Shown one piece after another: positions 1-64,000 of a DNA stretch of 64,000 nt. Origin of the DNA: Massilia soli (GTDB lineage Bacteria; Pseudomonadota; Gammaproteobacteria; Burkholderiales; Burkholderiaceae_D); contig NZ_JAFBIL020000005.1 of the NCBI RefSeq assembly GCF_016809835.1, forward strand, positions 1 to 64,000, read 5' to 3'. How positions within the stretch are numbered: the first letter of the stretch is position 1; the number at the start of each line of letters is the position of its first letter. The translations under genes and the position numbers were made by a program. The notes below the pieces were generated by a model, which was not told the origin of the DNA, did not search any database, and worked only from the letters and a program-made list of their open reading frames with translations.

Positions 1-1
1 C

Positions 2-77
2 TGGAGCGGGAGAAGAGTCTCGAACTCTCGACCTCAACCTTGGCAAGGTTGCGCTCTACCAACTGAGCTACTCCCGC
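2..77 (-). tRNA. tRNA-Gly (GCC)
   Basis: The minus strand folds as a 76-nt tRNA. The acceptor stem GCGGGAG pairs with CTCCCGC, the anticodon is GCC, the T arm is standard and the 3' CCA is encoded. It lies downstream of pgsA on the same strand, like the uvrC-pgsA-glyW order of enterobacteria, so it may be co-transcribed with pgsA. Confidence 0.97.
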
Positions 78-165
78 GTCGTCACAACAGGCAGGCATTA
101 TAGATGATCTAAACGGGTTGTCAAGGTTGCTTGCGCAAACTTGTTTCCGGACCATCGCCCTGCCC

Positions 166-744
166 TTACAGCGCGCCACGTTCCTTGATCAAAGGCCACG
201 CCAGGCGCATGTAATAGAACATCGACCACACAGTGAGGATGGCCGCGACCACGATCAGGTACTCGCCGACCTCCTGGGTGTCGATCACGCCCCACAGGCG
301 GTCATGGAACAGCAGCAGCGGGATCGCAATCATTTGCGCGGCGGTCTTGATCTTACCGATCGAGCTCACCGCCACCGAGCGCGATGCGCCGATCTGCGCC
401 ATCCATTCGCGCAGCGCCGAGATGGCGATTTCGCGGCCGATGATGATGAAGGCGATGAAGTGGTCGACGCGGTCCAGGTTTACCAGCACCAGCAGCGCGC
501 CGGCCACCATCAGCTTGTCGGCCACCGGGTCGAGGAAGGCGCCGAAGGCCGAGGTTTGATTCCAGCGGCGCGCGAGGAAGCCGTCGAACCAGTCGGTAAC
601 GGCGGCGACGATGAAGACAATGGTGGCGGCAAGGTCCTGGTCGGAACGCGGCAGCCAGTGAAGTGGGAGGTAATACACGCCCACCACCAGCGGGATAAGC
701 GCTACACGCAGCCAGGTCAGGAGAATCGGGATGTTAAAAGGCAT
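166..744 (-). CDS. pgsA: CDP-diacylglycerol--glycerol-3-phosphate 3-phosphatidyltransferase
   Basis: This inner-membrane enzyme makes phosphatidylglycerophosphate from CDP-diacylglycerol and glycerol-3-phosphate, the committed step to phosphatidylglycerol and cardiolipin. The 192-residue protein has several hydrophobic helices. It carries the full CDP-alcohol phosphotransferase motif: D51, D54-G55, A58-R59, G68, D72 and D76. The length fits the family. It lies downstream of uvrC on the same strand across a 206-nt gap that holds two palindromes, so it may have its own promoter. Confidence 0.96.
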
Positions 745-837
745 AAGTGCGCACAGGCTGGTTAGCGTTTGAAATAGTTGCGCCGCTAGTCTAACCTGCC
801 CTTGGTATTTTAACCAGTTTGCTCATGCATACGTGGC

Positions 838-853
838 GTGCGTACGTACGCAC
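838..853. repeat. 16-bp perfect palindrome
   Basis: GTGCGTACGTACGCAC reads the same on both strands. It lies between uvrC and pgsA, about 95 nt upstream of the pgsA start. It could be an operator or a short hairpin, but nothing in the sequence decides which. Confidence 0.5.
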
Positions 854-910
854 CGTCGCCCCGCGATGGCGGGAGCCTGGGCTTCAGTGGCAGATCTCAT
901 CGGGTATGGG

Positions 911-928
911 TTCCCGCTTTCGCGGGAA
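911..928. repeat. REP-like inverted repeat
   Basis: TTCCCGC-TTTC-GCGGGAA is a 7-bp-arm inverted repeat just past the uvrC stop codon. Similar TTCCCGC...GCGGGAA elements are scattered between genes in many betaproteobacteria and resemble the Neisseria dRS3 type. There is no T tract, so it is not a typical terminator. Only one copy was noticed in this window. Confidence 0.5.
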
Positions 929-950
929 CGACGGGGGTGGCATCGGCAGG

Positions 951-2843
951 TCAGTGGAGCTGCTTGTAGATTTCTTCAGCCAGCTGGGTCGAAATGCCTT
1001 CCACCGACATCAGGTCTTCGACGCTGGCGTCAATCACGCCGCGCAGGCCGCCAAAGCGCGCCAGCAGGCGTTGGCGGCGTTTGGCGCCGATACCCTCAAT
1101 CTCTTCCAAACGCGACGTCTGGCGCGTTTTGGCGCGTTTGGCGCGCATGCCTGTGATGGCGAAGCGGTGCGCCTCGTCGCGGATCAGCGCCACCAGCATC
1201 AGCGCCGCCGACTCCTTGCCCAGCTCCTGCTCCGCGCGGCCATCGGCGAAGATCAGCGTCTCAAGCCCGACCCGGCGCCCCTCCCCTTTGGCGACGCCGA
1301 CGATCAGGCTGATGTCGAGGCCGAGTTCCGAGAACACCTGGCGCGCCATCTCGACCTGTCCCTTGCCGCCGTCGACCAGCACGACGTCGGGCATCACGCC
1401 GTCGCCATTGGCCACCTTTTCGTACCGGCGCTGCAGCACCTGGCGCATCGCCGCGTAATCGTCGCCTGGCGTGATGCCGTTGATGTTGAAGCGGCGGTAC
1501 TCGCCGTTCTGCATCGCGTGGTGATGGAACACCACGCACGAGGCCTGCGTCGCTTCGCCTTGCGTGTGGCTGATGTCGAAGCACTCTATGCGCAGCGTGT
1601 CGAGGTCTTCGGCGTCGAGCGAGAGCGCATCGGCCAGCGCGCGCGTGCGCGATTGCTGCGAGCCCTGCTCCGACAGCAGCCGCGCCAGCGCGATCTCGGC
1701 GCCCTTCTGGGCCAGCTCCAGCCACTGGCGGCGTTGCCCCTGCGGCTGGAAGATCAGGTTGATGCGGTGGCCGCACTGCTCGGTCAAAGCCACCATCAGG
1801 GCCGGCTGGTCGAATTCGATATTCAGGATCAGCGTGCCGGGAATGAAGCTCTCGCTGTAGTGCTGCGCCAGGAAGGCGGCCAGTACTTCGACTTCCATCG
1901 GCGACTCGGCCACCACAGCGGCGTCGATCACGTGCGCCGGGAAGTAGGCGCGGTCGCCCAGGTGCCGTCCGCCGCGCACCATCGCCAGGTTGACGCAGGC
2001 ACGCCCGCCCTGCACCACCACGGCGATGATGTCGACGTCGGCGTCGCTGCTGGCCTCCATGCTCTGCGCGTGCAGCACGCGCGAGAGCGACTGGATCTGG
2101 TTGCGCACCGTCGCGGCCTGCTCGAACTTGAGGTCCATCGCAAAGGCCTGCATTTTCGCTTCCAGGTCGGCCAGCACCTCCGACTGCCGTCCGCGCAAGA
2201 ACTTGGCGGCGTTGTCGACATCGATGCGATAGTCCGCCACGCTGATCGCTTCCACGCACGGAGCGCTGCAGCGGCCGATCTGGTGCAGCAGGCAGGGACG
2301 CGTGCGGTTCGAATACACGCTGTCTTCGCAGGTGCGCAGCATGAACACCTTCTGCAGCACCTGCATCGATTCCTTGACCGCCCAGGCACTCGGGAAAGGG
2401 CCGAAGTACTGGCTCTTCTTGTCGACCGCGCCGCGGTAGTAGGCCATGCGCGGCACTTCCTGGCCGCTGAGCTTCAGGTACGGGTACGATTTATCGTCGC
2501 GGAACAGGATGTTGTAGCGCGGCTTGAGCGTCTTGATCAGGTTACTTTCGAGGATCAGCGCTTCGGCTTCACTGCTCGTCACCGTGGTCTCAAGGCGCGC
2601 AATGCGCTCGACCATCATCGCGGTGCGCGGACTGGCGAGGTTTTTCTGGAAGTAGCTCGAGACGCGCTTCTTGAGGTCGCGCGCCTTGCCGACATACAGC
2701 ACGGCGTCGCTGGCGTCGTAGTAGCGGTACACGCCCGGCAGGTTTGGCAGCTTGGCCACCGTGGCCAATACCAGTTCGCGCGTGCCCGGCACTGGCAGCG
2801 CCGGCAGCGGTTCGGATGCGGGCTGTGGAATCGCTTCTGTCAT
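951..2843 (-). CDS. uvrC: UvrABC excinuclease subunit C
   Basis: UvrC makes both incisions in nucleotide excision repair after UvrA and UvrB locate damage. The 630-residue protein has an N-terminal GIY-YIG nuclease domain (around residues 35-115, with GVYRYYD and YVGKA). This is followed by a cysteine-bearing region, a UVR motif that contacts UvrB near 210-250, the RNase-H-like second nuclease domain with the DGGKGQ motif, and C-terminal helix-hairpin-helix motifs. The length is normal. The gene starts 4 nt downstream of the acpS stop codon and probably belongs to the same transcript. Confidence 0.98.
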
Positions 2844-2847
2844 TCGC

Positions 2848-3264
2848 TTACTCGATGCTGTTGGTCGCTAAAGGCGCTTGCGTCACGATGACGAAGGCGA
2901 CGCCGTAGTCGGCTTCGTCGCTGATCGTCACTTGCGCAGTGAGCCTGTTCTCGCGCATGAATTGTTCCAGCTTGCCACTGCAGACGATGACCGGCTTGCC
3001 GCCCGGCGCGTTGAGCATCTGCGCCGAGCGCCAGGTCATCGGCATGCGCATGCCAAGGCCGATCGCCTTCGAAAACGCTTCCTTGGCCGAGAAGCGCGTG
3101 GCCAGGAAGCGCATGCCGCGCACATCATGCCTGGCGCGGCGCGCATGGAATTTGATCAACTCCTCCGGGCCGAGGATCTTTTCGGCGAAGCGGTCGCCAT
3201 TGCGCGCAAGGGCTGCCTCGATGCGCGATATCTGGACGATATCGGTGCCGATCCCGTAAATCAT
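2848..3264 (-). CDS. acpS: holo-[acyl-carrier-protein] synthase
   Basis: AcpS transfers 4'-phosphopantetheine from CoA to the serine of acyl carrier protein, which activates the acpP product encoded about 12 kb away. The 138-residue protein begins with the family motif [13 protein letters not shown], whose aspartate binds magnesium. The second motif, [11 protein letters not shown], lies near the middle. Its ATG overlaps the pdxJ stop codon as ATGA, which indicates coupled translation. Length and start match the family. Confidence 0.97.
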
Positions 3265-4034
3265 CTTGCCTGCGCCAGCGACACGCCCAGGCGTGCGGCA
3301 ATCATGATCGCCTTCATTTCGCGCACCGCGTTCTCCCAGCCGGCGAACACCGCATGGGCGACGATCGCGTGGCCGATATTAAGCTCGCCGATGTCCGCGA
3401 TGGCGGCAATCGCCTGCACGTTGGTGTAGTGCAGACCGTGGCCGGCGTTGACCTTCAGGCCATGCTCGACGCCGACACGCGCGCCGGCCTTGATGCGTTC
3501 CAGCTCGAACGCCAGCTCAGGTCCGTGCGCTTCGGCGTAGCGGCCGGTGTGCAGTTCGATGACCGGCGCGCCGACGGCCGCAGCTGCGGCGATCTGCTGC
3601 GCATCGGCGTCGATGAACAGGCTGACGCGGATGCCCTCGGCCTGCAGCTGCTTCACCGCCGCCTCCACTTCCTTGTAGTAGCGGATCACGTCCAGGCCGC
3701 CTTCGGTGGTCACTTCTTCGCGCCGCTCCGGCACCAGGCACACATCCTGCGGACGGATGCTGCAGGCGAAGTCGATCATCTCCTGCGTGACCGCGGCTTC
3801 CAGGTTCATGCGCGTCATCAGCTGCGGGCGGATGGCGACGACGTCGGCGTCCTTGATGTGGCGGCGGTCTTCGCGCAGGTGCAGCGTGATGACGTCGGCG
3901 CCAGCCTGCTCGGCCAGCAGCGCGGCGCGTACAGGGTCCGGATAGACGGTGCCGCGCGCATTGCGCAAGGTCGCCACGTGGTCGATGTTGACGCCCAGGT
4001 CGATGACAGGGCCGGAAGGTTGCAGGAAGCTCAT
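3261..4034 (-). CDS. pdxJ: pyridoxine 5'-phosphate synthase
   Basis: PdxJ condenses 1-deoxyxylulose-5-phosphate with 3-amino-2-oxopropyl phosphate to pyridoxine 5'-phosphate, the last ring-forming step of vitamin B6 synthesis. The 257-residue TIM-barrel protein shows [17 protein letters not shown] at the N-terminus, the [15 protein letters not shown] stretch and a C-terminal GHGLHYTN phosphate-binding segment, all typical of PdxJ. It is 19 nt downstream of recO and overlaps acpS by 4 nt, the usual proteobacterial order. Confidence 0.97.
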
Positions 4035-4053
4035 GGCGTGTTTTCTAGGTTGA

Positions 4054-4839
4054 CTATAGCTGCATCAGGTCGATCAGGATCTGGCGGGTGTTCAGCGGCG
4101 CCCCGCCCAGCTGGTGCGCCAGCAGAAAGCGCATCAGCTGCTTGCTCTGCATCTGGGTGGCCGGATCGCCGTATTCTTCGTTGGCCATGTCGATCAGCGT
4201 CTTGCCGCTGACGACAGGCCAGGTGTCGGACGCACGCGCCATGCGCGGGCCACGCTCCGGATCGACGACGTAGTCGCTGGCCGCCTCCACCGGCCCGCGC
4301 GTGCTGGTGCAGCGGGTCAGGTCGGCGGCAACGCCTGTCTCCTTAAGTAGGGACCGTTCGAACTTTCGCAAGACCGTCTGCGCAGGCTCGTTGTGGGCCA
4401 GCTGGTTGAGCGTCGAGACGTACTGGTCGAACAAGGCGGGATGCGGGTCGTCGCGCGCCAGCAGCTTGACCAGCAATTCATTGAGGTAGAAGCCGCACAG
4501 CAGCGCGGTCTTTTCAAGCGGCAGCATGCCGCCGACCCATTCGGCGTCGATCAGCGTGCGCAGTTCGGATTTGCCGCTCCACGACGTGGACAGCGGCTGG
4601 AAGGTTTGCAGCGCGCCGCGCAGCTTGGAGTGCGGGCGCTTGGCGCCCTTGGCCACCACGCCGATGCGTCCGAAGTCGCGTGTGAACAGGTCGACGATCA
4701 GGCTGGTCTCTTTGTACGGATAGCTGTGCAGTACAAAGCCAGGCTGGCCCAGGATGCGATGGTCCGCCACCCGCGCGCGGCTACGCTTGGGCGCCGGCGC
4801 AGGCGCGCTGACGATCGGATCGGCGTCGAGGGTGGGCAT
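4054..4839 (-). CDS. recO: DNA repair protein RecO
   Basis: RecO works with RecF and RecR to load RecA at single-stranded gaps. The 261-residue protein has the N-terminal OB-fold region ([33 protein letters not shown]) and the helical C-terminal part. The first 30 residues are a proline/alanine-rich lead not needed for the fold. The start at 4839 is the only upstream ATG that clears the era stop codon. It sits between era and pdxJ as in E. coli. Confidence 0.93.
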
Positions 4840-4862
4840 GCCTGCTTGTTGGCCTCTTGCGC

Positions 4863-5765
4863 TTACTCGTAGCCGTAGGCGCGCAGGCCTGCTTCGTTAT
4901 CGGCCCAGCCGGAGCGGACCTTGACCCAGATCTCGAGGTAGACCGGGCCGCCGAACAGCTTTTCCATGTCGAGGCGCGCTTGCGTCGAGACTTCCTTCAG
5001 GCGCGCGCCCTTGTTCCCGATGACCATCGACTTTTGCGTATCGCGTTCAACCAGGATGACCGCGAAGATGCGGCGCAGGTCGCCCTCTTGCTCGAACTTC
5101 TCGATCATCACGGTGCTGGTGTACGGCAGTTCGTCGCCCACGAGGCGGAACAGCTTTTCGCGCACGATTTCCGAGGCCAGGAATTTCTCGCTGCGGTCGG
5201 TGATGTCGTCCGGGCCGAACACGGCCGCGTTCTCGGGCAGGAAGCGCTTGATTTCGTTCTGCAGCGCGTCGAGCTGGAAACGCAGCTTGGCCGACACCGG
5301 CACGATGGCGGCGAAGTTGAACTTCGATGCGACGTTCTGCGCGAACGGCATCAGCGCGGCCTTGTCCTTGACGCGGTCGGCCTTGTTAATCACCAAAATC
5401 ACCGGGACGTTCGGCGGCAGCAGCTCGATCACCTGCTGGTCGGCTGGGCCAAAGGTGCCCGCCTCGATCAGGTACAGGATCACGTCGGCCGAAATCAAGG
5501 TGTTGGTGACCGTCTTGTTCAGCGTGTTGTTCAGCGCGTTCGAGTGGCGCGTCTGGAAGCCCGGCGTGTCGACGTAGATGAACTGCGCATCGTCCAGCGT
5601 CTGGATGCCGGTGATGCGGTGGCGCGTGGTCTGCGCCTTGCGCGAGGTGATCGACACCTTGGCGCCGACCAGCTGGTTCATCAGCGTCGATTTGCCGACG
5701 TTCGGGCGGCCGACGATGGCGATATAGCCGCAACGGTAGTTCTCTGGGGTGCTTGTGCTGTTCAT
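4863..5765 (-). CDS. era: GTPase Era
   Basis: Era is an essential GTPase that binds the 3' end of 16S rRNA and helps 30S subunit assembly. The 300-residue protein has G1 GRPNVGKS at residues 19-26, the DTPG motif, NKAD, and a C-terminal KH RNA-binding domain with [10 protein letters not shown]. The chosen ATG at 5765 overlaps the rnc stop codon as ATGA. The reading frame stays open upstream inside rnc, but that extension is proline/arginine-rich and unlike Era. Confidence 0.97.
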
Positions 5766-6601
5766 GCTGACTTCGTTTCTGGATGCGTTTGTTTCGGAGC
5801 CTTGCCATCGGCAGCGGCTTTCGCCGGCATTGGCGGCGGCGTTTCGCTGCTCTGGATGGTGGCGATGCCGGCCAGCTTGAGCTGCGTGGTACGTGGTTTG
5901 GATTTGCGCGCGCCGCCCGGCGCCTTGGCCAGCGCCGTTTCGGCGGCGTCGAGCGCGAGGCGCGCCGCGGCCTGTTCGCCGGCGCGGCGGCTGCCGCCAC
6001 GGCCGTACACCTGGATGCCGAGCTTGGGCACCAGGCATTCGATTTCGAATTCCTGGCTGTGCGCGGCGCCGTGGGTGGCCACCACGTTATAGGTCGGCAG
6101 CGAGATTTTTTTACTCTGCAAAAATTCCTGCAGCAGCGTCTTGGCGTCCTTGCCCAGGGTGCGCGGGTCGACCGTGTCGAGGATCGGAATGTAGAAGGCG
6201 CGGATCACGTCGCGCGCGGCGTCAAAGCCGGCATCGAGGAAGATCGCGCCGAGCAGCGCTTCGAGGGTATCGGCCAGAATCGACGGACGGCGGAAACCGC
6301 CCGACTTCAGCTCGCCCTCGCCCAGGCGCAGGAACTGCGACAATTCGAGTTTCTGGGCGATTTCGTACAGCGACTGCTGCTTGACCAGGTTGGCGCGCAG
6401 GCGCGACAGGTCGCCTTCGTCGAGCGCGTTGAAGCGCTCGTAGAGTACCGAGGCGACGACGCAGTTAAGAATCGAATCGCCGAGAAACTCGAGACGCTCG
6501 TTATGCACACTGCTATGGCTACGGTGCGTCAAGGCTTGCTGCAACAGGCCAGCATCCTGGAACGTGTAACCTAAGCGCGTCTGCAATAACTGTAAATTCA
6601 T
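5762..6601 (-). CDS. rnc: ribonuclease III
   Basis: RNase III cleaves double-stranded RNA and matures rRNA precursors. With the start at 6601 the protein is 279 residues and begins [14 protein letters not shown], as in the family. The RNase III signature [10 protein letters not shown] is at about 34-43, with E38 and D42 metal ligands. A double-stranded-RNA-binding domain follows (about 155-225). A basic Lys/Pro/Ala-rich tail of about 50 residues makes it longer than the E. coli enzyme of 226 residues. A more upstream ATG at 6682 would overlap the neighbouring gene and is less likely. Confidence 0.95.
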
Positions 6602-6626
6602 CTCGATATTCTTGGTGTGGACAGCC

Positions 6627-7022
6627 TTACTCGGTGGCCGGTTTCTGGGCGACGGCGCCGCTTGGGTCGGTGGTGCCTGCAAAATCGATCAGCAGGCTGA
6701 CATTGGCGACCAGCGGAATTCGCTTCTCATATTCAAAGCTGATTTCGGTCTCGCCGGATTCCTTGCTGATGACCAGGTCGCGCCCTTTGATCGATTCAAT
6801 ATTATTGATGTCGGCGTTCTTGTCGAACGAAACCTGCATTTCGCGCACCGTGCCGCCGGTGTCCTTGGCGACCGCGATGGCGTCCTTCACCGCACTATAC
6901 TCCGCATACGCCGGCACCGTTTTCAGGGCGACGATTGCGACAAAGCCCATGATCGCCAACACGAGGATCAGGCCGGTCAGCGACACGCCGCGCTGGTATT
7001 TGCCAAAAACATAAGAAGTCAT
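6627..7022 (-). CDS. DUF4845 family membrane protein
   Basis: The 131-residue protein has one N-terminal membrane segment (about 13-33, [19 protein letters not shown]) and a soluble, probably periplasmic C-terminal domain. It matches the DUF4845 family, often found between lepB and rnc in beta- and gammaproteobacteria. The N-terminus (RGVSLTGLI) looks like a type IV prepilin start, but no conserved Glu5 follows, so cleavage by a prepilin peptidase is doubtful. Function is unknown; the position between lepB and rnc is conserved. Confidence 0.8.
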
Positions 7023-7038
7023 GTGCTTTTCCTTCAGA

Positions 7039-7953
7039 CTAGTTTATCCCGCCAATGCGTTTTGGGTTACTAAAGTTCATCCAGACGAAGAACGCTTTAC
7101 CGACAATGTTCTTATCTGGCACAAAACCCCAGTAACGGCTGTCGAGACTGTGGTCCCGATTGTCACCCATCATAAAGTAATTGCCCGCAGGAACGGTACA
7201 GGTAAATTTTTCGTAGGAAAAATCACACGCCTCACGTTTCGGGAAATTCTCGACGATGCCAACTTCAATGCCGGGCTTGTTGTCTGAATTGAGGATGCGG
7301 TGCGGGACGCCGCTGAGGTTTTCCACCAGTTGCTTGTGGTAGACCGGGCTTTCGTCGTCCAGGTAATCGTCCAGCGGCGTGTAGGCGACCGCCTTGCCGT
7401 TCACCGTCAGGCGCTTGTTTTCGTATACGACGGTGTCGCCGGGCACGCCGACGACGCGCTTGATGTAGTCCTGGCTCATGTCGTTCGGGTACTTGAACAC
7501 CATCACGTCGCCGCGCTGCGGGTTGTTGACGTCCACGACCTTCTTGTTCAGGATCGGCAGGCGGATGCCGTAGGTGAACTTGTTCACCAGGATCAGGTCG
7601 CCTACCAGCAAGGTTGGCACCATCGAGCTCGACGGAATCTTGAACGGCTCGTACAGGAAGGAACGCAGCACGAACACCAGCGCGATCACCGGGAAGAAAC
7701 TGCCCGAGTACTCGATCCAGGTTGGCTGGCGCAGCATCGCCGTTTCCACCGCGTGGCGGTCGACCGTGTCGACCTTCAGGCCTTCGGCCGTCAGGCGGGC
7801 GTTGCGCTCGTCGATGGCGGCCAGCGCCTTGTTGGCGGCAATCCGGCGCTGCTTGGCAAAATAGAAGATATCGAGGAACCAGATAATGCCTGTAATCACC
7901 ATCAACACGAACAGGATCAGTGCAAAGTTACCCAGAATCATTTGCAGGTTCAT
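7039..7953 (-). CDS. lepB: signal peptidase I
   Basis: LepB removes Sec and Tat signal peptides at the outer face of the inner membrane. The 304-residue protein has two N-terminal membrane segments (about 8-30 and 85-100). The catalytic serine S110 lies in PSSSMVPTL and the general-base lysine K165 in [11 protein letters not shown]. The C-terminal [14 protein letters not shown] box is intact. The ATG overlaps the lepA stop codon as ATGA, giving the common lepA-lepB pair. Confidence 0.97.
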
Positions 7954-9743
7954 TTATCGTCCACTTGTAAAATTGCCAGGAATGCTTCTTGCGGGATCTC
8001 CACCGAGCCCACTTGCTTCATGCGTTTCTTACCGGCCTTCTGCTTCTCGAGCAGCTTCTTCTTGCGGCTGATGTCGCCGCCGTAGCACTTGGCCAGCACG
8101 TTCTTGCGCAGCGCCTTGACGTTTTCGCGCGAGATCACGTTGACGCCGATGGCGGCCTGGATGGCCACGTCGAACATCTGGCGCGGAATCAGTTCGCGCA
8201 TCTTGGCGGCGACCTGGCGGCCGCGGTAAGGGGCGTTGGCGCGGTGGACGATGATCGCCAGCGCGTCAACCTTCTCGCCGTTGATCAGCATGTCGACCTT
8301 GACCACGTCCGACGCACGGTATTCCTTGAACTCGTAATCCATCGACGCGTAACCGCGCGAGGTCGACTTGAGCTTGTCGAAGAAGTCGAGCACGATCTCG
8401 GCCATCGGCATTTCGTAGACCAGTTTCACCTGGCGGCCGTGGTAGCTCATGTCCATCTGCACGCCGCGCTTGCCGATGCACAGGGTGATCACCGAGCCGA
8501 CGTATTCTTGCGGCATGTACAGGTTGACCGTGACGATCGGCTCGCGCACTTCCATGATGCGGGTCGGTTCCGGCATCTTCGACGGATTGTCGACCTTGAC
8601 GATCGAGTTGTCGCGCATGACCACTTCGTACACCACGGTCGGCGCCGTGGTGATCAGGTCCATGTCGAATTCGCGTTCCAGGCGCTCCTGCACGATTTCC
8701 ATGTGCAGCAGGCCCAGGAAGCCGCAGCGGAAGCCGAAGCCGAGCGCCTGCGATACTTCCGGCTCGTACATCAGGGCGGCGTCGTTGAGCTTGAGCTTTT
8801 CCAGCGAGTCGCGCAGCGCGTCGTACTGGTTGGCCTCGACCGGGAACAGGCCGGCGAACACCTGCGGCTGGACTTCCTTGAAGCCTGGCAGCGGCTCGGC
8901 GGCCGGACGGGCCACGTGGGTGACGGTGTCGCCCACTTTGGCGGCCTTCAGTTCCTTGATGCCGGCGATGACGAAGCCCACCTGGCCTGCCGAGATTTCC
9001 GGCAGCGATACCGAGCGCGGGCTGAACACGCCGACGCTCTCGACCAGCTGCGGCGAACCGGTGGCCATCAGCAGGATTTTTTCCTTCGGCTTCAGGGTGC
9101 CGTTCATCACGCGCACCAGCATCACCACGCCGACGTAGTTATCGAACCACGAGTCGACGATCAGCGCCTGCAGCGGCGCGCTCGGGTCGCCCTTCGGCGG
9201 CGGCACCTTGGCGATCAGGGACTCGAGCACGTCTTCGACGCCCAGGCCGCTCTTGGCCGAGCACTTGACCGCGTCGGCCGCTTCGATGCCGATCACGTCC
9301 TCGATTTCGGCGATGGCGTTGGCAGGATCGGCGTGCGGCAAGTCGATCTTGTTCAGGACCGGCACCACTTCCACGCCCAGGTCGAGCGCGGTGTAGCAGT
9401 TGGCCACGGTCTGCGCTTCCACGCCCTGCGACGCATCGACCACCAGCAGCGCGCCTTCGCAGGCCGACAGCGAGCGCGAGACTTCATAGCTGAAGTCGAC
9501 GTGGCCCGGGGTATCGATCAGGTTCAGGTTGTAGACCACACCGTCGCGCGCCTTGTAATGCAGCGCCGCCGTCTGGGCCTTGATGGTAATGCCGCGCTCG
9601 CGCTCCAGGTCCATCGAATCGAGCACCTGCGCCTCCATGTCGCGGTCGGACAAGCCGCCGCAGATCTGAATGATGCGGTCGGCGAGGGTCGACTTGCCGT
9701 GGTCGATGTGGGCGATGATGGAGAAGTTACGTATGTTGTTCAT
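7950..9743 (-). CDS. lepA: elongation factor 4 (LepA)
   Basis: LepA is a ribosome-bound GTPase related to EF-G, involved in translation under stress and in 30S biogenesis. The 597-residue protein starts [16 protein letters not shown] and contains the P loop [17 protein letters not shown] and NKIDLP. It also has the EF-G-like domains and the LepA-specific C-terminal domain with a basic Lys-rich stretch. The ATG at 9743 fits the family; an in-frame TTG two codons upstream is possible. A terminator lies upstream, so lepA likely has its own promoter. Confidence 0.97.
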
Positions 9744-10030
9744 TAACAAAACTCAAAACCAGTAGGAAGGACGGGGGCCGAAGCCGGGGCGCGCACATGC
9801 GCTGCGCCATACAAAAAAAGCGCTCCGAGGGGGGCAATGGCAATCCCCAGGCGAGCGCCTTATCGATCGGGAGGCTGGCTGAATTGGCCAACAGCATTTC
9901 CGACCACCCGCATTTTACCGGATTTCGGGGTAGAAAGCCCGGTTAATAGAGGGAAGCGGACTGATAGCAGGCGGATTCAGGCAGGATTTTTACATTATTG
10001 CAACAATTCCGAGCCGACCGGCCACGAACG
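9744..10030. other. intergenic region upstream of lepA
   Basis: No gene is supported here. The stretch holds the terminator at 9813-9858 and must contain the lepA promoter. I see no clear -35/-10 pair that I would assign. Confidence 0.5.
9813..9858 (-). terminator. rho-independent terminator after the rpoE-rseA-degP-glutaredoxin genes
   Basis: On the minus strand GCGCTC...GAGCGC brackets an inner G/C-rich arm pair and is followed by seven T residues. It separates the sigma-E/protease transcript from lepA. Confidence 0.7.
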
Positions 10031-10114
10031 GTAGGGTGGATAAGCGCAGCGCATCCACCGTGAGTCGCGTTGACGCCAATTCGGCGGATGCGCGCAGGCG
10101 CTTATCCGCCCTAC
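10031..10114. repeat. inverted repeat element with GTAGGG-type ends
   Basis: The left end GTAGGGTGGATAAGCG (10031-10046) is matched by the reverse complement GTAGGGCGGATAAGCG (10099-10114) with one mismatch. The inner parts GCGCATCCACC and GGCGGATGCGC also complement each other, so the 84-nt unit can fold as a long hairpin. GTAGGGTGGATAAGCG-type elements are dispersed between genes in many proteobacteria. The right end overlaps the last codon and stop codon of the glutaredoxin-like gene. Confidence 0.7.
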
Positions 10115-10365
10115 GCGTTGACCGAGGCGATATATTCCTCGACCGCAGCTGCATCGAGAAAGTAATGGCACAGCTCCGGCTGCGACAAATCGCCGTACAG
10201 CACCGGCACCAGTTCGTCGAAACGCGCCACCAGCGCCTCATCCGCATCGACATCGACGACATCGACGTCGAACCGGGTGGTGTCGTCCTGCATGGCGTTC
10301 AAGGCGTCCAGCATGTCGTCGCACAGGTGGCAGTAGCTGCGCGAGTAGAGGGTAAATTTGATCAT
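10111..10365 (-). CDS. glutaredoxin family protein
   Basis: This 84-residue thioredoxin-fold protein has a CHLC redox site at C12 and C15 after a first beta strand (KFTLYSRSYC). The cis-proline region is VPVLYGDL. It resembles the small glutaredoxin-like proteins (DUF836 type) found beside mucD in betaproteobacteria. It lies 48 nt downstream of the Do protease gene. Its last codons and stop lie inside a dispersed inverted repeat, so the original C-terminus may have been altered. Substrate is unknown. Confidence 0.85.
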   Translation of the reverse strand: MIKFTLYSRSYCHLCDDMLDALNAMQDDTTRFDVDVVDVDADEALVARFDELVPVLYGDLSQPELCHYFLDAAAVEEYIASVNA

Positions 10366-10413
10366 GGATAGAAACAGGCGGCAGCGCCTGGGCGCTGCCG
10401 GATTGAACAGGGG

Positions 10414-11859
10414 TTATTGGCGCGGCTTGATGACTTCGTAGCGCGTCGTATTGTCGCGCCGCACCAGCAGTGCCACGCTCTTTTTCGGGTCGAGCTTGGC
10501 GATGATGGCGTTGAACTGGCGCGCGTCCTTGACGTCGACGTTGTTCACCTGAAGGATCAGGTCGCCGGCGCGCAGTCCTGCCGCCGCCGCCGCGCCGCTG
10601 CTGGCGTCCACCCTGACGCCGGTTTCGCCGCGCAGCGCCGCGCGCTGGGCTTCGGTGAGGTCGGACACGGTCAGGCCAAGGGCGTTCGGTGGCGCGGCCG
10701 GGCTCGGGGCTTTCGGCGCCGCCGCGCCTGCCGCACGCTCCTCCTCCAGCTGCGCGACGTTGATCGCGATGTCTTGCTGCTGGCCCTTGCGCCACACCGT
10801 CACGACCGCGCGGCTGCCGATTGCGCTCGCGCCCACCAAGCGCGGCAGGTCCGCGCTGCGTTCGATCGGCTGGCCGTTATAGCGCAGGATGATGTCGCCG
10901 ACCTTGATGCCAGCCTTGTCGGCAGGACCGCCCGGCTCCACCAGCGACACTTCCACGCCGCGCGCCCTTCCCAGGCCCAGCGATTCGGCCACTTCCTTGC
11001 TGACTTCGCCAATCTGCACGCCGATCCGGCCGCGCGTCACCTTGCCGGTTTTCCTGAGCTGGTCGGCAACCCGCATCGCTTCGTCGATCGGCACGGCGAA
11101 CGAGATGCCGTTATAGGCGCCCGACAAGGTGGCGATCTGCGAATTGATGCCGATGACTTCGCCACGCATGTTGATCAGGGGTCCGCCCGAATTGCCGGGA
11201 TTGACCGCGACATCGCTCTGGATCAGCGGCAGGTAATCGCCGGTGTCGCGCGCCTTGGCCGAGATGATGCCGGCAGTGACCGAGTTGTCCAGGTTGAACG
11301 GCGAGCCGATGGCGATCACCCACTCGCCCACCCGGATCTTGCCGGAATCGCCGACCACCAGGCTTGGCAAGCGGGTCGCCTCGACCTTGAGCACGGCGAC
11401 GTCGGTGCGCTTGTCGGCGCCCAGCACCTTGGCCTTGAATTCGCGCCGGTCGGTCAGGGTGACGAGCACTTCGTCCGCGCCCTCGACGACGTGGGCGTTG
11501 GTCAGCACCAGCCCGTCGTTGGAAATGATGAAGCCCGAGCCGACGCCGCGCTGGACATCTTCCTGCCCCGGAACGCCACCGCGCGGTACGCGCGGCATGC
11601 CCGGCACGCCAAAGAAGCGGCGCAGGAATTCCTGCATTTCTTCGTCCGGCCCGCCCTGCCCCGGTTTGACCTTCTCGCTGGTGCGGATGTTGACCACCGC
11701 CGGGCCGACCTTGTCGATCAGGTTCGTGAAGTCAGGCAAGCCCGTCACCAGCGGTGGATTGGCTTGCGCCAGCACTGTGGCGGGTGCGAAGAACAGGCCC
11801 GCGCTGGCGATCAGCGCGGCGGACAACAGCTTGCTACCAGCGGAGGATGTCGTGGTCAT
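10414..11859 (-). CDS. degP: Do family serine endoprotease (DegP/MucD type)
   Basis: This is a periplasmic protease and chaperone that removes misfolded envelope proteins. From the ATG at 11859 it has 481 residues. A signal peptide ends near residue 32 (TVLAQA). The trypsin-like domain has H123 (TNAHVVEG), D153 and S224 (GNSGGPL), followed by two PDZ domains. An in-frame ATG at 11895 would add 12 residues before the signal sequence; neither start has a strong ribosome site. It follows rpoE and rseA; sigma-E control of the locus is inferred from the context. Confidence 0.95.
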   Translation of the reverse strand: MTTTSSAGSKLLSAALIASAGLFFAPATVLAQANPPLVTGLPDFTNLIDKVGPAVVNIRTSEKVKPGQGGPDEEMQEFLRRFFGVPGMPRVPRGGVPGQEDVQRGVGSGFIISNDGLVLTNAHVVEGADEVLVTLTDRREFKAKVLGADKRTDVAVLKVEATRLPSLVVGDSGKIRVGEWVIAIGSPFNLDNSVTAGIISAKARDTGDYLPLIQSDVAVNPGNSGGPLINMRGEVIGINSQIATLSGAYNGISFAVPIDEAMRVADQLRKTGKVTRGRIGVQIGEVSKEVAESLGLGRARGVEVSLVEPGGPADKAGIKVGDIILRYNGQPIERSADLPRLVGASAIGSRAVVTVWRKGQQQDIAINVAQLEEERAAGAAAPKAPSPAAPPNALGLTVSDLTEAQRAALRGETGVRVDASSGAAAAAGLRAGDLILQVNNVDVKDARQFNAIIAKLDPKKSVALLVRRDNTTRYEVIKPRQ

Positions 11860-11919
11860 GGGATGGGAAATGGTCAGGGACGATATTGTCGCCATGTTAA
11901 GCCAAATCCGGCAGCTTGT

Positions 11920-11947
11920 CGCGCCAGCACCGAATGGCGCTGGCGCG
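11920..11947. repeat. inverted repeat between rseA and degP
   Basis: CGCGCCAGC and GCTGGCGCG form a 9-bp stem with a 10-nt loop immediately after the rseA stop codon. No T tract follows on the minus strand. It may be a processing or mRNA-stability hairpin in the rpoE-degP transcript. Confidence 0.55.
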
Positions 11948-11952
11948 CGCGT

Positions 11953-12288
11953 TCAGGACGCGTTGATGATGGCGGGTTTGGCAGGCGGTTCGGCCGGTGC
12001 GCCATCGGCGCCGCGCGCAGGCGCCGCGGCAGTCGCTGCATTGGCGGCAGCGCGCCGGGGGTGCGCCGGCTCGGCCGCCAATCGCTCGGCCAGGCGCTCG
12101 GCAAAGCCGTCGGACAGGCTGGGCGAGGCTTGCGCGCGCAACTCGTCGCCGATGCGGAAGTAGGTGTTCCACGCGTGCTGGCCGTCGATGCTCTGCAGCG
12201 CCGCGAACGCCAGCTCGAGGTCGGCCGAAGGGAGCTCCCCATCAGACAGGGCCGAGATGTGCTCGCGGATTTTTTTGTGGGTATCCAT
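11953..12288 (-). CDS. rseA: short sigma-E factor negative regulatory protein (RseA N-terminal type)
   Basis: RseA binds and inhibits sigma-E in the cytoplasm. The 111-residue protein has the RseA N-terminal sigma-binding region (IREHISALSDGELP, then a helical FAALQSIDGQHAW segment). After about residue 75 it becomes an Ala/Pro-rich tail and stops. Unlike the classical protein it has no transmembrane segment and no periplasmic domain, and no rseB gene follows. Starts at 12300 or 12321 are also possible; 12288 matches the family N-terminus. It lies directly downstream of rpoE. Confidence 0.82.
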   Translation of the reverse strand: MDTHKKIREHISALSDGELPSADLELAFAALQSIDGQHAWNTYFRIGDELRAQASPSLSDGFAERLAERLAAEPAHPRRAAANAATAAAPARGADGAPAEPPAKPAIINAS

Positions 12289-12356
12289 CAGTGGTTCCAT
12301 CACAGTTGGTGTGTGATCCATGTTCCATACCGAGTCTTAAGCAATCATCGCTACAC

Positions 12357-12959
12357 CTAGTGTCGCTTGTCAACCGGGAAATCGAGCAGCGGCCTCAATT
12401 TCTCAGCGATCACTTCGCGTGCCCGGAAGATCCGGCTGCGCACCGTGCCGATCGGACACGCCATGACTTCGGATATTTCTTCGTAGCTCAACCCCTCAAT
12501 CTCGCGAAGGATGATCGCCGTGCGCAATTCCAGCGGCAGCGCTTCCATCGCGGCATTGACCGTGTGGGCGATCTGCTTGCTGGCCAACAACGACTCTGGC
12601 GTGTTGATGTCCCGCAAGCTGTCCGCATCGTCAAACGCTTCGGCGCGCTCTGCATCTGCCTCCGTGGAGGTAGGGGCACGCCTGCCCTGTGTGACGAGAA
12701 AATTCTTAGCCGTGTTGATTCCGATCCGGTATAGCCAGGTATAAAATGCGGAATCACCGCGGAAGTGCCGCAGGGCACGGTACGCCTTTATAAAAGTTTC
12801 CTGGACGACGTCTTCGGCTTCGGCGGGGTCATGGACAAGCCGCGACACCAGCCGCATCAGCCTGCGCTGATACTTGCCCACCAATAGGTCAAACGCCTGC
12901 CGGTCGCCAGCCTGGACGCGCTCAACCAGCAGTTGATCACCCTCGCGTTCTGTCGTCAC
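12357..12959 (-). CDS. rpoE: RNA polymerase sigma factor RpoE
   Basis: This ECF sigma factor directs transcription in response to envelope stress. The 200-residue protein has region 2 (DLLVGKYQRRLMRLVSRL, DVVQETFIKAYRAL, FYTWLYRIGINTAKN) and region 4 (ALPLELRTAIILREIEGLSY, CPIGTVRSRIFRARE), close to the E. coli RpoE group. The start is GTG at 12959, about 9 nt after an AGAGGA ribosome site. rseA and the Do protease follow on the same strand. Confidence 0.96.
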   Translation of the reverse strand: MTTEREGDQLLVERVQAGDRQAFDLLVGKYQRRLMRLVSRLVHDPAEAEDVVQETFIKAYRALRHFRGDSAFYTWLYRIGINTAKNFLVTQGRRAPTSTEADAERAEAFDDADSLRDINTPESLLASKQIAHTVNAAMEALPLELRTAIILREIEGLSYEEISEVMACPIGTVRSRIFRAREVIAEKLRPLLDFPVDKRH

Positions 12960-13027
12960 TGACCATGTCCTCTTGGCTGCGGCATGGGCGCGTCCCTATG
13001 CATAAGAGTTGGCCCGTTGCAATAAGT

Positions 13028-13516
13028 TCAAAGTATTTTGTGGAGTCTGAAAAAAACCTGATCCTGCGCTTCCTGCCCGCCAATTGCGCGGATTGCGACC
13101 GCCAATGCGCGGAACTCTTCCGCGCTGACGCTGTCAGCAAAGACCGCCACAACCACTGTTTTTCCATCATCGCCGCGCGTCAGCAGCATCAGCAAACCCG
13201 CCCATAACGTAGAGCCCGGCAACAGCCTGCACGGCGCAGCTTGAGCCACTTCTTGCGCCAGCTTATGTTGTACCGTTACACGCATCTCGCCGAGTCCAGA
13301 TATATCAATCCGGCGCTTGTTTCCGGCAGAGACAAGCGCGCCGGCGGCGCCCGCTGCCGCCGCCAGGCAACAGGCGGCGATCAGCCATGGCGCGCGGAAC
13401 GCACCCGGTGCGGCCAGCGGCACGCACGCCATCGCCAGGTGAATCGCGGCGGCGACGGCCAGGGTGCCGCGCAACAGGCGCGACGGCTTGACGACGGCGC
13501 TTACCGCGATGGACAT
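13028..13516 (-). CDS. YgfX-like membrane protein
   Basis: This 162-residue protein has two hydrophobic N-terminal segments (about 14-34 and 42-64) separated by a short loop. A soluble C-terminal domain follows, with a GEMRVTV strand and a SVSAEEFRALAVAIR helix. The layout resembles YgfX/CptA, a small membrane protein; the resemblance is a judgement from pattern, not a search result. The start at 13516 is preferred because a longer frame would run into the fabF terminator. It sits between fabF and rpoE, as in other Burkholderiales. Confidence 0.6.
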   Translation of the reverse strand: MSIAVSAVVKPSRLLRGTLAVAAAIHLAMACVPLAAPGAFRAPWLIAACCLAAAAGAAGALVSAGNKRRIDISGLGEMRVTVQHKLAQEVAQAAPCRLLPGSTLWAGLLMLLTRGDDGKTVVVAVFADSVSAEEFRALAVAIRAIGGQEAQDQVFFRLHKIL

Positions 13517-13563
13517 GATGTGTGATGGAGGTACGCGCCGGACTTGCACAGTGCCGGGCGAAA

Positions 13564-13589
13564 AGAAAAACGCCGGCAAGATGCCGGCG
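13564..13589 (-). terminator. rho-independent terminator after fabF
   Basis: On the minus strand GCCGGC arms (CGCCGGC/GCCGGCG, 7 bp) with a 5-nt loop are followed by TTTTTC. It lies 56 nt after the fabF stop codon and ends the fatty-acid operon. Confidence 0.85.
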
Positions 13590-13645
13590 CTGTCTATTGC
13601 GCCAACCCGTATGACACGGGCTGGCGAATAAGGTTCAGAGCTACT

Positions 13646-14893
13646 TCAGATCTTGCCGAGGACCAGGGTCCCGTTGGTGCCGCCGAAGCCAAACGAGTTC
13701 TTCACCGCGATGTCGATCTTCATTTCACGCGCCTCGTTGGCGCAGAAGTCCAGGTCGCAAGCAGGATCCTGGTTGAAGATGTTGATCGTCGGTGGCGAGA
13801 TCTGGTGGTGAACCGCCAGTGCCGCGAACACCGCTTCGAGTCCGCCGGCGCCGCCCAGCAAGTGGCCGGTCATCGACTTGGTCGAATTGACCACCAGCTT
13901 TTTCGCGTGGTCGCCAAAGGTCTTCTTGATACCCTGCACTTCGGCCACGTCGCCCAGCGGCGTCGAGGTGCCGTGCGCGTTGACGTAGTGAACCTGATCG
14001 AGGTTGACTTCCGCATTCTTCAGTGCCGAGACCATGCAACGGCTGGCGCCGCTGCCGTCTTCGACAGGCGAAGTCATGTGGTAAGCATCCGCGCTCATGC
14101 CAAAGCCCAGCAGCTCCGCATAGATGCGGGCGCCGCGCGCTTTCGCGTGCTCGTACTCTTCCAGCACCATCACACCGGCGCCTTCGCCCAGCACGAAACC
14201 ATCGCGGTCGCGGTCCCAGGGACGCGAAGCGGTTGCCGGGTCGTCGTTGCGCGACGACAGTGCACGGGCCGAGGCGAAACCGCCGAGGCCGAGTGGCGAA
14301 ATGGTGGCTTCGGCGCCGCCGGCGATCATCACGTCGGCATCGCCATATTCGATCAGGCGGCCAGCCGCGCCGATGCTGTGCAGGCCGGTGGTGCAGGCCG
14401 TCACGATCGACAGGTTGGGGCCGCGCAGGCCGTACTTGATCGACAGGTTGCCAGAGATCATGTTGATGATCGAGGCCGGGACGAAGAACGGCGAAATGCG
14501 GCGCGGGCCGCGCTTGTCGTAGTCTTCCTTGGTCTCTTCGATCAGCGGCAGTCCGCCGATGCCGGAGCCGACGATGACGCCGATGCGGTCGGCATTTTCT
14601 TCGGTGACCACCAGGCCGGAGTCTTGCAGCGCCTGCATTCCTGCAGCCATGCCGTAATGGATGAAGGTATCCATGTGGCGCGCTTCCTTGCCGGGCATGT
14701 ACTCTTCGACGTTGAAGCCCTTGACCTCACCGGCGAAGTGGGTCGAGAACGACGACGCGTCAAACTTGGTGATATTGGCGATGCCCGACTTGCCCGCCAG
14801 GGCGGCGCTCCACGCATCGGCAATGGTGTTGCCGATAGGTGAGACGCAGCCCAGGCCGGTAATAACGACACGACGGTTTCGTGAACGGCTCAA
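13646..14893 (-). CDS. fabF: beta-ketoacyl-ACP synthase II
   Basis: FabF elongates acyl-ACP with malonyl-ACP in fatty acid synthesis. The 415-residue thiolase-fold enzyme has the active cysteine C167 in VTACTTG and the two histidines in [12 protein letters not shown] and [11 protein letters not shown]. The N-terminus [15 protein letters not shown] is diagnostic. The gene follows acpP by 25 nt in the plsX-fab operon and ends before a strong terminator. Confidence 0.98.
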
Positions 14894-14918
14894 GCGATTC
14901 TCCCAAAAACGGTAAAGC

Positions 14919-15158
14919 TTAGGCCTTGACGTGCGCGGTAGCGTAGTCGATTGCTTGCTTCACGGTCGTGATCTTTTCTGCCTGCTCGTCAGGGATTTCC
15001 ATTTCGAATTCATCTTCCAGCGCCATCACCAGCTCTACGGTGTCGAGCGAATCAGCACCGAGGTCATCGACGAACGACGATTCGATCTTGATGTCCGCTT
15101 CGGCAACACCCAGTTGCTCAGCGACGATTTTTTTAACGCGTTGTTCGATATCCGACAT
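14919..15158 (-). CDS. acpP: acyl carrier protein
   Basis: This 79-residue acidic protein carries growing acyl chains on a phosphopantetheine arm. The attachment serine is S37 in [15 protein letters not shown], and the protein starts [17 protein letters not shown], close to E. coli AcpP. It is placed between fabG and fabF as usual. A 177-nt gap separates it from fabG, leaving room for an additional acpP promoter. Confidence 0.98.
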
Positions 15159-15335
15159 GTTTTGGCTCCATTGTGTGTGTTACGGAAAGTGCGCGCATTT
15201 TAGCAGGTTTGCGCGCTTAAAAACTAATTTCGGCGTATGACGCGAATTCAACCGAAAGTGCTGCTAAATGATGAGATCTCGCTGCCATTCGTAGATGGAT
15301 TTCCCATTGGAAACTGAGCGGCAGCGGGCCAGCCA

Positions 15336-16073
15336 TCAATTCATGTACATGCCACCGTTCACATGCAGCTCGGTACCGGTGATATATGCCGCTTGCGGGC
15401 CGGCCAGGAAAGCCACCGCGTGGGCGATGTCTTCGGGTGCGCCAAGGCGCGCCAGCGGAATCTGCGTCAGCAGCGCGGCGTGCTGGTCTGCCGACAGCGA
15501 CTTGGTCATGTCGGTATCGATAAAGCCCGGCGCCACGCAGTTGACGGTGATGTTGCGGCTGCCGATTTCACGCGCCAGCGCGCGCGTCATGCCGGCCACG
15601 CCGGCCTTGGCAGCAGCGTAGTTCATCTGGCCCGGGTTGCCGGACGCGCCGACCACCGAGGTGATGTTGATGATGCGGCCGGCCTTGGCTTTCATCATGC
15701 CGCGCAATACCAGGCGCGACATGCGGCCCACGGCGCTCAGGTTGGTCGAGATGACATTGTCCCATTCCTCGTCCTTCATGCGCATGGCCAGCTGGTCTTG
15801 CGTGATGCCGGCATTGTTGACCAGGATCGACAGGCTGCCGAACGACTTCTGTACGTCGTCGACGATGGCGCCACAGGCGGCGGCGTCGGTAACGTTCAAT
15901 ACCGCGCCTTTACCGCCAAATTCGGCGAGGTAGTCGGAAATTGCCGCCGCGCCCGATTCGGACGTGGCGGTGCCGACCACCTTGGCGCCCTGGCGCGCCA
16001 GTTCCAGTGCGATGGCTTTGCCGATGCCGCGCGATGCGCCGGTCACGAGGGCGACTTGGTTCTGCAGATTCAT
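15336..16073 (-). CDS. fabG: 3-oxoacyl-ACP reductase
   Basis: FabG reduces 3-oxoacyl-ACP with NADPH. The 245-residue short-chain dehydrogenase has the TGASRGIGKA cofactor motif, NNAG, and the catalytic set S139, Y152 and K156 (YAAAK). The C-terminus with HVNGGMYM is typical of FabG. It lies 33 nt downstream of fabD. Confidence 0.97.
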   Translation of the reverse strand: MNLQNQVALVTGASRGIGKAIALELARQGAKVVGTATSESGAAAISDYLAEFGGKGAVLNVTDAAACGAIVDDVQKSFGSLSILVNNAGITQDQLAMRMKDEEWDNVISTNLSAVGRMSRLVLRGMMKAKAGRIINITSVVGASGNPGQMNYAAAKAGVAGMTRALAREIGSRNITVNCVAPGFIDTDMTKSLSADQHAALLTQIPLARLGAPEDIAHAVAFLAGPQAAYITGTELHVNGGMYMN

Positions 16074-16106
16074 GGTTATCCTTTTGGTTCTGGTTCTGTA
16101 TGCAGC

Positions 16107-17051
16107 TTACGCGTTGAGCGAGGCGAGCACCCGTTCAAGCGCGGCCTGGTCGGTCAGCGCGTCGCCGGCCAGGCTGGCGTCGATCCGCTTGGCCATGCCG
16201 ACCAGCACTTTGCTTGGCGCGCATTCGATCACCTGGGTGACGCCGCTTGCCGCCATCTTCTGCATGCTTTCGACCCAGCGCACCGGGCCTGCGGCCTGGC
16301 GTACCAGCGCGTCCTTGATGCGGGCAGGATCGGTCTCGATGGCCACGTCGACGTTGTTGATCAGGTCGATCTGCGGCGCGTTGAAGGTGATGTTCTCCAT
16401 GTAGTCGCGCAGGCGGTCCGACGCCGGCTTGAGCAGCGACGAATGGAATGGCGCCGACACGGCGAGCAGCATGGCGCGCTTGGCGCCCGCGGCCTTGGCC
16501 AGTTCGCAGGCGCGCTCGATGGCCGCCTTGTGCCCGGCGATCACGATCTGGGTCGGTTCGTTGAAATTGACAGGCTCCACCACCAGCGATGGATCGGCCG
16601 CGCTGGCATCAAGGCATACGGCGCGCACTGCGTCAGCGCTCAGGCCGAGGATGACGGCCATGCCGCCCTGCCCGACCGGCACCGCTTCCTGCATCGCCTG
16701 GGCGCGGAAGCGCACCAGAGGCACGGCGTCCTTGAACGCGATCACGCCGGCCGCGACCAGCGCCGAGTATTCGCCCAGGCTATGTCCGGCAACCAGCGCC
16801 GGCTTGGCGCCGCCGGCGGCGATCCATGCGCGGTAGACGGCCACTGCCGCCGTGAGCATCACCGGCTGGGTGTTGGTGGTCAGGTCGAGGTCTTCCTTCG
16901 GGCCTTCGGCGATCAGCTTGCCGAGGTCGAAGCCGAGCGCATCGGACGCCTCAAGCACGGTCTGGTCGACGATGGCGTTGCCGGCGAAACCGCCCAGCAT
17001 GCCGACGGCCTGCGAACCCTGGCCGGTGAATACGAATGCGAATTTACTCAT
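16107..17051 (-). CDS. fabD: malonyl CoA-ACP transacylase
   Basis: FabD moves malonyl groups from CoA to ACP. The 314-residue protein starts FAFVFTGQGSQAVGM and has the nucleophile S91 in GHSLGEYSA. The acyltransferase arginine lies in VRFRAQAMQ and the catalytic histidine in SAPFHSSLL. It sits 25 nt downstream of fabH in the operon. Confidence 0.97.
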   Translation of the reverse strand: MSKFAFVFTGQGSQAVGMLGGFAGNAIVDQTVLEASDALGFDLGKLIAEGPKEDLDLTTNTQPVMLTAAVAVYRAWIAAGGAKPALVAGHSLGEYSALVAAGVIAFKDAVPLVRFRAQAMQEAVPVGQGGMAVILGLSADAVRAVCLDASAADPSLVVEPVNFNEPTQIVIAGHKAAIERACELAKAAGAKRAMLLAVSAPFHSSLLKPASDRLRDYMENITFNAPQIDLINNVDVAIETDPARIKDALVRQAAGPVRWVESMQKMAASGVTQVIECAPSKVLVGMAKRIDASLAGDALTDQAALERVLASLNA

Positions 17052-17076
17052 GAACTGGTGATCTCCGTGCTTGTTC

Positions 17077-18063
17077 TTACATCTTGAAGAGGACAGCGCC
17101 CCAGGTGAAACCGCCGCCTACCGCTTCGAGCATGACGTTATCGCCCGCCTTCACGCGGCCATCGCGTACCGCCTTGTCGAGCGCCAGCGGCACCGAAGCG
17201 GCCGAGGTGTTGCCGTGCTGGTCGACGGTAACGACCATCTTTTCCAGCGGCAGGTCGAGTTTCTTGGCGGTGCTCTTCATGATGCGGATATTGGCCTGGT
17301 GCGGAATCAGCCAGTCGATCTGCGACGACGTCATGCCGGCTTCTTCCAGCACTTCGTTGGCCACCTGCTCGAGTACCGTGACGGCCAGCTTGAACACCGC
17401 CTGGCCATCCATGTACAGGAAGGCGCTGCCTTCGATCGCGCCGCCGGCAAGGCTGCCCGGAATGCTGAGGATATCGGCGTAGCGGCCGTCGGCATGCATC
17501 TTGGTCGACAGCACGCCAGGCTCGCTCGAGGCGCTCATGACGATGGCGCCGGCGCCGTCGCCGAACAGCACGCAGGTGGTGCGGTCTTCGAAATTGAGGA
17601 TGCGCGAGAAGACTTCGGCGCCGATCACCAGCACGTTCTTGTGCACGCCGGCCTTGATGAAGGCGTCGGCCACCGAGACGGCGTAGACGAAGCCGCTGCA
17701 GACGGCCTGGACGTCGAACGCGGCGCTGTTGTTGTGCATGCCGAGCTTGCGCTGGACGATGCAGGCGGTGCTCGGGAAACTGCCGTGGAAGTCCGGCGTC
17801 GAGCTGGCCACGATGACCAGGTCGATGTCCTCGGGCAGCTTGCCCGCCATCTCGAGCGCCTTTTTGGCGGCCTCGACCGCCAGGTCGGACGACATCTGCT
17901 CGGTCGACGCGTAGTGGCGCGCGGAAATACCGCTGCGCGACACGATCCACTCGTCCGAGGTTTCGATTCCCTTGGCCGCCAGCTGCGCGGCCAGTTCATC
18001 GTTGGAGACGCGCCGTGCTGGCAGATAGCTGCCGGTGCCGATAATTTTGCTGTACAAAGTCAT
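17077..18063 (-). CDS. fabH: beta-ketoacyl-ACP synthase III
   Basis: FabH starts fatty acid synthesis by condensing acetyl-CoA with malonyl-ACP. The 328-residue protein has the active cysteine C122 in AVCSGFVYA. The histidine lies in [11 protein letters not shown] and the asparagine in [10 protein letters not shown]. It follows plsX by 10 nt. Confidence 0.97.
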
Positions 18064-18073
18064 TCGAACCGTC

Positions 18074-19135
18074 CTACTGGGTAGTTGAGCCTGTCAAATC
18101 CTGATCAGGCGTGCGGGGCATCAGCTCAGCGATCAGCGTCGAGAGCTGCTCTTGCACATTATATTTTGCCGCATCGAACGAGCGTTTGATCGCCCACTCA
18201 AACGAGTAAGAATCCGCGCCGCCATGGCTTTTGAATACGAGGCCGCGCAAACCGAGCAGGCTGGCGCCGTTGTAGCGCGACGGATTGAAGCGGTTGCCGA
18301 TGTTTTTCAGCGCGCCGCGGGCAACCAGTGCGCCCAGCATGGTCAGCGGGCTGCGCTTGAATTCGCTGGTCATCACGTCCTTGACGAAGCGGCCAAGGCC
18401 CTCGACCGCCTTCAGCGTGACATTGCCGACGAAACCGTCGCAGACGATGATGTCGGTGGTGCCCTTGAAGATGTCGTTGCCTTCAACGTTGCCGTAGAAG
18501 TTAAGGATTCCGCGCTCGTGGTCCTCGCGCAGCAGCTTGGCGGTCGACTTGACCACCTCATTGCCCTTGATTTCTTCGGTCCCGACATTGAGCAGGCCGA
18601 TGGTCGGACGCGCGATGCCTTCCATCGCCGACACCAGCACCGACCCCATGATGGCGAACTGGTGCAGGTGGTGCGGCTCGCAATCGACGTTGGCGCCCAG
18701 GTCGAGCATGTAGGTCGGGCCGTTCTTCTGGTTCGGGAGGATCGAGCAAATGGCCGGGCGGTCGACGCCGGCCATGGTCTTGAGCACGTAGCGCGACACC
18801 GCCATCAGGGCGCCGGTATTGCCGGCCGAGACGCAGGCGTCCGCTTTGCCGGCCTTGACCATTTCGATCGCCACGCGCATCGACGAATCCTTCTTGCGGC
18901 GCAGTGCCACCTCGACCGGATCGTCCATTTCCACCAGTTCGGATGCATGCTGCACCGACAGGCGCGGATGGTTGTCCGCTTTATGCTTCTTGAGTTCGGC
19001 GCGCAACACCTCTTCCAGGCCGACCAGGATCAGCTCCGCCTGGGGTTCGCTATTGACGAAGGAAATTGCCGCAGGAATAGTGACAGTCGGGCCGTGGTCG
19101 CCGCCCATGCAGTCGATGGATATTTTAATTGTCAT
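18074..19135 (-). CDS. plsX: phosphate acyltransferase PlsX
   Basis: PlsX converts acyl-ACP to acyl-phosphate for phospholipid synthesis at the membrane surface. The 353-residue protein begins with [10 protein letters not shown] and has SAGNTGALM and the LDLGANVDC segment, all typical of the family. It is the first lipid gene after rpmF, separated by 191 nt that include a likely terminator. Confidence 0.97.
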
Positions 19136-19261
19136 TTGTTGGGTTACCGCAAATCAACTACAACGGGCGGCAAGACGCGATCTGAAAACAGGCAGGCGCC
19201 AGCCAGATGCAGCGGATTTCAAAATGACGGTGTGCAAAAACTGATTGCAGCCGGGGACAAA

Positions 19262-19303
19262 GAAAAAGCGGCGCAACGCACGATTAATACGCAGCACCGC
19301 CTT
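19262..19303 (-). terminator. possible attenuating terminator after rpmF
   Basis: On the minus strand an imperfect G/C-rich hairpin (GGCGGTGCTGCG against GTGCGTTGCGCCGC) is followed by TTTTTC, 24 nt past the rpmF stop. It may partly separate rpmF from plsX, which are often co-transcribed. Confidence 0.5.
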
Positions 19304-19326
19304 CATCTTAGAAGACAAAACGTCGA

Positions 19327-19509
19327 TTACTCGTCGTTTTTGGTCTTCAAAACTTTACGACCACGGTAGAAACCGTTTGGCGAGATGTGGTGACGCAGGT
19401 GCGTTTCACCAGTGGTTGGCTCGATACCCAGCTGCGGAGCAACCAGGAAATCGTGCGAACGGTGCATGCCGCGCTTCGAAGGGGACTTCTTATTCTGCTG
19501 AACTGCCAT
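19327..19509 (-). CDS. rpmF: 50S ribosomal protein L32
   Basis: This 60-residue basic protein starts [20 protein letters not shown], the L32 signature, and ends with [10 protein letters not shown]. It lacks the zinc-binding cysteines found in some L32 proteins, as is normal for this group. It lies between yceD and plsX, the conserved order. Confidence 0.97.
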
Positions 19510-19686
19510 GATGACTCCTAATACATAAGTTCTAAAATTCTAACACAATCGACTTGCAAATACATGCTTATCGAGTATCCCAGCGGCAAATGTTACTTCG
19601 CCGACATGTTTAACGCTGTCTCACATTTCACTACACACTGCCATACTCGATTACTACACGCGTTTGACACGTCTGTTACGTACTGC

Positions 19687-20184
19687 TTATTCTGGTTTCA
19701 GCGATTTCAAGCCCGCAAATGGCGACGGCTTATCGGTCTTGAGGGACTCCAGCAGACTCGCGTCCGGGCACACCTCGTGTTTCGGCGCCAGCGGCAGGGC
19801 CAGCAAGGCCTCGTCTTCCAGCAGGTCGCGGATATCGCAGGTACGGCTGCCGACGATGACGTCGATGCTTTCGTCGGCGATGACTTCCTCGATCTCGTCG
19901 GCGTTTTCGTCGTCGCTGCCCAGCATCAGCACGGTCGACGAATCGATCTCGTACGCGAACGGGGTCAGGCAGCGCTGGCAATTCAGCTGGACCGTGCCCG
20001 ACACCGAGACCGTCAGCTGCGGATAACCATGCTTGCTGGTTGCGCCATCGACAGCCCAGGCGATGTCGCCCGACTGGTCAGCACATTCCTTGTTTAACCG
20101 GCTCATTTCGGCGACAGGCGTGACGCCGTCGCGATGGCCGTTGCTTCGACTAAATTCAAAAGCGTCGATGACAAAAGCGCTCAT
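19687..20184 (-). CDS. yceD: YceD family protein (DUF177)
   Basis: YceD family proteins are small acidic proteins encoded beside rpmF; in E. coli the protein is linked to 23S rRNA accumulation. The 165-residue protein has the conserved NCQRCL motif at about the middle and an acidic stretch after it (DDENADEIEEVIADE). It is the first gene of the yceD-rpmF-plsX-fab block and is divergent from maf. Confidence 0.9.
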   Translation of the reverse strand: MSAFVIDAFEFSRSNGHRDGVTPVAEMSRLNKECADQSGDIAWAVDGATSKHGYPQLTVSVSGTVQLNCQRCLTPFAYEIDSSTVLMLGSDDENADEIEEVIADESIDVIVGSRTCDIRDLLEDEALLALPLAPKHEVCPDASLLESLKTDKPSPFAGLKSLKPE

Positions 20185-20342
20185 TGCAGAAATTTTCCCC
20201 GGAAAACCTGCGATAATAACAGGCTTCTCGCCGCAGAGTCAAAGACTTAGCGCATTTTTTGCAGGCACGCGGCGAGACTTGTGGCTGGCCGGACAATCGC
20301 GTGGTTGCCGGGCTGGCGCCCACCCTTTTTCGGCCGCCCCAT

Positions 20343-20957
20343 ATGATACCAACTTCCGCCTCGCCGCGCCTGATTCTTGCATCGGGATCCGCCTACCGCC
20401 GTGAACTGCTCAGCCGCCTGCGGCTGCCGTTCGAGGTGATGGCGCCCGACATCGACGAGGCGCCGCTGGCCGGCGAAGCCCCGGAAGCGACCGCACTGCG
20501 CCTGGCCTGCGCCAAGGCGCGCGCGGTGGCCGAGCGGGCTCCGGGCAGCATCGTCATCGGCTCGGACCAGGTCGCCACCTTGAATGGCGAGCAGATCGGC
20601 AAGCCCGGCAGTCACGAAGCCGCCCTGGCCCAGCTGCAAAAGATGCGCGGGCGCCGGGTCGTGTTCCACACCGCCCTGTGCGTCTGGGACGGCCGCGCCA
20701 CCGCCCTCACCGGCCCGGCGCAGGTCGAGAACGTGCAAGTGTTCGTCACCTTCCGCGACTTGCCCGATGCCGAGCTCGACGCCTATCTGCGCATCGAACA
20801 GCCGTACGACTGCGCTGGCAGCGCCAAGAACGAAGGACTGGGCATTGCGCTCCTGTCCGACGTCAGCAGCACCGACCCGACCGCCCTCACCGGCCTGCCG
20901 CTAATTGCCCTGACCGGCATGCTGCGCAAGGCCGGCATTCACTTCTTTACCTCTTGA
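20343..20957 (+). CDS. Maf-like nucleotide pyrophosphatase (YceF type)
   Basis: Maf proteins hydrolyse non-canonical nucleoside triphosphates; the YceF subgroup acts on 7-methyl-GTP. The 204-residue protein starts with LILASGSAYRRELLSRL. It has the conserved SDQVA motif with the catalytic aspartate and a DCAGSAKNEGLG segment typical of YceF. The ATG at 20343 is used because the fold begins a few residues later; an earlier in-frame start would add about 28 unrelated residues. It is divergent from yceD and 6 nt upstream of a methyltransferase-like gene. Confidence 0.88.
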   Translation: MIPTSASPRLILASGSAYRRELLSRLRLPFEVMAPDIDEAPLAGEAPEATALRLACAKARAVAERAPGSIVIGSDQVATLNGEQIGKPGSHEAALAQLQKMRGRRVVFHTALCVWDGRATALTGPAQVENVQVFVTFRDLPDAELDAYLRIEQPYDCAGSAKNEGLGIALLSDVSSTDPTALTGLPLIALTGMLRKAGIHFFTS

Positions 20958-20963
20958 GCTCTC

Positions 20964-21713
20964 ATGCCCGGCACCCTTTACCTGATTCCGAACACCCTTG
21001 GCGCGACCGACGCGGTCCCTGGCGCGCTGTCGCACGTGATTCCCGAACATGTGCAGGCGGTCACGGCCAGCCTCGATTATTTTGTGGCCGAAAACGCCAA
21101 AACCGCGCGCGCCTTCCTGAAACTGGTCGCGATCAACCATCCGCTGGCCAAGACGCTGCAGGAAATCGAGATTGCCGAGCTGAATGTCAACACCCCGGCG
21201 GCGGCCCTGGCGGGCTTGCTTGCGCCGCTGCTGGCCGGGCGCGACGCCGGGCTGGTATCGGAGGCCGGCGTGCCGGCGGTGGCCGATCCGGGCGCCGACC
21301 TGGTGCGCCTGGCGCATCAGCATGGCATCGCGGTACGGCCGCTGGTCGGGCCGTCGTCGCTGTTGCTGGCGGTGATGGCGAGCGGGCTCAATGGACAGAG
21401 TTTTGCGTTTAACGGCTACCTGCCGACCGATGCGGCGCTGCGCAGCAAGCGGCTGAAAGAGCTGGAGCTACGTTCGCGCAACGAGAAACAGACCCAGCTC
21501 TTTATCGAGACGCCATACCGCAACGGGCAGATGCTCGAGGCGCTGGTGGCCAGTTGCCAGCCCGGGACCCTGATCTGCGTGGCGACCGACCTGAGCTTGC
21601 CGACCGAGTCGGTGCGGACGATGGCGGCGAACAAGTGGAAAGCGGCGCTGGCGGCGGGCAAGGCGCCCGACTTCCATAAGAAGCCGACGGTGTTTTTGTT
21701 GCTGGGACAGTAG
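20964..21713 (+). CDS. SAM-dependent methyltransferase of the tetrapyrrole methylase fold (RsmI-like)
   Basis: This 249-residue protein has the RsmI/tetrapyrrole methylase layout: LYLIPNTLG at the N-terminus, a SEAGVPAVADPGADLV loop and a VGPSSLLLAVMASG segment. FNGYLPTD and ETPYRNGQML follow. RsmI itself 2'-O-methylates C1402 of 16S rRNA, but it usually begins LYVVATPIGN, so this is more likely the RsmI-like paralogue often encoded after maf. The substrate is unknown. It starts 6 nt after maf and is probably co-transcribed. Confidence 0.85.
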   Translation: MPGTLYLIPNTLGATDAVPGALSHVIPEHVQAVTASLDYFVAENAKTARAFLKLVAINHPLAKTLQEIEIAELNVNTPAAALAGLLAPLLAGRDAGLVSEAGVPAVADPGADLVRLAHQHGIAVRPLVGPSSLLLAVMASGLNGQSFAFNGYLPTDAALRSKRLKELELRSRNEKQTQLFIETPYRNGQMLEALVASCQPGTLICVATDLSLPTESVRTMAANKWKAALAAGKAPDFHKKPTVFLLLGQ

Positions 21714-21733
21714 GACGCTTTAAAACCCACGTC

Positions 21734-23008
21734 CTAAGCGGCCCGGCTCCTGGGCACCGGTACCTCGTGCGCCAGCTCGTTGACCCACTCAAACGCGCGC
21801 AGCTCGATTTCGCGGACCTGGCGCACCTTGATGCCGAGCTTCCTGAGCGCCCGGGTCAGCGCCGGGCCCTCGTTCGGATTCTCCAGCAGCTCGACAACCC
21901 GCAGCATCTCGCCCAGCTCGCCGGACCGCTCAAGCAGCGCGGCGCGAACCTCGTCAGGCACCTCGACGGTCTCCAGCACATCCTGCATCGACATCGAGAA
22001 CAAGGCATCCATCAGCGACATGATGCCGACCGTGAACCCGGTATCGGCGTACGAGCGCATGCCTGGACGCAAGCACTGGGCCATCAGCTCCATCAGCTTG
22101 CCGCGCGTCGAAGCCATCTGCAGCAGCGGTGAATTCAGTTCCACCACGCCGCCGGGCTTGGAGTACAGCAAAATCTGCAGCCAGCGCTGCAGGCGGTCGC
22201 GGCCGAGCCGGTGAATCGCTTCGCCCAGCGAATCGATGTGGCTGGTGGTGCCGGCAGCCGGCGTATTCACCAGCCGCAGCAGGTTCAGGCCAACCGAGGC
22301 ATCGCGCTTGACCGCCATCTCGATTTCGCTGTCGTCGGCGTCCGAATTGATCAGGTCGAGCAGCCGCAGGATGACCAGCTCGGTCGGCGCAATCTTCTTG
22401 CCGCTCATGATGGTCGGGCGCGCAAAGTAAAAGCCCTGGAAATAATCGAAACCCAGCGCCATGCATTCGTCGAACTCTTCAACCGTCTCGACCTTTTCGG
22501 CCAGCAGCTTTTTCTGATGGCCGCTGAATTTGCGGACCAGCGCCGGCAGCTTGCTGCGGTTGATGCCTTTCAGGTCGATCTTGATCACATCGGCCAGGTC
22601 GAACAGCTTGTTCACATCGTCCGATGCCGCAATCACGTCATCGAGCGCGAATTTAAATCCAAGTTCGCGCAATTCCACCACCCGGGCCACCAGCTCTGGC
22701 GTTGCCTTGACGGTCTCGAGAATTTCAAGGATCACGTTGTCATGCGGGAGAAAGCGGACGAAATCACTCATTAGCACGACTTCGTCGACGTTCAGGAAGG
22801 CCAGGCGGCCGCCAAGCACGGTTTCCATGCCAAGCTGGGAGGCGTGCGAAATCACCGCGGCGGTGGCCGAGGCATGGTCGGTCACATTCGCTTCAAGCGC
22901 GCCTTCGGTGCGGAACAAGAGTTCGTATGCCACCAGGCATTGGTCGCGGCCCAGGATCGGCTGGCGCGCGAGAAAGAAATCGTCGGAAATGGTGGCCTCG
23001 TTAGCCAT
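21734..23008 (-). CDS. EAL-like/HDOD domain signalling protein
   Basis: This 424-residue protein joins an N-terminal EAL-like domain (about 10-205) to a C-terminal HDOD domain (about 210-410). In the EAL part the usual EAL motif is replaced by ELLFR (29-33), so cyclic-di-GMP hydrolysis is unlikely and a binding or scaffold role is more plausible, as in YuxH-type proteins. The HDOD part has the NLLRLVNTPA and GRDRLQRWLQ helices. The start at 23008 has a GGAG site 6-10 nt upstream; an earlier start is poorly supported. The partner is unknown. Confidence 0.88.
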   Translation of the reverse strand: MANEATISDDFFLARQPILGRDQCLVAYELLFRTEGALEANVTDHASATAAVISHASQLGMETVLGGRLAFLNVDEVVLMSDFVRFLPHDNVILEILETVKATPELVARVVELRELGFKFALDDVIAASDDVNKLFDLADVIKIDLKGINRSKLPALVRKFSGHQKKLLAEKVETVEEFDECMALGFDYFQGFYFARPTIMSGKKIAPTELVILRLLDLINSDADDSEIEMAVKRDASVGLNLLRLVNTPAAGTTSHIDSLGEAIHRLGRDRLQRWLQILLYSKPGGVVELNSPLLQMASTRGKLMELMAQCLRPGMRSYADTGFTVGIMSLMDALFSMSMQDVLETVEVPDEVRAALLERSGELGEMLRVVELLENPNEGPALTRALRKLGIKVRQVREIELRAFEWVNELAHEVPVPRSRAA

Positions 23009-23149
23009 GAAAACTCCAGGATGCGACTGGACGCCGGGGCGGCAGCCAGCCGTGGCGATTCCGCAAAGGAAGGCCACAGCTTGAATATACTATAAATATT
23101 ATAAACTTAACTTTTCGATATTGAATCGAACGGCTGAGTCAGAACCGGA

Positions 23150-24313
23150 TCACGGACGCTTGGGACCGCGTCCGCCCGGGCGGCCGGTCGGCGCCGTGGC
23201 CGCCGTCGGGCGCGCGCTGGAGCGCACCGGGGCGCCGCCCGGGCGCTGGCTGCCCGGCTTGGCGGGAGTGCGAGGACCGGCGGCGGCCCCTGGCGTTCCA
23301 GCCGGCGCCTGGCCCGGGAGACGCAGGCTGCCGGTGCCGGAGGTCGGACTGGCGCGGCGTGCATTGCCCACCGGCATGCGCACCGTACCATTGGCGCCGA
23401 GGCGCGTGGTCGCGGTACCGGTGACTTGGGCGCCGCGTTCGATGGTAAAGGTGGCGCCGGCATCCTTGCCCAGCACCTTGACCAGGTAAGGCATCACTTC
23501 GCGCAAGGTCGGCTCAAGCGTGTACGGCGGGTTCAGGATGAACATGCCGCTGCTGTGCAGCGGGCCGAAGCCATCCGGGCCGGGCGTGGTGACGGTGAGC
23601 GTGACGTTCAGCCATTCCTTGCACGGCAGGCGCTTGAGCTTGTCGGCGAACTGGCGCGATTCCATGCGCTGCAACACCGGATACCAGACTGCGTAGACGC
23701 CGCTCGGGAAGCGCGCCAGCGAGTCGTTGAGCATGTCGCGTACCTTGCGGTAGTCCTGCTTGTCCTCGTACGGCGGGTCGATCAGCACCAGCGCGCGGCG
23801 CGACGGCGGCGGCAGCAAGGTCTTGATGGCGTGGAAGCCGTCGCCGCGCTCGATCAGCACGCGGCGGCCGCGTCCCGACGGGCGCTCGCCCTGCTGGGCG
23901 GCGTGCTCTTCCACCTTGCGGAAATTGTCGGCGAGGATTTTGCTGTCGGCCGGGTGCAGCTCGAACAGCCGCAGGCGGTCGATCTCGCGCATCATCTTGT
24001 CGGCGCAGTAAGGCGAGCCCGGGTAATAACGCATCTTGCCGCTCGGGTTCAGGCCCTTGACCACGTTGACGTAGGCGGCCAGCGACTTCGGCAAGTCCTT
24101 GCGCTCCCACAGCGGGCCGATGCCGGTTTCGTATTCGGCATTCTTCGACGCGTAGCCGCTGTCGAGCGCGTACACGCCGGCACCCGAATGGGTGTCGATG
24201 TAGGTATAGGCCGTGTCCTTCTGGTTCATGTACTCGTGCAACTGAATCTGCACAAAGTGCTTCAGGACGTCAGCGTGGTTACCCGCATGAAAGGCGTGGC
24301 GGTAGCTCAACAT
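23150..24313 (-). CDS. rlmJ: 23S rRNA (adenine(2030)-N6)-methyltransferase with basic C-terminal tail
   Basis: RlmJ methylates A2030 of 23S rRNA. Residues 1 to about 285 match the family: LSYRHAFHAGNHADVLKH at the N-terminus, DTHSGAGVY, and the catalytic DPPY at 179-182. The E. coli enzyme ends near residue 280. Here a tail of about 95 residues follows (293-387), rich in Pro, Gly, Ala, Arg and Thr, ending GRGPKRP, and probably disordered. Such a tail could add RNA contacts. The gene has no close co-directional neighbour. Confidence 0.93.
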   Translation of the reverse strand: MLSYRHAFHAGNHADVLKHFVQIQLHEYMNQKDTAYTYIDTHSGAGVYALDSGYASKNAEYETGIGPLWERKDLPKSLAAYVNVVKGLNPSGKMRYYPGSPYCADKMMREIDRLRLFELHPADSKILADNFRKVEEHAAQQGERPSGRGRRVLIERGDGFHAIKTLLPPPSRRALVLIDPPYEDKQDYRKVRDMLNDSLARFPSGVYAVWYPVLQRMESRQFADKLKRLPCKEWLNVTLTVTTPGPDGFGPLHSSGMFILNPPYTLEPTLREVMPYLVKVLGKDAGATFTIERGAQVTGTATTRLGANGTVRMPVGNARRASPTSGTGSLRLPGQAPAGTPGAAAGPRTPAKPGSQRPGGAPVRSSARPTAATAPTGRPGGRGPKRP

Positions 24314-24370
24314 AGCGTGGAAATTCCATAAAAAAGGTGTTCTGGTCCTCCATTATCCTCCAAGAACGAC

Positions 24371-24416
24371 AAAGGGCCGCAGTTTAATGCCGGATTGCGA
24401 CATTCAACTGCGGCCC
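24371..24416 (-). terminator. rho-independent terminator after aceA
   Basis: On the minus strand GGGCCGCAGTT and AACTGCGGCCC form a perfect 11-bp stem followed by TTTGTCGTTCTT. It begins 33 nt after the aceA stop codon. Confidence 0.8.
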
Positions 24417-24448
24417 ATACGGGCGAACCCGTCAGTCGCTAGCAGGGT

Positions 24449-25747
24449 TTAAGCGACTTTCTTATCGTCGAAGAACTGTTCATCTTCGGTCGATCCGTGC
24501 AGCGCGGTGGTCGAGCTCTGGTTCTGCTGGATGGTCTGGGTGACGGCATCGAAGTAGCCGGTGCCGACTTCGCGCTGGTGCTTGACCGCGGTGAAGCCCT
24601 TGTCGGCGGCAGCGAATTCGGCTTCCTGCAACTCGACGAAGGCCGACATCTGGCGGCGCGCATAACCGTGGGCCAGGTTGAACATGCCGTAGTTCAGCGC
24701 ATGGAAGCCGGCCAGGGTGATGAACTGGAACTTGTAGCCCATGGCGCCCAGCTCTTTCTGGAACTTGGCGATGGTCGCGTCATCCAGGTTCTTCTTCCAG
24801 TTGAACGATGGCGAGCAGTTGTACGCCAGCATTTTGCCTGGGAACTTGGAGTGGACGGCATCGGCGAACTGCTTGGCGAACGCCAGGTCCGGCTTGCCCG
24901 TTTCGCACCACACGAGGTCAGCGAACGGCGCATAGGCGATCGCGCGCGAAATGGCCTGCTCGATGCCTGGCTTGACGCGGTAAAAACCTTCCACCGTGCG
25001 CTCGCCGGTGCAGAACGGCGCATCGTTGGGGTCGACGTCGGACGTCAGCAGGTCGGCCGCTTCGGCGTCGGTGCGGGCGATCACCAGCGTTGGCGTACCC
25101 ATCACGTCGGCGGCCAGGCGCGCAGCGGTCAGCTTTTCGACGGCTTCACGCGTCGGGACCAGCACCTTGCCACCCATGTGACCGCATTTTTTTACCGACG
25201 CCAGCTGGTCTTCGAAGTGAACGCCGGCGGCGCCCGCCTCGATCATCGACTTCATCAGTTCGTAGGCGTTCAGCACGCCGCCGAAACCGGCTTCCGCGTC
25301 AGCGACGATCGGCGCGAAGTAATCGATGTCATCCTTGCCTTCGGACCACTGGATCTGGTCGGCGCGGGCGAAGGTATTGTTGATGCGCTTGACGACCAGC
25401 GGCACCGAGTTGGCCGGGTACAGCGACTGGTCGGGATACATCTCGCCGGCCACGTTCGCGTCGCCGGCGACCTGCCAGCCGGACAGGTAAATTGCCTTCA
25501 GGCCGGCCTTGACTTGCTGCATCGCCTGGTTGCCGGTCATCGCGCCGAGGGCGTTGACGAACGGCTCGTTGTTGACCAGGTCCCACAGTTTTTCGGCGCC
25601 GCGCTGGGCCACCGTGTGCTCGATTTTCAGCGATCCACGCAGCCTGACGACATCAGCCGCCGTATAGTTGCGGACAACGCCTTTCCAGCGCGGGTTGGTG
25701 TCCCAATCTTGTTGCAGGGCTGCTGTTTGCTGTTCACGAGTTGCCAT
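24449..25747 (-). CDS. aceA: isocitrate lyase
   Basis: Isocitrate lyase splits isocitrate to glyoxylate and succinate, the first step of the glyoxylate shunt used on acetate and fatty acids. The 432-residue protein has the active-site motif KKCGHMGGK with C188. Other family segments are WQVAGDAN and the NCSPSFNW stretch. GGAGA lies just before the ATG. An AT-rich upstream region with two palindromes suggests regulated expression. No malate synthase gene is in the window. Confidence 0.98.
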
Positions 25748-25808
25748 GGTGCTCTCCTAAAAAAACCAAGTTATGAAGTGAAATCCGTTAGATACATCAT
25801 AGCGCTTT

Positions 25809-25839
25809 TTGTGCATGGCACAACAACTCTTATATAAGA
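25809..25839. promoter_or_regulatory. two palindromes upstream of aceA (candidate operators)
   Basis: TTGTGC-ATG-GCACAA (25809-25823) is a perfect inverted repeat with a 3-nt centre. TCTTATATAAGA (25828-25839) is a perfect 12-bp palindrome. Both lie 60-95 nt upstream of the aceA start in an AT-rich stretch, the usual place for a promoter and its regulator site. The regulator cannot be named from the sequence. Confidence 0.5.
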
Positions 25840-26076
25840 CATATAAGCAAAATTTAAATGTTTATATTCAAGAGCTTACATTTTTAATTTCATGATGCGG
25901 AATTTAATTTCTTAGAATGGAAGAGATTGGCACGGGAAATTCGCCTGGCGTTCCGCAATGTGAAATGCTCATCCCGTCCAATGAAAACCCCGCGCCCGGC
26001 AAGGATGCCCCGGCACGAACCTTGAACGTTGAGATCAGGCAATAAATCGAGGGATGCAGCGCTTGGATGTGCCGGG
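25840..26076. other. AT-rich spacer between aceA and rraA
   Basis: The part next to aceA (to about 25915) is far richer in A and T than the surrounding genes. The rest returns to high GC. A 42-codon plus-strand frame from 25917 has no ribosome site and no family resemblance, so I do not call it. Confidence 0.5.
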
Positions 26077-26574
26077 TCAGGCGACCTTCTGTTGCGCGAC
26101 AAGAACGCCATCGGCGTCGGCGTAGATCCAGTCGCCTGGGGTGACCGGAACGCCGGCGATCATGACGCGGATATTACGCTCGCCGGCGCCGCGCTTGGCG
26201 GGCTTTTGCGGATGCGTCGCACGGGCGCGCACGCCGACCATGCACGCATTGATCTCGTCGGAATCGCGCACGCAGCCATCGACGACGATGCCGGCCCATC
26301 CATTATCCTGCGCCAGCAGCGCCAGCTGGCCGCCGACCAGCGCGCGGCGCAGGCTGCCGCCGCCATCGACCACCAGCACGCTGCCGTTGCCTTGCGTCTC
26401 GAGCGTCGCGCGCACCAGCGCATTATCTTCAAACACCTTCAGCGTCACCACCGGACCGGCGAATTTGCTGTGTTGGCCGAAATGGCGAAATACCGGAGGC
26501 AGGACGGCGAGCCGGCCATCCTCCAGCAGCTGGGAATGGTCGTCGCAGATATCGGCGGTGGCGAAATTCAGCAT
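26077..26574 (-). CDS. rraA: RraA family protein (ribonuclease E activity regulator type)
   Basis: RraA binds RNase E and limits mRNA decay; related proteins are 4-hydroxy-4-methyl-2-oxoglutarate aldolases. The 165-residue protein starts [21 protein letters not shown]. It has the conserved [20 protein letters not shown] and [13 protein letters not shown] segments. Proteins of this length with DICDDH at the start are usually annotated RraA, but the enzymatic role cannot be excluded from sequence alone. No partner gene is adjacent. Confidence 0.9.
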
Positions 26575-26609
26575 GGCAGACTCCGTGGAAAAATATCATT
26601 TCCACCATT

Positions 26610-27869
26610 CTATGCGCTTTGCAGCGCCGGCGCGCGGCCGCGTCCGCCCACACCCACGGCGGTGGCGATGGCCAGTACCTGGAACAACGCGATGCAGATG
26701 AACACCCATGACGGATGGCCACCATCCATCAGCGCGCCGAACAACAGCGGGCCGACGGCGAGGCCGCTGTCGAGACCAGCATAAACGACGCCAAATACCC
26801 TGCCGGTTGCCTGCTTCGGCGCGGCGGCGCGGATCAGCAGGTCGCGCGACGGGCCGGCCACGCCCGCGGCCAGCCCGATCAGCCCCATCAGGATCGTGGT
26901 CGACCATCCGGGCACGGCGCCCGACGCCAGCACCAGCGCCAGCGCGGCAGCCAGCGTAAAGGCGCCAGCGATGGTGCGGTCGTGGTGCCGGGTCTTCGCC
27001 GCCATGAAGCCGCCCGCCACCATCCCGCCCGCCGAGGCCAGCATGTATGCCGAATAGCCGGCCATGGCCGACGCCAGCGACACCTGGTACAGCGACACCA
27101 GGCTGGTCGACGAAAAGCTCTGGATGCCGCCCAGCGCGACGGCCGAGAGGAAGAAGAAGCCAAAGCTCATCCACACGGCGGGCAGGCGCAGGAAGCTGAG
27201 CGCGCTGCCCTCGGCGGCCACCTGGCCTTGCGGCGCAAGCGGATCGGAATACAGCGCCGCGCGGTTCAGGAACAACAGCAGCAAGGTAGCAAACGGAATC
27301 ACCGACGCTGCCAGCAATGCCATGCGCCAACTGGAGAACGTCGCCAGGCCGGCCAGGAACACGGGCGCGGCCGCCCAGCCCAGATTACCGCTGACGCCAT
27401 GCACCGAGAAAGCATGCGCGATGCGCGCCTTCGACACGCGCTGGTTCAGCAAGGTATAGTCGGACGGATGGAACACCGAATTGCCGAGCCCGGCCAGCAT
27501 CGACCCGGCCAGCAGCATCGCATAATGGTTGGCGCCGGCCAGCAAAAGCGAAGCGATGCCCAGCAGCGCCATGCCGCCGAACAGCACCCGGCGCGCGCCG
27601 ACGCGGTCGACCACGAAGCCGGCCAGCGCCTGGCCGACGCCGGACACGACGAAGAAGACCGTCATCAACAGGCCCAGTTCGGCGTACGTCAGGTTGAACG
27701 CCGGCTTCAGCCAGGGAAACAGGCTGGCGAGGATCAGGTGATAAAAGTGGGACACCCCATGCGCGAGGCCGACAAGGCCGATGACGCGCGCGTCATCGCG
27801 CAAGGAAGCTGGTTGCATTGAAAGGCTCAGGGAAGGTTGAGCCGGTAGTGTATCGCTGTTCCAAGCCAT
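26610..27869 (-). CDS. MFS transporter
   Basis: This 419-residue membrane protein has about 12 hydrophobic segments and the MFS loop motif DRVGARRVLFGG between helices 2 and 3. A GVSHFYHLILASLFPWLKP segment opens helix 1 and resembles fosmidomycin-resistance-type exporters. The substrate is unknown. The ATG at 27869 gives a 25-residue cytoplasmic lead; the ATG at 27818 is an alternative. It is divergent from the hydrolase gene with a shared 90-nt promoter region. Confidence 0.87.
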   Translation of the reverse strand: MAWNSDTLPAQPSLSLSMQPASLRDDARVIGLVGLAHGVSHFYHLILASLFPWLKPAFNLTYAELGLLMTVFFVVSGVGQALAGFVVDRVGARRVLFGGMALLGIASLLLAGANHYAMLLAGSMLAGLGNSVFHPSDYTLLNQRVSKARIAHAFSVHGVSGNLGWAAAPVFLAGLATFSSWRMALLAASVIPFATLLLLFLNRAALYSDPLAPQGQVAAEGSALSFLRLPAVWMSFGFFFLSAVALGGIQSFSSTSLVSLYQVSLASAMAGYSAYMLASAGGMVAGGFMAAKTRHHDRTIAGAFTLAAALALVLASGAVPGWSTTILMGLIGLAAGVAGPSRDLLIRAAAPKQATGRVFGVVYAGLDSGLAVGPLLFGALMDGGHPSWVFICIALFQVLAIATAVGVGGRGRAPALQSA

Positions 27870-27917
27870 CTGCCGAACCCCGCGCAGTTTCGACGGCAAT
27901 ACCCCCGAAAACATTCT

Positions 27918-27942
27918 AAAATCGGGGACAGACCCCAATTTT
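27918..27942. repeat. palindromic element (AAAATYGGGG type)
   Basis: AAAATCGGGG-ACAGA-CCCCAATTTT is an inverted repeat with one mismatch, in the divergent promoter region between the MFS transporter and hydrolase genes. GGGG(A/T)C-type palindromes like this are dispersed in many proteobacterial genomes. It lies within the likely leader of the hydrolase mRNA. Confidence 0.6.
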
Positions 27943-27959
27943 GGAACATGGAGTGGTGG

Positions 27960-28775
27960 ATGGATGGTGCGGGGACAGGTTTGACGATACAGGCGGCCGG
28001 CCACGGCCAGCCGCTGTTATGGGCGCATGGCTTGTTGTCGAGCATGGGCACCGAGGACGCGCTCGGCTGGTTCGGCTGGAACGCGCAGGCCGAAGCGGCC
28101 AGGCTGATCCGTTATGACGCGCGCGGCCATGGCGGAAGCAGCGCCCCGCGCGGCGCCCACCACTACCAGTGGTCCAGGCTGGGCGCCGACATGCTCTGCG
28201 TCGCCGATGCCAGTGGCGCGCCCTGCTTCATCGCCGGCGGCATGTCGATGGGCTGCGCAGCGGCCATCCATGCCGCTGTACAGTCACCGGAACGCGTCAA
28301 AGGCCTGATCCTCGCGCTGCCGCCAATAATCTGGGAAAACCGCGCAGCGCAGCGCGGACTGTACAAGCGCATCGGCGAGCGCGGCACGCAGACCGATGGC
28401 CGCGCACTGGCCAAGCTGATGAGCCGCGACCTGGCCCGCACCCTGCCCCACTGGCTGACCGACGCGTCACCCGGCATCGCGGCCAGCCTGGCCATCGGGG
28501 TGCGTGCGCTGGACCGCCGCATCATCCCCGACCTGTTCCATGGCGCGGCGATGTCCGACCTGCCGGCGCGCGCGCACCTGCAAGCCATCGCCCACATTCC
28601 CACATTGATCCTCGCATGGACCGGCGACACCACCCACCCGCTCGCGTCCGCGCATGAGCTCCACGAGCTGTTGCCGAACTCCACATTGCATATTGCCAAG
28701 AGTCACGAGGACTTGCTTCAATTTCCCGGCCATATCCGAACGTTCTCAGCAGGCATCGCCGCGCCCGGCCTATAA
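27960..28775 (+). CDS. alpha/beta hydrolase
   Basis: This 271-residue protein has the alpha/beta-hydrolase fold. The oxyanion segment is WAHGLL, then RYDARGHGGS, and the nucleophile elbow is GGMSMG with S96. The acid is probably in AWTGDTTHPLA and the histidine in AKSHEDLLQF. The ATG at 27960 has GGAG six bases upstream and is preferred over the ATG at 27948. The substrate is unknown. It is convergent with clpB. Confidence 0.87.
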   Translation: MDGAGTGLTIQAAGHGQPLLWAHGLLSSMGTEDALGWFGWNAQAEAARLIRYDARGHGGSSAPRGAHHYQWSRLGADMLCVADASGAPCFIAGGMSMGCAAAIHAAVQSPERVKGLILALPPIIWENRAAQRGLYKRIGERGTQTDGRALAKLMSRDLARTLPHWLTDASPGIAASLAIGVRALDRRIIPDLFHGAAMSDLPARAHLQAIAHIPTLILAWTGDTTHPLASAHELHELLPNSTLHIAKSHEDLLQFPGHIRTFSAGIAAPGL

Positions 28776-28821
28776 ACGCTGGCCGCCCCGTCCAGCTGGC
28801 TGCGGCAAGCGCAAGGCGCAT

Positions 28822-28856
28822 AAAAAAACCGCGCCGCGGCATTCACCGGGGCGCGG
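28822..28856 (-). terminator. rho-independent terminator after clpB
   Basis: On the minus strand CCGCGCC and GGCGCGG form the stem and are followed by seven T residues. It lies in the convergent gap between clpB and the hydrolase gene. Confidence 0.85.
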
Positions 28857-28875
28857 CCTTCTTCAGGGCACAGCG

Positions 28876-31488
<2,613 letters not shown>

Positions 31489-31620
31489 GATAATGCTCCC
31501 GTAGGATTTAACTTGAAAGCAAGGTTGGGCCGGGCGGATGTCTTTTCAAGATGGCATCACCCCAATCATCATGACTGATATCGCGCCAGGGCGGCGCAAG
31601 GTAGGACCGGCGCCTGCTGC

Positions 31621-32190
31621 TCAGCCGGCACTGTCGTACGCTTGCCTGGCCCAGGCCAGCAGCTCGTCGTCGACCTCGGCGGCATCGGCGATGCGGACCT
31701 TGTAATTGCACATGCCGCCCGGCGCCTGTTCGAGCAGGCGCCCGCTGGCCGCCACGCCCTTCATGTTCAGGCCAAGCTCGACGCGCGTGTTGGTGGCCGG
31801 GCCCAGCATCGCGAACTGCTTCTTGCGGCGCAGGCTCAGGTAGCCCTTCTTCGGCGCGATCTCAAACTCGCCGAACTGCGCCATGGCGGCCATCAGCTTG
31901 TCGTGGATCGGGCGCAACGCCGCCTTCGGCCCGGCATAGATGGCGTCCAGTACCTCGTCGGCTTCCTTGCCCGCCGCCTCGGCCGCGCCGCCCGAGCCCA
32001 GTACATGGTGGACGGTGGCGTTGGCGTCGCCGTGGCCCATGCCCAGTTCGCGCTTGAGGAAGTCGCGCAGCTCGCCGTGCTTGGCGAGCCCGCTGGCCCG
32101 CAGGATCTCGCCCAGTTCGGCCAGGGTCTTGCCGCTGCGTTTCTCGATGTTGGCCAGCTGGGTCGCCACCGCCTTGTCCATATCCGCCAC
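31621..32190 (-). CDS. DUF4287/DUF5655 domain protein
   Basis: This 189-residue protein has an N-terminal helical DUF4287 domain (about 1-65; IEKRSGKTLAELGEILRASG). The C-terminal part resembles DUF5655 (GPKAALRPIHDKLMAAMAQFGEF, then KKGYLSLRRKKQFAM). Proteins of this pair of families are often annotated as DUF4287 proteins; some DUF5655 domains are predicted to bind nucleic acid. Function is unknown. It lies upstream of clpB and downstream of crcB on the same strand. Confidence 0.8.
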   Translation of the reverse strand: MADMDKAVATQLANIEKRSGKTLAELGEILRASGLAKHGELRDFLKRELGMGHGDANATVHHVLGSGGAAEAAGKEADEVLDAIYAGPKAALRPIHDKLMAAMAQFGEFEIAPKKGYLSLRRKKQFAMLGPATNTRVELGLNMKGVAASGRLLEQAPGGMCNYKVRIADAAEVDDELLAWARQAYDSAG

Positions 32191-32211
32191 ATTACCTCCT
32201 TATTGGTTTGA

Positions 32212-32598
32212 TCAGGCAGAGAGCATGCGCCAGGTCGCGAAGCCGGCGATACAGCAGCCGATCGAGCCGGCCAGGTGCAGCGCCGAATGTGCCGCGGCCC
32301 AGCCGTAGTCGCCGCGCTGCAGCAGCAGCATGGCTTCGCCGGAGAACGTCGAAAACGTCGTCAGCCCGCCGAGGAAGCCGGTGACCGCAAACAGCCGCCA
32401 CTCGGGCGACAGCTGCGGCAGCGACGTAAACAGCCCCAACATCAAGCCGATCAGGTAGCCGCCGGCCAGGTTCGCCACCAGCGTGCCGAGCGCCAGCTTG
32501 CCGTGCGCGCCGGCCAGCCACAGCGACAGCCCCCAGCGCAGCCAGGCGCCCAGTGCGGCGCCCAGCCCCACCGCCAGCCAGCTCAAACGCCACCCCAT
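32212..32598 (-). CDS. crcB: fluoride efflux transporter CrcB
   Basis: CrcB (Fluc) is a dual-topology dimeric fluoride channel. The 128-residue protein has four membrane helices. It carries the signature GFLGGLTTFSTFSGE with the Phe-box phenylalanines, and the first-helix motif GAWLRWGLS. The ATG at 32598 overlaps the end of moaE by 16 nt, so translation is probably coupled. A longer frame upstream belongs to moaE. No fluoride riboswitch is visible. Confidence 0.95.
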   Translation of the reverse strand: MGWRLSWLAVGLGAALGAWLRWGLSLWLAGAHGKLALGTLVANLAGGYLIGLMLGLFTSLPQLSPEWRLFAVTGFLGGLTTFSTFSGEAMLLLQRGDYGWAAAHSALHLAGSIGCCIAGFATWRMLSA

Positions 32599-33041
32599 TT
32601 CGCGCGCGCGCTGTCGTCGGATTCGCGCGCGTCGACCCAGCGCGCGCCATCGGGCGTCTGTTCCTTCTTCCAGAACGGCGCTTCGGTCTTCAGGTAGTCG
32701 ATGATGAATTCGCAGGCGTCGAAGGCCTCGCCGCGATGGGCCGAGGCGCAGGCGACCAGCACGATCTGCTCGAGCGGCTTGAGCGGGCCGACGCGGTGGA
32801 TCACGCGCGCGCCGAACAGCGGCCAGCGCGCCCGGGCTTGCTCGATGATGTTCGCCAGCGCCTGCTCGGTCATGCCCGGGTAGTGCTCGAGCTCCATTTC
32901 GCTGACGCTGGCGCCGTCGTTCATGTCGCGCACGGTGCCGACAAAGCTGACCACCGCGCCGATGCGCGGGTCTTGCGCGCGCAGCACTGCCAGTTCGGCG
33001 CTGACGTCGAAATCGTCCTGGCGGACGCTGACCTCGCTCAT
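32583..33041 (-). CDS. moaE: molybdopterin synthase catalytic subunit
   Basis: MoaE with MoaD inserts sulfur into precursor Z to form molybdopterin. The 152-residue protein has GAVVSFVGTVRDMN, LEHYPGM, RVGPLKPLEQIVLVA, CEFIIDYLKTEAPFWKKE with the catalytic lysine, and a C-terminal WVDA. MoaD is not adjacent. The ATG overlaps the stop codon of the upstream DUF349 gene (ATGA) and its 3' end overlaps crcB by 16 nt. Confidence 0.95.
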   Translation of the reverse strand: MSEVSVRQDDFDVSAELAVLRAQDPRIGAVVSFVGTVRDMNDGASVSEMELEHYPGMTEQALANIIEQARARWPLFGARVIHRVGPLKPLEQIVLVACASAHRGEAFDACEFIIDYLKTEAPFWKKEQTPDGARWVDARESDDSARAKWGGV

Positions 33042-35584
33042 GTCTGGTCCTTGCCGAGAATGCGGGCAAACAGGTGCTCGATGCGCGACGCGGTGCGGGC
33101 GTCCGCCAGCGCAGGCATCGCGCACAGGTGCAGGAACCGGGCCGACTCGGTGTGCGGCTTCTGCCCCGACTTGAGCGAGGTTTGCAGCGCCTCGACCTGC
33201 AGCTTCAGGCGCTCGCGCGCAAACTCGGCACCGCTGTCGATGCCGGTGGCGATTTCCAGCCGCAGGATCTCGTGCAGCAGCGCGTCGCTGTTTTGTTCGA
33301 GCACCCGGACATACGCGTCGCGCTGGCCTGAGCGCGCCGCCTCCAGCGCCGCGCGCAGTCGCGCGTCCAGCGCCTGCTCATAGTCGGGGCTGAGCGGCGC
33401 CATGCTGTCCCAGCGCGTTGTCCACTGGCCCGGGTCGATCTCCTTGCCCTGGGCGAGCGCCGATTCCAGCGCCTGGCACAGGCGCAGCTTTTCGCGCAGC
33501 GCGTTGGCCCGCGCCAGCCCGGCGTTGCGCCTGGCCAGGTCGGCATGCTGCTGCAGCAGCGCCACCGCGGCGTGATAGCGCTTTTCGACTTTCGCCTCGT
33601 TCGCGCGCGGCACCGGCCCTGCCGCATGCCACTCGGCGGCGGCCTCGCGCAGCAGCTTGCCGGCCGCCGCAGGTTCGATGCCTTCGGCGGCCGCTTCCAG
33701 GCGCGCGCTGATCGCGTCCTTGGCTTGCTGGTGCGCGCGCCGTTCGGCGTCGGCCGCATGCGCGCTTTCCTTGCGGCTGGCGAACACCGCGTCGCAGGCG
33801 CTGCGGAAGCGCTGCCACAAGGCCTGCTCGGTCTTGCGTTCGAGCGGCAGCGCCTTGGCGTGTTCCTGCCAGCTCTCCTGCAAGGCGCGCAGCGTGTCGA
33901 GCGCATGGCGGTCGTGCGGATTGATCGCCCTGGCTTGCTCGATCAGTTCTTCGCGCCCTGCCGCCTCCGACTTGCGGCGCTCTTCCAGCGGGCCCTGGAG
34001 CACGTTGAGCGCATTGGCGAATTCCTGGTCGAGCCGCTTCTTTTCCTTGCGGTCGATGGCGCCAAGGTGGCTCCACGCCAGCCGCAGCCGCTGCACCGTG
34101 CCGGCCACGTGCTTCCAGTCGGCGCCGCTGGCGTCGGCAAGCCGCGCCGCTTCGGCCACCGCTTCGGCGACCAGCGCCTGCGCCTTGTCGGCATTGGCGT
34201 GGCGTTCGCCCGCCAGCTGCTTGAAGTGGGCCGCCGCCGGGGCGTAAGCCACCGTGCAAGCCGAGTCGAAGCGCTCCCACAGCGTCTTTGGCGCCGCCCC
34301 GGACAGCGCGTCGAGCGCCTTCCAGAGTTCGCGCATGCTGCCGACCTTTTTGGCCAGTTCGGCCATCGGGTGGTTTTGCGCGGGCAGCTGTTCCACCGCC
34401 TTGATCAATTCTTCGCGCGAGACGTTGCCGCCCCAGCGCGCCCAGTCGGACAGGCGTTTGAACTCGGCGCGCGCATGGGCCAGGCGCTCGGCTTGCGGCG
34501 GCGACAGGCGCACGCCCTTGCTGTCCTTGAGGGCCTTGTCGCAGTCGGCGGCGGCGGCCAGCGAACCATGCTGCAGCGCCGCTTCCAGCGCCGCCAGCGT
34601 GGCCAGGAAGTCGTCGCCGGCGCCAGGCGCCGCTTGCGGCGGGCGCAGCGCTTTCACCTTCGGCAGCGGCTGCGGCAAGGCCGCCAGCACCGCGTCGAAG
34701 CGTGGCTGCAGCGCGGGCGGCGCATCCGCCGGCAGCGGCCCGAACTGCTGCCAGGCGCGGCGCAGGCGTTCGGCGTCGAGCGATTCGAGCGGCGCCGCTT
34801 CCCATTCGGCCAGCGCGGCTTCGCGCGCGGCCAATGCCGACTGGCTCTTTTCGATCGCGCCCAGCGAGGCCCTGACGCGCGCCAGTTCCATCGCGAACTC
34901 GTTGACCAGGCTGCGCGGCAGCGTCGCATGTTCGGGCGCCGCCAGCGCGTCAGCCTGGTTTTGGTCCAGCCGGTCAAGCTGCGCTGCCATTTCGCTGGCC
35001 GGCAAGTTCGATGCGCCCAGCTCGCGCAAGGCATTCAGGCGGTCGATCATCGCGCGCTGCAGCAGCACCTGCGCTTCGAGGCGCCGCCCAAGCCGCGCGC
35101 GCAGGCCGTCGAATTCCGGGTTCAGCTCGGGGGCCGCGATCACCGACCAGCGGCGGTCGAGCTCGGCGACCTGGTTCGGGCTGAGCTTGTCGTCGGCTGC
35201 AAGCGTGTGGGCGTGGGCGATGCAGGCGCGCCCGCGTTCAAGCTCGGCCTGGTGGTGGCGAATCGCGTCCAGGCGCGACTGCAGCAGTTTTGCGACGCGC
35301 CGGTCGGTGTTGCGAATTGCCGCGTGGACTCGTTCGAGCTGTTCGCGCGAATGCACGAATTCGGCTGCGGCCAGGCGCAGCTCGGAAAACTCACTGCTCA
35401 GGATGAAATCGGCAGCGGCGGCTTCGTCGCCGGCCAGCGATGCGATCCGCTCGGCTTGCACTGCGCGCGCCGACACTTGCTGGGGCTGCGGCGACTGGTC
35501 ACGCTGGCCGCCCTTCTGCTCAGCCTGTTCGGCCGGGGCCACGCCCGCCTTGTCGCCGGACCGCTTGAAAAGAAATTCGAACAT
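33038..35584 (-). CDS. large DUF349 domain protein
   Basis: This 848-residue soluble, helical protein contains several DUF349-type repeats with W-x-x-L/F patterns, for example RRAWQQFGPLP, LRLAWSHLGAIDRKEKKRLDQEF and ALWQRFRSACDAVF. It has no catalytic motif and no signal peptide. It is rich in Ala, Arg, Glu and Leu with long coiled-coil stretches. Function is unknown; DUF349 proteins are common in proteobacteria, and some are studied as stress or nucleoid-related proteins, but I cannot assign a role here. It lies upstream of moaE and overlaps it. Confidence 0.85.
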   Translation of the reverse strand: MFEFLFKRSGDKAGVAPAEQAEQKGGQRDQSPQPQQVSARAVQAERIASLAGDEAAAADFILSSEFSELRLAAAEFVHSREQLERVHAAIRNTDRRVAKLLQSRLDAIRHHQAELERGRACIAHAHTLAADDKLSPNQVAELDRRWSVIAAPELNPEFDGLRARLGRRLEAQVLLQRAMIDRLNALRELGASNLPASEMAAQLDRLDQNQADALAAPEHATLPRSLVNEFAMELARVRASLGAIEKSQSALAAREAALAEWEAAPLESLDAERLRRAWQQFGPLPADAPPALQPRFDAVLAALPQPLPKVKALRPPQAAPGAGDDFLATLAALEAALQHGSLAAAADCDKALKDSKGVRLSPPQAERLAHARAEFKRLSDWARWGGNVSREELIKAVEQLPAQNHPMAELAKKVGSMRELWKALDALSGAAPKTLWERFDSACTVAYAPAAAHFKQLAGERHANADKAQALVAEAVAEAARLADASGADWKHVAGTVQRLRLAWSHLGAIDRKEKKRLDQEFANALNVLQGPLEERRKSEAAGREELIEQARAINPHDRHALDTLRALQESWQEHAKALPLERKTEQALWQRFRSACDAVFASRKESAHAADAERRAHQQAKDAISARLEAAAEGIEPAAAGKLLREAAAEWHAAGPVPRANEAKVEKRYHAAVALLQQHADLARRNAGLARANALREKLRLCQALESALAQGKEIDPGQWTTRWDSMAPLSPDYEQALDARLRAALEAARSGQRDAYVRVLEQNSDALLHEILRLEIATGIDSGAEFARERLKLQVEALQTSLKSGQKPHTESARFLHLCAMPALADARTASRIEHLFARILGKDQT

Positions 35585-35683
35585 GACGTCGGATCAATCA
35601 TTCAAAACCACCATCATAGCAAGAACACAGCCCGGAGCACGGGACTGGCGGCGGTTTCGGGTGCCGGCGGCAGCTCGGCGGAT

Positions 35684-36307
35684 TTACCCAGCGACCCAGC
35701 TGGCGTGGCGGCGCTCCATGGCGCGCGCCGCGCCAACCGTCAATGCGTCGTCCATGTCGCTCAGCACTGGCGCGGGCGCGGCGATGTCGCGCAGCGGACG
35801 GCTTTCCTGGCGGTAGGCGTCATGGGCGAGCATCTGGTTGGCGACAGCGAACCAGTCTTCGCCGGAAATCATGGTGCGCGCCAGCGCGAATAATTCATGT
35901 TCCTCGCGGTCAAGCCGCGCCAGCATCGCGTCGCAGAAGGTGTCAATGCCAATGCAGAAATGGCGCACGCCGGCCGCCGTGTTGATTGGTCCGGCGTTGA
36001 CGCGCGCAACGACATCGGCAATGGCGTGGCCGGCGACATCGCTGAGCGCGTCGAGTTCATCGAGCAGGCTGTTGGCGTGCGAGGTGGCGCGGCGGATTGC
36101 GGGAATCAGGAAAATGTCGATCTTGCGCCAGTGGCAGTTGTGGAACAGCCGCTGCAAGGCATCGCAGGCGTAGCTGACCTGCCCGGCCGTCAAGGCGGAC
36201 TGGTTGACGAAATTGGTTGGCAGTAACTTTTGAAGTGACTGCAGGCTGACACGAACGCTGGCTTGCTCGACCGACAGGGCTACAAGGGTGTATGTCGCCG
36301 TTAACAT
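35684..36307 (-). CDS. hemerythrin-like helical protein
   Basis: This 207-residue protein is helical and has His/Glu-rich segments (FHNCHWRKIDIFLIP, TSHANSLLDELDAL, REEHELFALA, LAHDAYRQE) arranged like a four-helix hemerythrin-type domain. No family was recognised firmly; the hemerythrin link is inference. The start at 36307 has AGGAGA about 5 nt upstream. It is alone, 99 nt downstream of the DUF349 start on the same strand. Confidence 0.6.
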   Translation of the reverse strand: MLTATYTLVALSVEQASVRVSLQSLQKLLPTNFVNQSALTAGQVSYACDALQRLFHNCHWRKIDIFLIPAIRRATSHANSLLDELDALSDVAGHAIADVVARVNAGPINTAAGVRHFCIGIDTFCDAMLARLDREEHELFALARTMISGEDWFAVANQMLAHDAYRQESRPLRDIAAPAPVLSDMDDALTVGAARAMERRHASWVAG

Positions 36308-36532
36308 TCGCTCTCCTCGGGATCGTTCGCCGGCAAGGCGCCCTGGCGGCACCGAAGCGCGCCTGATGGACCTGGCGGTATATGTTTTGGAAAGGCTTGA
36401 CGGTTGTTGTTTGATCTCTGTTTTCGTCAGCCCGGAAGATCAAGTGTAAATAAGGCCGACATCCCCGGTTTGATATGGCGCAAGCCGGGGGGCATTGACG
36501 ACGGCCTAATTTGTGCAGGTTTGCAATATTGC
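36308..36532. other. intergenic part with no gene
   Basis: No supported gene lies here. The stretch is the upstream region of the hemerythrin-like gene, followed by the degraded gene remnant at 36533-36750. Confidence 0.5.
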
Positions 36533-36750
36533 CTAGGCGGCCTCAGCTTCGCCAGGAGACAGCGCGGCCAGCGCAGCACGCCGCTGCGATATCGGCGGCG
36601 AACCGGTCGCTGATGCGCACGCCCGGCTCCAGCGCCACCGATTTCAGGTCGAACACACCCTCGCGCCGGTGCGCCTTGGCGTCACAGCAGGACCTGTGCG
36701 GCCAGGTGCAACGCGCGGGCGCGGGCAATGGTGAGGTGCAGTTCGCTCAT
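36533..36750 (-). pseudogene. remnant of a YcaQ-type winged-helix protein gene
   Basis: The minus strand begins with an ATG and 22 codons (MSELHLTIARARALHLAAQ, then VLL) that read like the N-terminus of a YcaQ/DUF1006 protein, followed by a stop. In a second frame (about 36690-36590) comes KAHRREGVFDLKSVALEPG and VRISDRFAADIAAA, like the C-terminal end of the same family. A further frameshift restores an Ala-rich end to a TAG at 36533. The middle of roughly 300 or more codons is missing. Both ends of a gene therefore seem retained around a large internal deletion. Identification is by pattern only. Confidence 0.5.
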
Positions 36751-36883
36751 GATGCTATTTTAGAGTCCTGCCCGCATTTTTTTCTTAACCGGAAGAACTA
36801 TTTTTCGCCAACTGCGACCAAACCCGCGGTTTTGGGGGCAGAATGTTAGTACAGCATGCCGGAAGTCTCATCTAAGGGGAAAC

Positions 36884-39532
<2,649 letters not shown>

Positions 39533-39601
39533 CATTCGTCGTGGCGGGCAGGCCGCCGGGTGCGCTATAGTGAGCGCTTGATTGTCACCCAAGCGTATCC
39601 G

Positions 39602-40851
39602 ATGCGGCTGTTGCACACCTCCGACTGGCATCTTGGCCAGGCCCTCCACAATTACGAACGCACCTACGAGCACCAGCGCTTCCTCGACTGGCTGCTCGAC
39701 ACGATCGTGTCGGAACAGGCCGACGCCCTGCTGATCGCCGGCGACATCTTCGACACCGCCAACCCGCCGGCCAGCGCGCAGCGCCAGCTTTACCGTTTCC
39801 TGCGCCAAGCGCGCGAACGCTCGCCGCAGCTCGATATCGTCGTCATCGCCGGCAACCACGATTCTCCGGGGCGGCTCGAAGCGCCCGCACCGCTGCTTGA
39901 GGCGCACGGCACCAGCGTCATCGGAAACATCGTCCGCAACGCCGACGGCGAGATCGACCTCGAACGCCTGCTGGTGCCGCTGCATGGCAGCGACGGCCAG
40001 GTCGCTGCGTGGTGCCTCGCGGTGCCCTTCCTGCGCCCGGGCGACGTGCCGCGCGGCGAAACGCCGCAGGAAGGCGTCGATCCCTACATGAATGGCATCG
40101 GCCTGCTGTATCAGCAGGCATTCGCGCTGGCGCAGTCGAAGTGCGTCGATGGCCAGGCGATTGTCGCGATGGGGCACTGCCACATGGTCAACGGCGAGTC
40201 ATCCAACGACTCCGAGCGCCGCATCGTCATCGGCGGCACCGAGGCGCTGTCCGCGGGGATCTTCGACCCTACGATCGCCTACGCGGCACTGGGCCACCTG
40301 CACCTGGCCCAGCGCGTCGGCCACAACGAACACATTCGCTACTGCGGCAGCCCGCTGCCGCTATCGTTCGCCGAGACCGGCTACAAGCACCAGGTGCTGC
40401 GGGTCGACCTGGCCGGCGGCAAGGCGGCCGCGGTGACGCCGCTGCTGGTGCCGCGCGCCGTCGAGCTGCTGCGCGTGCCGCCGCAGCCGGCGCCGCTGGA
40501 AGAAGCACTGGCGGCGCTGGCAGCGCTTGACCTGCCCGACCTGCCGCATGCGTTGCAGCCCTTGCTGGAGGTGCGCGTGCTGCTGGACGCGCCCGAACCC
40601 GGGCTGCGCGGGCGCATCGAAGCGGCGCTCGCCGGCAAGCCGGTGCGGCTGGCGAAAATCGAACCGACCCGCAAGCGCGACCCGTCAAATGCCGAGGCCG
40701 CCGCGCTGTCGCTGGAGCAGCTGGCCGAACTCCAGCCCGACGACATCTTCCGCCGCCTCTACCTGCAGCAGTACGGCGAGGACGCGCATCCCGAGCACCT
40801 GAGCGCGTTCGCGGAACTGATGCTGACGGCGTCCCATGACGGCGGCAAGGC

Positions 40852-40855
<4 letters not shown>
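39602..40855 (+). CDS. sbcD: exonuclease SbcCD subunit D
   Basis: SbcD is the Mre11-type nuclease subunit of the SbcCD complex, which cleaves hairpins and DNA ends. The 417-residue protein has the metallophosphatase motifs HTSDWHLG, GDIFDTANPP, GNHDSP, MGHCHM and GHLHLAQ. The ATG at 39602 gives MRLLHTSDWHLG; an upstream start would add 14 unrelated residues. Its stop overlaps the sbcC start (ATGA). Confidence 0.97.
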
Positions 40856-44595
<3,740 letters not shown>

Positions 44596-44601
44596 ATACG
44601 A

Positions 44602-44760
44602 TCAGCGCTTCTGGCATGGCGGCGGTACTGTGGCGCGCACGAGATCCCAGCCCAGCTCGCGGCGAATCTGGGACGGATCGGGCGGCGGGCGGCGGCGCTC
44701 CACTTCGGTTCGCAGCCACTCCCTGACGCTTTCCTTGCTAGGTTGCTGACGCTTGTCCAT
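44602..44760 (-). CDS. small hypothetical protein (52 aa)
   Basis: The minus strand encodes a 52-residue, basic, proline-rich peptide: MDKRQQPSKESVREWLRTEV, then a RRRPPPDP stretch, LGWDL and a CQKR end. CAGGAG lies about 10 nt before the ATG, a normal ribosome site. It ends 7 nt beyond the sbcC stop on the opposite strand. No family was recognised, but the ribosome site and codon pattern make it plausible. Confidence 0.5.
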   Translation of the reverse strand: MDKRQQPSKESVREWLRTEVERRRPPPDPSQIRRELGWDLVRATVPPPCQKR

Positions 44761-44894
44761 ACCTGGCCTGCTCCTGAGACGGCCCTACGGGCCCTGCGCA
44801 GTTAACGTGGTGGCGCGCGGGCAGTTGACAAGGGCGCCGAACCGCCGGGTGATAAAATGCGCGCTTTCCCGAACTGCCCTGCCAAAGCGAAACC

Positions 44895-45107
44895 ATGTCC
44901 AAGCCTGCCCGCGTGCTGACCTTCAAGTGCGACACATGCACCAAACCAGTCAAAGTGTTCCTGCAAAAAGTTTCTGCATGCTCACACATCCAGCCTTATC
45001 AGGGCCTGTGCGCCTGCGGTGAACTCAAGCGCCACGCAACCGGCAACCCTGACGCGGTCGCTTCCTACCTCCAGTCCAGCGATGGCAACTGGTCGCATCA
45101 CCACTGA
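44895..45107 (+). CDS. small cysteine-rich hypothetical protein (70 aa)
   Basis: This 70-residue protein has CDTC near residue 12, a single Cys near 29 and CACG near residue 39, a pattern that could form a zinc ribbon. Its C-terminus ends in SHHH. It starts after the gap that follows sbcC, and the methyltransferase gene begins 16 nt after its stop. No family was recognised. Codon use is like that of neighbouring genes. Confidence 0.55.
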   Translation: MSKPARVLTFKCDTCTKPVKVFLQKVSACSHIQPYQGLCACGELKRHATGNPDAVASYLQSSDGNWSHHH

Positions 45108-45123
45108 CCTTCGATTGCCCTTC

Positions 45124-46278
45124 ATGCACCCACAATCCCCCGCACGCATCCATTGGACCGAATCCGACCAGGAGCGCTCGGCATTGTGGCGTTCCGAAAG
45201 CGGCATGCCGGCCCCGAAAAAAGTCGTCATCGCCGACGACAAGACGCCGGCCGATGTCGCCTACCGGCTGGCCTGCGAAGGTACCGCGCTGCTGTGGCGC
45301 GGCGATTTCCAGAATGCGCGCCAGTTGCTGCAGGCGCTCGCGCGCCGCGCCGACCATAAAGGCGGCAAGCCGAAACGCGTCAAGGAGCCGAAGGCCGCGC
45401 CGACCCTGGCCGAAGCGTTCCACCTTCACCGCCAGGCGCAGTCGCAACGCGCGCGCACCCTGGCGATGCTGCTGATTCCGTTCGATGCCGACTACACCAT
45501 CCCTCTGCGCCGCGCGCCCGAAGTGAAACTGGCCTGTAACGAGGCGTACGGCCGCGGCGAAGAGCCATTCGTCGCATCGCTGCGCGAGCTGCTCGGCGTG
45601 ATCGGTGCGCACGAGTGGCGCAAGAACGGCGTCGAGATTGCCGCGCTGGACGCGCGCATCCACCCGCACTATGGCGTGTTCTCGCCGATCCGCGGCGAGT
45701 ACGTGCAGCTGGTGGCCGATGGCCCGCTGCCAGCGGGAGCCAGCCGCGCTTTCGATATCGGCACCGGCACCGGCGTGCTGGCGGCAGTGCTGGCCGAGCG
45801 CGGCATCGGGCAAGTGATCGCCACCGACATGGACCAGCGCGCGCTGAGCTGCGCACGCGAGAATATCCAGCGCCTCGAGCTGCAGCAGCAGGTGCAGGTG
45901 GTGCAGGCCGACCTGTTCCCGGAAGGCCGCGCCCCGCTGGTGGTATGCAATCCGCCCTGGCTGCCGGGCCGTCCCAGCTCGTCGATCGAATACGCGATCT
46001 ACGATCCTGACAGCCGCATGTTGCGCGGCTTCCTCGGCGGCCTGTCGGCGCACCTCGAGCCGGGCGGCGAAGGCTGGCTGATCCTGTCGGACCTGGCCGA
46101 GCACCTGGGCCTGCGCCCGCGCGACCAGCTGATGGGCTGGATCGAGGCGGCCGGCCTGAAAGTGCTCGACCGCATCGATGTGCGCCCGAGCCACCCGCGC
46201 GCCAGCGATGCCAGCGACCCGCTGCATGGCGCCCGCGCCGCCGAAGTAACGTCGCTGTGGCGCCTCGCAGCACGCTAA
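45124..46278 (+). CDS. class I SAM-dependent methyltransferase
   Basis: This 384-residue protein has a C-terminal methyltransferase domain: DIGTGTGVLA at 211-220 binds S-adenosylmethionine, ATDMD is motif II, and NPPW at 276-279 is the catalytic motif of enzymes that methylate an amide, amine or base nitrogen. It resembles HemK/RsmC/TrmN-type enzymes. The N-terminal half (about 1-190) is helical and not identified. The substrate may be a protein glutamine or an rRNA/tRNA base; the sequence alone does not decide. It follows the 70-residue Cys-rich gene. Confidence 0.87.
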   Translation: MHPQSPARIHWTESDQERSALWRSESGMPAPKKVVIADDKTPADVAYRLACEGTALLWRGDFQNARQLLQALARRADHKGGKPKRVKEPKAAPTLAEAFHLHRQAQSQRARTLAMLLIPFDADYTIPLRRAPEVKLACNEAYGRGEEPFVASLRELLGVIGAHEWRKNGVEIAALDARIHPHYGVFSPIRGEYVQLVADGPLPAGASRAFDIGTGTGVLAAVLAERGIGQVIATDMDQRALSCARENIQRLELQQQVQVVQADLFPEGRAPLVVCNPPWLPGRPSSSIEYAIYDPDSRMLRGFLGGLSAHLEPGGEGWLILSDLAEHLGLRPRDQLMGWIEAAGLKVLDRIDVRPSHPRASDASDPLHGARAAEVTSLWRLAAR

Positions 46279-46336
46279 TTTCACCTGCCGTACATTGATC
46301 ATTGCTTCATCCCCCAATAGTCTGTACAATTCGCAG

Positions 46337-46413
46337 TGCGGGGTGGAGCAGTCTGGCAGCTCGTCGGGCTCATAACCCGAAGGTCACAGGTTCAAATCCT
46401 GTCCCCGCAACCA
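46337..46413 (+). tRNA. initiator tRNA-Met (CAT)
   Basis: The 77-nt gene has anticodon CAT, three G:C pairs (GGG:CCC) at the base of the anticodon stem, the 11:24 initiator-type D stem and an encoded CCA. These mark initiator tRNA. The acceptor stem is TGCGGGG against CCCCGCA, so position 1 is U paired with A72, whereas most bacterial initiators have C1 unpaired with A72. Confidence 0.95.
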
Positions 46414-46425
46414 AATACCACTACA

Positions 46426-46458
46426 AAGCCCGACTCCCGCAGCCGGGCTTTTGTTTTT
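46426..46458 (+). terminator. rho-independent terminator after the initiator tRNA
   Basis: AAGCCCG and CGGGCTT form a 7-bp stem with an 11-nt loop, followed by TTTTGTTTTT. Confidence 0.85.
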
Positions 46459-46534
46459 AAGAATGGGAATGGCTGCCTTAAGCCGTTCCGGCACCAGGCG
46501 TAGCGGTCAACGCGCGTGGTGGCAAGAGGTCGAC

Positions 46535-46771
46535 ATGAGAGACAAAAAAGATAACGCGACGTTTGACCTGCCGGGTTTCGAGGCAGCGCGCCCACTGGCA
46601 GCGTCCACGATTGAAGTCAAGCGCGCGAGCACCACCCCGCGCCAGCGCAAGTCCTCCCTCAAGCAAGAACAGCTCGAACTGCTCGACGAAACCGATACCA
46701 GCGGCCTGCCCGTCTGGCAGCGCGACGACAAGCTCGACCTGACCGGCCTGCCCATCTGGGCCTCGGCCTGA
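46535..46771 (+). CDS. small hypothetical protein (78 aa)
   Basis: This 78-residue hydrophilic protein starts MRDKKDNATFDLPGFEAARP and has a Lys/Arg/Gln-rich middle (TPRQRKSSLKQEQLEL). It ends WQRDDKLDLTGLPIWASA. GLPVW and GLPIW are similar repeats. AGAGGT lies about 5 nt before the ATG. No family was recognised; an earlier in-frame ATG at 46451 would start inside the terminator. Confidence 0.6.
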   Translation: MRDKKDNATFDLPGFEAARPLAASTIEVKRASTTPRQRKSSLKQEQLELLDETDTSGLPVWQRDDKLDLTGLPIWASA

Positions 46772-46864
46772 CCAATTAAGCTGCGGCGCGTCGCCGCAGG
46801 CGCAGTATCCCTCGGCCCGGTCGCCTGATAAACTGGGCCTGTTCCCTATTTGCCGGCCTGCCCA

Positions 46865-48274
46865 ATGAATCCAAACGCCTTTGCCACCCTGCCCCTGACG
46901 CCGACCTTCCTGGCCAACCTCGACACGCTCGGCTACCACGAGATGACGGCGATCCAGGCGCAAAGCCTGCCGCCGGTACTGGAAGGGCGCGACCTGATCG
47001 CGCAGGCCAAGACCGGCAGCGGCAAGACGGCCGCCTTCGGCATCGGCATCCTGCACAAGCTCAATCCGGCCTGGTTCGCGGTGCAGGGCCTGGTGCTGTG
47101 CCCGACGCGCGAACTGGCCGACCAGGTGGCCAACGAGCTGCGCCGCCTGGCGCGCGGCGAAGGCAACATCAAAGTACTGACCCTGACCGGCGGCGCGCCG
47201 ATGCGCCCGCAGATCGCGTCGCTCGAACACGGCGCCCACATCGTGGTCGGCACGCCGGGCCGCATCCGCGACCACCTCGGGCGCGGCACCATCAACCTGG
47301 CGCACGTGCAGACGCTGGTGCTCGATGAGGCCGACCGCATGACCGACATGGGCTTCTACGACGAAATCGCCGGCATCGTCAGCGCCTGCCCGCAGCGCCG
47401 CCAGACCTTGCTGTTCTCGGCAACCTACCCGGACGACATCCGCCGCGCCACCGAGCCATTCCTGATCGACCCGGTCGAAATCAAGGTCGAAGCGCAGCAC
47501 ACCGGCGACGCCATCGAGCAGCGCTTCTATGAAGTCGGCTTCGACGAGCGCGATCATGCGGTGGGCCGCCTGCTCAAGCACTTCCAGCCTGCGTCCACCC
47601 TTGCCTTCTGCAACACCAAGGTGCATTGCCAGGAGCTGGCCGACGAACTGCGCGCGCAGGGCTTCTCGGCGCTTGCGCTGTACGGCGACCTTGAGCAGCG
47701 CGAGCGCGACGAGATCCTGGTGCTGTTCTCGAACCGCAGCTGCTCGGTGCTGGTGGCAACCGACGTCGCCGCGCGCGGCCTCGATATCGCCAATCTTGGC
47801 GCCGTGATCAACGTCGACGTCTCCAAAGACACCGAGGTGCACATCCACCGCGTGGGCCGTACCGGCCGCGCCGGCGAGTCGGGCCTGGCGCTGTCGCTGT
47901 GCGCGCCGAATGAAAAGAAGTGGGTGCGCCTGATCGAGGAATACCAGGGCGCTCCGGTGGCATGGCACGACCTGGAAGAACTCGAGGACGAAGGCCGCGA
48001 AGCGGTGCCGGCGCCGATGGTCACGCTGGTGATCCACGGCGGCAAAAAGGACAAGCTGCGCCCGGGCGACGTGCTGGGCGCGCTGACCGGCGACGCCAAG
48101 CTGACCAAGGAACAGGTCGGCAAGATCAACGTCACCGAATTCCAGACCTATGTGGCGCTGGACCGCCATGTGGCCGAACCGGCGTTCAAGCGCCTCAACG
48201 ACGGCAACAAGCTCGGCCCCGATTTCGGCAGCTTCAAGGGCCGCAGCTTCAAGATGCGCTTTATCGCCGCTTGA
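46865..48274 (+). CDS. dbpA: ATP-dependent RNA helicase DbpA
   Basis: DbpA is a DEAD-box helicase that binds hairpin 92 of 23S rRNA and acts in 50S assembly. The 469-residue protein has the DEAD-box motifs Q, I (AKTGSGKT), II (DEAD), III (SAT), V and VI (HRVGRTGR). It ends with the DbpA RNA-binding domain (LRPGDVLGALTGDAKLTKEQ, then FKMRF). The ATG at 46865 gives the family length. Confidence 0.96.
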   Translation: MNPNAFATLPLTPTFLANLDTLGYHEMTAIQAQSLPPVLEGRDLIAQAKTGSGKTAAFGIGILHKLNPAWFAVQGLVLCPTRELADQVANELRRLARGEGNIKVLTLTGGAPMRPQIASLEHGAHIVVGTPGRIRDHLGRGTINLAHVQTLVLDEADRMTDMGFYDEIAGIVSACPQRRQTLLFSATYPDDIRRATEPFLIDPVEIKVEAQHTGDAIEQRFYEVGFDERDHAVGRLLKHFQPASTLAFCNTKVHCQELADELRAQGFSALALYGDLEQRERDEILVLFSNRSCSVLVATDVAARGLDIANLGAVINVDVSKDTEVHIHRVGRTGRAGESGLALSLCAPNEKKWVRLIEEYQGAPVAWHDLEELEDEGREAVPAPMVTLVIHGGKKDKLRPGDVLGALTGDAKLTKEQVGKINVTEFQTYVALDRHVAEPAFKRLNDGNKLGPDFGSFKGRSFKMRFIAA

Positions 48275-48295
48275 GCGTCGCCGGGGCGCGACGAC

Positions 48296-48317
48296 GGCGG
48301 CGGCGATTGCCGCCGCC
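48296..48317 (+). repeat. strong hairpin after dbpA
   Basis: GGCGGCGGC and GCCGCCGCC form a perfect 9-bp GC stem with a 4-nt loop 21 nt after the dbpA stop codon. No T run follows. It may protect or end the dbpA message together with another signal. Confidence 0.5.
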
Positions 48318-48545
48318 GCCACGATTCAGGCAGCAATCGTGTTGCCATAAACTACAGCACTGACGCTTCGTCGTCGCCGCCACGCCCCGAAATCCGCGCG
48401 TGTTGACTTAATCCAATGGTCTGTTGAAAATTTCTGTGGCTTTCTGACCCATCGCGCACGCTTGAGTGCGCTCGGCTGATGCGTACACCGCGCGAATCTG
48501 GCATTATTGCCACACATAAACATTCCCTAGCGATTGAGTGGCCAA

Positions 48546-49190
48546 ATGAGCAAGAATGCCGATATCTCAGCAAACAGTGAGGCAGGATCCCCCGATGCGC
48601 TGACCCAGGCTTTCCTGCGCGGCGCCGGCATCGGGGCCGAAGCGCTGCCGTCCGCGCTGACGCCAGAGCAGATGGAACTCATCGGCAAGCTGCTGGCCGC
48701 CTCGCTGCAGGGCGCGATCGACCAGCTGGCCCTGCGCTCGCTGGTCAAGCAGGAAGCCAGGGCCGACGTCACCATGGTCGTGGTGCGCAATAACAATCCG
48801 CTCAAGTTCTTTCCCGACAGTCCAACGGTCATCACCCAGATGCTGCGCAAGAAAATGCCCGGCTTTATGGAGCCGCTCGAGTCGATCGAAGAAGCCGGCC
48901 ACGCCTTGCGCGGGCACCAGCTGGGCGTCGTCGCCGGCTGCCGCGCCGCCGTCGACAGCGTGATCAACCGCCTGGCCCCGGCAAAATTCGCGGCCGCCGC
49001 CCCCAGCGGCGTGCTCGACTCGCTGATTCCCTGGCGCCGCCCTGCCGCCTTGTGGCACCACTATGTGCGCCAGTACGGCGCCCTGGCGGGCGAAGTCAAC
49101 GACCAGTTCAAGGGCGCCTTCGGCCCGGCCTTTTTGGAAGCGTACGAGCAGGAAGTAGACCGCTTCGACAAGGAACCGGCGCATGGCTGA
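48546..49190 (+). CDS. type VI secretion-associated TagH-like protein lacking the FHA domain
   Basis: This 214-residue protein matches the C-terminal domain of type VI TagH/Fha1-like proteins: ALTQAFLRGAGIG, LGKLLAAS-type helices, NNNPLKFFPD, and a C-terminal AFGPAFLEAYEQEVDRF. The usual N-terminal FHA phosphothreonine-binding domain is absent; nothing upstream in frame supplies it. The gene overlaps the PP2C phosphatase gene by 8 nt. A phosphorylation-controlled switch is inferred from context. Confidence 0.75.
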   Translation: MSKNADISANSEAGSPDALTQAFLRGAGIGAEALPSALTPEQMELIGKLLAASLQGAIDQLALRSLVKQEARADVTMVVVRNNNPLKFFPDSPTVITQMLRKKMPGFMEPLESIEEAGHALRGHQLGVVAGCRAAVDSVINRLAPAKFAAAAPSGVLDSLIPWRRPAALWHHYVRQYGALAGEVNDQFKGAFGPAFLEAYEQEVDRFDKEPAHG

Positions 49191-49950
49191 GCGGGCCCCT
49201 GTCACCCCGTCGTGGGCCAGCATCAGTGCGCTGGGCATGCGCGAATCGAACCAGGACGCCATCGGCGACGCCCGCAAAGCCGGCGTCGCCTGCTTCGTCG
49301 TGGCCGACGGCGCCGGCGGGCATGCGGGCGGTGAAGTCGCCGCGCGGCTGGCCGTTGAAGCGGTGATCGGCACCTTTGTGGCCGAACCGGTCTTTGGCGC
49401 CGGCGCACTGCTGGCACAGGTCGATGCGGCCAGCGCCAGCGTGGCGGCCGACAAGCAGCAGGCGCCGGAACGCCAGGACATGAGCACCACGCTGGCGGTT
49501 TTGCTGATCGACGAACAGCGCGCGCGCGCCGTCTGGGCGCACCTGGGCGACACCCGCATCTACCTGTTCCGCGACGGCCGCCTGCTGTCGGTCAGCAAGG
49601 ACCACAGCCTGACGCAGCAGCTGATCGAGGCCGGCTACGCCAGCAGCGGCCAGCTGCGCACCCACCCGCAGCGCAATATCCTGTACGCGGCACTTGGCGC
49701 CGGCAGCGACACGCCGGTTGCGCTCAGCGATCAAGCGGCGCTGCAGCCGGGCGACGCCTTCCTGATCTGCACCGACGGACTGTGGGAATGGGTCGTCGAA
49801 GACGACATGGAGCGCAGCCTGCGCGCCGCGCCGGACGCCGAGGAATGGCTGGCGGCGCTGTGCGCCACCGCCCACACGCACGCAAGCGCCTCGCGCAAGG
49901 TGCGCGATAACTATTCCGCGTACGCGGTGATGCTGGGCGCCGTCGCATGA
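49183..49950 (+). CDS. PP2C-type protein phosphatase
   Basis: This 255-residue protein is a PP2C/PPM phosphatase. D25 (NQD) and the D42-G43 pair (VADGAGGHAGG), HLGDTRIYLF, CTDGLWE and DNYSAY supply metal ligands. In type VI clusters a PppA phosphatase reverses phosphorylation by the PpkA kinase; the neighbouring genes fit this pair. It overlaps both neighbours by 4-8 nt, so the operon is tightly coupled. Confidence 0.9.
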   Translation: MAERAPVTPSWASISALGMRESNQDAIGDARKAGVACFVVADGAGGHAGGEVAARLAVEAVIGTFVAEPVFGAGALLAQVDAASASVAADKQQAPERQDMSTTLAVLLIDEQRARAVWAHLGDTRIYLFRDGRLLSVSKDHSLTQQLIEAGYASSGQLRTHPQRNILYAALGAGSDTPVALSDQAALQPGDAFLICTDGLWEWVVEDDMERSLRAAPDAEEWLAALCATAHTHASASRKVRDNYSAYAVMLGAVA

Positions 49951-51572
49951 TGACCGCGGAGGCGAAACTGACAGGGTCCGAGAACTGCCTGCCGGCCGGC
50001 ACCCGGCTATCCGACTTCGAGATCACCGGCGTGCTCGGCGAAGGCGGCTTCGGCATCGTCTACATGGCCTTCGACCATTCGCTGCAGCGCAGCGTCGCGA
50101 TCAAGGAGTACATGCCAGGCCCGCTGGCCGCGCGCTCCGGCGACAACAGCGTGACGGTGCGCGCCGAACGGCACCAGGACACCTTCGACCTCGGCTTGAA
50201 AAGCTTCATCAACGAAGCGCGCTTCCTGGCGCAGTTCGACCATCCATCATTGGTCAAGGTGTACCGCTTCTGGGAGCAGAACCAGACCGCCTACACGGCG
50301 ATGCAGTACTACCAGGGCCGCACGATCAAGGACATCGTCTCGAACAGCCCGGAGGTGGTCACCGAGGCGTGGTGCATGCGCGTGCTGCGGCAAATCCTCG
50401 GCGCGCTTGAAACGCTGTACACGATGCAGCTGCTGCACCGCGACGTCTCCCCGGACAATATCATCGTGCAGGACAACGGCGACGCGGTGCTGCTGGACTT
50501 CGGTTCGGCGCGCCAGATCATCGGCGACATGACCAAGGGCCTGACCGTCATCCTCAAGCCAGGTTACGCGCCGATCGAGCAGTACGCCGGCGACGCATCG
50601 CTGCCGCAAGGCCCGTTCACCGACATCTACGCCTTGGCGGCGGTCATGTACTACGCCATCATCAAGGAAGCGCCGCCGACCTCGATCGCCCGCATGATCA
50701 AGGACCCGATGACGCCACTGGCCAACCGCGGCCTGCCGGGCTTCAGCGAAGGCTTCCTGTGCGCCCTTGACGGCGCGCTCGCGGTCCCCGCGCAGGAACG
50801 TCCCCAGACGATCGACGCTTTCCGCGCGCTGCTCGGCATCCACGAGGCGGGCATGGCGCGCCCACGGCCCGCTGGCGCCACCCAGCGCATCGCCACCGTC
50901 GACCATGTTCCGCGCCTGGCGCCGCTGGCGTCCAGCGCGCCGGTCGCCGTGGCGCCCCTCAAGACAATCAATGCGCCGCGCGCGCCGCTGCCGCGCTGGC
51001 TGATCCCGGTGCTGGCTGGCGCCGTTGTGGTGCCTGCCGCGCTGCTGTTCGCACTGACTGGCGGCGATGACGTGGTAAAGGTCGCCGACAGCGCTCCGGC
51101 CGCAGCCCGCGCGCCTGTCATGCCAGCCGAAGCGGCACCGCCGCTGGCCGTGGAAGCGCCCGCGCCCGACCTCGAAGCGCAGGCATGGGACAAGCTCAAG
51201 GACGCGTCCGACAGCGACGCTGGCGCCATCGAAGCCTTCCTGCGCGCGTATCCGCAGGGGCGCTATGCGGCGCCAGCGCGCCAACGACTGGCCGAACTTG
51301 CCGAACTTGCCGTACCTGTGGCCGAGAGCAAGCCCGCCGCCCCGAAAATCGAAACGGCAAGCTACCGCTTGAGCGTCAAGCCATGGGGCACCGTGTACGT
51401 CGATGGCAAAGAGCGTGGCGTCAGTCCGCCGCTGAAGAAGCTGACCCTGAGCGCGGGCGTGCACATGGTGAAGATCACCAATCCTGGCTTCCCCGATCAC
51501 GTGACGCGCATCGTCGTCAAGCCACGCCAGCCAGGCACGATTGCGCACGAGTTCACCGCCAAGCCCAAATAA
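49947..51572 (+). CDS. Ser/Thr protein kinase with PEGA domain
   Basis: This 541-residue protein has an N-terminal kinase domain with glycine loop GEGGFG, K53, E90, HRD at 164-166, N171 and DFG at 184-186. A membrane helix lies at about 352-372, after which a linker leads to a C-terminal PEGA domain (about 465-530). PpkA kinases of type VI systems have a similar layout. The start overlaps the phosphatase gene by 4 nt. Its substrate is probably the TagH-like protein. Confidence 0.92.
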   Translation: MMTAEAKLTGSENCLPAGTRLSDFEITGVLGEGGFGIVYMAFDHSLQRSVAIKEYMPGPLAARSGDNSVTVRAERHQDTFDLGLKSFINEARFLAQFDHPSLVKVYRFWEQNQTAYTAMQYYQGRTIKDIVSNSPEVVTEAWCMRVLRQILGALETLYTMQLLHRDVSPDNIIVQDNGDAVLLDFGSARQIIGDMTKGLTVILKPGYAPIEQYAGDASLPQGPFTDIYALAAVMYYAIIKEAPPTSIARMIKDPMTPLANRGLPGFSEGFLCALDGALAVPAQERPQTIDAFRALLGIHEAGMARPRPAGATQRIATVDHVPRLAPLASSAPVAVAPLKTINAPRAPLPRWLIPVLAGAVVVPAALLFALTGGDDVVKVADSAPAAARAPVMPAEAAPPLAVEAPAPDLEAQAWDKLKDASDSDAGAIEAFLRAYPQGRYAAPARQRLAELAELAVPVAESKPAAPKIETASYRLSVKPWGTVYVDGKERGVSPPLKKLTLSAGVHMVKITNPGFPDHVTRIVVKPRQPGTIAHEFTAKPK

Positions 51573-51586
51573 CCTGGAATCGCCAG

Positions 51587-51985
51587 ATGAACACACTACT
51601 CAAACTGATCTTCGCAGCCACGCTCGCAGGCTGCGCCGCCACGCAGGTGGCGCCGCCAGCGCCTGCTCCTGCGCCAGTCAAACCTGCCGCGCCAGGGCCC
51701 GACCAGGTCGCGCTGCAGGAAGGCATCGAGCTGTATAACAAGGGCGACTTCAATGGCGCCATCAAGCGCCTCGGCACGGCCGAGATCAGCGCCGGCAGCA
51801 AGGCAAGGCAGCTTGAAGCCCTGAAGTACCAGGCATTCAGCTACTGCGTCACGTCGCGCAAGACGCTGTGCGGCAAGCAGTTCGAAAAAGCCCTCGCTCT
51901 CGATCCCGCTTTCGACCTCGGCCCGGGCGAACACGGACATCCGCTGTGGGGTCCGGTGTTCACACGCCTCAAAAAAGCCAGGTAA
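51587..51985 (+). CDS. TssQ-type lipoprotein
   Basis: This 132-residue protein begins with a lipoprotein signal peptide: Leu-rich segment, then LAGC with C16 as the lipid-modified cysteine. A Pro/Ala-rich linker follows, then a TPR-like helical domain (GIELYNKGDFNGAIKRL). It matches TssQ-type lipoproteins of type VI clusters. It starts 15 nt after the kinase stop, with no strong ribosome site. Confidence 0.75.
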   Translation: MNTLLKLIFAATLAGCAATQVAPPAPAPAPVKPAAPGPDQVALQEGIELYNKGDFNGAIKRLGTAEISAGSKARQLEALKYQAFSYCVTSRKTLCGKQFEKALALDPAFDLGPGEHGHPLWGPVFTRLKKAR

Positions 51986-51988
51986 GAA

Positions 51989-53563
51989 TTACACCGCCGC
52001 CTTCGCGGCGAAGCGCGGCGCCTTGCGATGCAGGGTCGCCTGCTCGTAAGCGTAGGCCATGCGGATCAACGCGGCTTCGGTCCACGCGCCCGCGACAAAC
52101 GATATTCCCACCGGCAGGCCGCGCACGTAACCGGCTGGCACCGTGATGTGCGGGTAGCCCGCCACCGCGGCGGGCGACGAGAAGCTGCCGCCGTAATGGT
52201 CGCCGTTGATGTAGTCCGTCAGCCACGCCGGGCCGCCGGTCGGCGCCACCAGCGCATCGAGCTTGTGCTCCGCGATGACCTTGTCGATCCCCTCCTCGCG
52301 CGAATAACGCAGGCTGTTGGCCAGCGCATCCTGGTACTCCTTGCTGTCGAGGCCACCCTTGGCGTTCGACGCCACCAGGTGCTCCTGCTCGAAGTACGGC
52401 ATCTCCTTGGCGCGGTTCTTGATATTGAAGGCGATGACGTCGGCCATGTTCTTCACCTGCGCGTGCGGCGCGTAGTCTTTCAGGTAAGCCGCAAGGCCCG
52501 GCTTGAACTCATACAGCAGCACTGCCATTTCGCTGTCGTCGTATTTGTTGGTGTTCGGTACCGTCACGTCAATCAGCGTGGCGCCCTGTGCCTTCATCAC
52601 CGCAAGCGATTTTTCGATCAGCGCGTCGACCTCCTTGTTGCGTCCGAAGAAGTTACGCGCGACGCCGAGGCGCATGCCTTTCAGGCCGTCGGTGACCAGC
52701 GCCGCTTGATAGTCGGCGGCCTTGCTGCCTTTGGTGGCGCCATCGCGCTCGTCCACGCCGGCCATCGCGGCCAGCAGCAGCGCCGCATCGGCCACGGTGC
52801 GCGTCATCGGGCCGGCCGTGTCCTGCGAATGGGCGATCGGGATGATGCCGCTGCGGCTGACCAGCCCGAGCGTCGGCTTGATGCCAACCAGCCCGCAGGT
52901 GGAGGCCGGCGAGACGATCGAACCATCGGTCTCGGTGCCGACCGCGAGGGTCGCCAGGCTGGCCGCCATCGCCGCGCCCGAGCCGGAGCTGGAGCCGCTG
53001 GTATTGCGGTCGAGCGCATATGGATTCCTGGTCTGGCCGCCGCGCGCGCTCCAGCCGCTGGACGAATGCGAGGAGCGCATGTTGGCCCATTCGCTCAGGT
53101 TGGTCTTGCCGATGATGACGGCGCCGGCCGCGCGCAGCTGCGCGGCGACGTGCGAATCGCGCACCGCGCGCACGCCGTCGAGCGCCAGCGACCCGGCGGT
53201 GGTGGCCATCTTGTCGCCGGTGGCGATGTTGTCTTTCAGGAGTACCGGGATGCCGTGCAGCGGTCCGCGCACTTTGCCCGCCTTGCGTTCGCCGTCCATC
53301 TGCGCGGCGATGCTCAGCGCGTCCGGATTGAGTTCGATGATCGCGTTGATGCGCGGGCCGGCCTTGTCGATCGCGGCGATGCGCGCCAGGTACTGCTTGA
53401 CCAGCGAATGCGAGCTCAGCTTGCCAGCTTTCATGGCCGCCTGCTGTTCCAGCACGCCTGCTTCCAGTATATCGGCGATCGGTACCGCCGCCGCCGCACC
53501 CACGGCCACGCTTGCCATTGCCCCGCCTGCCAATCCCAGCCTTACAAAGTCCCTGCGATCCAT
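51989..53563 (-). CDS. Tat-exported amidase
   Basis: This 524-residue amidase-signature protein begins with a twin-arginine signal (RRDFVR, then an Ala/Gly-rich hydrophobic stretch). The Ser-cisSer-Lys triad appears as K110 (LLKDN), S192 (in TSGSSSGSG) and S215 (DGSIVSP). This suggests hydrolysis of an amide in the periplasm; the substrate is unknown. The ATG at 53563 is preceded by a GGGGGC site. It is convergent with the TssQ-like gene. Confidence 0.92.
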   Translation of the reverse strand: MDRRDFVRLGLAGGAMASVAVGAAAAVPIADILEAGVLEQQAAMKAGKLSSHSLVKQYLARIAAIDKAGPRINAIIELNPDALSIAAQMDGERKAGKVRGPLHGIPVLLKDNIATGDKMATTAGSLALDGVRAVRDSHVAAQLRAAGAVIIGKTNLSEWANMRSSHSSSGWSARGGQTRNPYALDRNTSGSSSGSGAAMAASLATLAVGTETDGSIVSPASTCGLVGIKPTLGLVSRSGIIPIAHSQDTAGPMTRTVADAALLLAAMAGVDERDGATKGSKAADYQAALVTDGLKGMRLGVARNFFGRNKEVDALIEKSLAVMKAQGATLIDVTVPNTNKYDDSEMAVLLYEFKPGLAAYLKDYAPHAQVKNMADVIAFNIKNRAKEMPYFEQEHLVASNAKGGLDSKEYQDALANSLRYSREEGIDKVIAEHKLDALVAPTGGPAWLTDYINGDHYGGSFSSPAAVAGYPHITVPAGYVRGLPVGISFVAGAWTEAALIRMAYAYEQATLHRKAPRFAAKAAV

Positions 53564-53630
53564 GCTGCCCCCATATCGTTCTGAAAATATTTCCGAGGAT
53601 AACATGAGCCTGATTTGCGTTCTACAGGCG

Positions 53631-53665
53631 AAAAAAAAGCACGGCAGGCAATGCCTGGCGTGCTT
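53631..53665 (-). terminator. rho-independent terminator after efp
   Basis: On the minus strand GCACG...CGTGC and the inner GCC/GGC arms form a strong stem, followed by eight T residues. It lies just after the efp stop codon. Confidence 0.88.
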
Positions 53666-53685
53666 TTCTTGACCGCGGTGCGTGC

Positions 53686-54261
53686 TTAGTTGCGGACGAC
53701 GCGCTTGTATTCGTTGGTGCGGGTGTCGATCTCGATCACGTCGTCCTGGCTGACGAACAGCGGTACCTGGACGGTGTGGCGATGCGCTTCGATCGCGTTT
53801 TCGATCTTGGCTTCTTTCAGGACGTTGCCCGACGTGTTGCCCTTGACCGCTGGCTCCGAGTAGACAACCTGGCGTGCGATGGTGGTTGGCAGTTCAACCG
53901 AAATTGCCTTGCCGTCGTAGAAGACCGCTTCGCATTCCATACCGTCTTTCAGGTAGTTCAGTGCGTCGCCGAGGTTTTCTTCTTCGATTTCGTACTGTTC
54001 GTAGTCAGCATCCATGAAAACGTACAGCGGATCGGCGAAGTACGAGTAGGTCACTGGCTTCTTGTCCAGAACGACAACGTCGAACTTGTCGTCGCCACGG
54101 AAAACGTTTTCCAGCGGGCTGTTGGTCAGAAGATTCTTCATCTTCCACTTGTAGGTGAAGCCGGTGCGGCTCGAACCGTTGACGTCGGAGCGCAGAACGA
54201 TGAATGGCTTGGCGTCAACCATGATGATGTTGCCGACGCGGATTTCTTTTGCTGGTTTCAT
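53686..54261 (-). CDS. efp: elongation factor P
   Basis: EF-P rescues ribosomes stalled at polyproline runs. The 191-residue protein has the domain I tip GSSRTGF with Arg at position 32. This is the Arg32 type, which is rhamnosylated by EarP, not the lysine type that uses EpmA. The earP gene lies upstream on the same strand, 121 nt away. A terminator follows efp. Confidence 0.97.
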
Positions 54262-54382
54262 AGGAATCTACTAAAAAGTGGGTTGCACTAAAATCATCGT
54301 CGCTTCGAGGCCAACATCGCCGCAAGCTCACGTTTGATCGAATTAAATTTCGTTAGAAAATAACCGGGCATTATACCCGAAG

Positions 54383-55555
54383 TTATTGCGCCGACGAACG
54401 AAGAGCGCTGGCAAAGTTCAGCATGTTGCTTGAGAGGCCGCCCAGCGCGGCCATTTCTCCGCGCCAGTCGTCAGCGCGCTGGCCGATGCGCGGCAGGTCC
54501 GAGGCCAGTGCCTGCCATAAGGCGGCCCAGTCCCCGCCGGCGCCCGCGACGCCGTTCCAGGCCAGCGAGAACTGCGCCAGGCTGTCGAGGGTTGCCGCAT
54601 AGCGCTGCAGGAAAGCACGCAATTTTACATGATGCAGGTTCTCGTCCTGCGGATAGATATGCCAGACAAAGGGCTTGCCTGCCCACTGCGCCCTCACGAA
54701 GGAATCCTCGCCGCGCACAAAATTGACGTCGCATGCCCATAACAGCTTGTCGTAGTCGGGCTGCGCGACAAACGGCAGCACGCGAACGGTCAGGGCGCCG
54801 CGGGTGGCGGCGGCACCGGCGGCCGCATCCGCGCCAAGGAATGCCGACACCGCTTGCTTGGCGACGCCGTCGGGCACCAGGCAAACCACAGCGCGCCCGC
54901 TCGCCTGCCATGCCTGGAACAGCGCGGCAACCGGGGCATCCGGGTAGCAGAAAAGCGATACCTTGGTCAGCGCCATCTCACTGGCGGTCACCCCCAGCGA
55001 CGCCAGGAATGCGGCTTTCGCCGCGGCGTCCGACTGGAACTGCCGGCGCTGCGCGTCCAGGCCAGCTTCGCCAAGCAAGCCACCGGTCCTGGCGGTGAAT
55101 CCGGGGAAGAAAAAATGCTTGGTCAGCGGCAGGCGCGGATGCATCGATGGCAAGGTGTGACAGCCTTCGACCCACTCCTCGGCCGTCAATCCTTCCAGGT
55201 TCAGCCAGACCGGGCGCGGCGTACGGCTGGCCATCGCATCTATATAGCCAGGCGGGATATCGCAGGCGAAGAACTCGATGACGATGTCGGCCACGTCCGT
55301 CGGCGCGAACACGTCGCCTTGCCCGCACCAGTGGCGCACCGTGACGCCCTCGACTAGCTGCACCAGGGCGCCCGGGTCGACGGCGGGACACAGGCGCCGG
55401 AAACTGTCCAGGTTGTCGACCCACAGCGTGACGTCGATCGCGTGTTCGCGCCGCAACTGGCGCGACAAGCGCCAGCAAATGCCGATGTCGCCATAATTGT
55501 CGACGACTTTGCAGAAGATGGCGAGGGAGGTGGGTGTCGCTGGGCGGGAAATCAT
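54383..55555 (-). CDS. earP: EF-P arginine rhamnosyltransferase EarP
   Basis: EarP attaches rhamnose from dTDP-rhamnose to Arg32 of EF-P. The 390-residue GT-B protein has the N-terminal DNYGDIG motif, IVIEFFACDIPPGYI and the C-terminal nucleotide-sugar region (CDVNFVRGEDSFVRAQWAG). It is upstream of efp. The dTDP-rhamnose genes are outside this window. Confidence 0.95.
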   Translation of the reverse strand: MISRPATPTSLAIFCKVVDNYGDIGICWRLSRQLRREHAIDVTLWVDNLDSFRRLCPAVDPGALVQLVEGVTVRHWCGQGDVFAPTDVADIVIEFFACDIPPGYIDAMASRTPRPVWLNLEGLTAEEWVEGCHTLPSMHPRLPLTKHFFFPGFTARTGGLLGEAGLDAQRRQFQSDAAAKAAFLASLGVTASEMALTKVSLFCYPDAPVAALFQAWQASGRAVVCLVPDGVAKQAVSAFLGADAAAGAAATRGALTVRVLPFVAQPDYDKLLWACDVNFVRGEDSFVRAQWAGKPFVWHIYPQDENLHHVKLRAFLQRYAATLDSLAQFSLAWNGVAGAGGDWAALWQALASDLPRIGQRADDWRGEMAALGGLSSNMLNFASALRSSAQ

Positions 55556-55866
55556 GGCGGCATTTTACCCGTTTTCACGATTCCAATCGCGCAGGAAACC
55601 AACCACTACTTACCGTTAAAACGCCACCCAGATTGACTAAACTTCACGGCGTTTGGCCTGTCCAATCCCTACCAGAGCGGCCGCACTGGACAATCGCGCG
55701 TTGCCAGCCGCACCTTACCGGTGTGACAAAGCGCTTAATACGTGGTGCAGTGGAATGCGTATGCGCCCGTAGGGAACCCGTGGTCCGGTAACAAGCAACA
55801 AGCAAGAATCAAATCGGGCACGGAGGGACATCGGCATCCGCTCGCCGACCAACAAGGGAGCAGGTC
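55556..55866. other. intergenic region upstream of the Gln/Gly-rich repeat gene
   Basis: No gene is supported here. It separates earP from the divergent repeat-protein gene and should hold its promoter. AAGGGAG lies just before the start codon as a ribosome site. I do not assign a promoter box. Confidence 0.5.
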
Positions 55867-56958
55867 ATGCAAGATTTTCAGAATGCAGGGTACGGCACAG
55901 GTGGACAGTTAGCGCCACAAGGATTCTTCGGCGGCATGTTAGGGGCACCACTGGGCGGCGCAATCGGCCGCGGCATCGGCGGATTGCTCGGCAACTCCGG
56001 GCTGGGCAACCAGATCGGGCAGATCGCAGGCGGCATTGGCGGTTCGCTGCTGCCATTCGGCGCTGACCCCGTGTCGCAGGCGTACGCTCAGCAGGCACAG
56101 CAACAGCAGCTGATGCAGCAACTTCAACAACAGCAGCAACAGCAACAGCAACAACAGCAACAGCCCCAGATGGGGCAACAGTTTTCACCGCAAGGCTGGT
56201 TCGGCAATGTCCTTGGCCAGGTAGCCGCACCGCTGGGCGGCGCGATCGGCGGCCTGTTCGGCAACGCCGGCGCGGGCCAGTCAATTGGTAACGTGGCTGG
56301 CCAGCTGGGCCGCTTGCTGCCGTTTGGCGCCGATCCCATTGCAGCGGCTTATGCACAGCAGCTGCAACAGCAACAGCAACAGCAGCAGCTGCAGCCACAG
56401 GGCTGGATCGGCAACATGATCGGCCAGGTCGGGCAGCCGCTGGGCGGCGCGATCGGTGGCATGTTTGGCCAGCAAGGAATCGGCAGCAGCATCGGCAGCG
56501 CGGTGGGCCAGCTCGGCCGCCTGCTGCCATTCGGCGCGGAGGCGCAAGGCGGCGGCATGCCTCCGCATCTTCAGCAGCAACAGGTGCAGCAGCAGCTGCA
56601 ACAGCAAATCCAGCAACTGCAACAGCAATTGATCCAGCAACAGCAGCAGTTCCAGCAACAGCTGGCGCAGCTGATCGGACAACAGGGCCAGCAAGGCCAG
56701 CAAGGTCAGCAAGGTCAACTGGGTCCGCAGGGCTGGTTCGGCAATATTCTCGGCCAGGTCGGACGTCCACTGGGCGGCGCAATCGGCGGCATGTTTGGCA
56801 ATTCCAGCTTGGGCAGCACGATCGGCGGCGCAGCAGGCCAGCTTGGCCAGATGCTGCCGTTTGGCAGCGATCCGATCACGGCTGCCTATGCACAGCAAGC
56901 CCAGTTAGCCCAGCAACAGGGCTTGCCGCAGTATTCATCGCAGCAAACACTGCACTAA
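55867..56958 (+). CDS. Gln/Gly-rich protein with four glycine-zipper repeats
   Basis: This 363-residue protein has four related modules at about 17-76, 108-165, 177-225 and 287-343. Each runs PQGWFGN, a PLGGAIGG glycine zipper, then AGQLGRLLPFGADPI and AAYAQQ. Modules are linked by glutamine-rich spacers, including a run of 13 Gln (87-99) and GQQ triplets at 271-284. Gly-zipper and Gln stretches suggest membrane insertion or amyloid-like assembly, but that is inference. No signal peptide or catalytic motif is seen. No known family was recognised. The AAGGGAG site supports the start. Confidence 0.8.
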   Translation: MQDFQNAGYGTGGQLAPQGFFGGMLGAPLGGAIGRGIGGLLGNSGLGNQIGQIAGGIGGSLLPFGADPVSQAYAQQAQQQQLMQQLQQQQQQQQQQQQQPQMGQQFSPQGWFGNVLGQVAAPLGGAIGGLFGNAGAGQSIGNVAGQLGRLLPFGADPIAAAYAQQLQQQQQQQQLQPQGWIGNMIGQVGQPLGGAIGGMFGQQGIGSSIGSAVGQLGRLLPFGAEAQGGGMPPHLQQQQVQQQLQQQIQQLQQQLIQQQQQFQQQLAQLIGQQGQQGQQGQQGQLGPQGWFGNILGQVGRPLGGAIGGMFGNSSLGSTIGGAAGQLGQMLPFGSDPITAAYAQQAQLAQQQGLPQYSSQQTLH

Positions 56959-57025
56959 TCCTAGCCGCAGGCTAGTCAACCCGCTCCCGCCGGCGACGGC
57001 GGGAGCGGCCGCAAAGGAGAGCCGC

Positions 57026-57286
57026 ATGCCCGCAACGTCAACCGTGCCCGCGAGAAGCCGGTACATTATTCGCGCCAGGGGCGAGCCCCCTGCCCTTGCC
57101 GCATTTATCGACATCATACGGGGCGACCCCGACATTGCGCTGGTCGACACCATCGGGCCGCCTGGCCAGGTGCATACCGCCGTGATCGACATCGCCACCG
57201 ACAAGGCGCCGCAGTTTGAGCGCCGCTTTTTTCACTCCGATGAACTGATCGTTGAACGGGACCAGCCGCTGTCGATGTCCGACTAG
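57026..57286 (+). CDS. small protein related to the subtilase propeptide-like region (86 aa)
   Basis: This 86-residue protein resembles residues 75-167 of the following subtilase. Shared blocks are RYIIRARG against KKQFLIAPR, DPDIALVDTIG against SPDIEIIDTVG, and DELIVERDQPLSMSD against GRLVVERDQYLNLMD. The fold may be an inhibitor I9-like ferredoxin. It could act as a stand-alone chaperone or inhibitor of the protease; this is inference. A GGAG-type site precedes the ATG. It lies 67 nt after the repeat gene and 32 nt before the protease gene. Confidence 0.75.
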   Translation: MPATSTVPARSRYIIRARGEPPALAAFIDIIRGDPDIALVDTIGPPGQVHTAVIDIATDKAPQFERRFFHSDELIVERDQPLSMSD

Positions 57287-57318
57287 CGCGTCGCCGCTGC
57301 GAACCGAAAGGAAAACAC

Positions 57319-59349
57319 ATGCCAAAGAATCCTGATGGCGGCCAAGCCGGCCCGCATGACAACAACCCTGCGCCAGATGACGCGACGGCGTCGGCCAGCG
57401 ACAGGCGCGGCGCGGCCAGCGGCCGCGGCAGCGTCGACGCGCGCCGCGGCGCATCGGCGGGCAACGCCGGCGGCGCGCCGGAAGAAACGGCAGGCGCGCC
57501 GGCAGCTACGCAGGGCCGCGCCATTCACGAACGCAAAAAACAGTTTCTGATCGCACCGCGCCAGACGCAAGAGCTGGAAGCCCTAGGCCTGGCGCCGCTG
57601 TCCCTGTCCAGCGTCGAAGAGGCCTTGCACTCGAGCCCGGACATCGAGATTATCGACACCGTCGGCGCGCGCAGCAGCTTCGGCGTACTGACCGAAAGCA
57701 TGTCCGGCGGCCAGGGCATACTCGTCGCGCGCATGACCGACCAGAAAGCCGGCGCGCTGCTCCAGAACGGCCAAGGCCGGCTGGTGGTCGAGCGCGACCA
57801 GTACCTGAACCTGATGGACCCGGCATTCCGGCCGCCTGTCATGGTCAGCAACCTGTTGCCAACCACCGGACCGGCACTGTCTGCGACGGTGATCGTCGTC
57901 AGCAAGGATGGCACCCCGCTGGCCGATGCCGAGGTATCGCTGTTTGGCAGCCTGCTGCCGGCCACCAGCGTGACCGACGCCGGCGGCCAGGCCACGCTGA
58001 CGCTGTACGGCGAAACGCCCGGCTCGATCCGCGGCCTGTATGTCAAGCCGCGCGCCGATTTCTGGAGCTTTTACCAGCGCGACCCCGACATCAGTCTCGA
58101 CGAGCCCAACGTCGTCGTGCTGCGCACGCTGTCCGAGTGGCCATCGCTGACGGGCTTCCCGCATACCAAAGTGTTCGGCTGGGGCCAGAAAGCCATGCGC
58201 CTCGACCAGTTGCCGCCCAACTACCGGGGGCAAGGAATCCGGATCGCCGTCATCGATTCAGGCGTCGCCACCACGCACGAGGGCCTGGCGCAAGTCAGTG
58301 CGGGTTTTGACATCGTCAACAAAAAGACCAATCCCAACACCTGGAACGACGACACGCTCGGCCACGGCTCCCACTGCGCCGGCGTGATTGGCGCGGCCGA
58401 CCTCGCGTTCGGCATACGCGGCTTCGCACCGGATGCCGAAATCCACGCGTGCAAACTATTCCCCGGCGGGCAGGTCAGCCAGTTGATCGACGCACTTGAA
58501 TACTGCATCGAACACCAGATCGACGTGGTCAACCTCAGCCTGGGCGGGGCTGAACCATCGGAAGCGCTGGAGCAGCAGATCCTGCGGGCAAAACGGGCCG
58601 GCATCGCCTGCATTGTCGCCGCTGGCAACTCGGGCGGAGCGGTCCAATACCCCGCTTCGTCGCCTAACGTGCTGGCTGTTGCAGCCATCGGCAAGCTGGA
58701 CGAATTTCCGCCAGACAGCTACCACGCCGAGACGCTGACGCAGAGTGTCGATGCCAACGGCTACTTCCCGGCCAAGTTCAGCTGCTTCGGGCCGCAAGTG
58801 GCGGTCTGCGGTCCAGGGGTGGCGATCGCCTCGAGCGTGCCGCCGAATAACTACGCCGTCTGGGATGGCACGTCGATGGCCGCGCCGCATATTGCCGGCC
58901 TGGCGGCACTGGTGCTGGCACACCATCCAAACTTCCAGGGCGCATGGCGCACGCGTAGCGCCGAACGGGTCGAACGCTTGTTCGAGATGATCAAATTGAG
59001 TGCGCGGCGCGTCAGCCTCGGGAATCAATACCAAACCGGCTTTGGCTTGCCTGACGCATTGGTGGCCGTCGGGCTGCAGCCGCATCCGGCCCGGGCGCAG
59101 GTTCAGCCCGGACAGCTTGGCGGATTGATGGCGTCAATGTTGCCGCAGCAGGCAGCCGGGGCGGCGATCGGCGGCATTGCCGGCAGCGTCGGTGGACGCG
59201 GCGGCCACCTTGAACTGTTCGGCATGGATCCGGCGCTGGCGGCGTACGCCAGCCTGGGCACAGGTAATTATCAACAACTGCACCCATTCAACCAGTTTGG
59301 CGCGATGCCGTTTGGCCCAGGGGCACCGGGATATCGCAGCGGCTGGTAG
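57319..59349 (+). CDS. subtilisin-like serine protease with C-terminal repeat module
   Basis: This 676-residue S8 protease has a low-complexity Gly/Ala/Asp head (1-70), a propeptide-like region (75-167) and an Ig-like or carboxypeptidase-regulatory-like segment (about 185-270). The catalytic domain (about 300-585) has D313 (VIDSG), H349 (GHGSH), N437 (AAGNSGG) and S519 (DGTSMAAPH). Its C-terminus (about 595-648) has AAGAAIGGIAGSVGG and FGMDPALAAYA, like the repeat modules of the upstream protein. No classical signal peptide is visible, so the route of export, if any, is unclear. Confidence 0.93.
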   Translation: MPKNPDGGQAGPHDNNPAPDDATASASDRRGAASGRGSVDARRGASAGNAGGAPEETAGAPAATQGRAIHERKKQFLIAPRQTQELEALGLAPLSLSSVEEALHSSPDIEIIDTVGARSSFGVLTESMSGGQGILVARMTDQKAGALLQNGQGRLVVERDQYLNLMDPAFRPPVMVSNLLPTTGPALSATVIVVSKDGTPLADAEVSLFGSLLPATSVTDAGGQATLTLYGETPGSIRGLYVKPRADFWSFYQRDPDISLDEPNVVVLRTLSEWPSLTGFPHTKVFGWGQKAMRLDQLPPNYRGQGIRIAVIDSGVATTHEGLAQVSAGFDIVNKKTNPNTWNDDTLGHGSHCAGVIGAADLAFGIRGFAPDAEIHACKLFPGGQVSQLIDALEYCIEHQIDVVNLSLGGAEPSEALEQQILRAKRAGIACIVAAGNSGGAVQYPASSPNVLAVAAIGKLDEFPPDSYHAETLTQSVDANGYFPAKFSCFGPQVAVCGPGVAIASSVPPNNYAVWDGTSMAAPHIAGLAALVLAHHPNFQGAWRTRSAERVERLFEMIKLSARRVSLGNQYQTGFGLPDALVAVGLQPHPARAQVQPGQLGGLMASMLPQQAAGAAIGGIAGSVGGRGGHLELFGMDPALAAYASLGTGNYQQLHPFNQFGAMPFGPGAPGYRSGW

Positions 59350-59370
59350 CGCGGCAGCCGCAAAAAAGCA

Positions 59371-59395
59371 AAAAGCCGCTCAAGGCGGCTTTTTG
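59371..59395 (+). terminator. bidirectional rho-independent terminator
   Basis: AAAAGCCGC-TCAA-GGCGGCTTTTT ends the protease gene on the plus strand and, by symmetry, the tRNA-Glu transcript on the minus strand. Confidence 0.88.
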
Positions 59396-59401
59396 CATGA
59401 C

Positions 59402-59477
59402 TGGCGTCCCCAGGGGGATTCGAACCCCCGTACTCACCGTGAAAGGGTGATGTCCTAGGCCTCTAGACGATGGGGAC
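59402..59477 (-). tRNA. tRNA-Glu (TTC), copy 1
   Basis: The 76-nt tRNA has acceptor stem GTCCCCA/TGGGGAC, anticodon TTC and encoded CCA. It is identical to copies 2 and 3. Confidence 0.97.
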
Positions 59478-59511
59478 CTTGAACGGTGCTGCGATACTGC
59501 TTCACAAATTC

Positions 59512-59531
59512 AAAAGCCGCCCAAGGCGGCT
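59512..59531 (-). terminator. terminator-like hairpin between tRNA-Glu copies 1 and 2
   Basis: On the minus strand AGCCGCC-TTG-GGCGGCT is followed by TTTGAATTT. A weak T tract makes it less certain. Confidence 0.5.
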
Positions 59532-59543
59532 CTTGAAAACAAC

Positions 59544-59619
59544 TGGCGTCCCCAGGGGGATTCGAACCCCCGTACTCACCGTGAAAGGGTGATGTCCTAG
59601 GCCTCTAGACGATGGGGAC
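59544..59619 (-). tRNA. tRNA-Glu (TTC), copy 2
   Basis: It is identical in sequence to copy 1, with anticodon TTC and encoded CCA. Confidence 0.97.
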
Positions 59620-59674
59620 AGAAATCTGTCCGTGGATGATTTTATCATCCTGACCCGCCTGGCACCGCACCAAT

Positions 59675-59696
59675 AAAAAACCCTGACGAGTCAGGG
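59675..59696 (-). terminator. rho-independent terminator between tRNA-Glu copies 2 and 3
   Basis: On the minus strand CCCTGA...TCAGGG is a 6-bp stem followed by TTTTTTA. Confidence 0.75.
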
Positions 59697-59739
59697 CGTT
59701 TAGCGGTACCAAACTCACACTGCTTTACTACTCGAATCC

Positions 59740-59815
59740 TGGCGTCCCCAGGGGGATTCGAACCCCCGTACTCACCGTGAAAGGGTGATGTCCTAGGCCT
59801 CTAGACGATGGGGAC
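59740..59815 (-). tRNA. tRNA-Glu (TTC), copy 3
   Basis: It is identical to copies 1 and 2 and lies just downstream of tRNA-Ala on the minus strand. Confidence 0.97.
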
Positions 59816-59850
59816 CTTGAACTGCACTAACTATATTACTCTCTTCAACG

Positions 59851-59926
<76 letters not shown>

Positions 59927-59992
59927 GTCCGGTGAAGAAGCAAAATTATAGCGTACCGTCGTGCAATATGCAAATAGCTCAGCTAAAAAAAA

Positions 59993-61387
59993 TCAAAGAT
60001 ATTTGTTCACGCGCGCCAGCACCGCATCGCGGCCGATGATCTGCAGCACCGCGTCGATGGCAGGCGTCTGCAACTGGCCGGTGATGATCAGGCGCAGCGG
60101 CATGGCGATCTGCGGCATCTTCAGTCCATTGGCTGCCAGCACTTCCTTGATCATCGCGGCGATCGCTTCCTTGGTCCACTCCACCGTCGACACACGTTCA
60201 GCGAACTGGGCCAGCGCAGGCTTGACCGCATCGGTCAGGTGCTGCGTCATCAATGCCGGGTCCGGTTGCGGATCGCGGAAGAACAGCATGGCCGCATCGG
60301 CCAGCTCATTGATGGTGTTGGCACGCTCTTTCATCAGGGCGAGCACGGCTGGCAGCGCGGGACCGCCGGCGAAGTTCGCGCCCTGGGCTTCCATCATCGG
60401 ACGCGCCAGGCCTGCCAGGCGTTCATTATCGGCCTGCTTAATATAGTGGTTGTTCAGCCACGCCAGCTTCTCATTATTGAACTGCGCCGCGGAACGGGTC
60501 AGGTGGTCGAGGTTGAACCACTCGCAGAACTGCGTCATCGAGAACACTTCGTCGTCGCCATGGCTCCAGCCCAGGCGCGCCAGGTAGTTCAGCATTGCTT
60601 CCGGCAAGTAGCCCTTCTCTGGATAATCCATCACGCTGACCGCGCCGTGACGCTTGGACAGCTTTTCGCCGTCAGCGCCGAGGATCATCGGCAGGTGGCC
60701 GTACAGCGGCAGCGGCGCACCGATCGCGCGCAGGATATTAATCTGGCGTGGCGTGTTGTTGACGTGATCGTCGCCGCGCAGCACGTGGGTGATCTGCATG
60801 TCCCAGTCATCCACCGCGACGCAGAAGTTATAGGTTGGCGTGCCGTCCGGGCGCGCGATGACCAGGTCGTCGAGCTCCTTGTTGCCGATCGTGATGGTGC
60901 CCTTGACGACGTCGTCCCAGCTGACTTCGCCATCGAGCGGGTTCTTGAAACGCACCACCGGCTTGCGCTCGGCAGGTACCGGCGGCAAGGTCTTGCCCTC
61001 TTCCGGACGCCAGGTGCCATCGTAGCGCGGCTTCTCGCCCGCGGCGCGCATGCGCTCGCGCATCGCCTCGACTTCGTCCGGCGAGGAATAGCACAGGTAA
61101 GCGGTGCCCGCGTCGAGCATCTGCGCCACCACTTCGCGGTAGCGGTCCATGCGCTGCATCTGATAGAACGGGCCTTCGTCGTGATCGAGGCCCAGCCACT
61201 TCATGCCCTCAAGAATCGCCTGCACCGCCTCGGGCGTCGAACGCTCCAGGTCGGTGTCCTCGATGCGCAAAATAAACGTACCACCGAAGTGGCGCGCGAA
61301 CGCCCACGAATACAGCGCGGTGCGGGCGCCGCCGAGGTGGAGGTAGCCGGTGGGGCTTGGAGCAAAACGGGTGCGGACGACGGTCAT
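59993..61387 (-). CDS. gltX: glutamyl-tRNA synthetase
   Basis: GltX charges tRNA-Glu. The 464-residue class I synthetase has [11 protein letters not shown] (HIGH region), an [10 protein letters not shown] segment and KLSKRHGA (KMSKS motif). The ATG at 61387 gives [14 protein letters not shown]; a longer upstream frame is unlikely. It is followed on the same strand by tRNA-Ala and three tRNA-Glu genes, its own substrate. Confidence 0.97.
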
Positions 61388-61580
61388 GGCGATCAATGTG
61401 CTGGATATAAAGACGGCTATTTTACAGCGTCGCGCTCCCGGCGCACCAGACGCCGCCCGTGCTGCCAATGCCAGGCGCAAGATCGTTCTATTGCTCAGTT
61501 CGCTATTGTGTGCGCGGTCAATATCTGCCGGCGCGCGCTGCGGATACTCGGTATCAGGTCATTACAGACACGAGGCAATC

Positions 61581-63095
61581 ATGGATCGGCGAGCTTTTAT
61601 CAAGATAGGTACCGGCGCCGCTGTTGGCGGCATGTTAAGCGCCTGTGGCGGCGGCAACGGCTCAATGCCCCAGCCAGCACCCGCACCCGCGCCCGCGCCC
61701 GATTCGTTGCGCAAGCGAACTGTGGTCGGATGGAACGACACCGCGCTGCAGGCAATACGCGCACAGCGGCCGAGCGCGCCGATGGCGGCGCGCTCGCTGG
61801 CAATTGCGCATACGGCGATGTACGACGCCTGGGCCGCTTACGACCCAAGCGCGCTGGGCACGCGCTACCGCGCCGCTTTGCGCCGCCAGGCAGGCGAACA
61901 CACCGCGCAACATAAATCCGTGGCGATCAGCTTCGCGGCGTACGCGGCGCTGGTCGACCAGTTCCCCGCGCAGAAGGCCATGTTCGATGCGCGCATGGCG
62001 GCGCTGGGCCTGGATCTAGCGCGCGCCACGCGTGATGCGGCAAGGCCGGAGGGCATCGGCACGATTGCCGCCGCCGGTGTTGTTGCCGACTGCCACCACG
62101 ACGGCGCCAACCAGCTCGGCGACCTGTCGCCAAGCCGGGTGCCCTATGCGGACTATACCGGCTACTCGCCGCGCAACCCGGCGATGCTGGTGATGGCATC
62201 GACACCGCGCTCGGCAATCCTGGACCCTGGCCGCTGGCAGCCGCTCACCTACCGCAATGCCAGCGGGGCCCTCGTCACGCCCGGGTTCGCGGCTGCCTGC
62301 TGGCCCCGCGTTGCGCCGTTTGCGCTGCGCACGGCGAACCAGTTCCGGCCTGGCGCGCCTGCTGCCTTCGGCAGCCCAGAATACGCAGAGCAGGCGCGCC
62401 ACCTGCTCGACGTGCAGCAAGCGCTGACCGAAAAGCAAAAGGTGGTCACCGAATACTGGGCCGGCGGCGCGACCGGCGAATTACCCGCCTGCTACTGGTG
62501 CCAGTTCGCCCAGTTTATCTCCGAGCGCGACGGATACGGCGACGACCAGGATGTAAAACTCTTCTTTGCGCTGGCCAACGCCAACTTCGATGCGGGCATT
62601 GCGGCGTGGGATGCCAAGGTCTTTTACGACTCGGCACGGCCGATCACGGCACTGCGCTACCTGATGAGCGGCAAGCAGATCATCGGTTACGGGCCCGAAG
62701 GTCCGCCGGGCGGATTGCAGCCCATCGACGGCTCGGCGTGGATGCCGTACCAGGCCGCGACCCTGCCGACGCCGCCGTTTGCCGACCATGTGTCGGGCCA
62801 CAGCACCTTCAGTGCGGCGTCGGCCGAAGTGCTCAGCTTGTTTACCGGCAGTGACAAGTTCGGGCACGCGGTCAAGGTTGCTGCGGGCGCGATGCTGTAC
62901 GAGCCGGGCCTGCCGTCCGAGGATGTCACGCTGCAGTGGGCGACGTTCAGCGACGCGGCCGCCGAAGCCGGGATCTCGCGGCTTTATGGCGGGATTCATT
63001 TCGCCAATGCCGATACCGCTGGTCAGGCCCTGGGACGCAAAGTTGGCGCGGAAGTGTTCGAACGCGCGCGTCGCCATTGGACCGGATCGGCCTGA
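61581..63095 (+). CDS. Tat-lipoprotein vanadium haloperoxidase/PAP2-like enzyme
   Basis: This 504-residue protein begins with RRAFIK and a lipobox LSAC (C22), so it should be exported by Tat and lipidated. After a Pro/Ala linker the domain resembles vanadium-dependent haloperoxidases and PAP2 enzymes: SGHSTFSAASAEVL and GGIHF are the vanadate- or phosphate-binding motifs. The substrate, whether halide peroxide or phosphate ester, is not decided by sequence. GAGG lies about 5 nt before the ATG. Confidence 0.87.
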   Translation: MDRRAFIKIGTGAAVGGMLSACGGGNGSMPQPAPAPAPAPDSLRKRTVVGWNDTALQAIRAQRPSAPMAARSLAIAHTAMYDAWAAYDPSALGTRYRAALRRQAGEHTAQHKSVAISFAAYAALVDQFPAQKAMFDARMAALGLDLARATRDAARPEGIGTIAAAGVVADCHHDGANQLGDLSPSRVPYADYTGYSPRNPAMLVMASTPRSAILDPGRWQPLTYRNASGALVTPGFAAACWPRVAPFALRTANQFRPGAPAAFGSPEYAEQARHLLDVQQALTEKQKVVTEYWAGGATGELPACYWCQFAQFISERDGYGDDQDVKLFFALANANFDAGIAAWDAKVFYDSARPITALRYLMSGKQIIGYGPEGPPGGLQPIDGSAWMPYQAATLPTPPFADHVSGHSTFSAASAEVLSLFTGSDKFGHAVKVAAGAMLYEPGLPSEDVTLQWATFSDAAAEAGISRLYGGIHFANADTAGQALGRKVGAEVFERARRHWTGSA

Positions 63096-63159
63096 CCCGG
63101 GAGGCCGGCGAATGGACCAGCCCGGTTGAAGCGCCGCCCCATCCGGTGCACACTATTGC

Positions 63160-63915
63160 ATGGTCACCGCCACCTTCCGCTTTTACGGCGAGCTCAACGA
63201 CTTCCTGCCGCGCTCAAGGCGCCGCCGGGATTTCACGATCGCTTGCGCGCGCGCCGCGACGGCCAAGCACATGATCGAGGCGATTGGCGTCCCGCACACC
63301 GAAGTCGAGCTCATCCTGGTCAACGGCGCATCGCGCACCTTCGACCAATTGCTGGGCGAAGGCGACCGCGTCGCCGTCTACCCGAAATTTGCAGCGCTCG
63401 ACATCAGCGACTTGCAGCGCGTGCGTGCGGGTCCGCGCGCGTTTCGCTTCGTCGCCGACGCCCACCTGGGCGGCCTGGCGCGCCTGCTCCGCATGGCCGG
63501 TTTCGACACGCTGTACGACAACAACTATATGGATGAGGAAATCGAGCAGATATCGCTCACGGACCAGCGCATCGCGCTCACGCGCGACCGCGAGTTGCTC
63601 AAGCGCCGCGGCATTACGCATGGCTGCTATGTCCACGCGATTCGATCGGAGGAGCAATTGAGGGAAATTGTCATGCGGCTTGATTTGGCTGGCAGCATCG
63701 CGCCGTTCACGCTGTGCCTGAAGTGCAATGCGCCGCTACAGCGCGCCGCCAGGGCCGACGTGCTCGAGCGCCTCCCGGCGCGCGTGCGCGCGCATCACAG
63801 CGAGTTTTGCACCTGCGGCATCTGCCAGGGCGTCTTCTGGAAAGGCTCGCACTGGCAGCGCATGTGCGCGGTGCTCGCCAGAGCGACCGCGCCAGGGAGC
63901 GTCAATCGTTCTTGA
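63160..63915 (+). CDS. Mut7-C RNase-domain protein with N-terminal ubiquitin-like domain
   Basis: This 251-residue protein has an N-terminal ubiquitin-like domain (about 1-85; FRFYGELNDFLP). It is followed by a Mut7-C PIN-like RNase domain (VADAHLGGLARLLRMAGFDT, D100 as a likely metal ligand, ALTRDRELLKRRG). The C-terminal cysteines CLKC and CTCGIC form a zinc ribbon. Mut7-C proteins are predicted RNases; substrate unknown. Its end overlaps the convergent apbC-like gene by 14 nt. Confidence 0.88.
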   Translation: MVTATFRFYGELNDFLPRSRRRRDFTIACARAATAKHMIEAIGVPHTEVELILVNGASRTFDQLLGEGDRVAVYPKFAALDISDLQRVRAGPRAFRFVADAHLGGLARLLRMAGFDTLYDNNYMDEEIEQISLTDQRIALTRDRELLKRRGITHGCYVHAIRSEEQLREIVMRLDLAGSIAPFTLCLKCNAPLQRAARADVLERLPARVRAHHSEFCTCGICQGVFWKGSHWQRMCAVLARATAPGSVNRS

Positions 63916-64000
63916 TGACGATGCTAGGGAACTTGCTGGTCATATCCTTGGCCTTTTCGGCGACTTTGACGGCAACCTTGCGCGCGATCTCTTTATAGAT
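63902..64000 (-). CDS. C-terminal end of an ApbC/Mrp-like iron-sulfur carrier (partial)
   Basis: The last 32 residues (IYKEIARKVAVKVAEKAKDM, then TSKFPSIVIKND) read to a TGA at 63902. This ending is typical of ApbC/Mrp P-loop iron-sulfur carriers. The rest, including the P loop and Cys motif, lies outside the window, so the identification is tentative. Confidence 0.6.
   Translation of the reverse strand: MYKEIARKVAVKVAEKAKDMTSKFPSIVIKND

Follow-up and report, generated by a model that had tools for sequence, protein, structure and literature searches.

A conserved three-gene locus of Massilia soli encodes a subtilase, a free relative of its N-domain and a glycine-zipper repeat protein

The window, a 64,000-nt stretch of Massilia soli DNA, carries three tandem genes on the + strand, encoding a repeat protein (55867-56958, 363 aa), a small protein (57026-57286, 86 aa) and an S8 subtilase (57319-59349, 676 aa). 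A sequence-only reading had proposed three linked genes at 55867..59349, and all of the open reading frames were found where it placed them. Gaps of 67 nt (repeat-small) and 32 nt (small-subtilase) separate the genes, and a purine-rich stretch precedes each start: AGGGAG for the repeat protein, AGGAG for the small protein and AAGG for the subtilase. All three genes are under purifying selection, with dN/dS ratios (Nei-Gojobori, window versus L030 / L031) of about 0.09 / 0.15 for the repeat protein, 0.23 / 0.23 for the small protein and 0.13 / 0.14 for the subtilase. A single sigma-70-type site turned up across the region; it lay on the other strand and was at chance level. Upstream, AAACTTC was seen in 26 of 47 regions (at most 15 after shuffling); many of the regions that bear it are common to the divergent earP gene as well, and we therefore set it aside as a shared promoter motif.

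The repeat protein is rich in Gln (27%) and Gly (21%), with only about 3% charged residues, and ends in QQTLH. Four glycine-zipper modules of ~52 aa, separated by Gln-rich linkers, lie at 55909-56070, 56182-56337, 56389-56541 and 56719-56874 (all +); they matched module profile A3, itself built with these four modules included, at E 1.3e-17, 4.6e-25, 3.5e-23 and 2.4e-25, respectively, in agreement with the four copies first noticed from the sequence alone. Across loci, the number of modules per repeat protein ranges from 1 to 7. The module consensus holds two GxxxGxxxG runs, whose zipper glycines have frequencies of.92-.97 in 223 modules. At the module end, LPF-x-x-DP is conserved (L.91, P.99, F.90, D.92, P.94 in 223 HMM-found modules from 62 loci), these frequencies being somewhat favoured by a seed pattern that demanded PQ and PF. 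The last residue of the repeat protein was His in 60 of 62 cases.

The subtilase matched PF00082 at 143.4 bits (cut-off, 21.8), which places it in family S8. Its N-terminus reads as a disordered-looking stretch followed by a folded domain, and no signal peptide was visible on inspection by eye. The propeptide-like N-domain (57520-57828, +; residues 68-170) and the S8 catalytic domain (58228-58944, +; residues 304-542) flank an Ig-like beta domain (57874-58122, +; residues 186-268), whose weak Big_1 and CarboxypepD_reg matches fell under the curated cut-offs. Asp313 (58255-58257), His349 (58363-58365) and Ser519 (58873-58875), all on the + strand, were invariant in 12/12 aligned relatives, and from known S8 motifs we take them to be the catalytic triad. 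Because the structure model of the subtilase had a mean pLDDT of 46.9, no conclusion was drawn from it on N-domain placement.

Toward the C-terminus of the subtilase there is a degenerate glycine-zipper stretch (59113-59196, +; residues 599-626), followed by the LFGMDPALAAYA stretch, and the protein ends in Trp676 (59344-59346, +), a C-terminal Trp that 58 of 62 relatives conserve. The His ending of the repeat proteins and the Trp ending of the subtilases are new observations. The tail had been described as a degenerate copy of the repeat module. For the window this held, with a module HMM score of 15.1 bits that none of 200 shuffles reached (best, 7.6) and that lies above the highest score of any shuffled tail (13.4 bits; all 62 tails, 200 rounds); elsewhere the likeness proved weaker and more lineage-bound than claimed. 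The L030 tail scored 11.3 bits (0/200 shuffles as high) and the L081 tail 18.9 bits; that of the close relative L031 scored -0.3 bits, equalled by 97/200 shuffles, yet it kept an LFGMDPAMAAYA stretch. In all, 25 of 62 tails exceeded the 95% point of their own shuffles. A DP-AAY element was present in 17/62 tails (shuffle mean 0.6, maximum 4) and [LM]PF in 15/62 (shuffle mean 3.0, maximum 9). On these scores, the module likeness of the tail varies by lineage.

The suggested resemblance of the small protein to the propeptide-like region of the subtilase was borne out. A single-pair BLASTP comparison with the N-domain gave E 2e-4, and profile against profile the match rose to 98.3% (E 1.6e-14); the control regions were null, with the Ig-like region and two parts of the catalytic domain at <=0.6% and the reversed N-domain at 1.0%. 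As judged from these profiles, the small protein is homologous to the subtilase N-domain. It has a conserved tail, E-[RP]-D-[RQ]-P-L-S, and ends in PLSLF in most relatives and in PLSMS in the window. Its predicted model (pLDDT 76.7, pTM 0.63) is strand-helix-strand-strand-helix-strand, an order that the strands and helices of the N-domain follow in the otherwise poor subtilase model. In structure comparison, procarboxypeptidase prodomains ranked top by Z among the matches listed, with generic ferredoxin-like folds close behind; a subtilisin propeptide was not found among the matches listed, which we do not read as absence. No Pfam family matched the 86-aa protein at E <= 1, I9 was not among the 4 weak Pfam families matched by 14 relatives at E <= 10, and no solved structure had a sequence match at E <= 10. 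At profile level, then, the small protein does not fall within the Inhibitor I9 / subtilisin propeptide family. The fungal proteins POIA1 and Pbi2 are stand-alone I9-type subtilisin propeptide-like inhibitors; the small protein is likewise free, has the size and probable fold of a subtilase propeptide, and ends just after the last strand. Unlike them, it lacks a Pfam I9 match and is encoded in one operon with the protease that is its presumed target and that retains its own copy of the domain.

The order and co-occurrence of the three genes are conserved. Among 57 named loci found via the small protein, the subtilase lay downstream in all 57 (its frame is broken in L034, L035 and L041) and the repeat protein upstream in 56, the remaining one being at a contig edge. 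The small-to-subtilase spacing, measured to the nearest ATG/GTG, was -8 to 45 nt in 53/53 measurable loci. An orthologue-grade subtilase was present in 69 of 294 family genomes. A small protein was found in 64 of these (in 2 fused to the subtilase), with 3 genomes lacking it and 2 interrupted by contig breaks; all 69 had a match to the small-protein profile, in 5 only via the subtilase's own N-domain. Repeat modules were present in 65 of the 69 and a shortened repeat protein in 3 more. Among the exceptions, G139, G214 and G224 each reflect a contig edge or break, and the G008 locus is decayed. The idea of one linked, co-inherited system thus stands; it would have been undermined by a repeat protein or small protein that is widespread without the protease, or by chance-level similarity, neither of which was seen, and the single case of a repeat protein without a subtilase (G144) was at a contig edge.

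The count of three proteins is not rigid, as two-gene and fused forms exist. Three genomes of one genus (G102, G282, G323) have a shortened repeat protein still ending in QQTLH and no stand-alone small protein; in two-gene genomes of this kind the subtilase N-domain matched the small-protein profile (E 2e-8 to 1e-7). Two Noviherbaspirillum species (L052, L059) carry a natural small protein-subtilase fusion. Wider samples of the class (n=274) and the order (n=250) gave few matches: repeat modules in 1/274 genomes (the window's own), with three further weak, partial matches (E 5e-4 to 2e-3), and a subtilase at E <= 1e-40 in 4/250, one of which (G068) is a distant paralogue.

Chromosomal position is stable within lineages; the flanks hold lineage-specific genes of the chromosome, EarP among them, and no neighbour beyond the three genes was common to all loci. 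The distribution is vertical, and distances track those of EarP (r 0.80 and 0.84; 42/58 loci). Given EarP, the partial correlation of small-protein and subtilase distances was 0.48 (0/2000 permutations as high), which is weak evidence of co-evolution beyond linkage because neighbouring genes share history. Searches of plasmids and viral contigs led us to reject a mobile element or prophage as the usual carrier: the small protein had no match in 72,556 plasmid records, no relative was confirmed among 12 pattern matches in viral contigs, and the distant plasmid relatives of the subtilase (20 records) were all <60% identical, and in no record did a single place span 80% of the query.

The N-domain/Ig/S8 layout also occurs in divergent subtilases, with the N-domain detected at E 8e-6 to 2e-14 in Streptomyces plasmid copies (L144, L145, L152), in G034 (L117, L118) and, in part, in G009 (L129). 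Upstream of the Streptomyces copies, which come from 3 loci in 2 records, lies a Gln-rich protein (Q 29-38%), and no small-protein gene was recognised there. In Rhizobium, G068 and G193 (L146-L148) the subtilase is followed by a small protein (profile 87%, E 4e-6; <=0.5% for reversed controls), and a Gln-rich protein was not recognised. That divergent subtilases in Streptomyces, Rhizobium and others carry one partner or the other is a new observation. An open-access literature search returned no publication on such an operon among the matches listed.

LPF is a good subtilisin-type site, with Pro at P2 and Phe at P1, and the active protease would therefore bind or cut there. Our leading interpretation, held tentatively, is of a cell-internal subtilase that has its own propeptide-like regulator acting in trans and that binds or cuts a modular substrate at conserved LPF sites. 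The subtilase would be made with its N-domain and Ig-like domain ahead of the catalytic domain, and the small protein, which duplicates the propeptide-like domain as a free protein, may act in trans as a folding helper, a reversible inhibitor or both, its conserved end occupying the active site as that of a subtilisin propeptide does. The repeat protein would be the dedicated partner, a nearly uncharged, Gln-rich chain of one to seven putative glycine-zipper helical hairpins, each closing with LPF-x-x-DP. Binding or cutting at LPF would free or remodel membrane-active or self-associating hairpins, and the module-like tail of the protease may aid docking. The scheme builds on what the sequences show, namely homology between small protein and N-domain, stable gene order and joint presence, an intact triad, LPF conservation and purifying selection; inhibition in trans, cutting at LPF and the function of the hairpins are the parts of it that we infer.

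Among the closest parallels are the bacterial intracellular subtilisins (ISP), also S8 proteases without a visible signal peptide. In these, according to PMC6220982, an N-terminal propeptide element holds the protease in check, its hydrophobic-Pro-aromatic motif (LIPY/F) sitting in the active site and inhibiting it. By reading, no LIPY/F was found near the subtilase start in 12 aligned relatives, so the short-propeptide arrangement of ISP does not apply. Instead of a short propeptide, the window subtilase has a folded N-domain and an Ig-like domain, and the locus adds a free second copy of the domain and a dedicated repeat protein carrying the LPF motif.

A possible but doubtful alternative is that the repeat protein stays uncut and, by way of its zippers and its Gln-rich linkers, self-assembles to form a body or condensate, with the subtilase as a client anchored by its module-like tail and kept silent by the small protein. 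The low-complexity, nearly uncharged character of the repeat protein, its variable repeat number (1 to 7 per locus) and the repeat-like subtilase tail with its conserved last residue would all suit a scaffold, but tail likeness varies between lineages, and a scaffold would not need features as specific as the LPF and DP conserved where each module closes.

An interbacterial weapon, in which the repeat protein would be a polyprotein from which the subtilase releases glycine-zipper peptides to act on competitors' membranes, is improbable. The repeat protein resembles the Cdz bacteriocins of Caulobacter in its extended GxxxGxxxG zippers with many Gly and small hydrophobic residues; CdzC and CdzD, according to PMC5380434, are 84-86 aa long, leave the cell through a type I system and have an immunity protein as partner. 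Here, unlike in Cdz, the zippers are repeated within one long, Gln-rich 363-aa protein adjoining a subtilase, not in a small toxin of about 85 aa. No leader is visible, no exporter or membrane immunity gene was recognised among the identified part of the window's flanking genes, and, in contrast to horizontally moved weapons, the locus holds a lineage-stable position among chromosomal genes such as EarP, with no further neighbour conserved in all loci. A self-killing or defence switch, in which an upstream signal would activate the subtilase to free membrane-damaging hairpins inside the cell, is very improbable: the layout does pair a protease with a hydrophobic partner and PADLOC models were matched (subtilase E 2.3e-24, IetS E 8.8e-8), but only by the catalytic domain, the NCBIfam IteS match reached 20.3 bits against a cut-off of 900 and so gave no full-length IetAS / IteS match, the distribution is vertical with distances tracking EarP, and small-protein relatives were confirmed in neither viral contigs nor plasmids.

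Returning to regulated cutting or docking at LPF, a broader proposal, which we consider rather unlikely as a whole, is that the locus represents a class of intracellular proteolytic switch not described before. It would combine a protease with a free copy of the protease's regulatory domain and with a modular glycine-zipper polyprotein that offers LPF sites as dedicated docking or cleavage points; the terminal His of the repeat protein and Trp of the protease would serve as recognition tags, and parts of the kit would be met again, beside different Gln-rich partners, in actinobacteria and other proteobacteria. Proteases whose regulatory domain has split off into a gene of its own, beside a dedicated repetitive target, would provide a clean bacterial model of trans-regulated proteolysis and of the control of Gln-rich glycine-zipper proteins within the cell. 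This small system is vertically kept in soil and water bacteria that are culturable and genetically tractable, and the predictions it makes about the LPF sites and the C-terminal His and Trp are sharp.

Three consecutive plus-strand genes in the window encode a repeat protein of 363 aa (55867-56958), a small protein of 86 aa (57026-57286) and a subtilase of 676 aa (57319-59349). One flank holds earP/efp; the other holds a gltX-like gene together with genes for tRNA-Glu and tRNA-Ala (protein-coding neighbours named by reading the proteins). The repeat protein is 27% Gln and 21% Gly, with only ~3% charged residues, and carries four modules whose consensus, LAPQGWFGNLIGQVGQPLGGAIGGLFGNAGLGSTIGGIAGQLGRMLPFGADP, has two GxxxGxxxG runs followed by LPF and DP. 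The subtilase is an S8 protease (Pfam score 143.4 bits against a cut-off of 21.8) and shows a weak Pfam Ig-like match N-terminal to the catalytic domain. Pfam and NCBIfam searches with the small protein gave no match, and none of the three proteins shows a signal peptide on inspection by eye. The stretch immediately following the operon (59402-59926) holds a minus-strand run of three tRNA-Glu genes and one tRNA-Ala gene with repeated flanking sequence. A large plus-strand ORF further on (61350-63095) has a PSGH-like motif and, internally, a twin-arginine-like start (MDRRAFIK); it may be a vanadium-dependent haloperoxidase or PAP2 relative.

Scanning named genomes with the small-protein alignment recovered 57 loci, titled Massilia, Duganella, Rugamonas, Noviherbaspirillum, Herbaspirillum, Herminiimonas, Lacisediminimonas and unassigned or Burkholderiaceae-type bins. 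Subtilase sequence lay directly downstream of the small protein in 57/57 (broken in L034, L035 and L041), and a repeat protein upstream in 56/57, the exception, L050, being at a contig edge. Because this set was selected through the small protein, each profile was also searched separately in 294 family genomes, matching 70 (small protein), 66 (repeat modules) and 73 (subtilase, E <= 1e-50). Four of the 73 were set aside as paralogue-grade: G004, G009 and G193 (E 1e-51 to 1e-69), plus G034, whose two copies score E 1e-153 and 1e-123. The remaining 69 all fell within the 70 genomes matching the small profile, and 65 of them had repeat modules, which bears out the sequence-only reading of the three genes as one linked system. 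Modules were missing from G102, G282, G323 and, at a contig edge, G139. In five of the 69, the sole hit to the small profile came from the propeptide-like N-domain of the subtilase itself; contigs break at the small-gene position in G214 and G224, and G102, G282 and G323, from one genus, have no free small gene between subtilase and repeat protein. The repeat proteins of these three are shortened to 145-219 aa, ending QQTLH (for G102 and G282 this judgement relies at least in part on contig ends). In G144, modules lie at a contig edge, and small protein and subtilase were not found. The 70th small-profile genome, G008, holds a decayed locus (L018, 6684-7500) in which small-gene residues 1-70 join an out-of-frame remnant of the subtilase end; no repeat protein was found there.

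Two Noviherbaspirillum species, N. malthae (L052) and N. aerium (L059), have the small protein fused in frame to the subtilase, with the PLSLF end of the former and the MPKT start usual for the latter both retained; the other 53/53 measurable loci have a gap of -8 to 45 nt. EarP is a neighbour in 42/58 loci with both alignments, the rest occupying a few genus-typical neighbourhoods. Small-protein and subtilase distances correlate with EarP distances (r 0.80 and 0.84, respectively), and in the window's genus the small protein is absent from 7/17 named genomes, all of 7.4-7.8 Mb. Inheritance looks like vertical descent with losses. Among 274 sampled class genomes, the window's own included, modules outside the family gave three weak partial matches only.

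A degenerate module had also been proposed at the subtilase C-terminus. This copy is genuine in the window and in L030, strongest in L081, and undetectable in L031 and many other loci. Weaker shared elements are commoner than chance in these highly variable tails of 35-135 aa: [LM]PF occurs in 15/62 (shuffle mean 3.0, maximum 9) and DP with AAY-like residues shortly after it in 17/62 (shuffle 0.6, maximum 4). The final residue is Trp in 58/62 subtilases, the exceptions being L033 (WY), L041 (WQ), frameshifted L034 and L081, and His in 60/62 repeat proteins (all but L019 and the frameshifted L034; mostly QTLH, PTIH or QTVH); these counts exclude L035, which yielded no tail, and L050, which yielded no repeat protein. 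Fixed on otherwise loose tails, the terminal Trp and His suggest recognition signals.

Divergent relatives carry other partners. A plasmid search with the window subtilase found Streptomyces subtilases that are 37% identical to it across 76-77% of its length and whose N-domains match the N-domain profile (E 2e-9 to 1e-11); in 3/3 loci, from two records, the gene immediately upstream encodes a Gln-rich protein of 183-195 aa (Q 29-38%). In G034, one of the two divergent copies is preceded by a Gln-rich repeat protein of 454 aa, which has modules of another kind (APQGFDFGSI...DPQ) and likewise ends TVH. Short-form subtilases in G004, G009 and G275 follow a Gln-rich, more charged tandem-repeat protein (Q 14-22%) at loci adjoining a thioesterase gene and, in G009, an NRPS gene (enzyme names by reading). 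At L129 (in G009; 6010-12470), L130 and L149, a subtilase of 505-507 aa is preceded by a tandem-repeat protein (TDEAAAAGMDLPTYLAVLQNHEQHQ) and followed by a thioesterase-like gene, with an NRPS-like gene next in L129. In Rhizobium (L146), G068 (L147) and G193 (L148), a 78-83 aa protein lies downstream of the subtilase. Its three-sequence profile matched the window small-protein profile at 87% (E 4e-6), against 0.6% or less for other regions and reversed sequences; the subtilase N-domains of these loci did not match the N-domain profile. The Rhizobium plasmid locus (4641-6390) reads DUF3883 protein, subtilase, small protein (81-83 aa, ending GW), tyrosinase-family gene; upstream of the G068 subtilase, small ORFs at L147 363-779 and neighbours resemble by eye a DUF433-like and PIN-like toxin-antitoxin pair. 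Since the Gln-rich and small partners occur apart in these relatives, the window's system unites two partner types found separately elsewhere.

Subtilisins prefer Phe after Pro, and AAPF is the standard assay peptide. A conserved LPF closes every module of the repeat protein. In intracellular subtilisins, a LIPY/F segment that occupies the active site is inhibitory (PMC6220982); in the window set the comparable LPF lies at module ends of a separate protein. The likeliest reading of these parallels is that the subtilase would bind or cut the repeat protein at its module ends, and that the small protein would act in trans as a propeptide. The repeat protein may be substrate or scaffold, and binding or cutting may free or remodel its glycine-zipper hairpins. 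There is precedent for S8 proteases, for propeptide-like inhibitors and for glycine zippers, and the open-access literature searched yielded no described system of this three-gene layout. We file the set as a variant of regulated intracellular subtilases that is new in layout.
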